Of a stretch of 64,000 nt of DNA, positions 1 to 64,000 are shown piece by piece. Numbering within the stretch: the first letter of the stretch is position 1; each line of letters opens with the position of its first letter. The position numbers and the translations under genes were made by a program. The notes under the pieces were generated by a model that saw only the letters and a program-made list of their open reading frames with translations, was not told the DNA's origin and searched no databases. The DNA is from Paracamarosporium sp. OC-R06-R3 (lineage: Eukaryota; Ascomycota; Dothideomycetes; Pleosporales; Didymosphaeriaceae), in contig JACVRA010000161.1 in assembly GCA_019828545.1 (NCBI GenBank), positions 310,001-374,000 on the forward strand. The letters run 5' to 3'.

Positions 1-2778
1 TATCGTGCATCCTGAAATAACGGAAACAACACCCAACACTTCAGTTACTACAGGAACCATTCCACGCCGCCGCTCATGGAACGAGTACCTATCGAGGTAT
101 TGAAATTGTCGGACAGGCGAAAAGCGTTTAACGACCCCTACCTTCTCCTACGACGCGCTGGACACGAAAAACCAGACGCGGACTTCCACGCAGACACCTC
201 AATGAGGTTCACAATCGTGAACTGGTGCTGGGGCCTCAATAAAAGTGTGGAAGACTACTTCATCTTTAGGAATTTCGTCTTAAAAAGTATTTTGAGTCCG
301 GCGGCATGGAATTAACATTCACGAAAGACTCGGAGAATGAAGATAAAACTGAGTTGGACGCGTGCATTCAACAAGATATGGGAGCATTTGGGCACTATAT
401 CTTTGTGAGAGTACTACAAACCACAGGACGAACAAGAAACCGGAGCCGAACCGAGTCATCATCAACGTCTTCTCAAGTACTGAATCCAGCCCAGTCAGAA
501 TGGCGGCAGACAATGGCCAGACGATGTGCGAAGCAGATCGCGTCGGATGTAGCAAGAATGAAGTGCATCCAAAAAATTTGCGTATGACCGCGAACTTCCC
601 TATTTCATGATATCTTACGGTGAAGCCGCCACCCGAAGGTTGTCGAAGGAAGACTGGGTAGCGATCCAGCGCATGGATATTATCGTCAAGCTCATTGGGC
701 TAAAGGGTACAATGGCAACGGAGCTAGTTCCGTTTGAAACGAAAGGTCACAAGTTACCTGGAGTGCTGGGACAGATCCCTGCGGGGAGAGAGACAGAATC
801 CGCGAAACAACAAAAAGAACGGTACATGGTGATGCACCAGCAAGACATCGATATTGAGCGCGTCAGTTTCAAACTTCTAAGGGAGCAAGTCTTGGAGAGA
901 TCTGCAAAATACCTTGATGGCTTGTTAGAAGAGGATTGGTGTATTGCCTATATTAACCCATTTTGGGGTAATGATACTTTGCAAATCACAAACGATAAGC
1001 AGTTCAGGGTTGCCGTTCGGTCTCTTCGCTTGGAAGACATAGATGTAGTGGTCACTAACGTACCTAGCTTGAGATGCAAAGTGATGTCGGCCAGGGAGTT
1101 CCTGTCTTCGATAATCCAGAGGGGGTTGAGGAAGTAGCAAATCAGGTATAATAGTCTCTTACCCATCAAAGCACGTGCTAATCATTATTTCTAGCGGGTA
1201 GATGATGTTGTTATTGTAGCAAGTCTTCACGATTCTACTAATAGAGGCAGCGCTGATGAAATGATCCCTGAATGCGATGAGGAAATAGAAGAGGAAGAGG
1301 AGGAAGAGGAGGGAGTAAAGACAGGGAAGGAAGGGGAAAACCATTCACATATATCCCAAAGTAAGTTGTCTGTAGTGCTGTTCGTTCTAATCTAATCATT
1401 TCCTGGGCGCAACAAAATGCTCCAAACATTGGAAATCTACAACATTCCTGTTCCTCGCTTTTTCCTTGGTGGCCAATGCAATCTATACGGCACCTTTGCA
1501 GAAGTATGGGCGCCTAACGCTGTATTTCAGACTAAAACTTTTGTCGATGAACTGTTACAACAGAAAGAATTTCACGACGCTACCTTCGTATAAAAACCAG
1601 CACAAGCAAGCAACGACGGAAGCTAGCCAATCTGCACAAACGCTGAAGCAGAAAAACTTTGGTGCGAATTTGTGGAAGCTGATACAGCTCTCACAGGTAA
1701 ATCAGAGTATGACCTTGTCAAATTCAGTGGCAATCCGGGTGATGCATGTATGATTATCAGCCATTATCCGTCTCTCGCAGCATCGAATCCAAAGTACAAC
1801 GAAATTACAGATTCCGGAAATCCATCTATGACCAAGCTATACGACATTATCGGCAACATCCCAGCATTCCAACTAGATTGTTTTTGGCGCCGCTGCGATG
1901 CATGCAAAGCATAGAAGGAACGGAAAACCCCTACAAAACCGAATACAGCAAAGAAGTCGCCGCGCTACACCTCGAACTTACTAGGAAGCTTACAGAACCT
2001 TTTAAAGGCTACGTTGTTATGTCGACTGGTGAAATACCGAACAGTTTCCTCCGTAAACAGTACAGCAACTCACCAACAGTTCATATTGCCGAAATTAGCA
2101 AATTCCTAGATGATGTGCTCAGAAATCATTTTATCGGTATTCAACATAGACAAGATGAAAGGAAAATGGTCTTGATCGGGATTCCACATCCACAGAGCTT
2201 TCTACAAATGTACAGAGGTTACCGGTTGGCTTTATACCTCTATCAGCTCCCTGCCTATATCTCATAGAGGCGACGACCTTTACACCCGACTACTATTGCC
2301 AGTTGTCTTGTGGGAGACACTTGCTACATTACCAAATTTAAGGTCAGGTACCCCCGACTACACAAAGAATCCACCGCCCAACTACATAAAGAATTAACCC
2401 CAAAGGGGAGGACCGAGTTGTCTCTAACAGAACTTGAAGAACATGAAGTACGAACAGCAACGTTCCCAGGTGTTCGTCTCCACCAGGCCTTCGAAGAACA
2501 AGGTACTCCGGAAAGAGCGCGATACGAGTACCGCAATATATGGTAAGGAATGCTTGGCGACAGGTATATGCCAGGGTTCCCTCTAACACAAGAGGGGGCA
2601 AAACGTTCGGATGGCAGCAAATTTCTTACAAAGTGTATTGATAAAATCTACAAGGGCGAATCTGTTGCGGCCATTAGGCAAAGGTATCTTGAACATCTAG
2701 ACAATTTAAAAGATATCTCTAAACAAACGTTCTCGGCTAGATTTCCCTTGTGTCACTCTCCAAAGTCATTCAAGTGAA
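1..2778 (+). pseudogene. Fragmented coding block, probably a decayed gene of unknown family
   Basis: Plus-strand open stretches almost tile this region but change frame: about 76-315, 306-587, 607-1137, 1417-1593, 1672-1914, 1746-2267, 2310-2546 and 2550-2777. Several read like real protein. 607-1137 has a well-mixed 176-residue frame. 1417-1593 gives a 58-residue stretch containing NLYGTFAEVWAPNAVF that ends in TAA. 1850-2267 gives a long hydrophilic stretch. A GA-rich run at about 1280-1320 would encode poly-Glu. I could not join these pieces with good splice sites, so frameshifts and stops are the simpler reading. I do not recognise the family. It could instead be a multi-intron gene entering from upstream. 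Confidence 0.35.
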
Positions 2779-2940
2779 TCGTAATAAAAAAAACCGCCTT
2801 AGAATACTGCGTCGATAGAATTCCACGCATTAAAGATATTCTGTCTAACCGGTTTGTTCGTACTTCACTTATAGCCTGACCTGGAATGTCGAGCCTAAGA
2901 TCTCTAGCGACATGCATTGTCACAACCATTGCCCTTGCTA

Positions 2941-4011
2941 CTAGCCGCGCCAGACTGGCGGCCCAGCTCCAGGGAAGTTCTTCATCTCATCTTCAGACAG
3001 CTCCGTCGGCAGCCAGACGCCTGTAACCTATGAGTATGTGATTATCCATCTAGTATCATTTAGAAAACCACTCACCGGGCTCATCCAGCGAATATGGTCC
3101 GGGAAACTTGACAGTTGGACCAGGAGTACCTCCCCCAGAGCCCACAATCTCGATATGCGCACAGTTGATATACTGTTGCGTTGTGTTAAATGTGTTTTGT
3201 ATGTAGAAGTGCTCCACACGAGCGAGGTATTTCCCTGGAGGTGTAGTCGCCGGAATCGTAAAATTCAACTGCACAAGTTAGAACACGGAATTTACACACG
3301 TTCGCCTCATTCAAGGACTAGTAGATGTACTTGCCTCATTCTTCATGTATGACGCCCAGTTGTGCCCGTCCGTCGATGCAATGACCCCGACCTTGAACCA
3401 ATCACCGTCACCCTCGTAGTCCTCGAGCGCTCCAGGTGCTTTTGACAAGTATAACTGGCCTGGTCCTGGGTGGTATACGAAATCTATATTCTTAGTGTCT
3501 GCCTGTTTTCACTCAGCGCCTGCAAGTTCATCCGATGCCCAGATCTCTGCTGGGCGGAGAAAGGTCATACCGGACGAGGAGGCTCAAGCCCTGCCACGGC
3601 ACTTTGTGCAATGACCTGGAACCCGATCTGGCTCCCTGCTTCAACGACTGCGGTTTTCACCTGATGGCCAGTCTTGGTCGCGCCGATGCCGCATACTTGT
3701 GGGTTGCTAAAAAAGTCTCGCACTGGCTCAAAATGGTAACCAAAAGCATCAAGACCTGTGGGTCTAGTGCTTGTTAGTGGAAGAGATTCCTGATCGAAGG
3801 ATGGGTAGAGTTGACCTAATGTATTCCCACCATTCCGAACGTATTCCGTTTACTATGAAAATTGGGAACTGGTCTAGAGCACTGTCAGAGAGTTCCACCA
3901 TAGAAGTGATTTGCGCGGCTTACAGTGAGCGGAACTGGGAAGTGCGAGTTGCAATAGTGTGAACGATAGTGTGGATGCCACAGCAGAGAGCTGCTGTAGT
4001 GAGAACTTCAT
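2941..4011 (-). pseudogene. AA9 lytic polysaccharide monooxygenase (GH61-type), disrupted by a frameshift
   Basis: AA9 enzymes are secreted copper monooxygenases that cleave cellulose and other glucans. Exons on the minus strand are 3924-4011, 3571-3868, 3335-3502, 3076-3268 and 2941-3020. Exon 1 gives a 28-residue signal peptide ending PSSA, followed by His29, the expected copper-brace histidine. Later exons show the family signatures [72 protein letters not shown] and a PGAGPPVWRG-like end. Every junction keeps frame except inside exon 2, whose 298 nt is one base off the phase needed. Its start reads FPIFIVNG in one frame, while EYVRNGGNTLGQLYPSFDQ reads in another. No splice pair bridges the two, so a small deletion is likely. 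Intron 3 (3269-3334) has a GC donor. An assembly error is the alternative. Confidence 0.8.
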
Positions 4012-4656
4012 TTCTCGCTTTGAGATGTCAGGGATCAATTCAGGTGTCTAATATGATATGTTGATCTCATCAGGCGTCGCGAGCATATAAGCAGCGATAA
4101 TCGTGATCGGGTGTCGACATAGCAATTTCTGCGTCTAACTTTAGACTACATAAATGAGGAATCAGTACTTCGTCCACAATATAGCACCTACAGGGATAAA
4201 AGCTGACCGGCTCTTACTGTGCATATACCCATATGAGCGTAGCACTCGCAGACAGCCTGTAGCTTAAGCTTGCTTGTTCTCGAAACGACTGCGACAAATG
4301 GCTTTTACACGCAACAAAATCCATTTTAGGTTATAGTTCCGCTTTTTTTGTAAAGTGTTTGGACAATTTTCATTTACGATTGGGGCGTCTGCGTTTCCCC
4401 GCATTTAGCATTCACTTAAACCAGGGCTGAGATTAGCCGCAAATGACCTAGCGTCATTTGATCTTTGCCCAAGCAAGCGGAGGAACAAATTATTCGATAG
4501 GTTTTGAATGGATATATTGCCAGTTAGGCTTCAAGTAATATCTGCAATAGCAACGTCCCGCAAATTCCGATAATTTTTCGAGGCAATTAATGCACAACAA
4601 CAATACTCCGTAGTCACGATTGCCCAACCTGACCCCATGTGGATTTCCTAGCCGCT
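4012..4656. other. Intergenic stretch between two minus-strand genes
   Basis: No supportable gene. Moderately AT-rich. It would hold the upstream region of the AA9 copy and the 3' end of the WD40-like gene. Confidence 0.6.
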
Positions 4657-5931
4657 CTACGTAGGCACCTCCCAAAACCGAACCTTCGCATCTCCGTCCA
4701 GACCCCCGATCCACCCTTTACCTTTTGCCAAAAACGTAGACCCTAGAAGATACGGGCCGTCAGTCCAGTGACTGTTCGGCCCAAATCCCCAACGGTACTT
4801 CAGGTTGGTTTCAAAGTCGTATATTTCTAATCCACCAAACACACGGTATGCAAGTCGCGAAGATCCTGGTAGCCACAGTAGACCCATAACGTCGTGACCA
4901 ATCTGCTCTAGCTGGTACCGTTGCACAATCTCAGGAACCGGGCTCAATTTCCAGATGATAAGATTTTCATACGCTCCAGCGGCAAGGTACGCGCCCTCTG
5001 GACTCCACGCTAGTCGCGTAAAGCCTCGAGTGACCTTCTCCGGAAGGTTCAGCGTCGTAGGTTCAGCAGTTGCATTGTTGAGGGACCAAATTTGAACGCC
5101 TTCCCAGCTGAGTGTAGTTGCGAGCAGCTTGCCATCTGGAGATACGCTCACAGTCTCCGATTGTGTATTGCCGAAGTCTCCAACCAGTGCGCCTGTGGCG
5201 ATGTTGAACATTTTCGTGGAACCAGGCCCGCTGTAGCTATAGCTCCTTGTCACGACGTGCTGATCGTCAGGACTGAACGACACATCGAACATAGTATCGG
5301 CTTGATTTTTGAGAGTGACATTCACACTAGGATCATCCAGGTCGTAAATGCTATAATAACCTGTGTAGGGAACCACGGTGAGGAAACGGCGTTCGTTAGG
5401 GCTGACCGACGGTGAGCCCTTTTCCCAGAGCAAGCCGCCAGGATAGACGGTTGCATTCCCGACCTGTATTCCTTGCGGTGACAGCTTCAATCGTTGCACT
5501 TCTTGATAGCCCATAGAGATCAGGACATCATATCCGGACGGACCAGTTAGAACTCGTAGCGCCATGTATTCAGATGAATACGTCGATGAGAACGTATGAT
5601 CGGAGACTTGGGTGCCGGTTGCAAAATCGACCACTACGACATGGTGGGAGGTATTCACCGTAACCAAGAACTTCTCGTCTGAGCTGAGTGCAGCAGCAAA
5701 TATCGCTCCTGAGGTAAAACGGTAGGGGCCTCCATCCGAGAACTCATATTTCAAAGCTTCCTTGTCGATCCATTCCTTAGGATGACCAGGTGCCCAAGAA
5801 GCTGAAACGTTGTTCTTTTGGAAATCATGTAAGATTCCAGGAGGGCGTTGTGCAGATTGTGGATAAAGTGCTTTTGAGCTCGCAGCCAAGAGTAGACTGG
5901 ACAAAATGAATAGTATCGAAAGCATCGTCAT
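4657..5931 (-). CDS. Secreted WD40-like beta-propeller protein
   Basis: Intact single-exon frame of 424 residues. Residues 1-19 are a hydrophobic signal peptide (MTMLSILFILSSLLLAASS). The rest has repeated blade-like segments: AAALSSDEKFLVTVN, PSVSPNERRFLTVV, DVSFSPDDQHVVTRS, SVSPDGKLLATTL, LAWSPEGAYLAAGAY and a final VRFWEVP. This is the S-P-D/E-G pattern of WD40 or quinoprotein propellers. A signal peptide is unusual for an intracellular scaffold, so an extracellular or secretory-pathway role is inferred. There are several possible N-glycosylation sites. The ligand is unknown. It is transcribed in the same direction as the adjacent broken AA9 gene, but no operon is implied. Confidence 0.85.
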   Translation of the reverse strand: MTMLSILFILSSLLLAASSKALYPQSAQRPPGILHDFQKNNVSASWAPGHPKEWIDKEALKYEFSDGGPYRFTSGAIFAAALSSDEKFLVTVNTSHHVVVVDFATGTQVSDHTFSSTYSSEYMALRVLTGPSGYDVLISMGYQEVQRLKLSPQGIQVGNATVYPGGLLWEKGSPSVSPNERRFLTVVPYTGYYSIYDLDDPSVNVTLKNQADTMFDVSFSPDDQHVVTRSYSYSGPGSTKMFNIATGALVGDFGNTQSETVSVSPDGKLLATTLSWEGVQIWSLNNATAEPTTLNLPEKVTRGFTRLAWSPEGAYLAAGAYENLIIWKLSPVPEIVQRYQLEQIGHDVMGLLWLPGSSRLAYRVFGGLEIYDFETNLKYRWGFGPNSHWTDGPYLLGSTFLAKGKGWIGGLDGDAKVRFWEVPT

Positions 5932-6551
5932 CTTGAAAGAGAATATAGGTCGATCAAATTACTTTTACTTTCTCAGAAGCCTTGAACTTTATAAAGTAGA
6001 AGATCACGAATCCCAAGCTTCTACACGCGGTTAGCGCAAAACCTCGAGCTGGCATGCGGTCCTGCATGGCTAAACGCAATATGCACGATTTAGCCACTAT
6101 AGCAGCATCCCCGGGCAGTTCACAACTGGTCTTCGGAATCATCTTACCTGGACTCCCTGATCGCAATCTATGCTGAACCTTTGACCAAAAATGGCAATGA
6201 CCGCGGTCGGATGCATGAGCAACATGATCCGGTAAAAGCCAAGAGAACCCTAAGCGAATGCTGTAGCACTCCGGCGCGGCTTCCTTCTTTGATAAATTGC
6301 CCAATGAATTGTTCCGAACTCTTCTATACCGAATATTTCCTGCATACAGCGGAAGAGTAATTTTGTCCTATGTCATGTAAAGATGACCTACGACTTAGTC
6401 CACAACACCTTCCTCATCATTTTATGAAAGCTGTAGCAGATCGCATTTCACCGATTATTAATATTTGTCACTCTAATTAAGTGAGGAATGAACAAAATCT
6501 ATGGGGTATCGTCATGCATCATCTCATCACAAGCACGCATCTCTCCATCCC
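5932..6551. other. Intergenic stretch
   Basis: No supportable gene. The small minus-strand frame at 5954-6304 has no start context or recognisable domain. Shared by the upstream region of the propeller gene and the 3' end of the rhodopsin-domain gene. Confidence 0.55.
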
Positions 6552-7831
6552 TCACACCACGTCCCCGTTTTCTCTCCTCACCATCTCAATCTCGCTCCCC
6601 CCTGCCTCTCGATCTGCCATCTCACTCCTCACACTAACCGTGCTCGTCACATTAATCGTCAGCCTCTCCTCGCTCTCCTTCTGCGTATAACTAATATGAA
6701 ACAAACTTTTCTTCTTCGGCTCAGCACCACCCGCTGGCCCACCATCCGAAGACGAAAACGTACGCTTATTGGAGAGCAAGGAGAAGGACGAGGCGGTCTT
6801 GAGATGTGTGAAGAATTTCGGTACGACGGGGAGGAATAGGACGAACATGCCGGATGCAATCTCCCCGTAGCAAGCAATGGACATATACATCGAATCGCGG
6901 GTGAAGTCTATGGAGCGCATTTGGCGGTCGTTGTAGTACAGGCACATTATTGCGAAGCCACAGGGGCTGGTGGGGATTAGCTTTGTGCGAGAGATAAGGA
7001 TAGATGTTGAAGGAAAGACGTACACAATGCCGGCGAAGAACACAACCGAGAGCTTCAGTCGCTGTCTTGGCTCCACGCGCATCAAGCCCCAGATTGCCTT
7101 TTGCGTGATGAATAGGATTGAGAGGTCGCCGATCAGGTTGACAATAGCAGTTGACATGGCGATATGCCCAATCTCCATGCACTTTCCTGGGATCCAGGGT
7201 TTCCATCCGCGCTCAATAGGCTGGCAGTTGAATATCATTAGGAATACGATAATGATGTAGTAGAGTAGGTTCATCCATATCAGGCCGTGGATGACATAGG
7301 CGGTCTTGGACCGGGTACCTCGCGGTATGAAGATGCGCCGGACTTGGATCAACATAGCGACTTTGATGATGACGATAGAGATGTTGTAGAATATGGATGA
7401 TATCCGATACCATAGGAGGTATTTTCCGAAAGTGATCATCTTCATATCCCAGCTGTGGATGATGGGTGCGAACTCATTGATTACGAAACCACAAGCGATA
7501 TGTACGACGGCAGCGATCTATAAGTGTATTAGTTTTGCGATCCAACATTGCTGATTAACGTGAGCATACCCAAGCGAACGGTATCAAGTCTATACAGTGT
7601 TAGCGTCTTTGGTCTACGTCGCGAGACATGGCAGCTCTTACAGTCTTCTAGTTCCAGTTTGTTCATGATGTATTGCTTGACCAAAATCCGAAACCAGGTG
7701 AAAAGTGTGACAGTAACGAGCGCGAGCGCAAGTGTCGCATATGCCAGTCCAGCCTCATTGTGTGGGTGGTCGAAGTTCGAGACGTGCCCATCAGGCGGGT
7801 TCGCAACCGGGCCATTCAAATCCATCGCCAC
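6552..7831 (-). CDS. Fungal rhodopsin-domain integral membrane protein
   Basis: Three exons: 7642-7831, 7570-7589 (only 20 nt) and 6552-7517, with 52-nt introns; all phases close. The protein starts MAMDLNGPVANPPDGH with an acidic/Pro-rich outer end, followed by a TM helix (ATLALALVTVTLFTWFRILV), a LELEDYLIPFAW segment across the micro-exon, and then several further helices. Cys in NCQPIERGWKPWIPGKC fits the paired extracellular Cys of this family, which is common in Pezizomycotina and often expanded. The roughly 100-residue C-terminal tail is cytoplasmic-type, Ser/Lys/Glu-rich. No retinal lysine is evident, so light sensing should not be assumed. The coding strand becomes purine-rich toward the stop codon. 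Confidence 0.85.
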
Positions 7832-8834
7832 TAGGTTGTTCGATTCAATCGCAAATCATGTCGAGGAAACGATTCACTAGAAGACGTGAACGAGGTGGGT
7901 TCAAGCTTTAGAGACGTACATTTGGGCAGGCTGGAAATAAGGGCACGACATGGTGACCTCGGCAGGCATGCGACATGGCCTGCCATCGGGCTTTGCATGT
8001 TGTACGCCCGGAAATAGCATACGCAGAGGATTCGTGCGCCAGATCTAACCGCTTTGTACTTCCCCGACATTCGTTTTGGGGGCGGGCTACGCGATGTGAG
8101 AGGCTCAGGCGAATCGTTAAAAGCAAGGGTGTTGCCTTGTGCCAACGCAAAGTGAATAAGCGGGCTGCCAAGACGTACGTAAGGCATTTTGATGAACCAA
8201 TAGATCGGCTTTCGAATCATCGTTTAGATAGCGAATTGAATTGCTAGTATCCATCAGGAATGGTGGCGGTGAAGTTTGCTTTGTGGCAGGCTTCGCCGCC
8301 CAGTGCACCCCAACCGCTCTCTTCGAGCACGTACCTAGAGTTCGTGGATGATCAGATTTGCGCCCCACACTCTACTTTGACTTATTTCGAGTGACTGTTT
8401 GTTAAGGCGTCCGATCAATTCATCTGGAACTTGGGTTTGCTCAGCGGTCTGAGTAAGATAAGTCTGCTTGGTTGCCATGCGGGTAATAACTTTTGCTGAT
8501 GCTGGCTAGTCGGGGATGCAGCGGTCTCGCATGCGGATTAGGGTGTCAGATGACAGCGCACGACGCTAACTGTCTTGGGATTGGCAGTCAACGGGATCTC
8601 CGTCGCCTTTGTTAGTTCGCCCCAGATTCTCATGGTCAGTATCAAGTGAAGGGTGAGCGAAGTCCGTACGACAGTTTCGCGTATAAAGCAGCCCCGATAC
8701 CCTAATCAAACAAAAATAACGGCCGCTCAAAGCTAATCTCCCTTTTTTTTGCGAAAGTCTTAAATCGCCATCTTACTCTATCGTCGATACTGAGCTACCC
8801 TGGTAACGCCTCGATGAACGACACTGCTTGCTCA
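7832..8834. other. Intergenic stretch, about 1 kb
   Basis: No supportable gene. Frames at 7831-8368 on both strands lack domains and overlap each other. A short T-run is present near 8743. Confidence 0.55.
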
Positions 8835-10091
8835 TCAAGCGTGTAGACCAATGAAAGGATAAGCTACTGCAGCCAGGTGCCAGACTGGGCCCCAATTCCC
8901 ACTGATGAGGCGACTAGACTGGATCATCAGTTGGTTCTCCATATCTGGTTTTCCAAGCACCAGCGCTCGGCGAATCGTTCCGTCGAAACCTACCCTAGCC
9001 CCTTGTCGTGTGAACAAGTCGCTGAGCTCAATGTGCTCTAGCCGAAAGTTCGAAGCAATGTCGGTCATGACTTGGCTCCACTCTCCAGTGCTCATGACAC
9101 AATGAGAAAGTGTAAGAGATTCCAGTGATCCACGAGCGGGCCCAAGAAACTGCAACAAGTCGTCTGTCTTAGGGATCTTGAAGAGATGCAATCTGCATGT
9201 TCTCAAATGTGGATATTTGCAGCAACGTGCCATTTCCGAGAGAATATCTTCTTCTAGGCTGCTGAAACACGAAAGGTCCAAAGACTCCAGATTCCTCAAT
9301 TTCGCGAAAAATCGTACTAAGAAAGATGCTTTTCCGCTTGGCATCTCGAACCCGTCGTCCGGAGATCTCCAGTCGCGAATGTTAATCTTCAAAACCTTCA
9401 GCCCCAAGAAAATGTCGTCAAAAACGATGAGTAGGGGCGATAAACTCTCAAGGCGACCAGTGCTTACGGCCCCATATCTTCTTTCATGGTCGATAGTAAT
9501 GGTTTCGACGATAAGCTTGGACATTGCAACAGCAGCCAAAGTGGAAACGAAAGGCCGACTCATCTCGTTCTGACTGCTCTCACAATAACGCCGACCAAAT
9601 AGCAGGAAGTTCTTCTTCATGCCATCGTAGGCAAAAACGATGGACTGCAGTCTCCCTAGGTGCTCAAAGACAGAAGCAAGTGCCTTGCGGTCGTGCCGTG
9701 TCTCGTTCCAGAACCTTGTAACCTGTTCGAGCCTGGATTCGACCTCACTATAGCGCGTGTGTATATTATTGCGTCTGTCCTGATCTTGCTGCAGATCGGC
9801 CTCGACAATGCCTTTCTCTAGTTCCCATAGCTTGATCGCAAAGCGCGGAGTAGCATCGACGACCAGATCCTGTAAGCTTCGTCCAAAGTAAGGGTCAGAA
9901 GTAATTTGCGTCAATCTATCCAGACTCTCAATAGTCCATGCAACTGTCCGTGTACGGAAGAACCGCTGCCTGAACAGGTAGAGTGACTGCTGATTAAGCG
10001 AGCGCGAGACTAACCGGAAAGAGCGGAAAGAGTCGACGTCAAGGTGGTTCGTAACATGTTCAATTGTTTCAGTTGACAGATTCGTCAGCAT
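8835..10091 (-). CDS. F-box protein with LRR-like C-terminal part
   Basis: Intact 418-residue single-exon frame. The N-terminus (LSTETIEHVTNHLDVDSF then RLVSRSLNQQSLYLFRQRFF) fits a fungal F-box, the segment that docks on Skp1 in SCF ubiquitin ligases. About residues 95-140 are rich in charged residues and may form a helix or coil. The remainder has irregular leucine-rich segments (LESLDLSCFSSLEEDILSEM, LESLTLSHCVMSTGEW, LEHIELSDLF) that would recognise a substrate. Such proteins belong to large, fast-evolving families in these fungi, so no target can be named. Transcribed alone. Confidence 0.82.
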   Translation of the reverse strand: MLTNLSTETIEHVTNHLDVDSFRSFRLVSRSLNQQSLYLFRQRFFRTRTVAWTIESLDRLTQITSDPYFGRSLQDLVVDATPRFAIKLWELEKGIVEADLQQDQDRRNNIHTRYSEVESRLEQVTRFWNETRHDRKALASVFEHLGRLQSIVFAYDGMKKNFLLFGRRYCESSQNEMSRPFVSTLAAVAMSKLIVETITIDHERRYGAVSTGRLESLSPLLIVFDDIFLGLKVLKINIRDWRSPDDGFEMPSGKASFLVRFFAKLRNLESLDLSCFSSLEEDILSEMARCCKYPHLRTCRLHLFKIPKTDDLLQFLGPARGSLESLTLSHCVMSTGEWSQVMTDIASNFRLEHIELSDLFTRQGARVGFDGTIRRALVLGKPDMENQLMIQSSRLISGNWGPVWHLAAVAYPFIGLHA

Positions 10092-10413
10092 TGTTTCGAA
10101 GAAAGAAATTAAATTTGCGACAGCGGAAAAACAGTCTTGATGCGCATTTAAATTAGCGAGCTGATGCTGAGTATTGCAGCAAAGTGGAGAAGATGATCAC
10201 GCAGCGTGCAGGCGAATCGATAACGATCACGCGCGCTAATGTGAAATCGGAAGACTGATGTCTTGGCCGTTTATACGATTGAATAGACATGTGAAGCGTA
10301 GTTTTGCTTCTTGATGGACAATCTTCGCATCCTTAAGTGCGAGAGTCCGAAGTCCGTGGCTTTAGCTAACTTGATTCGCGTGGTTGCCCAGCGTAAGTGA
10401 CGTCTACGTGTAT
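10092..10413. other. Short intergenic stretch
   Basis: Upstream region of the F-box gene and 3' end of the WKF-domain gene. I see nothing else. Confidence 0.6.
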
Positions 10414-12345
10414 CTAGTCGCTATTTTCTTCGCTGTCGCTGCTGTCACCGCTCCCATCGGAGCTTTCCGTATCAGACTTTGCATTTGAACTGGCCTCGTC
10501 CTGTTCTTCATTACCTGAAGCTGAGTCGGAAAATGAGTCTTCATCACTGCTCTCCTCTGAGCTAGAGCTCTCCTCCTCACTACTACTACTATCGCTGCTT
10601 TCGTCACTCGACACATCTGTTCTGCGCTTTCGTCTGCGAGCGTTGTTTTGAGCAGCTGATTGTGCCACCTCGGAAGATTGTTTATTGTTCGGCAGTCCGT
10701 GTTGCGGGGTGGTAGCAGTAGGCATAGGCATGTTCAGGACAGAGCAGAGTGCTTCGGCACGGCTTCGCTTCAAGCGTCGGATGTACCCTTCCGGATATTC
10801 GTGGCCCGCCATGTTCTCGATATCCCCTTCCACCCGCCGTCGCTTCCGTTCTTTTGAAAGGCGTTCTTGGAGAGCAGCTTCCTTCATAGCCTCGCGCTCG
10901 TCCATACCTTCTTTCTTCTCCTCCTCGTCAATCTCGTGAACGGCTTTCGTGCAACGTTCGTGTAGTCTTTGAATGACTCCTGCACCTTTCAAACCCTTCA
11001 CGTACTCAATCAATGCGTCGGAATATTCCTCTGGAATACGGAAGATATTCAAAGAATTGTCGAGCACGTCGTTCTGAATTGCCTTATTGAACTTCCAGTT
11101 TGCTCGATCTTGGTGATATTGAGCAAGATAGTTGAGATACCGTGAAGGATCTTTCTTCTTGCTCTTTGCAGTGGTTGCACCTGTCGATGCCTATACTGTA
11201 GGTCAGTCAATGTTCAAAGCATGTTGCAAATGCCAGAGTTGTGAGGTTGACACTACAAACAAAACGTCCTGGACCATACTCCAGCTCCTATCAGCCAGGA
11301 CAAGGGTTCGAGCATACTTGGTCGTTGTATCACCTATTCAAGGTAACGCGATGTGCTCAGATTCCTGTCCTATGGCCACACATCGAGCCCAGCCTCCAGG
11401 GTCACTGAACTTGATATTTCCATCCACACCTGCACAATCGGCTCAAAAAGAAAAAAAAAAACTGACCTGAGAAGTTGAGGGTGGGTTTTTGTTCGCGATG
11501 TGCACCTTCGGCGGTTCCGCGAATTGCGCGACCTCAGCTGGCGTGAAGTCGGCGCTTGATCCCTTCTGATCAGCCACCCACTTCTTGAACAGATTGGAGG
11601 CGCTATTGCCGTCGCTCGTCTTGGTATCGGGGGTGAATGTCACCGACTTGCGTCGGTCAGTCTTTGGGGGTGACAAACTTGAGCTGGAGCTATTTGCGGT
11701 CTGTTGCTTCCTAGGGGTTACTAGAGAAGCGGAAGTGGGAGGAACAGATTCGGTGGATGGAAGTAAAGTTGAGCCATTTGCGGTGAAGTCTGTTTGCCCA
11801 GGTGAGAGAGATGGTGTTCGCGCGGTCATTGGCGCCGCCAGATTGTGCGCAGGCGGCTTCCTGCTGCCATGCGGGCCAACATTCGACGGTGATGACGTCT
11901 GGCCGTTATGAGCTTGTTTTGGGTCTTTTTTCTTCCGGTAATTCGAGTCACCCTTCTTCTTGCGATAGTTTGGGTCGCCTTTAGGTTGGGCTCCGTCAGC
12001 TGGGGTCGTTTCACTTTCTGCTGGTTTCAGTGATTCAAGCTCTACCTCTGGAGCAGCCACGGCAGATCCGTTTGCGGGATAATCTCCCCAGCTGTGTCTG
12101 CTCTTTTTCACAGAGACGCCCTCGATATCAGCTGCATCAGAGTGGTGCTTGCGCTTGCCAAGCTTGGATCGGTCTTTGGTAGTTTGGCTACTACTGCTCT
12201 CTTCTTGCAATGCACTAGCATTCTGAACGAGGGACTGGTCAGTCTGGTTCTCCTCGACGTGGTAGTTTGATCCAGGCTCCGAGAATTTCTTGAGCTTCAG
12301 GCCCAGACGCTTCCAGGCCGGGACGAAGGCGCCAGGTTGTGCCAT
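10414..12345 (-). CDS. WKF-domain protein (C7orf50-like), acidic Ser-rich tail
   Basis: Two exons, 11467-12345 and 10414-11190, separated by a 276-nt intron (donor CAG/GTCAGT, acceptor TATAG), giving about 551 residues. The domain follows the junction: a KKKDPSRYLNYLAQYHQDR segment, the signature NWKFNKAIQNDVLDN, then FRIPEEYSDALIEYVKGLKG, at roughly residues 305-370. This matches the WKF domain found in human C7orf50 and fungal homologues, which are thought to act in the nucleolus or ribosome biogenesis. The N-terminal half is disordered and Ser/Pro/Lys-rich with basic patches (RKKKGDSNYRKKKDPK). The last 70 residues are almost all Ser, Asp and Glu, as in nucleolar chaperone-like tails. It shares a 354-bp promoter region with the proteasome gene. 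Confidence 0.85.
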
Positions 12346-12699
12346 GTTGTAAAAGGGAAATGGGAGGTTTTCAGGATGTACCCCAGCGGATTTGCATCGC
12401 TCAAGCCCGAATCAGCTCGTCGCGCAGCCTTTGTCAGTATCGAAATATCAAATGAGAGGCAGCAGACAGAAATTTGGAGGTGCCAAGGAATGAGCCAGGG
12501 TGGCGCGGGCCAATCGCACCTCCACAGCCGGCGATCGCCTTGACCGAGACAGCTCCAGGCTTCCCGCAACGCGTAACGGCACAACGATAGTCACCTTCAT
12601 CAACAGGCACGCACGCTTGCTCCCCGCTTACGCCCAATTTCCTCGAGCTCCGCAGCTGAACGACCCCGCAACACATAAACTTAGACGCCCGCCGCCGCC
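12346..12699. promoter_or_regulatory. Divergent promoter region between WKF gene and SCL1
   Basis: 354 bp separate the start codons of two divergently transcribed conserved genes. No clear TATA box. A GGTGGC core at about 12499-12504 only partly matches the yeast proteasome element, so I do not call it. Confidence 0.5.
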
Positions 12700-13715
12700 A
12701 TGTCTGGTGCGTTGTGAGCTCCGGTAGCTCTTGTATGAGCCTTTGCTAACGGCCGTCCTTGCACACAGGAAGCGCAGGCTACGACAGACACATTACCATC
12801 TTCTCCGACCAGGGCCGCCTGTATCAAGTCGGTACGCTTATTCTGCTTGTCATCGCCTACCACTCGGGCTTTATAGTAGAGCTGCACTGACAGCTCCAGA
12901 ATATGCATTCAAGGCAATCACGGCGGCAAACATCACATCGGTGGGCGTGCGGGGCAAGAACTGCGCAGTAGTCATCTCGCAGAAGAAGGTGCCTGTATGT
13001 TGCCAAGCTCTACATGTACGGATACGGACTACAATTGACCCCTCATCTAGGACAAGCTGATCGAACCGTCCTCCGTCTCCCACATTTTCAAGCTGTCGCC
13101 GTCGGTTGGCTGCGTCATGACAGGTTCGATAGCTGATGCTAGGGCCTCGGTGAGCCGTGCGCGCGGTGAGGCTGCTGAGTTCCGCTACAAGTTTGGATAC
13201 GAGATGCCCTGCGATGTGCTGGCCAAGCGGATAGCCAACATCAGCCAGGTCTACACCCAGCGGGTAAGCAAGGCTGCAGCAGAGCGGTGGCAAGAAGGGT
13301 AGTTGAGGAGATTCTGACACATGCACAGGCTTACATGCGGCCGCTGGGCGTCGCCACCACGCTCATATCCCTAGACTCAGAATTCGGACCTCAGCTGTAC
13401 AAGTGCGACCCCGCAGGCTACTATGTTGGCTACAAGGCCACGGCGTCGGGGCCGAAGACACAAGAGGCGCTCAATTTCCTAGAGAAGAAGTTGAAGAACA
13501 AGGAGCACGCAGAGGGCAGCTGGGAGGAGGTGGTTGAGCTTGGCATCACGGCGCTGAGCACGGTGCTGTCGGTCGACTTCAAGAAGGGTGAGCTCGAGAT
13601 AGGCATCGTGGGAGGCCCCAGGGCCGACGGCGAGGACGGCACGGACCCGCAGTTCAGGTCCTTAACGGAGGAGGAAATCGACGAACGACTGCAGTCGATC
13701 GCTGACAAGGACTGA
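12700..13715 (+). CDS. SCL1: 20S proteasome subunit alpha-1 (SCL1/PSMA6 type)
   Basis: Five exons: 12700-12706, 12769-12831, 12900-12994, 13051-13263 and 13329-13715; all phases close and give 254 residues, the usual size. The first coding exon is only 7 nt (ATG TCT G). The N-terminal alpha-subunit signature, [21 protein letters not shown], spans exons 2 and 3. It is followed by the Ntn-hydrolase fold segments [49 protein letters not shown] and [19 protein letters not shown]. Alpha subunits form the outer, non-catalytic rings that gate substrate entry and bind the regulatory particle. The acidic C-terminus is typical. Start chosen by splice fit and the CCGCCGCCATG context. Confidence 0.97.
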
Positions 13716-14699
13716 GACCCGTCGCCGAGGACGTGGGTCTGTGGGATGCAAGAAAGACGGCGGTGGGCTAGCAGGTAGCTGGAAGAGCATTTGATGCGCC
13801 AGGCAACGTGGCGGGATACGCAGTGTCGAGCGTTAGACGTCTCACCCTGCATGGGCTGCGCGCATTGAGATTTGGCGTGGGACGGCATGGGTCTCGCGAG
13901 CGGCCTCGTCAGCCGCGAAAGCGTGTGGTTCTGTATGTACTAGCCTCACGTCAATGACAACGTTTCCTCTCACTCCAGCTGCACCGACGCAGGAACACAT
14001 GGCGCAACGTCATCTTACTGACCTCACTGGCCAGCAGCGGCGCAGCCGTAGGGTGTGGCTGACATCGGACGGAGGCTTTTGCGGTGACCTGCGAGTGTTG
14101 TGGGCTTCGCCGGTAGCTGTCCGACGAGCTCTTCAGTTGACATTCACCACCGCCTAATTTGGGATGCGAGCCAATCACAGTCGCGAGTTCGGTACCTCGC
14201 TCATCGTGGCTCAGAGCCTTGCCGGATGAGGCAGACACCCTAAGCCCGAATCGGCGATGTGGCGCTCTGCAGTGACCTGAACACCAGCTATGCTCCCGCA
14301 AGAGTACCATGACAGCTGGAGTCGACGGGGCCGACGGGCTTGACGATTGCGCTTAGGTGTCGACTTCCTTCCAAACTCCATCTTCGACACCACTCTTACA
14401 CCTTGTCGTAACCCCCTACACCGGCTCTGCGATGCTGAATGGTCCAGCGTATCCAGCTGGGTCGCCTGCTCAGGGCCACAATGTGGATCTCTCGGCAAAA
14501 GCTACACCAGCGGGAGTGGCCTACGGCCTCGCAACTACACTGAACCACCGTTGAACTCCCACGCTTCTTCATTATATAACGGTCGCCACGCCGCTATCGA
14601 CTACACCACAGTCAAGCCTCAGATCAGCCTCTTTGCTTTCAACCTATCCTTTAATCGCTTTCGTTCTCGTCTTCGTTATCAGCAATTCACTCTGCCACC
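13716..14699. other. Intergenic stretch, about 1 kb
   Basis: No supportable gene. The 3' flank of SCL1 and upstream region of the next gene. 14570-14699 becomes pyrimidine-rich, as expected of a fungal 5' leader. Confidence 0.55.
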
Positions 14700-15562
14700 A
14701 TGTCCGACGGTCGTAAGCCTACCCCTACTCCATTACGCTCATCCAGTCTTGCTCTTCAGCACCCATTCATGCCTGATTCGACCTCGCAACTTTCTCTTAC
14801 TTTGAAATTCCTGCTAAGCTATGATCTCTAGTGAACGATGCCCGCGCCATCCGCATTACGGAGATCATGAGCGACTTCCGCAACCTTCAGTACTATCTCA
14901 GCCAACTTCGCGCCTCTCCGACCGCTGAGGAATACTATCTCGAGGGCTACTCACTACTCCGCCAATGCACCAGCGAAGCCCAAAGCATCCTCGCAACTCC
15001 TTTTGCTGCCACCACCGGCGCAACGGGCGGTGACCCAGAGCGCGAGAAGCAGCAACTGAGGGCGTAAGTGCACTTGTCGTCTCATATCGCTCCTGTGTCC
15101 TAGAACCACATTCGGGTAACTCCTTCGAATGAACCAAGGGACTCAACTGAATGGAAGGCAATGAAGAGCATGGCTGACGTCAGAGATAGTATTATCATCG
15201 ATGCTGCGGTACGGCGTTTCCAGTGCCAAAGAGCGTATCTGAGAGCACACGCGGGTTTGAGGTGGATGAACACGCGGAACAGCATCTTGCGAGGACAGAA
15301 GCCCAACGCAACTCACTTTGCGTCTCTCCAAGCGGCCGACAGTAATCTTCGCATGGTATGGCAACCACTTCCTGCATCCTCTGATCAACCCCCTTTCCTA
15401 CTATCCCTAGGTCAACAAAACTAATTTTTCCTTCAGGAGCTCCTTGCCATCACCGACTCGCACGTCGACAACACCCTGCGCACCCAGGACGCCTCACAGG
15501 GAAAATGGCTCAGCGAAGACCCCTCCCTGACTCAAATTCAACAGATGCTCATGAGCCGATGA
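14700..15562 (+). CDS. Conserved-looking helical protein of unknown function
   Basis: Four exons: 14700-14712 (13 nt: MSDG plus one base), 14832-15063, 15139-15355 and 15437-15562. All phases close, giving 195 residues. The sequence is soluble, mainly helical and charged: ARAIRITEIMSDFRNLQYYL, EEYYLEGYSLLRQCTSEAQ, WKAMKSMADVRDSIIIDAAV and a C-terminal LTQIQQMLMSR. I do not recognise a family. There is no signal peptide, membrane helix or Cys cluster. A long pyrimidine-rich leader precedes the ATG. The splice pattern and absence of stops across four exons argue for a real gene; the function is open. Confidence 0.7.
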
Positions 15563-17756
15563 AGCACCTTACTTTCCCTTTCGGCGGGCGCCCGGCCCTT
15601 CTTCGACGCTTCTCCGAAACGACAGCCTCAAAAGTCTTTCCTAAACGATACCCCCCTCCGTTCGTCAAGCCTTTTCGCGTCATCGCTTCCCTGTACGCTA
15701 CTGTACCTCCTGCGCTTCGGTTGCCCGTTTCCCCACACGCCTACTGTCACTGTCATGTCAGTTTAGGGCTCTCCGCGCGCATGCCCAGCTTGTCCTCTCA
15801 TCACTTCCGCATCTCTTTTGTGCATTCCTCATCGTTCCATTGGCCGAGCTTTGAGGCCACGCTTGGATGGGTTCATGCCGTGCTGGTCACGCTGCCCTGT
15901 CTAGCTAAATCATTTTCAGTTTGGGGTTGGGTTCGGACGTTAAGCATAGTTTTTTTTTCTTCCGTTGGTGCACTATGGTTGATTGTTTAGCGTTGGCGTT
16001 GGCGTTTGTGCCGGTGCACTTTCTGTACAAAGGGTATCAAGTGGGCCGGTCGCCGGTTGGCCGCTACTAAGCGACGCCGGTGTGTACCTCTGTATTCTGC
16101 AGTTTTTTGCGTGGTCGCTGGATAGGACATTGCAAAGCGTCCGGCATTCGCTTCCGGCAGATTGCTTCGACTTGTGGTGCGGTGCGAGGTCGGATTCGAT
16201 GTGTTAATTTTCAATTCCTTAGATTTTCTTTTCCTACGTCGTGTTCTATTTGTTGATACATTTCAATTGCATTTCCCCAGTGTACATATCATTTTCTTCA
16301 CCGTACATACATCCACATTCCTAATCCACACATACAACTCACACCTTCAACCAGCCAACCAAGTCTTCTACCCACTCCGAACACCCACATGCTCAAACCA
16401 TCCATCTCCCAACCCCAAATACGCATGTACATCCGCATTAGTACTCCACGCCCGCACCAACGTTGACCCCATGGCCCGCACAGGCCTAGCGCCAGATCTA
16501 GACTTCAGCTGCCGCGCACACGAGCTGAATGCTAATTAATCCTTGCACATAGCCCCGTAGTCAGTAAGTCAGTCGCTCGCTCAGCTGGGATCTTGACCCG
16601 ACAGAGCGGTCAGCACCTCGTGCGCATCGTCTACTCCTACTCCGCGGATCTCCACGACGTGCCGTGCTTCTGGGTCGGACAGTGTCGCTCGCTTAGAATA
16701 GAACATGCATATGTGCGTACCAAGTATGTTCGTCATGGATGCGTTTTTGCTTTCCTTGCGAGCGAGACGCATTACTATCTACTCGTATGCAATGACTAAA
16801 CACACTGCACATCTCACCCACGTGCATATCCCAACCCCTCCCATACACCACCACCCCTTCACCGCACACCTTCACCGCATACTTTCACCGCACACTTTCA
16901 CCGCACATCTTCACCGCATCAACTCCAACCGCAATCTCGCAATCGCACACCCACGCACGTCATCAAAATTTGTAGACCGCAGCACGGCCGGGGCCGAGCC
17001 CACCACGCTCCTTCCAGCCTAGCGCGCACAGACGCATCCCTCCCATCCACGTGGAAACCCTGCTGCTGCGGTTCCGCATCCGGCATGGTGCAGATCGGGG
17101 CTGCCGATCGGGGAGCTTAGCTGCGACGGGGTTGCCGATCTGAAGGTGAATTATCTTGGAGGGTGTGTGAGTTGGCAAGTTTGGGAGTTGCGATTTCGGA
17201 ATGTTGCTGTGAGCGAGTTGATGGGGAGGGAAAGAGGAAAGGATGGGGGGAGGAGGTGGTTAGAGGGGTAAAGGTTTTCCGGGTGGGAGGGAAGATGGAG
17301 AGGGGTAGATGGTGTGTTGATAAGGAGGGGGAAGATAAGATGTGTTTGGTGGTGCTTTAGAGGGAAGAGAGGCTTATTGTGATTTTCAGTGATTTTCATT
17401 TGTGTATTGAAGGTACCGTCATGCGCATGCCTGGGAAGCGGAAGGTAGACAATAGTGTCCTTCTGTATTATGACGACCTTTTTGGTCGAAGACTGGTCTG
17501 TCGTATTGTGTCTCTAGGAAATCTCTAAAGAAAGGTCCTTTGTATGAGCGAGAAGTGACAACCCCAACATTCAACTTCTTGTCCGTGAGAATGCTTCTCC
17601 TTCGTCCTTATGACAACTTTTTTTTTTTTTCGCTAAAGACAGGGTTGATGTTTCACGGTCGCAGGACAAGCTCCGCCGGACAGAAAAAGCTGATCTTACG
17701 AGAATTACCATGAATATCCAACCTTTTGACCAGGATACACATCGCTGTCACTTTGC
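15563..17756. other. Gene-free 2.2 kb with opposite strand skews
   Basis: Open frames here are short and lack domains. About 16250-16450 and 16800-16950 are very G-poor on the plus strand (CA/CT-rich), while 17160-17370 is very C-poor and rich in G/GA/GT. A 13-bp tandem repeat lies at 16858-16922. No gene can be supported on either strand. Confidence 0.6.
16858..16922 (+). repeat. 13-bp tandem repeat, five copies
   Basis: Five successive 13-nt units beginning TTCACCGCA, with small changes in the last four bases. They lie inside the C-rich, G-poor stretch and outside any gene. Confidence 0.85.
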
Positions 17757-18341
17757 CTATTCGTTCAAGGCTTCCCGGTATCTCTTCCAGACTACCTGGG
17801 TTTGGTTCCAGGCTTCCTGAGTTCGGTACCAGGCTTCCTGGGCTCGGTTCCAGGCTTCTAGGTATTCGTTCAGGGCTTCCAGATGATTATCGAGGGCTTC
17901 CTTGTGTAGTTCGAGTAGCTCTACAAGAAAGAGATTGTTCGGCGGCTGGGTTCGATTGAAGGTCTGGGTCTGGGAACTCGTGAGGTTGGTAGTACGATCC
18001 TGATCTGCAGGACAACCAATCTTCAAGGCAAGTCAGTCATGAGACCATCGCACGTCTGGACTACGTACCTCTTCATCATTTTCACTCTCTTCTGGTCCTT
18101 CCTGCCATACAGTTCGACAAATCGGACACTTCTTCTCGAGCTCTGGATCATTGTTTAGCATGGCAATAAGGCAGTTGAGACCGAAGATGTGAGCGCATCC
18201 CTCCATCTTGATGCGCACAGACTGCTCCGAGTGCTCTGCGTAGAGGCAGATGGGGCAATCTCCAAGGGCTGACAGCTCGTCATGGCGGACGAATTCTGTC
18301 TTGTCATTCAAGAATGCCGTGGCTCGCTCGTGGACAGCCAT
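17757..18341 (-). CDS. RING-type zinc finger protein with Trp-rich heptad tail
   Basis: Two exons, 18069-18341 and 17757-18020, with a 48-nt intron (GTACGT donor, CTGAC branch, GAAG acceptor), giving 178 residues. The RING is CPICLYAEH, then EGCAHIFGLNCLIAML, then CPICR: a C-x2-C pair, C-x-H, a Cys and a final C-x2-C. The usual fifth ligand position is Gly, as in many fungal C-x-H-x2-G-type RINGs. RING domains recruit E2 enzymes for ubiquitin transfer, so an E3 role is inferred. The tail has successive seven-residue units (LEALNEY, LEAWNRA, QEAWYRT, QEAWNQT, QVVWKRY, REALNE) that predict a coiled coil. I chose the ATG at 18341 because a TATA-like box and pyrimidine-rich leader lie upstream. 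An in-frame ATG at 18476 is possible. Confidence 0.75.
17765..17890 (-). repeat. Imperfect 21-bp coding repeat (heptad tail)
   Basis: Successive 21-nt units related to GAAGCCTGGTACCGA encode the A-W heptads of the RING protein. The units differ at several bases, so this is an older duplication and not a fresh slippage. Confidence 0.75.
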
Positions 18342-18430
18342 TGCGGGAAAACCTAAGAATTTCCAGCAATAGAAAGGGAAGGGGTGCAGGTTGAAGTGGT
18401 AGTGGAGAGGTGAGGTGCGAGGTGCGAGGT

Positions 18431-18439
18431 GTTTAAATA
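18431..18439 (-). promoter_or_regulatory. TATA-like box of the RING gene
   Basis: TATTTAAAC on the minus strand, 90 nt upstream of the chosen ATG. A pyrimidine-rich leader and a short CGCACCT direct repeat lie between them. Confidence 0.45.
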
Positions 18440-18441
18440 GA

Positions 18442-19928
18442 CGCGTAACAAGTGAAGTGTCGAATCCATCAGGCACGGCGGATAATGCGAACGCGTATCG
18501 CAGGGCCGTTCAACCAGGTAATGGGGACTTCATCATTTAATCGCGTAGGTTAAGTCGGTGAGAACCATTTTTACAAATCTGTTAATCTCATATATATATT
18601 GGTTAATCTGACCATACGTAGTGGAACGCAAACCATAGGTGTACTGGCGGCAAAGAAGTAGATTAGAAGCATAAAAGCATCTCGTCGATCTCCCAACGTC
18701 AGTCTGCACATATTGTCTTTGTCGAAAGTCTTTCCACCTCCACTAACATGCCTGAAAACAAGTCCTATCAAAAGAAATTCCTGCACCCTACTGTCTGAAC
18801 TTTTGAGGGCACCTACATCACGACTGACTCCATACTACTTAGACTAGCTACTTATCTCTCACAGCGTCTTCTCATGAAGGATCTATGTCAGTCAACGCAG
18901 CCTATCATATCATGACCGCTAGGAAGCTATAACGCTTGCAACTGGGGTATATTCACACATTTTTAAAAAGTTTAAAAGGTAATGGGATGGGGAAGATATG
19001 GAAACGATGGTGAGGCTGACATGTCGACGAAGCTAGATTCCGATCGAATTCAGAAGGTGGCGTGAGTTCGTGTGGACTTTGTGAATTCGACATAGCGTGA
19101 AGTTGTACGAGTTGATTTTGTTGAATTTATTTCCGTCCTCGGAGTAAGATGTAATAATGGAGTATTAAAAGTCGTGGTCAAGAAGGTACACAAACTTATA
19201 GTCGTTCAAAACGTGGATATATGCTATGACGGCCGCACCACGTTAAAGTCCTGTTGTCATCGGTTGAGGGCTTCGTAATTTTGTTACTGCAGTTTAGAAT
19301 GTTATCGGCTTTCAGTATAGAGAAGTATGGATCGCTGTTGTCCATATTTCACATGATTCACGCGTGAAAAAGAGATCTTAAAGACGCAATGATAGAGCCA
19401 GGCTAAAGGAGATACATCCCAGGATGAATGAAAGTGTCGAGTCACATGCTGCGTGGTCGACGCTGAACGGTAGTCAATGCAGACAGCGAGTGACGTTCCT
19501 ACATAGCCTTTGCCTTACGATCAATGGACGAGGTAGGGACTTTGATATATGCGACTTGCAACATACAATACTTTTCTGCAGTTTCATTCTAAAGCACGGT
19601 TAGCATTTTTTGGAGAAGAGACTAGGTTTTGCATGCTCTATGTCGCTGTGGTCGTATGGAAGAGTCTGTCCCGTAATCTTCCGCAGGTAAGCGCTTGTGT
19701 AACCGTTCAAGCCTAGTCGAATACGGTCGCCCTCACAGCCTGACGGATAACACACGGAACCGCACACGCTACTCCATCTTATCATTAATGCGCTAGGACA
19801 TCTCAATATCAGAAGTGCTACAACGTATACTTACAGTACCCAAGTTTTGCACGCTCAAAACTTGCGAGTTCGCTGCCTCGCACGAATCAAGCTCAAGCCT
19901 AGACAAGAGTCCGCAAGAGCTGAACACA
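18442..19928. other. Intergenic stretch, about 1.5 kb
   Basis: No supportable gene; AT-rich in 18900-19350. Upstream region of the HET gene. Confidence 0.55.
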
Positions 19929-21746
19929 ATGCCGCTTCAATGTAGGCCTCTCACCGCTGAGCAATCGGAAATTAGGATCTTGACCCTGCTGCCCGGTCAG
20001 TATGATGATCCGATATACTGCACCCTGCAGATAGTGTCCTTGGACGACTCTCCGGACTACGAGGCGCTATCCTACGTCTGGGGCGATGATCGGGACAGTA
20101 AAGAGATCGTTGTCGATGACCAAGTATGCACAATCGGTATGAATCTGGAGGCCGCCCTACGCCGCTTACGACGGGAGACAAAGTCACGCATCATCTGGGC
20201 TGATGCCCTATGCATTAACCAATTCGATGTCAAAGAGAGGAATGTCCAGGTGCCGTTTATGGGAAAGGTGTTCAGTGGAGCCACGGATGTGATTGTGTGG
20301 TTAGGCGAATCAACGAGGAATATCGGTGCATTGGCACGATATTTACATGAACCTGCTAAGAGGATCGAAGACGCCAGCACCGAGGAGATATATCCATCGA
20401 GTTCGCATGACAGCGATGCTACTAGATTTGACGAGATCGGTGGCTGTTCGCAAGTGAACCCTCAAGAGTTTAGCGATGACCAACTCGTATTTATGTTCCA
20501 GGTGTGGTTAGGGATAACTGAAGTATACCTGTCCTCTTATTTCGAGCGCATGTGGACATTCCAAGAATATCAACTCGCCAGGAGAGAACCCATACTCTTG
20601 AGCGGTAACTTCGAGCTCAGTTTGGTGAAAATCAAGGGCGTAATACATGCTACGACCCCCGACAAATGGATGTCAAAAATCGCGATACAATCTAGATCAC
20701 AAGGTACAACAGAAATTCTAGGTCGATTTTTGAACAAGGTTGGAAAGATATTATACACAGGCCCGACTGTTTTCGACGGAACACCCAGGATTGAGCACAA
20801 CATGGGATTGGGCTGGCTGCTCTACGAAACCGCAAACCGCAAATGTCAAGATTCACATGATAAGATATATGCCCTCTACGGTATGGCGGTAGAAGCAGCG
20901 AGAGCCCTCCCGCCTGACTATGACAAACCGATCTCTCAGGTGGCTATGGAGACCATTGTTTATTTGCATAGCCAGGATGCCTCATTTCTACTTATTTTAC
21001 AGTCTGCATATCATCTGCGTAGAGACCGGTTACAGAACAGCACTATGCCGAGCTGGATCCCGGATTTCTTCGCGTCCGACATGACGTCCGAACTACGAAC
21101 TCAGTTTGCGAGCCTGATGTCAATGCATATCAAGGTGGACACATGGGATACACGGATTGATCAACATGCGTTTTATTGCAAAGGCTACCCACGAGGACAG
21201 GTCAAAGTTCGCCACAAATTCCTGTCAATGCACGAAGATCTGGGCCTATATGTGAACGATATTTCTAGCATCCTCAAAACAAAGACAGTATTCCCAGAAT
21301 GGTCTAAAGAGCGTCTTGCCCAGGCTTTCATCAACACAAACTTGAGGTACTCGCGATATGATGTTAGCACTGGAGAACAATCCATGGCCGATGGAGTACT
21401 TAACATTCTTCAAGCAGGCATCTCTACCAATGGCGCATTAACTATTCAATTTCCAATCCTATCTGATAAGATACTCTTCTCCACCTCTGATGGACAATTC
21501 GGCATATCCACTAGTCTGACCGAAAACGGAGATCTGTTGGCTTTGATACCACAGTTGGCCCCGTGGCCTGTCCTATTACGTTGTGAATCAGAATGCCCGA
21601 GAGCACCCCTTCGTCTTTCTTGCCATTGCCGGCGTCTTCTGGTTGGATTTGCATACGTCAACGGCCTCATGAATAACGATTCCGAAGACAACGACCTCAT
21701 TTCTAAAATTTTAGCTGAAGAGATGGAAGACTTTGTGATTGGTTGA
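19929..21746 (+). CDS. HET-domain (heterokaryon incompatibility) protein
   Basis: Intact single-exon frame; 605 residues from the ATG at 19929 (an upstream in-frame ATG at 19815 would add 38). The start was chosen because the HET lead-in EIRILTLLPG follows directly. HET motifs are clear: YEALSYVWGD, then LRRETKSRIIWADALCINQ, then ERNVQVPFMGKVFSGATDVIVWLGE, then RMWTFQEYQLARREPILLSG. A later segment, CQDSHDKIYALYGMA, is also typical. HET domains trigger regulated cell death when incompatible hyphae fuse and are related to TIR-like domains. The C-terminal half is divergent with no added repeat domain. It ends in a Cys-containing segment (CESECPRAPLRLSCHCRR). Confidence 0.92.
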   Translation: MPLQCRPLTAEQSEIRILTLLPGQYDDPIYCTLQIVSLDDSPDYEALSYVWGDDRDSKEIVVDDQVCTIGMNLEAALRRLRRETKSRIIWADALCINQFDVKERNVQVPFMGKVFSGATDVIVWLGESTRNIGALARYLHEPAKRIEDASTEEIYPSSSHDSDATRFDEIGGCSQVNPQEFSDDQLVFMFQVWLGITEVYLSSYFERMWTFQEYQLARREPILLSGNFELSLVKIKGVIHATTPDKWMSKIAIQSRSQGTTEILGRFLNKVGKILYTGPTVFDGTPRIEHNMGLGWLLYETANRKCQDSHDKIYALYGMAVEAARALPPDYDKPISQVAMETIVYLHSQDASFLLILQSAYHLRRDRLQNSTMPSWIPDFFASDMTSELRTQFASLMSMHIKVDTWDTRIDQHAFYCKGYPRGQVKVRHKFLSMHEDLGLYVNDISSILKTKTVFPEWSKERLAQAFINTNLRYSRYDVSTGEQSMADGVLNILQAGISTNGALTIQFPILSDKILFSTSDGQFGISTSLTENGDLLALIPQLAPWPVLLRCESECPRAPLRLSCHCRRLLVGFAYVNGLMNNDSEDNDLISKILAEEMEDFVIG

Positions 21747-22577
21747 ATTGTCCCTAAAGTCGAGGACGACATAAGCAAGCGTGTGTCATTTCAGTCAACT
21801 TTCATGGTTGGATTTTTTCGACGACAAGGTAGGATCGGTGCTGAAGAGAGACTCTAGACTCCAAGTGAATAATGTTCTGTTACTCGGCGTCGAGCATTTC
21901 CACTTGACCAAAGACTCTAGAGATCTGTAATATTATACAACCAGACACAAGAGGAACTTGTGTGTAAGCCAACTGCATATGAATCGGATCTCACTTTAGA
22001 CGAGGAAACATCGGCAATTTTGTCAGCTTAACGCCCTCAATTTGGCCAGCTGAGTAGTGCTCCTGCCAGTCCACTTCATTATCGGCTCCTATCGGCCGCG
22101 TAGTCTCATTTGTTGGATCGAGCGGATTTATTTAGAAAAAGCAGATATTAACAAAAAATCATAAAATTATCCTTAACTAGTTTGCTTAGTTACTATTCGT
22201 TGACTATCCTCTTGAAGGTTTCATTGACTCGGGCCACCAGAATATCGTGATAGACTAACAGCGCCACGTTTAGATTGTTGGAGTAGTACCAAGAAATCGC
22301 AACCATGCATACTGCAAGACAACAGAGGGAGCGGGCATTAGATAATATAGGCCTTTCGTCGCTTCCTTGTCCATACTTTGAGTAATTGCGATTGTCCTGA
22401 TTGCCAGATCTCAGGGCGTTCTGGTGGTGTGTGGCGCAGCGCTCGCTAATCAGGCTGTAGCGACAAGAGCGACTGTGCCGCATTCAAAGCTGTTAGCCAT
22501 TTGAAAATCGACCCCACCTCGCTTCTCTTACAATCATCAGAACTACATTTCCAATTCAAGCACACCTTGTGGCCACC
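21747..22577. other. Intergenic stretch with one weak small frame
   Basis: Mostly AT-rich. A minus-strand frame at 22193-22483 would give 96 residues with one hydrophobic segment (LCCLAVCMVAISWYY). It has no homology that I recognise and no start context, so I do not call it a gene. Confidence 0.5.
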
Positions 22578-24426
22578 ATGAAGAGCAACGGCTGGTCCAA
22601 GGATTACGAGAGTGAGCTCGACACGAGCTCCCTAACTTCCTCTGATATGGAGAGGAACACCATGAAGACCAATGCAAAGACCAAAGAGAAGAAGAGTAAC
22701 AAGGCAACGAACAAAAATGTAGCAGAACTAAATCTTACAAACACCAATGCAGACCAAACCAACGCGACGAAGACCGATACAGGAAAAGCTGATGCAACGA
22801 AGACTGTCGTGGCGAACAGCAGCGTGACCAAGACTAGTGTCTCGGCGCCCGACATCATCGAAACGAAGACAAACAAAAATAATCTAACGTTAGCTCTGTT
22901 GCCTGTGGAAATCCTGCGGCATATATTCGAAGACGTAAGTTTCGCGTCCGGTCTAATAGATTCTCTACTGACACCAGCCTCAGCTCTGGGCTGATGACCC
23001 ACAAGCATTCACGAACCTTTGCCGCACTTCGAAAAAATTCCGTCTACATTCTGAATACCTCATCTTCGGCACGGTCATACTGTCTGATAAAAGAGCCACG
23101 ATCCAGCAGGTCACCTCAAGTGTGTTAGAAAAGCTCTTGAAAGACGACGAATGTAGCCTGTGGACATGCATTCGTCACATTAAAGTCGGACCAATTGTGG
23201 ATACCAATTGGTTTCATACTATTGTTTACCCTGCATTGTGTCGAATCCTGGGCAAAGCCAAGGACCTACAGTCGCTCACTTGGAGAACCCCACTTTCCAC
23301 CACACCAATCCATTCGCAGACAGGGCATTTAGATGTTCTGACTGCTCTTCAAGTCTCACAGCCCCATGCAAAGCTCAATTTTGTTTGTCGCGATCGCAAA
23401 CATGACGGCGAATTCACACCAATGGACGAAGCGGTCCTGTCATCCCCACAGCTGCACACTCTCGATATCTCTGTATGTTTAACCCGAAAACGTGAGGAGC
23501 CACCGTATAGCGAACTCCACTTTCTCAAGCAATGCTTGATCCGTGGAGGAAGCGTGAAGGTTCTTCGCTTCGATATTGGAGACTCATTTGACTATCGAAA
23601 ACGCGAAAACGTGACAGGGGCGCCGCCCAACTTCCAATGGGAAGAAACCGATCGATTCCCAGCTCTTGAAGAGTTAAGTCTGCCCCGTTCATGGTGCGCG
23701 TCATACCCCAAGGACAAATGGGCCTACGAGTTGACGAGAGATGACCTCCTCATGTGGGCTCAAGTCATGGACTGGACACACATGCGCAGACTAGACTTCC
23801 ATTCAAATGGGCCACCCTTGTTCTTCGAGATATTCACAGGTCGCGTACCGAATTTAAAATACCTTAGCTGGGGCACATCACATGACAAAGACATATCGGG
23901 TTACGGGGGAACTCCAACCTGCGCGTCCGCATTCATGGCATCCGTCACTGCCCTTGATGAGGTAGTCTTCAACGGCAGGGACTTCAACAACTTTGTGCGC
24001 GGTATACTTGAGATTCTCAACACCCAGGGGCCCAACCTGAAGAGACTAACTCTCACTTGTCCTTCGCCAGACGCTGGAGGGTTTACAGTCGCTCAATATT
24101 GTGATCTTCTAGAGCGCGCACCTAAATTAGAGTACCTTTGGATTACAAGTAGTAGGGCAACCGTGAAGGGGTTTTGGGAAGGGAAAGGCAGTGGGTTATC
24201 GTCCGCAGAGAAGTGGAGCACAGTAAAGAGGAATAAGTGTGCTTTGATACCGCCTGGCGAGAACTGGTTGAGCGAGGCAGATCTCATCTGGGTGCCGTTG
24301 ACTACGGAACCAGGTACATTACCAGAGCAAAGTGTCACACCCGAACGCCGTCCGATAATAGCACCGCGCAGAAACTACCCATCTGCAGTCAGCCAGGAAA
24401 ATCCTAGATCTGGATTATTTCGATAA
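22578..24426 (+). CDS. F-box protein with low-complexity N-terminus
   Basis: Two exons, 22578-22934 and 22984-24426, joined in phase by a 49-nt intron (GAC/GTAAGT, CTCAG), giving 599 residues. The ATG has the strong context CCACCATGA. Residues 1-105 are Lys/Thr/Asn-rich and disordered (TNATKTDTGKADATKT). The F-box starts at LALLPVEILRHIFED and continues across the junction as LWADDPQAFTNLCRTSKKFR. The remaining part is LRR-like: LQSLTWRTPL, LHTLDISVCL, LEELSLPRSW, MRRLDFHSNG, LKYLSWGTSH, LKRLTLTCPS. An SCF substrate-receptor role is inferred. It lies next to the HET gene but shares no promoter with it. Confidence 0.85.
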
Positions 24427-24603
24427 TCTAGAATCGTGCCCAACCACTACAACATCCTAGAAAGCAAGCAGAGAAGTAGGCAAAATAAAACGATAATTTT
24501 GGTATCTCAATAACCAGCCCAAATCAAAACTCCAACCGAACCCAGCCCAGATATCGAGCATACAAAAGAGAATCCAAAACCCAGTCATTCACCGACTATC
24601 TTT

Positions 24604-25157
24604 CTAGTGGTGGAAATGCGGCTGCTGTGGCTGCTGCGCGTAGTACATGCCCTCGTTCTTGCCAGGCTGCGCCTGCAGGAGATGCCTCGACTCCTCACGA
24701 TACGTAACCTCCTTGTCCTGCTGCGTGAGATCGCACGGCGTGCAGCAGCAAGCGCACATGCAGTCACCGCAACCATTGCCCTTGAGGTGGTACTTCCCGC
24801 GGATGTCGCCGCGGTTCATCATGGGGAGGATGAAGGAGATGCCCAGGCAGGCGAGACCGCAGAAGGCGAAGCACTAGGGAGGGTGTTAGTTGGTGTAAGA
24901 TATGGAAAGGAAGGTGGAACGGATCATACAGAAGTGTTGCAGCATGAGTAGCCTTGCATGTTGCCATCGTTCTTAGAGCGGTGGCGCGTCTTGCCGTAGA
25001 GGATGCAGGGGCACCACCATGAGAGGCAGCCTGTGTTGCGTTAGAAAATCGCGGTACGTTTCCACAATCATCTATTCATGGAGAACCTACATGTGCCAAT
25101 CGGGCTGCAACATCCCGAGCCGGAGTGGTGCCAGTCTTGCTTCTGGATGGTAGTCAT
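24604..25157 (-). CDS. PLAC8-family Cys-rich protein
   Basis: Three exons, 25091-25157, 24930-25030 and 24604-24873, give 145 residues with all phases closed. The PLAC8 pattern is complete: HHSGSGCCSPIGTCCLSWWCPCILYGKT, here broken only by the first intron, then YSCCNTSCFAFCGLACLGIS and MMNRGDIRGKYHLKGNGC followed by DCMCACCCTPCDLTQQDKE. The two Cys-rich hydrophobic segments usually insert in or associate with the plasma membrane. Plant and fungal relatives affect cell size and metal (cadmium, zinc) resistance. The C-terminus is Gln/His-rich (YYAQQPQQPHFHH). Confidence 0.93.
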
Positions 25158-26406
25158 GGTTGTTGTGTACGTGTGGTTTGTACTATGTGTGTAGTCGTAC
25201 GAAACAATGAGTGTTGGAACGGAATCCACGAAAAAAGTGGGAGGATTTGGACTGAGACTATATATTCCTTTGTAGTCTCACCGGAAGTCCGTCGGCGCTC
25301 GGATCTGGGGGTGGCTGTAAGACGATGCAGGGGTACCGGTGCAAGAGTAAGCAAGACCAAAGCGAGCAGTACGTCGGAGCAATGCACCACCGCTTGCGGG
25401 ACGATGGACGAGAAGGATTGCTATATAACTCAGGCACAGTTGTGAGACTGTGGCACGAAAGAGGGTCATCCCTCTGTTTATAGGTGAGCGATTGGCGCTT
25501 CCTTCGTGGACTGGGCGCGAGGCAGCCTCTTCGGAAATGGAAACATGGGGCACGGCTGAGGCTGAGAACATGCGCCGTAGCCCGATTGAAGATGGCGCAA
25601 CCCAGCAATAGCAAGCCCAACAGAAGGATCTGAGCGATGCCCGAAACGGAGCCTGTAGACGTTCAGAAACGATCCGTCTTTATTGTTGTGGGTATGCGTT
25701 GTAGATTGCGGGCCGCTTGCTGTGCTACGCCGCCGTAGCTGAAGGCAGCACTCAGACGGATGAACCGTTGAACCAATAGACGCTGTGCATGATTGCCCGG
25801 CAATCTTAATTCTCAGCCTTATAGTGGTCTGTGTATGAATTTGTGACCGTGGCGCCAGCAACCGCAGAATGCTGTGGGGGCTGAGCGGCGGGAGCTCCAG
25901 CATTGAAGGACCTTATTCTGAACCGGGAGAATGCACAATAATCATACTGTGTAGAGATGATGGACCGATGTTTGTGACTTCAAGTAGTGAGAGCATCGTG
26001 CATTGTATGATGCGTTTTACGAGAGCTATAATCTCCGAGCGCCGTGTGCTGTCGTTGGGGCGGTTGCTGCTAAGCGACGTCTCGCGCGAAGCCCCAGCAG
26101 ACAATGCGATAAACGGCGAGGCAGCACCGCAGATGGGCCCCTTGGCATGCTTGTATCAAACTTTGTTGCTCCGGTAAGCATTATCGCGAGTGTCAAGGGA
26201 ACCGCAGGTGACAGACCACGACGAGATTTGCGGGGCTTCACTGCCCGGATGTGCGTGTCCGAAAATAGAAGTCCGACGCTGTGCCTGCATTAGCGCCTCC
26301 AGCAGTAGTCAGCCAACTCATGCGTCAGCGACCCTGTGTGGGACTCCTGAACCTCGTCATCCGCCTTGTCACTCGTTACTTGCTTTGATGTTAGTTTGTG
26401 AAAGCC
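25158..26406. other. Intergenic stretch, about 1.25 kb
   Basis: Several mid-length frames occur on both strands (for example 25478-25903 minus and 25869-26177 plus), but they overlap, have no domain and no splice support. I call nothing here. Confidence 0.5.
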
Positions 26407-27572
26407 ATGCGGTCGCTGTTCATTGCCTCGCTCGTCTCTGTGACAAGTGCGTACAGGAGTTGGATTGGCGTCGATACCAGATGGGCCACACACCCCGACA
26501 AAACGGCTCAGTGGTATGAAGAGCATGCTGACGGGCATCTTCCGGAGCTTGCTCCGGCTATCACGACAGCCGTTGCGAACAAGTCGTCGGTCGTGAAGCT
26601 AGAGTGTGTGGGATGTCCGTTTAGAGTGCGAAAGCTGCATTCGGAGCCAGAAGAATGGCAAGAGCCACCGCAGGATAATTCGTTGGTGAGTACGCTTTAG
26701 AGAAAGAGAGCCGACGCGACATGACTTTATCGCACATGTTTGTTTGCTCGATTTCTAGGAATCTAGGTTATGGATATAAGCTGACGTACCTCCAGTTGCT
26801 CAACTTCACCATCGATGCCTCGACCCCCGCGCTCCTCCTCAATGGCCGCCCCATCGCACCCCTTGCCCCAATGCCCCTCCAAATCCCCGCCTTCCAAGTG
26901 AACGCAAACATGTCCAAGCACCATATGGACAAGGCTGTGGAGCTCCAGATGATGGATGACAGCTGGAACCTCGGTACAAAGTACGGCTTCTTCGAGCTGC
27001 AGTACGAGCACACGGTCGTTGGAATGCGCGAGCCTGGCAAATCCTGGATCCAGTTCGATGTCACAGGCATCATATACCCTTCTGAATTCTATGCCAACAA
27101 TCCAAACGGGCACTACGAGCTCCGCGCCGAAGGTCAAAAGATGGTGCAGATCCTAATGCGTGAGACGGCCGAGCCCCGCGAGCTATACATGGAGGATGTA
27201 CAGATTGTAGACCGTAAAGACCGCGCGAAGCCGTACGTAATGGAGTGTGGTAGGCCTGCGATGGTGCAGACGTCGTTCAATCCTTTGGAGTGGGATTCCT
27301 ATGGCAAGCTCGGGACATGGTCCAGGACGTTCAGCTTGCTGTGGTCTAAGACGAGCGATTTCTTCTGGGACAACTTTGTCTTCCTGCCCATCTTGATCAT
27401 TCTGGTCCCAACGGTGCTGATGCTCCGTTGGGTAGCTAGAAGACAGCAACAGCATGTGGTTGTTTCGGTCGAGGATGATGCTGAGGCAGCGCTCTTGGAT
27501 GGCGAGCATGAAACTCTTCCAAACGACGACGACGATGTTTCTGAATACAACGTCAACGAAGAGAAAGTGTAA
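26407..27572 (+). CDS. Putative type I membrane protein of the secretory pathway
   Basis: Two exons, 26407-26685 and 26796-27572, in phase 0, giving 351 residues. The N-terminus MRSLFIASLVSVTSAYRS is a signal peptide. The middle part is beta-like and lumenal, with a CVGCPF motif near residue 65 and segments FELQYEHTVVG, SWIQFDVTGIIYP and YELRAEGQKMVQILM. A transmembrane helix, FVFLPILIILVPTVLMLRWV, is followed by a short acidic cytoplasmic tail. The layout (signal, beta domain, one helix, short tail) resembles ER membrane protein complex or similar ER components. I cannot place the family from sequence alone, so the function is open. Confidence 0.75.
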
Positions 27573-28096
27573 GGCTGCTATCGTAACGTATATCGACTAA
27601 ATGCACGTGGAATGTTGGTAGCTTAATTGAGCATACACAAAGTCGGATAAGAACTTGAACAGAGGGCAACGTCGTTCGGTCAGAACCATCTGCCGATCGA
27701 TTATAAAAAGGGCGCAAGAGGTACTAAAATCCAGTCGCTGGCATCAATAGACCATGTCTAGCACTGCACCCTAACACTGCGGAAGAAGGGCGGTCCATCT
27801 GCTTGTAGATGACAAGCATAGAAAGCTAAATGTATACGAGCGATGCGAGCCATATCCGCATGAGTCATCAAAGTCGCGCAATGTGGTCGGCCTCTTCCCG
27901 ACTGTGTGAACATCGTGGTTATTCCCAGCTTCTCTTCCTTCGCTCTTCAGACGAAGCTATTGCCCTACGTGAAGGCTAATCTGCTCACTCCGGTCAATCT
28001 GGAAAATCGAAAGCGACGTGGACTCGCGGACTCAACGGCTATACCAGTACCTAAACAGGCAACTGCATCCGATCCACAACGACAGCACCCGCTACC
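27573..28096. other. Intergenic stretch
   Basis: 3' flank of the membrane protein gene and upstream region of the GrpB-GNAT gene; nothing else seen. Confidence 0.55.
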
Positions 28097-29155
28097 ATGT
28101 CCATCGAAGTCCACCCTTACAATCCCTCCTGGCCACTCCAATTCCTTGAGATAAAAGGCCGCTTAGAATCTCTGCTCACCGATGTACCATACAAGTCGAT
28201 TGAGCACGTTGGCAGCACCTCCGTGCCAGGCCTTGTAGCAAAGCCCATAATCGACATCGACATCATCGTCGCACGTGGAGATGTCCGTCCCGCCATCAAT
28301 GCCTTGGTGTCTAAAGGGAACTTCATCGACATGGGCGAGCTGGGCATCGTAGATCGGTGGTGCCTGAAGGACCCGATCCAGCAGCCCAAAAGGAACGTGT
28401 ATGTATGCGTAGACGGCGCCTTCCAGACACGCAATCATCTGGGACTGCGCGATACGCTCAGGCAAAATGCTGCGCTTCGCGACGAGTATGCGGCTGTGAA
28501 GCTGGATCTCGCGGCAAAGGGGACAAATATTGTGGATTATGTGGAGGCAAAGAGCGCTGTCGTGGAGAAGATCCTCGAGGCAGCTGGCTTGCTGACTGAA
28601 GAAGAGTTAGCTGCAATTGGAAAAGCGAACAAGAAGAACGAACGGTTTGGCGCGATCAAGACGGAGCGGCTAGTATTGAGAGAGTTTGTATGGGCAGATG
28701 ACGAGCCTTTCTTCGAACTCGAAAGCATAGAGGAAGTGGCGCGATACCAGACATGGCCGCCACGAACGAGAGAGCAGGCGCGTGAAGAAGTCGCGAAGAC
28801 TGTTCGAAATTCTTCGGCGGTTCCGCGGACGCATGTGGAGCTTGCTGTTGAGTACGAGGGAAAGTTCATCGGACGCGTAGGAGCGAATGTGAAGCGAGAA
28901 GAGAACCCGCATGCTGATCTATGGTTTTCGTTCTTGCCTAAGTTTCACGGTAGAGGGTTTGCCACAGAAGCCATGGGAGCGTTCATTCTGTTGCTTGGAA
29001 ACAGGTTGGAGCTAGAAATCGAATGCGATCCTAGGAACACTGGAAGTTGGAAGTTGGCAGAGAGGTTAGGCTTCGACAAGTTCGAGCTGACCGAAAGGGC
29101 TTTCGAATGCAAGGGCGAGTGGGTGGACAGCCTAGTGTATCGAAAGTACGTCTAA
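28097..29155 (+). CDS. GrpB/UPF0157 domain fused to GNAT acetyltransferase
   Basis: Intact single-exon frame of 352 residues, start ATG in the context GCTACCATGT. Residues 1-165 are a GrpB (UPF0157) domain: VHPYNPSWPLQFLEIKGRL, IEHVGSTSVPGLVAKPIIDI (the nucleotidyltransferase-like GS-x-S...D-x-D core) and RNVYVCVDGAFQTRNHLGLRD. Residues 185-350 are an N-acetyltransferase of the RimJ/RimL type: KTERLVLREF, LWFSFLPKFHGRGFATEAMG (acetyl-CoA loop) and NTGSWKLAERLGF. GrpB-like proteins are mainly bacterial and may be nucleotidyltransferases. The fusion suggests a two-step modification or a bacterial origin, which is inference. The substrate is unknown. Confidence 0.93.
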   Translation: MSIEVHPYNPSWPLQFLEIKGRLESLLTDVPYKSIEHVGSTSVPGLVAKPIIDIDIIVARGDVRPAINALVSKGNFIDMGELGIVDRWCLKDPIQQPKRNVYVCVDGAFQTRNHLGLRDTLRQNAALRDEYAAVKLDLAAKGTNIVDYVEAKSAVVEKILEAAGLLTEEELAAIGKANKKNERFGAIKTERLVLREFVWADDEPFFELESIEEVARYQTWPPRTREQAREEVAKTVRNSSAVPRTHVELAVEYEGKFIGRVGANVKREENPHADLWFSFLPKFHGRGFATEAMGAFILLLGNRLELEIECDPRNTGSWKLAERLGFDKFELTERAFECKGEWVDSLVYRKYV

Positions 29156-32100
29156 AGCAGGAAAGAGCGGTGACAGGAACAAGCCCTCGAAGGCCTTGTC
29201 GTATGACATTGGGCGTATAGCTGAGGATCCTATTATCTCATGCGTTCGAGATATACTTGCCGAGGCTATCCTCTGATCAACATGTCTGTAGTCCGCCACT
29301 GGTGTTTATGTGACACCAATAGTTGTCTTGTACATATTGGAGAAAAAAGAACGGTGACCCTTTGTTATTCTCGTCCACAAGGAACCCCCAAATCCCTGAG
29401 CTAGCTTGCGCCATATAACTGGGTCCTCCTATAACCGGATTATAATGTCTTGACCCCGCACGAGCCGAGACCATCGTTGTTCGAAATGAAGCATTTCGTC
29501 CGATCAAGCGAGTTGCATTTCATCGCGATTCCAGTCATGGAACAAAAAGCGTCGTCGACTATTCGTCGACTATTCGTCGCCCCGAGTCGTCAAGGTGTCT
29601 CAGATATACGGAGTCTACAATCGTACCTTGAAGGTACCATTGTATTCTTAGAGAGCCTAAGAGGGTGCCGGAGGGCTATCGCGTGCAGTGAGTGCGTTTC
29701 GATGCTACTGGTATCGTCAAATCTGTTATGGTAAGCTACCCTTGGTGTAAACGGAAGTCACGCCGATCCATTACCGAGCTCCCTCCCACGTCTATCTGGA
29801 ATAGGGCTCGCCTCATTTGCACACCTCCGTAATTGCTGGAGAGAGTTCCGTGACAGCTAAGTGGTGGAGCTGTAGTGTCGAGCCGTACATTGTTGGATAA
29901 TCTGTTGCTATGAAGCAACGACTTCGGTGTTTGATTGTGAGTCTTGTTCGAAATCTGTTCCAAGACTGTGAGGCTCCGAGGCGAGACAGTGCCTACGAAC
30001 GCTGCAGCTGTTTCACAGTGAAAGAATGAGGCCGTACGCACTCGACAGAAAGGAGCTGAGATTGTCACTGTACGAAATATCTAAGGAACGTTAATGCTAG
30101 GATGAAAGGTCCATGTACCATCCTCAGGAATCTCAAATTCACCATCGTTGATGCGCTCATGATGATCAAAACAATCCTTGTGCGGAAATGAACGGCTAAT
30201 TTCGACGTATCCTCCGTCTCCACGTCTCGGGAAGTTACTGTTTCGATCCACGTAGAACAAAAGATGAGGTGTTTCTGAAAGAACCGGTATCCCATCACCA
30301 AAGAGGTGAATGTCAGTCGCCTTGTCAGCCTGCACGGAACGCCTGGCGCTACCTGCATGGCCTCATTCCCTGCAGAGAGCCACGCTGGCAACGGAATCTA
30401 TCTGGGGTGGCAAAAGGCGGTGAACAAGGGTTCAATCGTTCAGCACGATCAGGCGTTCGGAAAGATAATGCTGCAGATTGCCCGATCTTACGAGTCCCTT
30501 CCCTACCATGTACACTGATGGCTTTGGCGGACTGCAAGCCCCACCCAGAGGGACAGAACTCACTAGTAACTCGCTACCGCATTGTAAGGCTTGGTTTCTG
30601 CCTACTCTCGCTGCCCGTGGGGTTCTGGTATGGATGATCCACCTGCCTAGAATAGTCCACGAGACTAGTGTACAGATGTGCATGCGCATAGGACTCTTTG
30701 TTGAGATGGTCTGATGCTGACAACTCAATACGAAAACTCATACATGCGTGTCGAGTTCTCCATGACGTATGCCAGGCTGGGGCTCCATTTTGTGTGAGTT
30801 GGCACAGTAGGGCAACAGGGCATGCATCTTCCGGAGCGTGCGGGGTAAGACAGACGTAAGTATGCAGCGTTGTGATTACGCCAAAGTGTTCACCGCAAAG
30901 GTTTACACCCAAAAATCATACTTCCATAGCTTGGCTTGAGATTGTGTGCTTGCTTGTACATCTTGAGGCGTAGCACAGCTCTTTGGACCATCTCGCTTGG
31001 GTCAAAAGCGCTGATAGCGTAAATTAGTGGGGAACAGCATTCCACGCATTTGTTCGTGGTGTGAGTACGGGTGGTTGCCAAGCGCGTTGTTTTGGTTCCT
31101 TCGTGATTCCGATCTCCAAGCACGTTGCCATGCTGGGATCTTCGGCGGATGTAGCCTCACTACAGCCCCTAAGATACGATCCTCATCTCCAAGTTGTTCC
31201 TCTCCGGCAATTCTCCTATGGTTTAGTCCCCTGGCCGATCGACGTTCGATAGCATCAGCTGCAACGTGTCCAGAACATTGACGTGTATCGCAGTCGAATT
31301 GTCATGACAGACTGCGGGTACAAACGAGCCCACTTCATAGGTGTCCCTTGTCGGATCACCGGTGGATTCGACACATACGAGGTCACACCGGACAGGAACC
31401 CGGAATACGGATCGAGACATAGTCTTGTCCTTGTTTCTAAGTGCGCTGTGTTGTTCCCGCTGCGTTCATGCCCAGTTAATAATGAACGGGATTGACTTAG
31501 GATAGACGAGACGGGATGTTCCCTGCGGTTTGTGCAAGCTAGACAATTGACAGTAGCCGGCGCGTCATCCAGCGCATCTCAAAGACACCGACAAAGGGCC
31601 ATCCTTCTTTTGGGCCTCGGCGTATGTTCTTAGCGAGATCCATAATGAGGTGTTTGGGTTGGAAAGATCGTCAGGCGTGGAACAGTCGTGGTTCATAACC
31701 CAGGCCCAATCCGGTTAGAGCTTGCTACACCACGAAGCCCAAGGGCAGACAGTTTCTCTGGGGAACAGGAGGGATACGCCAGCTTTCTGAGTCGATAGAT
31801 GCAAGGCAGTGGCAAATGCATTGCTTTATACAGATCGGCCATCCACTACCTTCCAACTGAAAGGGCGTAGCGTGTGAGTTGGCCATCGCAACATGCGAGC
31901 AAACGCACCTTGTCGTACAAGCAATGCTCGGTAGTGAGATCAAAATGATGAGAACCGGAAACTTGACTACAACAGGAAAGAAATGGACCGGGGCATCGCA
32001 GGGCGCACTTGTGTTGTTGTCAGCTGTCGCGGCCCGACCGGCGAGATCAACAGGTTCAGGTGAGGCGAGCGAGTGAGGCGGGCGGCAATGCAGCACGTTC

Positions 32101-34571
32101 GCTGCCCAACATCTCTAAGCATGCCGCAGTCCGACACCACGCGAAGGCGCTTTAGTCCTCGGGAAACATATAACTCTTAGAACGCAATCGCCTTGATGCC
32201 TCATCCTATGGGCAGGGAGATCTTCCAAGGCCAGTAAGACTTAAAGAGCCGCGCAGTCGTTGATTTTAACTCAAGCCGACAATCCTTAATCCCGGTTCAC
32301 TTCAACACATTGACGTATCGTCTTGGAATACGAACAAGCGACATGGCTGGTCCAAACTCGTACTTCATTCCTGGTTATGGCATCTCGCGAACCGTAATAC
32401 AGAATGAGATACATTATTATTGCGGTCCCAACTCTATCGTCAGACCGTATACGCTCCAGGTAAGGCAAAGCTAGGTTGATCAATGAGATCGTCGGTGGTA
32501 CATGAGGCTGATAGATCGCCAGGGACGAGACGGGTTTCTAGTGACAACATCTGGCCCTCCGTTGACACAGGTAGTGATCCACGTCCCAGGCTCTTAGGAG
32601 CGTGCTAACGATAGTAGGCGCAAATCGACGACCTTAAAATTTCATCTCGAGATTACGAGGAGAAGCAGTCGCGGATAGCTGGCGAGGCGACCGTTTTTGT
32701 GAACAAGCCCATCGCTGTCCACCAGAGGCTTCGACGTGTGTGACGGCAGGCCCGATGACAAATTCCTTCTCGACCTTACCGTATGGTGTTTATTGGAGTT
32801 CGATTGGAGACCGGGCCGGCGCAGCATGCACACGAGATACGTTTTCGTTCTATACCATTTGGTCTATTCTGGCAGCAGCGGCGGACACCATGTTTTTGGG
32901 AGTACGGACGAGATTTTCTTCCGCAGGTTCATTTTGGAATGCTCTCTCGTTGGGAGGGCGGTGTACAGTCATATCCGCCGGCATTCAAAGGCGTCGAAGA
33001 AGTGATGAGTATACGTTGCACTGGACCCTGTACCTCATACGTTTCAATGTTGAATGTATCGTCTCCTGAACGATCTCATTGCGCCATGTGACAATGTGCC
33101 TTGCCTGCAATTCGTATGAGGCCGAAGCCAAGGGTCAAAATCGCCACGGTACAACGGGTTTTCTCCAAGCTGGACGACACTGTTCCCCGTCAGCAAGCGG
33201 GACTGTCGAGCAAGAGCAACGCGCCAGTTGCAAGGAGAACTCAGGGCTGAGTTACCCAAGGGATCATGCGTCGAATTCGGTATTTCCGTGAAGAAAATTG
33301 ACATCATTCGCGGGATGTCCGTGGGATGGACCCGGATATCTCTGTTGCCTGGTTCTGCTGCTGCGGCTGAATGTTACCAAGCATGCTGCAGCATGCAATA
33401 TTTTCAGTGTCTAAGCGCCCTATTGACGAGTCAACGTATGCCAAAGAGCGCCAAAGAGCTTTTCACAAACCTTAACGCGCGTCGATATGTACCTGAAGTC
33501 CGATACTCTGTTGCCTGTTCATACCGCGTCGGGTAACTGCGTGGCCCTGCAGCGAAGCATTGTTAAAAATCCAGAATTTCTAATATTGCCGCCTCGCCTT
33601 CTTGAGTTTCGAGAGCCACTCGGTACATAGCGTAAGTCACTTTGAGGAAACTTAGGCGGAGAAAGAAGATTTTGCGCATTCGATGTAAGGCAGTCGCTTG
33701 ACTATATACTGACCGGTCATCTTGGCGAGGGCCAGCGCAGCCACGTAGGAAGAGGTATATGGCAAGAGATTCGGCGGAATGGCCTTTGTTTACTGCGCCC
33801 TGCAGCAGTGTGACGTGGATTGTGATGGTGAGGCAAAGGTCAACCGTTGGGTAGGAGCGACGAAGGGATGTCATCCGCTCATTGGCTAGAACGCCTTAGG
33901 TCAGCAACAGCAGGCTTCGAACCGCCAGCACATATGTTGCTGTAGACCAAGAAAGAAAATTTTGACGAATGTAATTTTGCACATAGCCATGTCTGTGTGG
34001 CCTGCCGTGAGGCGACTGAAACCTGACAACTCGTTGTGAAATCCAATACTCTACGAAGAGGACATAGTCGGCTAACATTTATTCTAACCTGACACTTGCA
34101 GAACGGCGATATGCCAAATGTTAGTGTGCTTCCTCCCGTTCTTATACATGTCCATGGAAGTGCATAGACAGAGCGCAATGAGTCCTACGTGCCTCAATTC
34201 GCGGACATGAGATGATAGTGTAGGACTCTGCGCTCTCCCATGAGCTGGTTTACCCCGAGGACCCTTTCGATAGACCATCGCGTGTTTTTACACCCATAAG
34301 GTTAACACGTAGGTGTGGGCTCCCCTGAACCTGCCCCTGCCCCTGCCCGTCTTGCTCGGTTCGTCCTAGAGATAACGTGACCAATTGTCTCCATTCGACG
34401 ACGTAGTTTGCAGGCTGGCTTCGACCACGACACTGGCGTCACACAACATTGACGGCCGTAGAAAAAGTCTGTGAATGTGTGAGGTTAGAAGACGCATTCG
34501 TTTCGGCCGAGAGTGCCATGCGACAGACGTCATGGTCGTTCGGTTCTCTCGATGCCACTCGCCCTTCATCC
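29156..34571. other. Gene-poor segment, 5.4 kb
   Basis: No complete gene can be supported. Short frames occur on both strands. The most protein-like are 30081-30335 (minus; listed separately), 31223-31420 (minus), 33563-33874 and 34084-34278 (minus). None shows a family or splices cleanly to neighbours. A duplicated 12-mer (TCGTCGACTATT) is at about 29550-29573. Probably intergenic DNA with decayed gene pieces. Confidence 0.45.
30081..30327 (-). other. Possible terminal exon of an unrecognised gene
   Basis: An 81-residue minus-strand frame follows a good acceptor (CCGTGCAG). It has a balanced soluble composition: ADKATDIHLFGDGIPVLSE, LLFYVDRNSNFPRRGDGGYV and FEIPEDGTWTFHP, then a stop. I could not find a matching 5' exon upstream, so this may be a relic or chance. 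Confidence 0.25.
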
Positions 34572-34989
34572 TCAAACAGCGTCTTTCCTCTTTTCAACCG
34601 CCTTCTGATAAGCATCCAAGTTCACATTCCCAGCATCCCACACCGCAACCGCCTGCACGTGAATACCTTTCTCCTTGCCCCGGTCGACGTAGCCTATGAC
34701 ATTGATCCAAGACCCGACGTCAACCTCATGCCGCTTAACGGTCTCGAGCACAAGCTCGATATTCACATTTGCAAACCTTTTTGCACTGGAAGCCGGATAG
34801 TCGTGTTTTAACCGCAGCGTCGCCGTCTGCGTCACATAGTCCTCGACGCTGGATCGTATTAGTCTGCGTACATTGTAGAAGTGAATGACTATCACAAACA
34901 CACCAGCCTAGAAAGCGCACCTTTGTCCCCGGCGCACATCGGTCTAGCTCGCCCAGAAGCACCAGGTTCGAAGCAACAGGACCGTTCAT
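34572..34989 (-). CDS. TEN1: CST telomere complex subunit Ten1
   Basis: Two exons, 34904-34989 and 34572-34848, giving 120 residues. The junction restores the conserved GTKVRFLGC-VEDYVTQTA stretch. The rest of the OB fold follows: LRLKHDYPASSAKRFANVNI, VDVGSWINVIGYVDRG and IHVQAVAVWDAGNVNLDAYQ. Ten1 works with Stn1 and Cdc13/Ctc1 to cap telomeres and guide lagging-strand fill-in. Length and motifs match fungal Ten1. I chose the ATG at 34989 (MNGPVAS). An in-frame ATG at 35055 would add 22 residues of poor quality. Divergent from SNF7. Confidence 0.85.
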
Positions 34990-35378
34990 GACATGGTTGG
35001 TCTGCCTGCGAAGCACACAGCGCGTGGGGCATCCATCGTCGGCGACTCGATGCACCGACTCGACGCCAAGAAGGCACGTGCGTCTGCCCGCGCTAGCGCA
35101 ACGACATCATCGGGTGTGTACCAGGCCTCAACCTAGCACGCTCACGAGGCAGCACTCACCGTACACTTTCACTCACGCGCTTCTTTCCCGCCATCCTCTC
35201 GTCTCCCCCGTCCCTTCTAACAATTTCCCCAGGCCCAACGGCTCTTCCCTCCAAGCTCCGCTAGCCAGCCCTAATCGAACCCCGCCGCCCGCAACATAAA
35301 GCTGCAACGCAGGCAGCCCGACTCCACCCCGCAACCTCCGCACACGCAAACCCCTGCGCCGCACTCCCCACCGCAAAC
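34990..35378. promoter_or_regulatory. Divergent promoter region TEN1/SNF7
   Basis: 389 bp between start codons. The SNF7-side leader (35150-35378) is strongly pyrimidine/C-rich. No clear TATA box. Confidence 0.5.
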
Positions 35379-36203
35379 ATGTCTGGCTGGGGCCTGGGCT
35401 GGTTCGGCGGCGGCGCGCAGAAGAAAGAGGCGCCGAAGAAGGCCATCCTGCAGCTGCGCGGCCAACTCGAGATGCTCAACAAGCGGGAGAAGCACCTGCA
35501 GAACCAAATGGACGAGCAGGACGGGTTAGCAAGAAAATACGTGAACTCGAATAAAACCGGTGAGCCCATTCCACCCCCGTCCCTCATAAAAGAAGTGTTG
35601 GGGAGAGAATGGTAATGCTGATACATGTGATGTGCAGCCGCAAAAGCAGCCCTCAGACGAAAGAAGCAATTCGAGCACTCGCTCGAGCAAACACAGTCGC
35701 AGATCATGACGCTCGAGCGAGAGGTATATTCCATCGAGACGGCGAATATCAACAAGGAGACACTAGACGCGATGAAGAACGCCGGCCTAGCAATGAAGAA
35801 CATACACGCCGGCCTGACAATCGATAAGGTGGATAACGTTATGTATGTCCCTCTTTCTCCCCTCGAACCCCTCTCCTCTTGAGATACGCAAGCTGACCCA
35901 AGCAACAGGGAAGACCTCCGCGAACAGCACGCCATAGGCGACGAAATCAGCGAAGCGATAACATCCGGCGTGACGACCTCCGCCATCGACGACATCGATC
36001 TGGACGAGGAACTCGCAGAGCTGCAACAAGAGGCGCTAGACGAGCAGATGCTGAACACGGGCGCCGTCCCCGTAGGCGACAAAGTAGGCCGGCTGCCGCA
36101 GGCACCCCAGGCAGAAATTGCAAAGGGCAAGGCGCCGGCGAGAGTCGAAGAGGACGACGAGGAGGAGGAACTGCGGAAGCTGCAGGCCGAGATGGCGATG
36201 TGA
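35379..36203 (+). CDS. SNF7: ESCRT-III core subunit Snf7/Vps32
   Basis: Three exons, 35379-35559, 35638-35842 and 35909-36203, give 226 residues with closed phases. The N-terminus MSGWGLGWFGGGAQKKEAP is the amphipathic anchor. The basic helices follow (ILQLRGQLEMLNKREKHLQNQ, AAKAALRRKKQFEHSLEQ), then TLEREVYSIETANINKETLDAM, and a third-exon acidic half with a MIM-like C-terminus (EEELRKLQAEMA). Snf7 polymerises on endosomes to cut inward membrane buds for multivesicular bodies, and also serves in pH signalling and membrane repair. Length fits the family. Confidence 0.97.
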
Positions 36204-36905
36204 GGTGGGAGAGGGAGAGAGACGACGGCATGATATGCACAGGCATGAAACAGACGAACGAACGGCGTTTGGCGTGGCGAGCTTTGCTCTTTTTGTATTC
36301 CGTTAGCACCCATTCTCCGCATGGTTTGTATTCCGCGATTTAGACCTTTCTGCCCGAGAGCGTATAGGGAGGGGAGGGAAGGGAGGCGGATATACCTTGT
36401 GACCAATTCAGTTCGAATCGAATCTTCTACATGCCACACCGGTCCAGCCATGACATGCATACATCACATCAAACCACACGCCACACAACCTCATACTACC
36501 AGATATTCATTCATTCAATCCAGCGCGACTTGTCTATCTACCAACTAATCAACCAAACACCTCACATCTGCCTACCATATATGTACTATAAGCCATGCGA
36601 ATAAACTCAAGCCGCAACTAACTTTTCTTTCCGTACCTAGCGAGCCCTCCAATCTGGGTATCTATACTATTCTCGCAAAGCTCAGCCCGAAAGCGATAAA
36701 AACAAAACACCAAGTGCGCCACAAATCCATCCACCCATGCATGTCATGCCTCGTATAATGAACGCCTCTAAGGCTTTTAGAAGAATCTCGTATGAAGGGG
36801 AAAGCGAAAGAGCGGCGCAGCAACAGAGCAAAGCGACAACGGAGATCAAGCGTGTGATCGAGAGAGAAAACGGAAGGCTTGCCAGTTCAGGAACGAAGTC
36901 GGATG
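36204..36905. other. Convergent 3' region
   Basis: Shared 3' flanks of SNF7 and the forkhead gene. No gene; CA/CT-rich around 36430-36560. Confidence 0.55.
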
Positions 36906-39900
36906 CTAAATCGACTCGTTTGTTTGCGCTGGTGATGCTCCCGCTTTGGTAGCTTCTTCCGCGCCGCTGGCTGTGTCGGTGGGAGCCGAGGGTGCAGCTT
37001 CTCGAACGGGACGCGAGATGGGGGTTCCGTTTTGCACTGCAGGCGAGCCAGGTATCGGTGTTATCGGTTCAACACTTGGCCGCTGTGTCTGGACACTGGC
37101 GATCGCGGGATTAGGAGCAGGTACCGCTGGAGCGGCGTTAGAGGTCGTAGTCGATTGAGGTGCCTCGGCCATGGATGGTGCAAAATTGTGGGGCTGACTA
37201 GGAGTGGTCGTAGACGGAGGGTTGTTAGGTGCTATGTTCGCAGCTGCATCGGCCGCTGCTATTGCTGCCGTTGTTGTTGGCACCGGTGCTGCCTTCGTAG
37301 CCGAATCCGCTTGCGCCGTGGATGCAGTTGGCTGTGTGCCTTCTTCCTCCTTTACGGGCAAGGAGGCACCTCCACGAAGTTGTTCGAGCATGGGTATTGT
37401 CTTAATCGAGCCAAGAAGAGCGGCTTCAGCTGGCGTTAAGGTCGATTCCAATTCAGGTGTCACGAAGGCGCGAATGGCCTTGTTCGCTTTCTCCTCCTCT
37501 CCGGGCTCAATACGCGTCTGCAGGTAGACTGTCCGAAAGGCTTCCAGCTGGCGAATTAAATCCGGATTTGTTGATGGTGGATAACGGCCCGAGAGGTGCG
37601 GTGCGGATGCCTCATAGTACTGCTGAGCCTGGGCCCCTGTTGCCTGTTGCGTTGTCGATGTGGGTGCTGGCGTTGGGTGCGTCTTTGACGGCGGTCCCGC
37701 GGGTGGGTAGGGAGTGTACGGTGACGCTCCACTCGGCGGGCCATATGGACTCTGACCAGCGGTTGCAAAAGGAGAGGTATATGTGCCTGCTGAAGTGGGT
37801 GGTGCACTTGTGGGAAAGAGAACGCCGTATTGACCGCTTGGTGCTCCGTGGTTGCCAGGAGGAGGATGAGCACTCGGGGGGTAGGGCTGTGGCGGAAGTG
37901 CATTGGGCGGACTGCCGGCTGTGGCACCTCCAGCCCATGGCGAAGCGTAGGGTGATGGAGCCGGCGCTGTTGGAGGAGCAGCAGCAGCATTGCGAGCCAT
38001 ACTAGGTGGCAGGCGGGGTTGTGCCGCTTCGACCGGCGGCGGGCGTGGCGCACCATTTGGCGGCAAGCCTTGGGGTGGCATGCCTGGGTAGTAGCCTGGT
38101 TGCGCGTACGGAGAATAGCCAGTCGGCGGTGGGTAGTATGCCGGCCTTTGCGCATGGTTCACCTGCGGCGGACTGACTTGCCTCTTCCTACGTTCTTTCT
38201 CAATAGAAACATTAGAGTTGATCCTCCACATGTATCCTTTGCCTTCTTTGTCACCTTTGACAAAGGCATCATGTTGTCCAAGATTATGGCGCACACTAGA
38301 TTGCCAACCGCTTGTGGTTGTTTTGAACTTGTACCAAGGGTAGTTCTTCTCAATGTAATTGTAAATTTGCTGGAGGTTCATCTGACCACTGGGAGCCGAG
38401 GAGATTGCTTCGTGAATGAGTACGACATAATTCGACGTAGGCCGTTGAAGTTGTTCCTCGGTGTAGTCCTCAATGCGCATCTCAGGTGAAGGTGTGCGTG
38501 TAGGCTTGGCGGGTTTGTTTGCTTTCTTCTCGCCCAAGACGACGGTACCGTCGCCCTTTTCGGTCGTTTCGCGAATCTCATCTTCATCTCCAGCGTTCGA
38601 CTCTTTGCGGCGGGCGACTTTGGGCTTGACGATCGGCTGAGGAAGATCGGCAGGATCAATACCTGCCGCCCTGGCCTTCTCGATCTCTTTCCCTTGCTTA
38701 ATGAGTTGGGATCTTTGCCTCTTGGACATGACACCGTCTTTGGGAGGCCGTCCAGGTCCTTTCCTCTTACCCACATACGTCCCGATGAGACTCTGAGGAA
38801 GACCATACTGGGCACACATTTCTGGTGTAATAAGCCCATCGGGGTCGAGATCCTCAATGTTGACACCTGGCTGCGGTCGTCGTATAATGACCGGGCTTTC
38901 CGACTTTGGCTTCTCAACCGTATCGGCTGGTTCCTTGAGCGGGCTATTATTGTCCTTGGGCTCTTCTTTCGGAGTCACTTGGATTGGCTCTTTCACAGGA
39001 GTCTTTGCAGGTGCCTTGGTGGGCGCTTTTGTAGGCGCCTTGGTAGCCTTCGTCTTTTCCTTTTCCTTTGGCTTCTCTCTCTCCTTCTCTTTCGGCAGGT
39101 CTCTCTGCAGGTCCTTGGCCTTGACCTTGTTCTTCTTCAACGGAGGCTCTTCCGGAGTGGGTTCCCGAATCGCTTTTCGTTTGTGTGCCTTAGAAGGCTT
39201 CTCAGGGCGATGTTTCTTCTTGAGCTTGATCTTGAGGCTCGGCTTCGGTGGTGGCATAGGGCTGTACGCTTCGTCTTCGTCAACGTCGTCCATGTCTTCA
39301 TCTACACCGATCATGTCTTCTTCCGATTCAAAGTCACTGCCGACGGGGTAATGGTAGACATGGCGGGGGTTGACGCTCTGGTCTTCACTCGCAGAGTCGT
39401 CTATGTCCTCGCTTTCTCCGCGACCGTTTTCGAAACTGAAACTCATAGGCCGCGACTGCGAACCAGACTCCTGGCGGTTGCGTTGTTCTTCCGTGAGCGC
39501 AATGTCGGGCAGGAAGAAAGTCATCTCGACCATGCCAATGATGATGGTATCACCGTGGCTCAGCTCGACATTGGCGCCCTTTGCCAGAAATCTGTCTTCG
39601 TGATATAGGCCGTTAGAGCCCATAACCGCGAGGCAGAAGTTACCGGTGTCAAAGTCATAGTATATCTTTGCATGCTGACGGCTGATACCCTTGGGACCCT
39701 TGAGACCGGTGCGATCAGTGATGTGCTGTGGATGGATAGGCACTAGCGGACAATCATTGGGATCTTCGGGCACCTGGTTGTCAATCTGATATGGAATCTC
39801 TGGCAGAGCTTGCATGAGCATCTCCTGCGGCGCATGATCTACGTTGTGGGTTGAATCGGCGGCTTGGGCATTGGAGCCGGAGCTGTGTGACTGCGAGGCG

Positions 39901-41016
39901 ACGCTCTGGCAGCGCTGCTGGTAGTCCATAGGCATCATCTCTATGGGCGCGGTGACGATACCACCGGCCTCGCTGATGACGCTCCGCGCGCCTGCCCGCT
40001 TCCGTTTTCGGCCGCCGTTGAGCAAGGCTTGGGCGCGCTGCTGCTCGCCCTTTGCCTTGAGCTGCTCGACCTTGGCAAGTCGACGCATGTCCTTGTGCGC
40101 GAGCTGCACATTGCGGCCAAGGACGATCTGGTACGTGTGCATGTAGTAGGAGCCGTCATCGAAGCGCAGGCGCGCAAAGGCGCTCAGTCGCTGCTCGGCG
40201 GGGGCGGCGCTCGCATAGCTGGGCTCGAAGGGCATGCCGGGGTCGACCATGGGGTAGTCGGCGGCGAGCGGCATGGGGTCCAAGGGCATGTTGGGGCCGA
40301 TGGAGATGGGGGCGTCGAGGCTGGGGAAGGGCGCGGCCGCAGCCATGGCGTCCTGGCCGTTCAGGTCGGCGGAAGCGGTGGGCTTGGTGGCAGCTGCCAT
40401 GTCCGGCAGCTGGAGCGGCATGGAGGCAGGCGCGCTGGGCGGCGCATCGGGAGTTGTGACTTCCATGCTGGCGGTGGAGGTGGAAGGTGCGATCGGGGCG
40501 GACTCGTCGGCGACATTGTGAGGAGCGGACGCATCTGCAGTGGGCGCGACGCCGGAGTTCACGAGCATGCTGCCGGCGCCATGGCTGGGGGAGCCTGCGA
40601 GGTCGAGGGAGGTGCTGGTGGAGGTGATGCGGGCGTGGGCTTCTGCGCGCCGTTAGCATCCATGGCATTTGCCCGAGGTCCTCCGCCAGCCGCAGCGTCG
40701 CGTCGAGACACATACCAAAGTACGCCGGCGTGTAGCCCTCGAATGTCGGCCACTGGAGCACGCGCGGCCAAGGGAGAAGAGTCCGGTCGCTGTCGGGCTC
40801 GTTGTCGTTGTCGTTGTCGTTGTCGCTGTTGTCGGGCGTCTGCCGCGGGTTCGTCGTCAAGGTTAGCCGCTGAGCAGCAGCAGAGGCTTCCGGTCGCAGG
40901 CCTATCGGCGCCGTCAGCGCACGTGCACGAGCCGCTTGCTGTGCGGCCTGCCACGACCACGACTCGCGCATATCCCACATCGCCATATCCGTCGACGAAG
41001 GCCGTCCCAGTGGCAT
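36906..41016 (-). CDS. FHA-forkhead transcription factor, Fhl1-like
   Basis: Two exons, 40716-41016 and 36906-40642, joined over a 73-nt intron (TTTG/GTATGT, GCGCAG), giving about 1345 residues. The junction makes FEGYTPAYF-EAHARITSTS continuous with the main frame, so the gene starts 126 residues before the first Met of the large exon. An FHA domain lies at about residues 255-480 and is split by a basic insertion: ARLRFDDGSYYMHTYQIVLGR, then GISRQHAKIYYDFDTGNFCL, then HGDTIIIGMVEMTFFLP. The forkhead is at about 834-920: NYVVLIHEAISSAPSG, YPWYKFKTTTSGWQSSVRHN and KGYMWRIN. Acidic, Lys/Pro-rich and Pro/Gln/Ala-rich stretches surround them. Yeast Fhl1 controls ribosomal-protein genes, and this is the inferred role. 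First-exon start is uncertain. Confidence 0.9.
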
Positions 41017-41167
41017 ACCGCCAGAGTGGGGGGGTTGCGAGCGTCGGCATGCTACCTCTCGAGGGTTGAGCGCCCGTTGCAAAGTCTGGTCGTTGAGCGC
41101 ATAGCTCCCATGGTTGCTTGCCTCCACTGAAAATTCGCACCTCACTTTTCGCGCGCATCAGGCCATC
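41017..41167. promoter_or_regulatory. Very short divergent promoter, forkhead/2OG oxygenase
   Basis: Only 151 bp separate the start codons of two divergent genes, so leaders or promoters probably overlap. Confidence 0.45.
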
Positions 41168-41950
41168 ATGGGGCCTAAAAAGAAGAACAACAACAAGAAT
41201 GAATTGCCGGCGCAGAAGTCCTCAGCTTCTACTGATATACCAAACTGGCCAGCCTTCGCACCGCTCATTCCCGAGTCTGATCTCTCGCTGCACGAAGCCC
41301 TTGCCGGCCAAATCGTGACGATACCAAACTTCTTCACCGCCACCCTGTCCAAGACTTACGTATCCTTCCTGTCATCCCTCCCGCTTGCCACGACGCCCGG
41401 CAAGCCCAAAAAGGGCGACGCCGTCCGCGTAAATGATCGCTTCCAGATTGACGACCCAGCATTTGCCGAAAGGCTCTGGAGCAGTACCTCCTTGAAGAGT
41501 CTCGTGCTTGGGACTGCGGAAAATGATGGACTTGGCATGAGCGAGGCACAACGGAGAGAGCTCTGGGGCGGCGAGGTCGTCGGCTTAAACCCGAATATCC
41601 GCATCTATCGGTATTCGAAAGGTCAATTCTTTGACCAGCACTACGATGACTCAAATAATGTCACTCTGCCTGGCAGTCCCTCCGTGCCTGCCCGGACTAC
41701 GTGGACTCTGTTGCTCTATCTTACTTCGCCTGCGACGGGGTGCATCGGAGGCGAGACAGTCTTCTATCCTGAACCTGAGATGGGAAAGAAGAAGAGCAAA
41801 GAACCGCCACCTGAACCTTTTGTTGCGGAGCTTGAAGTTGGATTGGCGCTATTGCATCGCCATGGTGCGCAGTGTATGTTGCATGAGGGCCGTGAGGTCT
41901 TGCAGGGCGAGAAATGGGTCATCCGGAGTGATCTCTGCGTCAAGCGCTGA
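41168..41950 (+). CDS. 2-oxoglutarate/Fe(II) dioxygenase, prolyl-4-hydroxylase-like
   Basis: Intact 260-residue frame without introns; ATG in the context ATCATGG. The double-stranded beta-helix core is visible: IRIYRYSKGQFFDQHYDD with iron ligands His158 and Asp160, then WTLLLYLTSPATGCIGGETVFY. The distal His239 sits in CMLHEGREV, and Arg253 in KWVIRSDL would bind 2-oxoglutarate. The N-terminus is Lys/Asn-rich (KKKNNNKNE), suggesting nuclear or cytosolic location, and there is no signal peptide. Substrate unknown; related fungal proteins are annotated as P4Hc-domain oxidoreductases. A basic loop (GKKKSKEPPPEP) interrupts the core. Confidence 0.9.
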   Translation: MGPKKKNNNKNELPAQKSSASTDIPNWPAFAPLIPESDLSLHEALAGQIVTIPNFFTATLSKTYVSFLSSLPLATTPGKPKKGDAVRVNDRFQIDDPAFAERLWSSTSLKSLVLGTAENDGLGMSEAQRRELWGGEVVGLNPNIRIYRYSKGQFFDQHYDDSNNVTLPGSPSVPARTTWTLLLYLTSPATGCIGGETVFYPEPEMGKKKSKEPPPEPFVAELEVGLALLHRHGAQCMLHEGREVLQGEKWVIRSDLCVKR

Positions 41951-43217
41951 ATGTATGAACAGCATGGAGGCCTGATCTACGTCCTGGGCCGTTTCCAAGG
42001 TTTCATTACGATCCAGAAGGCTTTGACTACATAAGGTCTAGATGTACTACCATCCAGCTCGCCCTATCTCACGGGCTGCCAACACCTGGACTTGAACAAT
42101 TCTGGCGATACCCAAGCATTGTAGCGCAGTCTATAGTGTAGATGTCGATGACCATCTCAATACCCACTTCCGGTATAATCAAGGTCGTTGCGTATTAAGA
42201 GTACCGAAGGGCCAAATCGACAATGAGTTGGCTGATCGCTGCAGGAGAATACGACGGCGTCAGGTTTTCCATTTGGTTCGACAATCGTTATGCAAAGGTC
42301 TTTGAGGAGCGCAGCATGCCCAAGTACCCCGGACTTGCTGCGCAAAACGATGAGTACAACGGGTGCATTGTACTCGGTTGGGGCAAAGAACGGCAAAATC
42401 AAGTAAAGCACAGTGAAAAGGACAAGGTCCAACAGCTGCTAGAACAAAGCCGATTATCCTAACAGACATAATCAGACATACTATAGATCGCACACCTGAA
42501 GTCGTGATGGTGTCTGTCAAATATAGTTGTACAAGTCAGCATTCAAACTCCATGGCTTATATCCCATCCAGACCGGCCGCTTCTCCTCGCCTCCAGTGCC
42601 CTTGACACCAAGACTTCTTGAAAAACCTTGTACAATTCTATCCGCTGCTCCGGACCTCGCACTCATGTTACACGACAAACACGAACAGCAAACGTGCAGC
42701 GTAGCACGAACAATACGATATCAGACCGTGTCGAGAACTACAAGCAGAAAAGATGTTCATTGGACAGTATGTGTGTAATTTATGGCTATTTCCATTCCCG
42801 AAGAGTCCCAACCGGCAAATGGAAGCCTACCCGCTGGTTCCCGGGTATATTGAAACCTCAATGAATGCCTCGCCTCAAGTGCGACCCTATCCAATATGCT
42901 ATATATGTCGCGCAGCAGGACCATAGCAGCGTATAGATGAGCCCTGCGTATGTCCTGTAACATAACCCGCCTGTATGGCTGGAGGCCACTCAATTGGGGC
43001 TACTATCTTGCCAGAATGGGAATCGCAACCGCTGATCCATTTTTCTTCTCTTGGGTTGCATGGGATGGGAAAGTGTAACCTGGACTGCATTGATTGCAGG
43101 AGAAGCGTATGCCTTTAAAAGGGAGCGATGGCCTTATCCCACCGTCCGACAACTCTAGCGTAACTCCACAACGCATTGTCCAGAAGTTGCGTGCAAGTCA
43201 AGAGCATAGAATCCACC
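41951..43217. other. Intergenic stretch, about 1.3 kb
   Basis: One small plus-strand frame at 42223-42462 (79 residues, with DGVRFSIWFDNRYAKVFEE) looks protein-like but has no recognised family or further exon. I leave it uncalled. Nothing else seen. Confidence 0.5.
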
Positions 43218-44407
43218 ATGCTCGCACAGTTCAGTGTGATCGCAACCCTTCTGGGGAGCCTGGCCAACGGCCTCCCAACCAATGACCTCCCACTTTCTCC
43301 GTCCATTGTCACCTCTCGTATCAGCCCGTCTTCGCGACAAGCTCCTAAGTATTGGACTCCACCTATGAAATCAGACATACAGTTCATCCTCACCGGTATA
43401 CCTGATGTCGACGACAACTACATCAAACCCAACACAGGCATCTACGAGATCGACATGTTCTGGACACCCGCGGAGACGGTCTCCAAGATGAAAGAACTCG
43501 GACAACGCACGATATGCTACTTCAGCGCCGCGACAGCAGAATCATGGAGATCAGACTACAAAGAATTCGACAAGAAGGACTTGGGCTTGGAATTGCCGGA
43601 CTGGCCCGGAGAAAGGTACCTCGACATCAGACGGGACAACGTCCTCAAAGTGATCAAAAAGCGGATCGACCTAGCCGTAGAAAGAGGCTGTGATGCCATT
43701 GAGCCCGACAACGTTGGTCCGTCCCACTTCCTCACCCCCCTACTTCCGTCCATTCCATACTAACGCCCGCAGACGTCTACTCCAACGACAACGGCTTCAA
43801 GCCCGCCATCCTCCCCAGCGACACCGTCGCCTACCTACACAAGATCTCCGACTACGCCCGCTCAAAGGGCATGTCAGTCGGGATAAAAAACTGCATCGAG
43901 ATTTTAGGCGACATCTTCGACGACGTCGACTTCGCCATCTCCGAAGAATGCGTGCAGTACCTGAACTGCACCGTGTACAGCAACTTCACGACGGCGCCTC
44001 GCCCCTCCACAATCGGGAAGCCCGTCTTCGAAGTCGAGTACGTAAACTACACGTACAACGGCGGCTGGTCTGACGACGGCGTCGCGCTCGACCCGTCCAA
44101 GTTCCGCACTAACAATGTGAATTTCCCCGGCCTCACGAATGAGAAGTTGAGGAGGAAGTTGTGTAATTTGGATGAGGATGGGGTTACGCTGGAGAAGCCG
44201 TATCTTAAGATTAATACGGTTATTAAGACGTTGGAGTTGGATGGGTTTGCGATGTTTTGTGATGGGAGGGTGGAGAAGACGAATACGAAGGATGTTGAGG
44301 GGCAGAGGGGGAAGAGGAGTGTCGATGACAGGGTTGGGAGGAATAGGAGGAGTTGGTCTAGGGAGAGTATGTGGAGGAAGATGGGTGGGAGGCCGGTGGA
44401 TCCGTGA
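43218..44407 (+). CDS. Secreted GH114 endo-alpha-1,4-polygalactosaminidase-like enzyme
   Basis: Two exons, 43218-43716 and 43773-44407, with a 56-nt intron (GTCCGT donor, CTAAC branch) give 377 residues. Residues 1-18 are a signal peptide (MLAQFSVIATLLGSLANG). GH114 signatures follow: IYEIDMFWTPAETVSKMKELG, RTICYFSAATAESWRSDY, LPDWPGERYLDIRRDNVLKV, GCDAIEPDNVDVYSNDNGF and MSVGIKNCIEI. In this family such acids form the active site of a TIM barrel that cuts galactosaminogalactan-type polymers. The last 70 residues are basic and low in homology. From about 44130 on, third positions switch from C to G/T. Confidence 0.88.
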
Positions 44408-44974
44408 GGGTTGGTGGCGGGGGAGGGGGTGTAGATTGGAGGTCGTATCTTTAGCTTCGGTATATAAATTGAATTGGCTTAACGCAGAGAATGAGTTCTG
44501 TTGACGGGATGGTGTTGGGATGTCTCGGGGTTGTGACGTCTACATAGCACTTTTGTTGATGTATAGCATTGACAGTCTTCTTTGACCTGATGAGCAAATG
44601 CCATTATCTTATGTCTCCAAAGTCTAGCTCGATTAAATCAATGCTTCTTCATGTTTAGAAGTTTTTACTATATATTCTCCTATACCAGCTACACAAGGTT
44701 AGTCGAGTCTATCCAGTGACACAGGAGCAAAACCTACCAGTCCACCGTAATGCCACCAGGGAGTACTTTACTTAACGCATGGATTCATACCTAAGCCAGT
44801 GAGCCTACTCTAGAATCCTATATCATCATATGCCGTACGAACTAAGGATTCTCGGCCGAGATAAACGCCAAATTTGTAGCCAAATATTTTTTTCATTGCC
44901 TTACAGCGACCTTAGTAAATACAAACGAAGCGGAGGTATATACACCTTTCCAATCGCACAAACCCCCTAACCAC
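44408..44974. other. Convergent 3' region
   Basis: 3' flanks of the GH114 and UstYa-like genes. No gene seen. Confidence 0.55.
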
Positions 44975-45908
44975 CTAGAAAATCTCCTGGTCGTCATAAG
45001 CCCTCACACTCTCCAGCCTCTTCCGCACCTCCACAGGATCCCTGCACACATGCTTGCTGTCCCAACCATCACTCCCACCATTATGGTCGGGGAACGTGGT
45101 CTCCAAGCCCTCTAAGCTCATATCCGCGCTGCACAAGATGGCTTGTCGCATGTAGTCAAAGCAGTGGATCATGTGCCAGTGGTGGTCCTCGGGCATGGAT
45201 GTGATGTCCCAGAGAGAGTGGTTGGACGACATGGCGGAGTAGACTTCTACGATTGCGAACAGGCAGTGGAGTTGGTGAGTCATGGATGTTGTGAAGACAG
45301 TTTGGTTGGGCCATACGATTGGGGTGGGGAGGTCGTGGTAGTTTTCTGGGTCCGGGATGGATTGGAAGCCCATACCCTCTGTAGAGAAGGTTAGTTTATT
45401 GATGGGAAAATCAAAGGAAGAACGACGTACTAGGCATAAGCTCGTTCCACGCATGCAGGGTCTCGGGCTTGAAAAAATCTGCGGTGTTCATGGGCGCGAA
45501 CGTCTGGTTGATTTGGAACTTCGTGACTTGGGTAGGAACTGCGCCTTGTTAACGCCGAATCGATGGTTTCTTTAATGGCCACATACTGTGAGGTCCCCAT
45601 CCCGTCACGTCGCCTCCTACTTCCGACGCGCTGCTACTCCTCTTGCTTCCCAGACCAAGCTGTCGCAGCATCCCTTGATCTTTTGCCAGTAGCGCTACCA
45701 TCACGAGCTGCAGCCCAATAACCACAAACCACCGCGACGCTTTCAGTATGCCAACGCACGCATTTCTTTTCGACCTTCGCCCTCTGGTATATGTCTCTGT
45801 CGCCCACTGCTTCTCCATGCCAACCAATGATTCTACCTCAGTCGAAGAATCGTCATCATGGTGGTCCCCTGCAGGAACATTCTTATATTGATGCTGCGGC
45901 TCCATCAT
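44975..45908 (-). CDS. UstYa-like oxidase (DUF3328), copy A
   Basis: Three exons, 45587-45908, 45431-45538 and 44975-45378, give 277 residues with closed phases. The cytosolic N-terminus is followed by one transmembrane helix (WFVVIGLQLVMVALLA). The middle exon gives TKFQINQTFAPMNTADFFKP and TLHAWNELMP-KGMGF across the next junction, typical of the family. Both metal-binding motifs are intact: H-x2-H-C in MTHQLHCLF and HCFDYMRQAILC. UstYa-type proteins are copper-dependent oxidases that cyclise, chlorinate or otherwise oxidise peptides and small molecules in fungal RiPP and other secondary-metabolite pathways. It lies 7-8 kb from the repeat-precursor gene. Linkage to that pathway is inference. 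Confidence 0.9.
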
Positions 45909-47778
45909 GACTTATTAGATAAAGAAGCGAACGACACCGGGTCTTAGAAACAAACAAAAAGGTTAGTACGGCGTGAAAAGAGAGTGAGCACAGCTAAGGA
46001 GCACCAGGCAGCATGGCGCGCTGCGGTATATGATGCCTCCTCTCGCGCATCGGTGCTCTAGGACTATCTGCAACCGCACTTGTTTGACAACGGTTCGTCA
46101 CTGCAATGCCGCTGTTGAGGCGGGCATGTGTAAGCGCGGAGCAGGCGTGCGAAACAAGAGAGTGTGTCTCGCATGCCCAGACTAATCCCTGCCCCGTTAG
46201 ATCGCGGAGGTGAAACGGGCGATCAGTCGTTTGGGGTGAGACGCTAGGCTGGAAATGGTGGGGATGTGAAACGCTGCAGAGCGCTGGCTGAATGTCGAAA
46301 ATTGTAAACGCGCGTTTCTGTTTTTCGTGGTATGAGCGCAACGATGGTTCGTTTGCACTATGATGTTGTAAAGAATTCAGCAAGTGCTGTGCATTTTGAC
46401 TGTTTGGTGACTGCAACACAGCTCAAGGTTGTAATTCGTTTTCTCGTACCGTTGCTTCACACTAACACATTCAGAAAAACTTCTTAGCAGCATCGCGAGT
46501 TTGGTCAACCGCGAACGTCAGTTATAAGATGAGCTTCATGCATACCCGGTGCAGAGAAGCAAGTGTGAGTTTACACATTCACCTTTAGCGTGTGAAGTGG
46601 AGCGTCTTCTACCATTCACGATTCACAGCAAGTCAAGTCCTCCCGATCAATCTGGACCCAGCCTCTCAGTGTTCGACAGCTAAATACCAATTTTAAATAC
46701 TCTTCACGTGGACATTTCTGTTCGTCATACGAAGCACAGCGTCGACGGACGCGAGCAACCTTAAAGCGTCGCTCATAGTCACGTCGAAACCAGTGCTTAG
46801 TCGTACAAAGCTAAGAAAGAAGAAGGAGAACAAGAAGTACGTGTTAGATAATGAGCCCAGGCAAAGTCTTACGTTTTGCAGGCCGGACATAAGGGTGAGG
46901 GACACGCGTATCGCTTCCATGTGTCAGCATATTGTGTTCCGGTCGCAACCATTGTATTGAGGTGTCGTGTATCTACATACAATCAGTGTGCTTATAAGTA
47001 ATTATGATTGCTCTGCTTAAACTCTTGCTTCCCTATCTCTCTACCCCCTAAAATCGCTGTTGTGCGCGCTCACTGTGATGATGTCGTTTATAAACGAAGT
47101 TTACCTTGCCCACCACTAAAGACCTTCGAGCAATATATAACGTGAAGGATTTTATTGGCCGGCTACGCTTTGTGATGGGTACGACGTTACGCCACTAGTC
47201 ATCCTCCGGCGATGTCCGAACACCTTAGTGATGAGGTAGGAATAGACATATCATCACAGGCTACACCTCATGAATGCTTTTAAATGCTCTTAGGCTTGGT
47301 ATTTTGAAGAAACCCAGCATTAACTATTGAGAATAAAGCTCATCCATTATCAGGCTCAAAAAATAAGAACCTACGTTATCACTAGGTGGTGAACTGATTG
47401 TTGCGACTTGCCATAATCGAACGATCTTATCAACAATAAGTATGCTATTGATTCTTCAATTATAAGCTCCAGACTCTCCCTTTACTATGGTTAGATTATC
47501 CATCAATACTTATACGCATACAAAATCAGTAGATTTAGGGGCAATTGATGACATTCAGGCAGCGAAGTTCGCCGACACAAGGGAAGACAAGCTCATACGT
47601 TTCCTCAAGGCACCAAAACTCCAATGTCGTGCAACATTGCACGAGCCTGGCTTAGCTATCACAACAGGAAAGTATCACCATACCTCTCAGTACATAAGTT
47701 TGTTTGTCCGAATCCCTCCTACGAATCTTTCAACTTTCGATTTTCCCTGTCGCGTCACACAAACCGCCAAACCCAATA
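45909..47778. other. Intergenic stretch, about 1.9 kb
   Basis: AT-rich from 46950. A minus-strand frame at 46693-46920 contains a Phe/Leu-rich hydrophobic stretch but has no support. Nothing callable. Confidence 0.5.
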
Positions 47779-48862
47779 ATGCTTGAGAAAGCTGATTCAA
47801 ACCAGCACCCATTTCGCGAAGCATGGACATGGAAGCGATCCCCAACAGGCTACCCGCGACTTGCAGAGCGCATAGCATTGCTGCCTGAGACTGGAATCTA
47901 CCGCCGTTTTGACGCGCTGAATGCGCGGAATCTCTTGTACCTTCAGTCTGAGCTTTGCACGCTTGAGAACGCGCTACGCGAACAAGAAGAGAGAGATAGC
48001 CGAGATAAGAGGGGGAATAGAGCCAGATATGCGATGAACCATTCGTATATGTTGAAGGAGGCACCAGAAGTTGTGAGTGGGCAGCGAGTTCTTGTGGAGA
48101 GACTGAGGAAGACGATTGCGCAGTATAGTAAGTGGCCGTTAAATTCCTTGTTGTATGCGTCGTGGCAAGAAAAATGTATCGGCAGACGCTCGCAACTTAT
48201 GCTAACACTGTATAGACAAAGCGCTTATCCAGCAATCGACGCTGCAGCAGATCCATCCACCGGACCGCTTCGATCTTAACAATGCTCAACTATTTCTATA
48301 CAGCGACGATATGGGCCCGAACGACATGATCGGTGCAGATTCCGACACATGGGGCAATCCAGACGACCCTGACAACCACCCGCCTGACCTCATCGGCATC
48401 AAGCCTCGCAAAAGGGAAGATACCTTCTCCCGTCTTGTCGCGGAAAACTTGTACTATGTGTTCAAATGCGGCCTTGGTCGTTTCTTCAAGAAGGATCGCC
48501 ACCTCGGACGGAGAGTGTACTACGATACCAAGGTCATGAGGTGGACGTTTTGGATAACCTCCATCTTGGCCTCTCTAATCCCCATAGCATCTATCGGGGT
48601 TCTGACGGTCCTGAACACATTCAGAGCAAAGATGGTCACCATTGCCGCCTTCAACGTACTGATATCGTTGTGCTTGACCCTTTTCACAAATGCGAGTAGG
48701 AAGGATACTTTTGCTGTTACGGCCGCGTAAGTTGAAGCCCAAGTTTCTGTCTCAGCTTTATTGACGAGGATCTATAGGTTTGCAGCAGTACAAGTTGTTT
48801 TTATCGGAACTAGGGGCGATCAACCAGGTAACACTGCCCCGTCAGTAAACGGTTCACATTGA
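47779..48862 (+). CDS. DUF6594-type membrane protein
   Basis: Three exons, 47779-48127, 48216-48726 and 48778-48862, give 314 residues with closed phases. The opening TGYPRLAERIALLPETGIYRRF and LNARNLLYLQSELCTLENAL match the DUF6594 (PLAM-like) fungal family. Acidic and charged segments follow, with DLIGIKPRKREDTFSRLVAE. Then come the hydrophobic helices FWITSILASLIPIASIGVLT and MVTIAAFNVLISLCLTLFT, and a last one formed across the final junction (TFAVTAAFAAVQVVFIG). This suggests a soluble N-terminal half and about three C-terminal helices. Function unknown. It sits between the two UstYa-like genes, but the family is widespread outside such clusters. Confidence 0.85.
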
Positions 48863-49558
48863 AACAAGTCTCGATTCGGAGTGATAAAAGACTTCATTGG
48901 AGGAATGATGTTAGGCATTGCAAGTATTAGTCTTGCTAATCTTGATGCATGAATGATTTGTGAAATGATATGTAGTTACGTAAACGAAGGCTTAATCAAT
49001 CCTGATAAGTGTAATCATGTATATAAGAGGGAATAGTAAAAAAGTAATGAACGATATGGGAGGATACTCAGCAAAGTATTTAGACTCACTTCAGCAGTGC
49101 TTTGTTCAACCCGCCTATAGTAAATTACTGCTAATTCACTATTAAAGTGCGTATTGAGTTACTCTAGGATGCGCTATGTCTAAATAAGTTATCTAAGTTC
49201 ATTCATACCCACGACGATCATGTTGGGAAATTATTGTCCCAAACACTGTAGTTATTTCGGTGATGAGCTGTCTCGCCAACGAACGGTGAGCTTTTGACAC
49301 ACTACCGCAACGTGTACGTAACGTATCCATCGATAGGTATCGTTTCATCAATTTCGAGAGGTCCTAACGTAGTAGTCAGATAGCGTGACAGCAAATCTGT
49401 AGATGTTGTAACTTAAGCGTGACATGGCTCTTGATGTGTAGCATCTACGTTGTTTCTTTCATCGACAATTCATTTTTCAAACCCATGGATAAGGATATAT
49501 AGCCTCTCTTGTTGAGTTCATATAGAATTGATTCACATTACAGTTAACAAGAAGCACG
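48863..49558. other. AT-rich intergenic stretch
   Basis: No supportable gene; AT-rich around 48940-49200. Confidence 0.55.
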
Positions 49559-50108
49559 ATGGGCTCGTCACTTCCAAGCCGACCTACGCTCGGCACCGCT
49601 AGAACAGAACTTTACAAAAGATGTAAGTGATTTAGAATATATACATCTTATCGTACGGGTTCTAATTGCTCTTCCGTTAGCGAGGAATAAGGATAGGACA
49701 GCCCAACGACGATCTGAAAAACAAGAGCAAGACTATAAAGATCAAGTAGATCGACTACCGAGTGGATGGGTCTGTCACGTGTGCAGCTATTACCACAACT
49801 CTGCACGTATAGCAGGAACCCTATGTCCAACACCTGAATGTATCCATCTCACGTGGGAGACAGACGACAAATGTCTCGAATGTAGGGATGTTTTAGAGCT
49901 CTCAGTGGACGAGCACGGTCAATTGCAGGGTATCGCAGGTGTCAATTATGCGCATTTGGGTTGGTTCTGCATTGGATGTTCAAGGCATACTTTCGATCCT
50001 GATCCTGGTTCTGATAAGCTCTGCCGGAATCCTAACTGTGATTATTGGGACGGAGAAGGAGCCACCGATGGATGGATTTACACCGCAGGGTTGGACCTAC
50101 ATGTCTAG
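49559..50108 (+). CDS. Small double zinc-ribbon-like protein
   Basis: Two exons, 49559-49622 and 49681-50108, with a 58-nt intron (GTAAGTG donor, CCGTTAG acceptor) give 163 residues. After a short basic N-terminus come two similar modules. The first is GWVCHVCSYYHNSARIAG with CPTPEC, followed by a CLEC pair. The second is GWFCIGCSRHTFDPDPG with CRNPNC. Each G-W-x-C-x2-C followed by C-x3/4-C resembles a RanBP2- or zinc-ribbon-type zinc finger that binds RNA, ubiquitin or protein. I do not recognise a named family. No signal peptide. Role in the neighbouring putative cluster is unknown. Confidence 0.7.
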
Positions 50109-50494
50109 CCATACGACGATACCGAATCCTTCCAAGACGACCAAGTCTTTCAACAGCAAAACTACCATTGATTCAATACTGGGCAAAGCAACAAGATGGC
50201 GTAGTGTTACAATTGTAACCTCGGGATTTGGAGAGAAAATTGATATAATTGATTACAAATTGGATTTTAGTTGTTTCTTGCCACTATACCTATGACTCAA
50301 CAAAATGATGCTCTGAAATTCCATTGTCGTTGGCATTCGAAACATGAGACATGTTCCTTGCAGTGTTAATAATGCTGCTGTTCTACCTTTTGATACATCA
50401 TGCAAAGCTTTTCGGAAGCTTCGAGAGCACGACAAGAAGATTTACACAGTCCTGTGTTTTCTCATGCCAACTATTACTTCATCGTAGTTGCTTC
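50109..50494. other. Convergent 3' region
   Basis: Shared 3' flanks of the zinc-ribbon and FAD oxidoreductase genes; no gene. Confidence 0.55.
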
Positions 50495-52067
50495 TCATTG
50501 GAGCCCCAAAGCCGAGATATTGATTGATGGAGAAACCCCCAGAAGCAGGTCACTTAATACTTTTCCGCTCCCAAGGGAGAGTGTCACGCCGTCGCCACGG
50601 TGAGCTGTGTTCAAAAACAGCCCGCCTACAGTCTGTGAGCGATGTTGATCCGGCAACTCTAATTGGACCTGAGTGGGTTTGTTTTGAATATCTGGCCGTG
50701 CTGAGTTACAAATACCAAGGGAATTCCAGTCCACTTTGGTGATGATTGGGTGGTCAGGTGTAGCAAGCGGTCGATAACACCTGCCTGCGTTATAAACTTC
50801 AAGCTCCTTTTCTGGATCTACATCCAAATACTGTTTAGCAAGGTTGGCCATAGCCTGTATTTCTGATGGCTGTGCCTTCACCGACTCTGCGAACTCTGGA
50901 AGTTCCTCGGGAATTGCTCCCCATCCTCCTACATATAGTTCGCCTCCCAAAAAGCTGGTAATGTCTATACCTTTACCCTCTGGGGCATCGTTTTGCAGAA
51001 AGACTTGCTCACTACCTTTTTCATCATGGGAAGTGTGACGGCAGGAGCTTTGGTGCACGGGCCTTTGGTGCACGTGCTTACGTGTTTGCCTAGTAGTTAG
51101 CGTATATAGGCCACACAGCTCAGTTGAGAGCTCGACAGTTGATACACCATCTTCTGACCCTCTTTTTGATCACCCTCTGCGTGATCTCACAGGAAGGATC
51201 CCAATTTGGCGTACGTACCCGGAAATGGTTGCTTGCTGAAGCTGTGGAATTCATAGGCAGTTTTACGGTCGCGTGCGGGAAGAGCATTGAGAATACGCGA
51301 GGTGACCAAGGCCCAGCAGCGATCACGAGACTACGGCATGGGACGGTCCTAGTGTTGTTCCCATTTTCTTCAACCTGGATGTTGGAGAAGTGCTGTCTGT
51401 TCCCTTCGGCTCTGATAGATATTGCCCTCGCGTTGAAGATGAAATTTACCCCTAATCTCACACACTCGTCGTATATGAACTTGCAGAATTGTGCAGGGTC
51501 ACTTGGCTATTAGCATGCATCAAAGCTTAGTAGGTAGAGGTCATACAGATGTGCAGCATGCTGAGGTCCTGCCATCAACTGTACCGTCCAGCTGCTCTTC
51601 GGCCGTATCCAATTTGGAAGTGCAGATAAGGGCTTAATGACTAGAGGCCCTGGTGCCCAGTCGTTAGAGGGCTCGAGCACTCCTGTGAAATCTGCTGGCG
51701 TGATTCGATAAATGGTCGAACTGCTGAAGCCAAAAGTTCCAGCGCCACTTTGGGTGGCCATTTCCAGCAACAGATTATACGACAGGAGGCCCAGATCTGC
51801 AGTCTCGGAACCAAATCCGAAGTCCCCAAGTCCGCCAGTCGCTTGACCGGAGGCAGCAGGGCTGATGGTCGCTGCCGGCTCCACGACAACGATCCTCGGC
51901 ATTAAATCCTTAGAGGAAGCCTGATCGGATGCCTCTAGAGCGAGTGCGAGCTGGTATGCTGTAGTCAGACCAATTACGCCGGCGCCCAGGATGACAGTTT
52001 CGGTTGAGGCCAGATCATCTTTGTGGATCGCTGGGATCTGCTTTGGGGTAGACCAAAACGCACCCAT
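50495..52067 (-). CDS. FAD-dependent oxidoreductase (D-amino-acid-oxidase/DadA fold)
   Basis: Four exons, 51547-52067, 51191-51501, 50716-51015 and 50495-50625, close in phase and give 420 residues. The dinucleotide motif is VILGAGVIGLTTAYQLA near residue 25. Other DAO-fold segments are PAASGQATGGLGDFGFG, RSLVIAAGPWSPRVF, HFRVRTPNWDPS, DITSFLGGELYVGGWGA, NAGRCYRPLATPDHPIITKV and the final GLFLNTAHRGDGVTLSLGSGKV. Such enzymes oxidise amines or amino acids with oxygen. Intron 2 (51016-51190) has an AAG acceptor and a 15-bp direct repeat (around 51053-51082), so that junction is the least certain. An ATG at 52172 would add a hydrophobic leader. It faces the same way as the precursor gene and could be a tailoring enzyme; that is inference. 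Confidence 0.85.
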
Positions 52068-53069
52068 AGTGCATGAGAAAGAGAGCCAAGGGAAGTATAA
52101 GGCAGAGAGATGGAGAAGAGAGATTGCGATCAACAGTGTACTTTTACTCGATTTAAATGGGACACTGCGCAAACGGAAACGAGTGCCAGCAAGTCAAGGC
52201 AACACGTCGGGCCAACCTCCTACTCAACGGTGAGACCGTCGCCACGTATATCATCAGTCAAGCTACACTTCCTCGCCCTTTGTTTGATATTTGATTGTGG
52301 TATGTTGTGACCGTATTGGTGATTACACCGTTTTGAACAAACACTGTATATCGTGCATTCGTCACCTCACGCCTTTCAATGTGGCAGACCTAGTGCGCTC
52401 GCAGAGTCTAACATGATACTATCATCCACTCGCCTAAGCTTATACATGTATTGCTCCTGATCGTGCTCCTCGAGGAGTTTAGGTACCTTACTAAAAAGAC
52501 TGGTAATTAATCAAAAGGATTAGAGCGATAAACTGGAAGAAAGAGCACGTGGGTATGTCAAAACTGGATTGTCGGGTCGGTTGCCTTCCGGGCAGCGCAT
52601 AGAGGACGTCATAAAAAGCCTGATTTTTTTGGGAGTAGGTGTCGCCACCCGTAGTTCGACAACTTTCCTAAGCAATACGTTCATATCGTTGCAGCAATAT
52701 TTATCGTTATCATGCATCTGGGTATATAGCGCAAAGAGTTAGTGATAGGGGTTTGGCATGTATGGCTATAGCGGAGGTTTTGATGTCGTAGCTGGGAGCT
52801 TGAAGGAGTTGTCTTCGAGATGTCGTGCAAATATATAAATCTTTTATGCATCTACATATAAGTCGATCAAGTTCAGACAATTCAGTCTAATTTTGCCGTC
52901 TTCCGCTGTTGATTGTTGTAAGTAGCCAGGTAAAGTAAGAACAACAACAAGGCTGTATTGCTATCTGCAGAAAGGAGTGTGNNCCTTATAGAAACTATGT
53001 GACGTAGTTACAATTGTCATTGCAGCATCCTTGGTCACCGTGAAACTTTCTATCCCTGATGATTTTCCC
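52068..53069. other. Intergenic stretch with two undetermined bases
   Basis: No supportable gene. Two N bases at 52982-52983 mark a sequence uncertainty close to the 3' end of the repeat-precursor gene. AT-rich in 52700-52960. Confidence 0.6.
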
Positions 53070-53738
53070 CTACTGAATCAACCCTCGATGCGTTACGTTG
53101 TCCAGTCTGCTATGTTTCGATCGCTTAGATGATCCCTCGTCATCCCCGTCGTTGTCAAATTCCTTCGCCGCCATCATCGCGAGCGGATCACCGCCTGCTT
53201 CTACGACTTCATCAGGAGAACTTTCCCCCTCCTTACTCCACATCATAGCAAGAGGATCGTCCTCTTGGGTGTCGACCTCTTTCAGCCACATCATGGCTAA
53301 GGGGTCGTCGTCCTTGGATACATCGGCCTTTGTGAACATCATGGCTAGCGGGTCATCATTGGTGTCGTAGTTATTTTTTCTGTTTCTTCCAGTACTTCGC
53401 TTGTCGGTGCTCGGTAGGGTTTCGATTCCAGCACGAAACATCATGGCCAGCGGGTCGGAGGAGGCATCATCTGAAGGTGAGGAATCAGGGGGGTATTCGG
53501 CACTGTTCCAGGACATCATGGCCAGAGGGTCGTCTTCCTCATCAGTCGCTTCGTAATCCGGTGGTAGATCCGACTTGCCAATCCACATCAAGGCCAGGGG
53601 GTCATTATCTTTTACGGCATCTTGTGTGGTAACCTGCGCATGCTCAACTGGGATAGGCGCACCGTGGACTTTGGTTTCGAACAACAAGAGCAGAACAGGG
53701 CTTATCAAGAATGTGCGCATGATTCCAAGAAAGATCAT
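53070..53738 (-). CDS. Repeat-bearing secretory preproprotein, candidate RiPP precursor
   Basis: Intact single-exon frame, 222 residues from the ATG at 53738 (an in-frame ATG at 53720 also suits; upstream codons to 53840 look like leader). Residues 1-26 form a signal peptide (MIFLGIMRTFLISPVLLLLF) ending in VHG before APIP. Seven motif copies start at residues 46, 70, 95, 129, 145, 161 and 184: one DPLALM and six DPLAMM. The next residue is W, S (then W), F, F, W, W and A. A Lys two residues on is frequent. Spacers are acidic and of varied length (16-34 residues from repeat to repeat). Dibasic KR occurs at 113-114 and 205-206. The build resembles precursors of ustiloxin-, phomopsin- or victorin-type RiPPs, whose repeated cores are cut out and cyclised by UstYa-type oxidases. 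One is encoded next door. A secreted repeat effector or Kex2-processed peptide is the alternative. Confidence 0.75.
   Translation of the reverse strand: MIFLGIMRTFLISPVLLLLFETKVHGAPIPVEHAQVTTQDAVKDNDPLALMWIGKSDLPPDYEATDEEDDPLAMMSWNSAEYPPDSSPSDDASSDPLAMMFRAGIETLPSTDKRSTGRNRKNNYDTNDDPLAMMFTKADVSKDDDPLAMMWLKEVDTQEDDPLAMMWSKEGESSPDEVVEAGGDPLAMMAAKEFDNDGDDEGSSKRSKHSRLDNVTHRGLIQ
53157..53614 (-). repeat. Seven-copy protein repeat DPLAMM, degenerate at DNA level
   Basis: The 18-nt core coding DPLAMM recurs seven times within the precursor gene. Pro codons are CCC, CCT, CCG, CCG, CCC, CCT and CCG. Leu codons are CTG, CTG, CTG, CTA, TTA, CTT and CTC. Ala codons are mostly GCC, then GCT and GCG. Protein sequence is kept while silent sites vary. 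Confidence 0.9.
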
Positions 53739-54403
53739 AACTGAGTTTCTGAATATGGGTTTGTAAATCAAAGTTGACAGAAATAGTTCGACAGGAGGGC
53801 CAGATTCAAGAGAGATGCATCTACTGCTCGCTGTGCGCAACCTTTGCTCATTTACATACCGATCGTGATCTGTTCAAACTTGCTTCTATACCGCCGTAAA
53901 CTAGAAGAGGAAAGAGGAAAGATGCTTAGTGTTCTCCTAGACTACATTTGACAAATTAAACTCGGTACTTTAGGCCCCTAGTTTTGGCCCCTAGTCCGTA
54001 CACGCAAATAGGATGTGTTTTGCTGACGCCAGATAGTCTGACATGCATCAGAACGCGAACGCTTAGATGTAGTCACACGCAGTGTTTGTATCCTATGGGC
54101 CTATCGGCTTGCTTAAGATCGCGAGGTCAATCCTTCCATGACTGACGCATACTACCTAAGCCCGAGTAGCCGAGTATCTGAGTGCCCTCGTGTTATCAAG
54201 CAATCATCCTCGGCTAATGGCAGAGGTGTCACTGCGGACCAGAACCTGTCTTTCCAGCAAGACATCTACACGGCTAGACAAGCCCACGTGTGTTCATAAT
54301 TCACACTCATGTCACCTTAATTCCAGACAACTGATCCACGAGCTTCTGGATCTTATCAAAATCCTGTGCACTTGGAATATACTCTAACCGCAAAAGTGTC
54401 TTA
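53739..54403. promoter_or_regulatory. Shared promoter of the precursor and UstYa-like copy B
   Basis: 665 bp between divergent start codons. It contains a direct repeat GGCCCCTAGT at 53973-53982 and 53986-53995 (13-bp spacing) that could bind a common regulator. No clear TATA box. Confidence 0.45.
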
Positions 54404-55568
54404 ATGTTCGCATCTGAAAAATCGGCAGCTCGTGCCTCAACGCGCGATGGCATCTCCTATTCACCACTGGTCGAAGAGAGCACTGGGGATCCTCCAAGAC
54501 GCCATGACGGGAGACTTCCTCTATACCTTTTCCTTGAAGCAATAATCCTCTTTGGACTTTTGGGTGCTTATCTCGCATTCACCCGAGGGACACTGTCAAG
54601 CACACCTGGACTTGGCTCAGATGACTGTAAGCATCTTTTCCCACTATCTTTCTCGGGTTGAACACCTCTAGAATATCGCCGGTCAAGTATGGTATTTAAT
54701 CTATTTTTCTAGTTTCCGACCTCGCAACCTATAACACGACCGAATTCTTCACCGAGAACAATGACATGATGCGCAAAACCGCTGAAGCTGAGAGATTTTG
54801 GACAGGTCTACTGCAGAGTAAGTGGTTGATCTCTTTGCTCTCAAAGGAGAATAAGGGAGTTAATTGCGACCAGCCGACGGCATAGTCTCCGTCCCCACAC
54901 AATGGGCGCTCGACCAAGGCTTCGCTTCTTCGCTTGAGAACCCCGATCGACTAGGCCACAGTGTCTATCAGGTGGATATGTACCACTCATTGCATTGTCT
55001 GGTACGTATTGTCTCCCTGTGAAGCCTCATACATATCACGCCTTGCTGTCACCTTCCCATGCCTCCAAAGTCTCCTTTCCCCATACTTGCCTCGAACAAG
55101 CAAGACTAGGCGTTCGGGTCACGAAGATCTCAACCATAAGCTCAAGCCATAAGTATTTGGATCTTTGAAAAATGCTTCCTAGGGCAACTCGAGCTATATT
55201 AAATGGTTGTAGCTCAGGCTCGAAATCGGATAGACAAAAGCCACACTCATAGAAGTCTTGGGCTAACGTGACTGTAGCATCACATCCGCCTCCGCCTCGT
55301 CTCCAAGGTACCTCTGAGCAAGTGGCCGAGAGACGACAAGCACAGTTTGCACTGCATCAACTACATCCGCCAGCAAATCATGTGCCATGCAGACATCACG
55401 TTGGGTGGTACGGATGATGTGCTGCATTACGCGAGAAATGAGGGACATCAGTGTAGGGATTATAAGGCCGTAGTGAGTTGGACTCAGAGACATGAGTGGA
55501 AGGGACATGCGAGATGGATTAAAAAGATGTATGGATATATTGCTGGAGCGGAGAGTCTAGCTACTTGA
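54404..55568 (+). CDS. UstYa-like oxidase (DUF3328), copy B
   Basis: Four exons, 54404-54626, 54713-54817, 54874-55001 and 55278-55568, close in phase and give 248 residues. A cytosolic head (SYSPLVEE) precedes a transmembrane helix at about 38-59 (LPLYLFLEAIILFGLLGAYL). Then FSDLATYNTTEFFTENND and VPTQWALDQGF follow. The two family motifs are HSLHC at residues 147-151 and HCINYIRQQIMC at 177-188. The second half contains another HSLHC (174-178) overlapping the second motif, which is unusual. The third intron is long (276 nt). UstYa proteins oxidatively cyclise RiPP cores or modify other metabolites. The divergent pairing with the repeat precursor suggests they act in one pathway. Confidence 0.9.
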
Positions 55569-56275
55569 AGTGGTATATAGGTTGAGGGGTACATTATATC
55601 CAGGTAACCTGGGTATAGGGTTGTGGGCAACAAGATGTACTCGACAACGCGGGCACTTGAGCTAAAGATAGTTAGATAGTTCATTGCAGGCGTGATTCGG
55701 TCGCTTTAGCAAACAAACATTGATAATAGATGAGATGGAAACAGGTGTGAAGCCGTCAAGGAACCCCGCCTAACGCGAAACTGACGCGCCAAGATGCGCT
55801 AGCAGTGCGCCATTCTCTTGGTCTGTCACACTTTATCCCATCTCGTCCATCGTCAACGCAACGCCTGCCGTCACGGTGGCCAAGATGGGCAATTTTCTTC
55901 ACGGAATAATCTCAGTGTGAAATTCTCGACGTCTCGAATTTCGCCAATTGACCTTCCCCCGACTGCATTTGACATTACAACGAAATCGGCCTTCCGAGCA
56001 TTCGTTTCCAGCTCATGTGCGCTTGTTTTAGCTGGTCTAGCGTGCATCGATATCTTCATGATGCCTAGAGTGTTCTAGGCAACCAAGCCATAATTAAGGA
56101 TAGCGTCTGTTGTTGACTGAAACATCAGGCAGAAGCCAGCACTGGTCTCAATGTATGCATGCTCACTTTATATCTTTCGATGATTTCTATTCGGCATAAG
56201 ATTCGCGTCGTTCCCCTCTGTCTACAGTCAAGACGATTTGCCAATCTGTTTAGCCTTCAACGAGCATTCAGCATC
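55569..56275. other. Intergenic stretch
   Basis: No supportable gene; 3' flank of UstYa-like B and upstream region of the F-box gene. Confidence 0.55.
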
Positions 56276-57664
56276 ATGTCGTCTCAACCCGGCCCCAAGT
56301 TTCTCAGCCTTGCACCAGCGATACTCGATAATGTTATCAAGCAAGTCAATAACAGACAAGACCTATCAAATATGCGGTTGGCTTGCAAGGAATTAGACAA
56401 ATACGCCGCGAAGGAGCTCTTCGAAGACGTGTTTCTCTCCCCATTGGAAGAGGACGTCAGCATTTGGAACAGCATCAACCAGAACGATGTTATCCGGCGA
56501 ATATCTCGTCATGTGACCATCCAGACACATTCAGATATCGAGGACCACAGCTACGGTCACCACAGAGAAAGGGAAACGATTGGCGAGAACTTCAAGGGCG
56601 CCCTCACCGCACTGTCAAGATTTCCTAACCTTGACTCCGTGGAGATCGGCTTCACTCCAGAATGCGTAGGTGTCGATAAGCAGTCGTACCAGGATGTGGC
56701 GGAGGATGCTTGGCAGCGCGAGAATATGCTAAGGCTAATCTTCCGAGCCATCAAGGACCGAGTGGCGGATGAGAAGAACGTGACGATCCGCAAATTAACT
56801 ATCGTCAATCTCCAGAACTACCCCCTCCCAGATTTCACCTCTTCTGATATCTTTCGTGACATCATGGGCGAGCTAGAGGAGCTGCATATATCCATCATCC
56901 AGGAATACAATGAGTATGGGCCCGACAATGACTGGTCCAAAGTTGAGTTGCGGACTTTCCCCGCGCATTTCTGCTCCGAATGGCTGAAGCCTATCTCCAC
57001 GAACCTGAAGGCACTATCTATCTACTACAGAAACGAAAACTGGGGCCCCTTTCCCGGTCACTTCGACCCCAGCGACATTTCCTTTCCGAAACTCGAGACA
57101 CTCGCTCTGGGCTACTATACGCTTGCGCACGACAACGACCTCAACTGGATTCTCGCCACCAAATCGTTACGAAAGCTCATTTTACACAATTGTATGATCG
57201 CTTCTTGGTTGCGCATCGACTCTCACAATATGAACGAGTGGAATGTTCGGACGCATGATTGGGAGAGACTGCCGGATGAAGACGGAGACGAAGGCGAAGA
57301 CCAAAACAGCTGGGACGCCTCATTCGCGTACAATGGGAAGTGGAGCCAGAGTCTGGACCGCATTGCGGAATGCTTACCAAACCTAGTCGACTTCCGGTTC
57401 GATCGGTCATCGGCGTATGCTTACAATGGCGAGCCTCAATACGGCGTGAAAGAACGCAACAGCTGTGGTGCTAGAATCTTCCCTCAAAGATATATCTGCT
57501 TCGATAACGGAATCTTGCCGACGCACTGGCCAGAGGCGGAGGATGACGGGGAAATGCACTCCTGGCTTGATGATGGTTTCCCGAACGAGCACGAAGAGAA
57601 TTTGGAGGCAGACCAGAAGAGCCTTGACAGATTGCTGGAGAAGCTGAAGAGGTCGAGGACCTAA
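56276..57664 (+). CDS. F-box protein
   Basis: Single-exon frame; 462 residues from the ATG at 56276 (MSSQPGPKFLSLAP). An upstream in-frame ATG at 56159 would add 39 residues that do not look conserved. The F-box-like head is LAPAILDNVIKQVNNRQDLSNMRLACKELDKYAAKELFEDVFL in shortened form. LRR-like segments follow (FPNLDSVEIGF, IRKLTIVNLQNYPL, LEELHISIIQEYN, LETLALGYY, LRKLILHNC) and an acidic C-terminus with LDRLLEKLKRSRT. SCF adaptor role inferred, target unknown. Codon use is similar to the other F-box genes here. Confidence 0.82.
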   Translation: MSSQPGPKFLSLAPAILDNVIKQVNNRQDLSNMRLACKELDKYAAKELFEDVFLSPLEEDVSIWNSINQNDVIRRISRHVTIQTHSDIEDHSYGHHRERETIGENFKGALTALSRFPNLDSVEIGFTPECVGVDKQSYQDVAEDAWQRENMLRLIFRAIKDRVADEKNVTIRKLTIVNLQNYPLPDFTSSDIFRDIMGELEELHISIIQEYNEYGPDNDWSKVELRTFPAHFCSEWLKPISTNLKALSIYYRNENWGPFPGHFDPSDISFPKLETLALGYYTLAHDNDLNWILATKSLRKLILHNCMIASWLRIDSHNMNEWNVRTHDWERLPDEDGDEGEDQNSWDASFAYNGKWSQSLDRIAECLPNLVDFRFDRSSAYAYNGEPQYGVKERNSCGARIFPQRYICFDNGILPTHWPEAEDDGEMHSWLDDGFPNEHEENLEADQKSLDRLLEKLKRSRT

Positions 57665-57983
57665 GCGCGGATTGCAGGCCGAGTGACCAATTCCCGGCTA
57701 ACGACAACGTCTTTGGGAAGAGATTGTTTGACCGCTCAATATACTGAGTCGCTTCACACACTGCGATTGCGCACACGCGTGATGCGTGCCTGTAGTCTTG
57801 AAGGTCTCCTGGCTCTTGTGTTCTAATCAGGCTTCCCTTCTAAATCTTCTCAGCTTGCAGAAGTACTATTATCAAGAGTTGAACACCTTTCATAAAAGTC
57901 TATGTATCTACTAACCGCAACGCCAAGCACACATGCGTCAGGGACTCCATTGTACCGTGTGCTTGTTGAGCCAGTTCCATCTT
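57665..57983. other. Convergent 3' region
   Basis: 3' flanks of the F-box and rhodopsin-domain genes; no gene. Confidence 0.55.
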
Positions 57984-59046
57984 CTATGCCATGACTGCCT
58001 TTGATTCTTCCCTGTACTCCACGGAGTCATGTGAACCGGAACGGGGCCCGCTAGACCCTCCAAGGAGTGGCTTAAGACCGGGGAGGGAGACAACGATGAT
58101 GGAGAGGGCCATTTCGAGCATACTGAGAGGATCTGTGGGGAAGTCATATCAGCATATCTATTGGATATAAAAATATCTCTTCCTGGCAATAACTTACAGA
58201 CAAGGTTTTCCTGGCCAGTCCCGACTTTGAGAGTGACAAAACGGACAATGCTGGAGGCAATGGTGAGACCTCCGAACACGAACGTGAGCGTAACACCTTT
58301 GGAAGACTTGAGTATACCCTGAAAAAGCAGGATCAGGGGGATCGCGTAGACCACGAGGTAGCACGCCAGATTGAGGGTGAAGTTCAGGATAAAAGGCTCA
58401 GGCGCGTAAAACACGGAGCATGCACCATCTTCCTGGGACCATTGCACAGAGACCGGTGTGCCACAGAAAAAGGTGTCGTCGAAGAGGATGGTCAGGTAGC
58501 ACACGACAACGAAGCCGGTAAACCCCCACAGCATCTTACGCATGGCTGGTCGGGCATTGAAGTCGAAGAAGAGCCAGTAAAAGGCAAGCATACTGAGCTT
58601 GGGGAAACCCATTCCAAAGTCGTAGAAATAGTTGGATGCGAACGAGATCTGGTGAGTATCCATGTTAGTTATGGATTACTCAAAGCTTTCTCATGTAGCT
58701 CAAGCATGGGAGGTATATGGAAGATAAAGCTTACCTTGGAGAGCTTCACCGAGGATTCGTACTCATCCAAGACACCCATCTGGTACGTGAGGGTATCACA
58801 GATGATCAGCGCCAATGCATCAAGAGCAGAGGCGACCAGCAGCCAGTCCGCCCAAGTCAATTTCTCACGAAGTCGGAACAGACGGGTATAGATGCGCGCG
58901 GCAACGAACACGTAGGCGAGCGTCAACAGAATCCATTCCGAGATCTAGGGCAAAATGTGTTGTTAGGCGGTGATCTGGTCGTTGTTGTACGCAATAAGAA
59001 TCTGATGACTTACCATGCAGTCCTTGCCATCAATGAAGTAAGCCAT
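57984..59046 (-). CDS. Fungal rhodopsin-domain membrane protein, copy 1 of a pair
   Basis: Four exons, 59014-59046, 58735-58944, 58198-58648 and 57984-58132, close in phase and give 280 residues. It begins MAYFIDGKDCM and crosses into ISEWILLTLAYVFVAARIYT. Other helices are WADWLLVASALDALALIICD, FPKLSMLAFYWLFF, MLWGFTGFVVVCYLTILF, PFILNFTLNLACYLVVYAIP and VTLTFVFGGLTIASSIVRFV. A last helix spans the final junction (LSMLEMALSIIVVSLPGLKP). Cys in FCGTPVSVQWSQEDGAC forms the usual outer pair. The stop is in the spliced frame at 57984; the unspliced frame runs further but breaks the last helix. Same direction and exon plan as the next gene downstream. Confidence 0.88.
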
Positions 59047-60279
59047 TTTGATGGAACAATTAGCTTGCTTAGTGAATGACAGAAGCAAAGAAAAAAAACA
59101 ATCGAGGATGTAAGGTCAACAGCTCGCTTTTAGCCGGAGATGCGACGTATCGAAGGGGTCACTTAACCCTGCATGCAATCGTACGAGCCGACCCTGCGTG
59201 CAACAGGGTTAATCTAAACGCGCAGAGAAATTTTCGAACGGAACTCTCTGCCCTCATTCGATGGAGAACGACCGCTTACAGAGTCGATATTCGCTGCATG
59301 CACTATACCTCAACGGTCCTTCTGTGTTGGCGCACACGCGCGTGTGCTGTAAGGGAGGAACTTTCCCACTAATGACTGGGCGCCTCGGATGGCAGGCTAA
59401 GTTCATAGGAGATTCTTGGGTTCCAATGGAAGCCTTCGTCAGGCGTTTAAGCGGGCGAACCACTCTACTGGGCCACCTGCGGTACATGCGGTAGATATCG
59501 CTTAGCTTAGCATACATCTTAATGTCTCGTTGTGTGAATTTCGTCTCACTTCTACAAGGCGAGGTTAGAGAATGCGAACCCCTCTTGGCATTTACTAAAT
59601 GCGGTGTTCGAGCGTTGTCTGTGGGCACATAGCAGATATCGTATTATAGGTACCTATGGTATTAACATTGGCTGATCCTGGAGGAACGTAAGACACAGTT
59701 CCCCAAGGCGCCAAGTGCGCCCACGCAAATATTACCAAATGAACGTGGAACTGCTGTGGGAACGAGTGGTTCGAGACGTTCCTCCGCGGGACGATAAGTG
59801 CGGGACACATGTTCGTCTAATCTGCGTTCTGAAGTGGGACCTCTCGTAATCGACGCCGTGCCGTGCCGTGCGGCGTAGCGGGAGAACGTCCCCCAGTTAG
59901 CCGAGGACGCTTGCATCGTTTGATGGGTCTCGATCAGGCATTGTCGATGCCTTAGCTTCCATCCTTCTGGAAGGTGCTTACATTGTTGCTTAGACATCGT
60001 ACGTGCATATTTTCATGCACATTGGTGGATCCATCGTGCGCGCTCTTCAACAAAAACAAAATTACGTTGAATGCTGACTTGAAGCATCTAGAGAGTTCTA
60101 ACCATGGCATGTCATCTTTCGCATGTCTTTTCCACTTCGTAATCTGCCCGGTTCTACACAGTAGAACAAATTTGGTCCTGTGATCTTGAGGATCTAGCCT
60201 TTATGGTCCCCAGGATCATATGCTTCTGTTTTGATTCTCCAGGCCCAGAGTAGGTGAATATCGGACCTCTCCTAAACCT
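59047..60279. other. Intergenic stretch, about 1.2 kb
   Basis: No supportable gene. A short CCGTG repeat lies near 59857-59875. Confidence 0.55.
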
Positions 60280-61552
60280 TCATGAGACCTTTCCTTTTGA
60301 CGAGTCTGTTTCGTCGAGCGAGTTCGAGAATTGCACAGTGACCTGTTTCGTCTCATATATGACATCTTTTCTTGACAGTGTATTGAGCTCCACCTCGCTC
60401 CCTGATTCATCTAAAAGGTCGTCCAGTCGTCCCTGCTTTCTACTCGATGTTCCGAAGGTCACTATCGGTGTTTGAACTCCGTATCCTGTTCTTGAAGTCG
60501 AAGAGCCGTAGGCCTTCTTAGATGAGAATAGCGTACCACGGCGGAGAAAGGATCTCATCGATGGCAGAGCCACCACCATGATGGAGACGGACATCTCAGC
60601 CATTGAAAGAACAACTGCGCAAAAATCAATATTGGTTGTCGCATCCCGATTACGCGGCATGTTAACTTACAGACGTTGGTCCAAGCATGGATAACCTCTA
60701 TCGTTGCAAATCGCACGATGTTGACCGAGATAGTTATGATACCGAGACCAAAGGTCGCCACAAGGCCCCAGATCTGGCGCCTACCAAGTTGTAGTTTGTG
60801 AAGAAGCGGAAATGGAAGTGCGCAGACTGTGCATGAAGTTAGCCTGGTTATACAGCTGGAAGCTGCAAGACTCACTCGATACGTCTGAAACGACATTGAG
60901 CGCCCAATCCGTCCGGAAAACCTCCTTTGAGTTGAACGTATTGCAAGCTTCTTCATCCAGCGACCAGTTTACGGATACTTCACGACCACACCAGAAAGTG
61001 TCCAAGAAGCAAGTAGTTATCATAGCTGCCCCTACGTAGGCGGTCACTGCATAAAGAGCCTTCCGTAACCAAGGCATGGTTGGTGGGATAAGTCTGTAGT
61101 AGAGCGCTAATATCGCGAGCTTGGGTAGATAAATTCCTGTGTCGTAGAAGTAGTTGCCCGCAAATTGCACCTGGTGTATCAGCTGTCAGCATCGCTTCTG
61201 CTCATCACTGCAACCCTCAGTATCTCATACCTTCTTGAGTTTGATCAGGGCTGATTCTGAAGGCTCGGGTCCATCAGACATGCCACCTAGCTGGTAGGTC
61301 ATTACATCGGTGATGAACAGTGCTAGCATATTGAGGATCGATGCTATCAAGAAACTGTCGCTCGTAGTCGGGTGAATGCGCTGCAAGACTCGCGGGACAA
61401 GACGACCAGATGCTAGTATTATCGCCAGCGCCATCAGGGTGGCTTCAATGGGCTTCGCGGACATATGTCAGCACCACAACGACAAACGAGCATCTACGTC
61501 TCTAGAACAGAATGCATACAATGACAGCCTCCGGGGCTACGCCAGCAGCCAT
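60280..61552 (-). CDS. Fungal rhodopsin-domain membrane protein, copy 2 of a pair
   Basis: Five exons, 61520-61552, 61231-61452, 60876-61170, 60671-60826 and 60280-60614, close in phase and give 346 residues. It starts MAAGVAPEAVI-PIEATLMAL. Helices include DSFLIASILNMLALFITDVM, YLPKLAILALYYRLI, ALYAVTAYVGAAMITTCFLD, ICALPFPLLHKL, IWGLVATFGLGIITISVNIV and LSMAEMSVSIMVVALPSM. Cys in FWCGREVSVNWSLDEEAC matches the copy 1 pair. The C-terminal tail is about 90 residues and Ser-rich with acidic stretches. Both genes begin with an 11-codon exon of 33 nt, which suggests an old tandem duplication. Ligand unknown. Confidence 0.88.
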
Positions 61553-63053
61553 GGTTGAGGATTAGTTGTCGACGCAATGTTAGATGTAGTACTGAATCGC
61601 GTAGGGTGGTATGCCAAACCATGTATGAGAGTGCGACGAGTGAGGAAAGCTTCGATGATGATCCCCTAATACCCGTCATAGCTTCGTACGATTCACACGA
61701 TCCTTTCAAGACATAGTATATCAGGGGTAGAGGCACGTATAGCGATGCACGATCCGCTCATATGGATGATGTGACACTATCGTTTTGCCTGCATCGCCAA
61801 ACCACTCCGGCGGATCGATCCTATGCCGAGCCTGTCTCCCACCAACTCGATACATGCAGGTACAGATTCTGACGGGCTTTACCGTCGGCCGAACTCTCTC
61901 CGACCTCGTACCATTACCCGAGACCTAAGTGGTTGGGCCTTTAGCCTACCGGTAGCTGTATGCTATAATCCCACAAAATCCCGCGCTGTTTCCAGATTGG
62001 ATTTAATATGCAGGGAAGTGGCGTTGTCCCAGAGGGATGATTCGATCCATCTCAAATCTTTGTGCGCCCATGTCGTATCGCGCGACCACGCCGTATCGCG
62101 TACAAGCGGCTGACATCCGACCTATTACTCTGCTGGGCGAGGAAAATAACGCGCCACCAACACGAAATCTAGGTTTGCAGCACGGCCGCGACGGCTGCCC
62201 GAAAGTTAGTTCATGTAGAGTTACTTGAGCTCTCGCTGCTTTTTTCATCGTATATACGCATCTCCTAGGTGTTCTCTCATGCAAGTGAGATCAAAATAGT
62301 CTTAGGTTTAGAGAAAGAAACGACGTGAGCATGGCAACCAAGGCGTTTCAGACCTGGGGTATTGAGTAACCTCGAGATTCTAGAACAGGCTCCCCTTGAC
62401 TCGGGGTACAACCCAAATGTTGAATGGGCTAGGATGAGTTAGAGGAATCAACGCGAGCACAGGTTCTCTAGTCAGTCACGTGATCTGGATGCAATATGAA
62501 CACATCAAAAGAGGTATACCGGGATGGATCTGCAATTGGTCCACGAAAACGCTAACATCGATTCTTTACTTGCACTCAACGTAGTTAACTCACATCGCAA
62601 AACACTATAACTCGTATCAACTGTGACATGCACCCATAGATTCCTCAAGGTCACGTGAATCCCAATGTGCAGACTGCGCCCTGGTCATAGCTTGAATCGT
62701 CTGTTACAATTGCTAAGTATCCCGTGGCTACTTTAAGAGCCAGAAATTCATGGTTTTGATTGTACGATGAGTTCTTCCTGGCTGAGCTGTGCGATGAGAG
62801 CGAGATCGGCGCCAAGAGCACTAAACTACTTTTAGGGTTCCGTTCCTACGCAATTTTGAAGTTATTTGTCCTTTAGCCTCCACAACTCGTTCTCTCGAAT
62901 TTTACAACGCACAATCTTTACTAAGTCACAAAGGTTACATACTGAACATACCTGTGGCCTTTGACAGAGGTTCTGACACTGATGAAAAGCTCTGAATAGC
63001 ACAAGAATTCCGAATTTTCTGACTCGATACTGTATCACCCGGACACGAGGACC
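61553..63053. other. Intergenic stretch, about 1.5 kb
   Basis: Overlapping short frames around 61820-62280 have no domain. AT-rich 62500-63050. No gene supported. Confidence 0.55.
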
Positions 63054-64000
63054 ATGCTACAGCAGGAATCCCAAAATTGTATTACGAAGCTACCTGTAGA
63101 GCTTTTAGAGAAGATACTTCTCTACACCGTCGATGACGCCGTGGACTACTCCCAAAAGACTCGTGATGTCTGTTTTTATCCATGGGTACAGCAGGAGCGC
63201 CGTCGCCTCTTGGAGTCAGTGCGACTCGTCTGTCGTCGTTTCTACGAGAATGCATGGCGTGCCTACGCAGAAGTAGCGGCACGAACCATTTTCGACATCC
63301 GCTCCGAAGCAAGCATGCAAGCATTGAGTGCAATATCTTCTCATGATAAAATCCGTCCTTGGATTCGAAAGTTGAGGTTTGCCTTCCACACTGCGAAGAC
63401 GGATGTGAACAACGCACGGCGCGAACGAGCAGAGCAGGAAGCGGCGGAGTTGCTAGATGCGCGCTGGTCCAAGGTTTGGTCAGCGGGACTTATGCACGAT
63501 CAAGCTGATAAACTATTACCCCTCCAATCCGAACAGCAAGTTGCCGATGCAAATGATCTCATTCTTCTCGTTGCGCACGCTTTGCGGGGATTTGGATCGC
63601 TAGCAGAGGTACAATACTTTAGAATGCAAGACTTGCCTCCCCGTTGGACAAGGGTAATGAAAAGAGCGCGTACTGTCGGATGTTACGGATATTACGATGG
63701 CTACAAGTTCCAAATAGGGCTTGAAATCATATTGCGTGCGCTCGCAGAAGCGGACCAGAGCCCTGCATTCTTAGACCTAACAGTACTGATTAATCAGCAC
63801 CACGCTTTTCTGAGCACGACTCCGCTCCCCATGCTCCGCTGTGTCATGCGTAATGTGGGGAAACTTCATCTTCGGGGTTCTCACATGTATGAAGATTTTG
63901 TCGAAGAAGGAAAACGCCTGAATCAGGTTGTCTTATCACGATCCACATTTCCACTTCTCCAGGACTTGGTGGTGGAAATCGATGCATATCGGCTGGACAA
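63054..64000 (+). CDS. F-box-like protein, 5' part (runs off the window)
   Basis: Uninterrupted frame from the ATG at 63054 to the window end, 315 codons without a stop. The head ITKLPVELLEKILLYTVDDA, followed by RLLESVRLVCRRFYENAWRA, is F-box-like with an insertion of about 25 residues between the two helical parts. It continues KIRPWIRKLRFAFHTAKTD, a charged helix (RRERAEQEAAELLDARW), then LRR-like or helical segments (FLDLTVLINQHHAFLST, MLRCVMRNVGKLHLRGS, FPLLQDLVVEIDAYRLD). The remainder, including the C-terminus, is outside. Fourth F-box-type gene in the window. SCF role inferred. Confidence 0.75.
   Translation, partial: MLQQESQNCITKLPVELLEKILLYTVDDAVDYSQKTRDVCFYPWVQQERRRLLESVRLVCRRFYENAWRAYAEVAARTIFDIRSEASMQALSAISSHDKIRPWIRKLRFAFHTAKTDVNNARRERAEQEAAELLDARWSKVWSAGLMHDQADKLLPLQSEQQVADANDLILLVAHALRGFGSLAEVQYFRMQDLPPRWTRVMKRARTVGCYGYYDGYKFQIGLEIILRALAEADQSPAFLDLTVLINQHHAFLSTTPLPMLRCVMRNVGKLHLRGSHMYEDFVEEGKRLNQVVLSRSTFPLLQDLVVEIDAYRLD

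Follow-up and report, generated by a model that had tools for sequence, protein, structure and literature searches.

A single-exon gene in the stretch of Paracamarosporium sp. OC-R06-R3 DNA analysed here (64,000 nucleotides, hereafter the window) looks, with a confidence that lies only a little beyond the halfway mark, like the precursor of a UstYa-linked multi-core RiPP, with most cores freed by some route other than Kex2. Because a repeat precursor here adjoins the gene of a peptide-modifying enzyme, the gene probably makes a modified peptide. The initial annotation had already read the frame as a RiPP precursor, and the repeats, the UstYa neighbour, a relative of the precursor and the insufficiency of Kex2 all speak for that reading; we infer the oxidation, the cleavage enzymes and sites, and the product. 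Three points lower our confidence somewhat: the chain is only probably disordered, the control set is small, and a published survey sees no enrichment of Trp in UstYa-linked repeats. The precursor and its core copies are located as follows.

53070..53738, (-) strand: precursor coding sequence, single exon, 222 aa, seven DPLA[ML]M copies
53586..53603, (-) strand: core copy 1, DPLALM, then W
53514..53531, (-) strand: core copy 2, DPLAMM, then SW
53439..53456, (-) strand: core copy 3, DPLAMM, then F
53337..53354, (-) strand: core copy 4, DPLAMM, then FTK
53289..53306, (-) strand: core copy 5, DPLAMM, then WLK
53241..53258, (-) strand: core copy 6, DPLAMM, then WSK
53172..53189, (-) strand: core copy 7, DPLAMM, then AAK

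The signal peptide, six DPLAMM copies and one DPLALM copy described in the initial annotation were recovered at 53070-53738, with the same count and a signal-peptide-like start. By hydropathy and by eye the N-terminus has a hydrophobic stretch, TFLISPVLLLLF, followed by VHG-APIP, and on this judgement the precursor carries the ER signal peptide expected of Kex2-processed repeat proteins (KEPs). An alternative ATG at 53720 gives a protein of 216 aa. The precursor matches no Pfam family, contains no Cys and is acidic, with 45 Asp and Glu against 20 Lys and Arg; judging from this acidic, Cys-free and repeat-rich make-up, the chain is probably disordered. A single-sequence AlphaFold model has a pLDDT of 50, which in a run without an alignment gives no reading on disorder because P0001, a UstYa relative that is surely folded, scored 44 when run alike.

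An artefact or chance origin of the repeats is ruled out by shuffling and by a relative, P0003, described below. The best family of six-mers, with one mismatch allowed, has seven copies, where the KEP definition asks for at least three repeats, compared with three or fewer in 1000 shuffles of the mature sequence. Between copies the silent sites are near saturation (pS 0.77 versus pN 0.026 over 21 pairs, pN/pS about 0.03), and across copies Asp is written with two codon types, Pro with three, Leu with five and Ala with three. Purifying selection acts on the six motif residues, and the early observation that silent positions vary while the amino acids do not is borne out. Recent DNA duplication, which had been dismissed as the source of the motif identity, is ruled out by the pS value for the array as a whole but is retained for copies 4, 5 and 6, which lie exactly 48 nt apart, so that this part of the array looks like a tandem duplication. 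Strong silent divergence is not peculiar to the DPLAMM gene, since pS between copies is 0.72-1.00 in five of eight Kex2-type precursors of the same genome (0.32-0.46 in the other three).

Outside the six residues there are tendencies only, namely an aromatic residue adjoining the motif, a Lys three places on and acidic surroundings. The residues that follow copies 1-7 are W, S(W), F, F, W, W and A, which agrees with the annotated five Trp or Phe and one Ser-Trp and leaves two of the seven copies with no aromatic directly after the motif. Spacers of 10-28 aa separate the copies and are mostly acidic and unconserved, again as first described. The DPLAMM codon pattern has six matches in the 43 Mb genome, all of them in the precursor (one match for the reversed control), and no second DPLAMM-type precursor was found in the fungus's own genome, where the only other protein match, C251 with E 3.3, was dismissed.

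Dibasic sites are scarce in the precursor, with KR at residues 113 and 205, RK at 120 and no KK; the initial annotation had the KR count right but left the RK uncounted. Only one of the six intervals between window copies contains a dibasic site. The sites (KR, RR, KK, RK) that lie between the repeats of KEPs, and by which dikaritin cores are processed, are thus lacking from five of six intervals, and cutting at KR or RR yields three fragments. Kex2 therefore cannot part most copies, and release would need cleavage beyond KR, as had been proposed. The eight other UstYa-linked precursors of the genome share repeated short cores and a nearby UstYa gene with the window precursor but, unlike it, have a dibasic site in 28 of 31 intervals (each interval counted together with the final two residues of the copy before it), against one of ten over the window protein, P0003 and P0004 together. 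The comparison of 28/31 with 1/6 gives a Fisher P of 7e-4, on intervals that within one protein are not independent. A Lys is the third residue after the motif in four of seven window copies, three of three in P0003 and none of three in P0004 (7/13 overall), so that a Lys at this place marks P0003 and just over half of the window copies but neither the other three nor P0004.

The window contains two UstYa genes.

54404..55568, (+) strand: UstYa (DUF3328) gene, PF11807 E 2.3e-24, 248 aa, four-exon model
44975..45908, (-) strand: second UstYa gene, tentative three-exon model, 279 aa, PF11807 E 1.1e-19

The UstYa-type link that the initial annotation had anticipated is present as the divergent neighbour of the precursor, with 666 bp between the coding ends. 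Its exons, placed by eye from splice signals at 54404-54626, 54713-54817, 54874-55001 and 55278-55568, give a model with one apparent membrane span and two HSLHC motifs. Two His/Cys motifs define the UstYa family, and the neighbour combines them with a PF11807 score of 86.9 bits, where the cut-off is 25. If the precursor gene was chosen irrespective of what lies beside it, there is a chance of about 0.2% that one of the ~46 UstYa loci in 43 Mb falls this close (within 0.7 kb). The second UstYa gene is ~7 kb from the precursor and its membership in the same pathway is uncertain; a scan of window frames of up to 900 aa found no repeat ORF beside it (44975-45908). The 540 kb contig that holds the window has five UstYa loci, at ~55.7, 355, 365, 404.6 and 499.7 kb, two of which are in the window.

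A search with the whole precursor considered 1106 candidates, none of them at E <= 1. This is not decisive because fungal gene calling looks poor in the searched protein database, as seen from P0002, one of two relatives (with P0001) returned by the UstYa query. P0002 is a wrongly called fragment that shares 93% identity with a single UstYa exon; it lies on contigs up to 62.6 kb, and the match suggests that a close relative of the source fungus is in the database. A second search, with words and scores taken from precursor residues 125-194, picked up P0003 (E 6.7e-13) and P0004 (E 6.2). P0003 (137 aa, on contigs of up to 53.7 kb) resembles the window precursor in its own signal peptide (followed by SPVP), its DPLAMM-aromatic-x-Lys units (DPLAMMWTK, DPLAMMYFK and DPLAMMWWK), its acidic, otherwise different spacers and its intervals without a dibasic site; it differs in having three copies, with Y after the motif in one of them, and several dibasic sites ahead of the first copy. 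The motif-aromatic unit, annotated from the window as conserved, accordingly recurs in all three P0003 copies within other spacers. P0004 has three DPLAMM in ~35-residue units that are repeated whole, with no predicted signal peptide, and is at best a tentative relative because at E 6.2 and with the whole unit repeated the shared six-mer could be chance. Taken together, the three proteins have 13 copies, of which 12 carry the exact motif and 10 have an aromatic as the next residue, where aromatics make up 6.6% of the residues overall (binomial P 4e-10; 8/10 without P0004, P 1e-8), P values that are too small because the copies are not independent. UstYa linkage of a DPLAMM precursor is seen in one genome. 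A DDPLAMMW codon scan of viral and prokaryote contigs gave 0 matches, which says little about fungi, and solved structures contained no UstYa relative; two tektin matches (E 0.02 and 0.05) were taken as chance.

Repeat precursors are common beside the UstYa genes of this genome (337 contigs, 43.1 Mb in total, fungal by a gene content that includes UstYa, HET and Fung_rhodopsin), in keeping with the context proposed for the window gene. PF11807 gave 75 exon matches in 48 clusters, of which 47 were scanned, two of them in the window; C284, below the cut-off, was left out. The scan looked for reading frames in which a six-mer occurs three or more times, with one mismatch allowed, and did not require Kex2 sites. 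Flanks of mostly 1-2 kb were covered; at C88, C111, C169 and C175 one flank fell short of 1 kb, and at C148 the second of the UstYa genes (25.6-26.3 kb) lay beyond the stretch scanned. Eight of the 46 other UstYa neighbourhoods have a repeat precursor.

L007 (L007/L026), 113-637: Kex2-type precursor
L009, 61-423: Kex2-type precursor
L010, 1-267: Kex2-type precursor
L016, 3472-3783: Kex2-type precursor
L042, 429-1043: Kex2-type precursor
L045, 2981-3193: Kex2-type precursor
L050, 652-1113: Kex2-type precursor
L056, 3-521: Kex2-type precursor

Each of these is itself a candidate RiPP precursor, and together they serve as internal controls; their repeats include QWYDLTYID, TNFEIDTILDVNR, QYHGKNVVK, DSDDIWLWK, NWYTDSASGV and EAAPAYVWAS. 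A UstYa match lies 0.35-2.6 kb from each, measured from HMM match to reading frame with loci read in + orientation (checked on L001). For seven of the eight, one or more UstYa genes are divergent from the precursor, 0.87-2.6 kb away, and the eighth has one in tandem at 0.63 kb. The closest-scoring paralogue of the window UstYa (C163:3258-3635, E 3.5e-14, 33% identity) stands 2.6 kb from the precursor at L056. No repeat precursor was found in 15 control stretches of 4 kb, which were placed at round coordinates and not at random; matches at L063 (low complexity) and L068 (ankyrin-like) were not counted. The contrast is therefore eight precursors in ~174 kb of UstYa stretches against none in 60 kb, where ~2.8 would be expected, and the control is weak because at the UstYa-stretch rate zero in 60 kb arises ~6% of the time. 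Antisense or other-frame readings of arrays were dropped at L007, L010, L016, L026, L042, L045, L046 and L056, as were weak matches at L033 (VVDRPR) and L046 (DEHTY) that were not clearly precursors. A looser repeat scan agreed for the loci covered. At L046 (4161-4364) a short frame near the UstYa locus has three Cys-containing HTY-type repeats and is a possible gene.

In layout the window precursor is dikaritin-like, but it departs from dikaritins in Kex2 processing and in Tyr. The dikaritins (ustiloxin, phomopsin and asperipin-2a, with victorin similar) pair a secreted precursor of several cores with an adjacent DUF3328/UstYa gene (PMC9233826 and PMC7329392). The window has such a gene at 54404-55568 and a multi-core precursor whose secretion is judged by signal-peptide appearance only. 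Dikaritin precursors are cut by Kex2 and cyclised via Tyr (Phe in victorin), whereas the window copies are mostly without dibasic separators, the aromatic is mainly Trp or Phe and Tyr follows none of the seven motifs. No peptidase, transporter, methyltransferase or tyrosinase was found among the 20 window translations scanned with Pfam. Ustiloxins and phomopsins owe their Tyr-Ile cross-link to UstYa homologues, and in victorin the link that closes the ring joins Phe and Leu (PMC9233826, in passages that do not name the victorin enzyme).

With KEPs the precursor shares a signal peptide, at least three repeats and the DUF3328 neighbour that these sometimes have (PMC7329392, PMC6339444), and the Umemura survey finds DUF3328 genes more often directly beside the repeat-precursor gene than at any other position (PMC7329392). 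The Umemura rule (PMC7329392) asks for at least three repeats of at least eight residues between Kex2 sites. The Le Marquer rule requires four or more fragments from KR/RR cutting, or four by KK (PMC6339444), and the window precursor gives three by KR/RR. From reading the rules, rather than from running the code, we judge that both survey pipelines would skip it. Le Marquer notes Kex2 sites in nearly every UstYa-linked precursor of Aspergillus (PMC6339444), a wording by which exceptions may already have been seen. The DPLAMM motif has no record in the literature searched, where most subscription papers fall outside, and searches for PLAMMW, PLAMMF and DPLAM there returned by title no fungal peptide.

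If the favoured reading is right, the signal peptide would take the acidic chain into the secretory pathway and a membrane-anchored UstYa oxidase would act on the repeated DPLAMM-aromatic unit. The simplest such action would be to oxidise the Trp or Phe (Tyr in one P0003 copy) or cross-link it to an aliphatic or Met side chain close by, an aromatic beside invariant Pro-Leu-Ala and Met being a natural candidate for oxidation. Most units would then be freed by a non-Kex2 protease. Yapsin-like proteases cut after a single Lys, and a yapsin-type cut after the Lys two past the aromatic could leave units such as EVDTQEDDPLAMMWSK. Exopeptidases might then trim the acidic spacer to the Asp-Pro start, where the X-Pro bond would resist ordinary aminopeptidases. 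UstYa action on Trp is countered by the Umemura survey, which finds Tyr enriched in DUF3328-linked repeats (65.6% versus 38.2%) but not Trp (20.5% versus 24.5%) (PMC7329392).

The precursor could also be a secreted repeat protein that stays intact, a multivalent wall or effector protein with DPLAMM-aromatic as its binding motif and a UstYa gene that is coincidental or acts elsewhere. We regard this as unlikely, though it deserves serious consideration: nine of ten intervals over the three proteins are without a dibasic site, an acidic chain with spaced hydrophobic motifs would be expected of many binding-motif proteins, and six residues under strong selection between free spacers fit a binding motif as well as a core. 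However, the adjacency of UstYa would be a chance event at the ~0.2% level, if the gene is taken as picked regardless of its neighbours, and the divergent layout is common to seven of the eight UstYa-linked repeat precursors. It seems improbable that DPLAMM is instead a recognition tag for an enzyme and that the product is the variable W/F/Y-x-K stretch and beyond, with several peptides per gene. Bacterial cyanobactin precursors do combine constant recognition sequences with variable cores, and DPLAMM is nearly invariant (exact in 12/13 copies), whereas the residues after it differ from copy to copy and from protein to protein; but these variable stretches share little beyond the aromatic and the Lys, and in most UstYa-linked precursors of the genome a conserved, core-like unit lies between the dibasic sites.

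We give similarly little credence to unmodified linear peptides, signalling or pheromone-like, that would be freed by a non-Kex2 protease. The precursor resembles no mating pheromone that we know of, and the UstYa neighbour argues against one. In the Umemura survey 22% of KEPs have a DUF3328 neighbour and 78% do not, so repeat precursors often act without UstYa; in the window, however, UstYa is the divergent neighbour, and precursors annotated as mating factor or pheromone are, all but three, without a DUF3328 neighbour (PMC7329392).

Should the UstYa-linked precursor that we prefer prove to be conserved without Kex2 sites, a second release route would be indicated, and part of the UstYa peptide world would be invisible to Kex2-site mining of the kind used in the two surveys. 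It also raises the question of how UstYa acts on a Met-rich core ending in Trp or Phe. That DPLAMM-aromatic precursors form a class of their own, multi-core, UstYa-modified, freed by a non-Kex2 route, occurring in several fungi and overlooked by the surveys because these ask for dibasic sites, is a tentative proposal that we put forward with more doubt than conviction.

One further gene of the window may belong to the pathway.

50495..52172, (-) strand: FAD-dependent oxidoreductase (DAO) in pieces, PF01266 on two ORF pieces, E 7e-8 and 5e-8

It is on the precursor's strand, downstream of the precursor, and is a possible pathway member. Two N bases at 52982-52983, between the precursor and the DAO gene, are probably an assembly join or unresolved bases. 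A 2OG-Fe(II) oxygenase is found 11 kb off, at 41105-41947, and the further neighbours scanned look unrelated (GH114, DUF6594, Fung_rhodopsin and an F-box-like match below the cut-off). At 28055-29152 of the window, GrpB and GNAT acetyltransferase domains occur in one frame.
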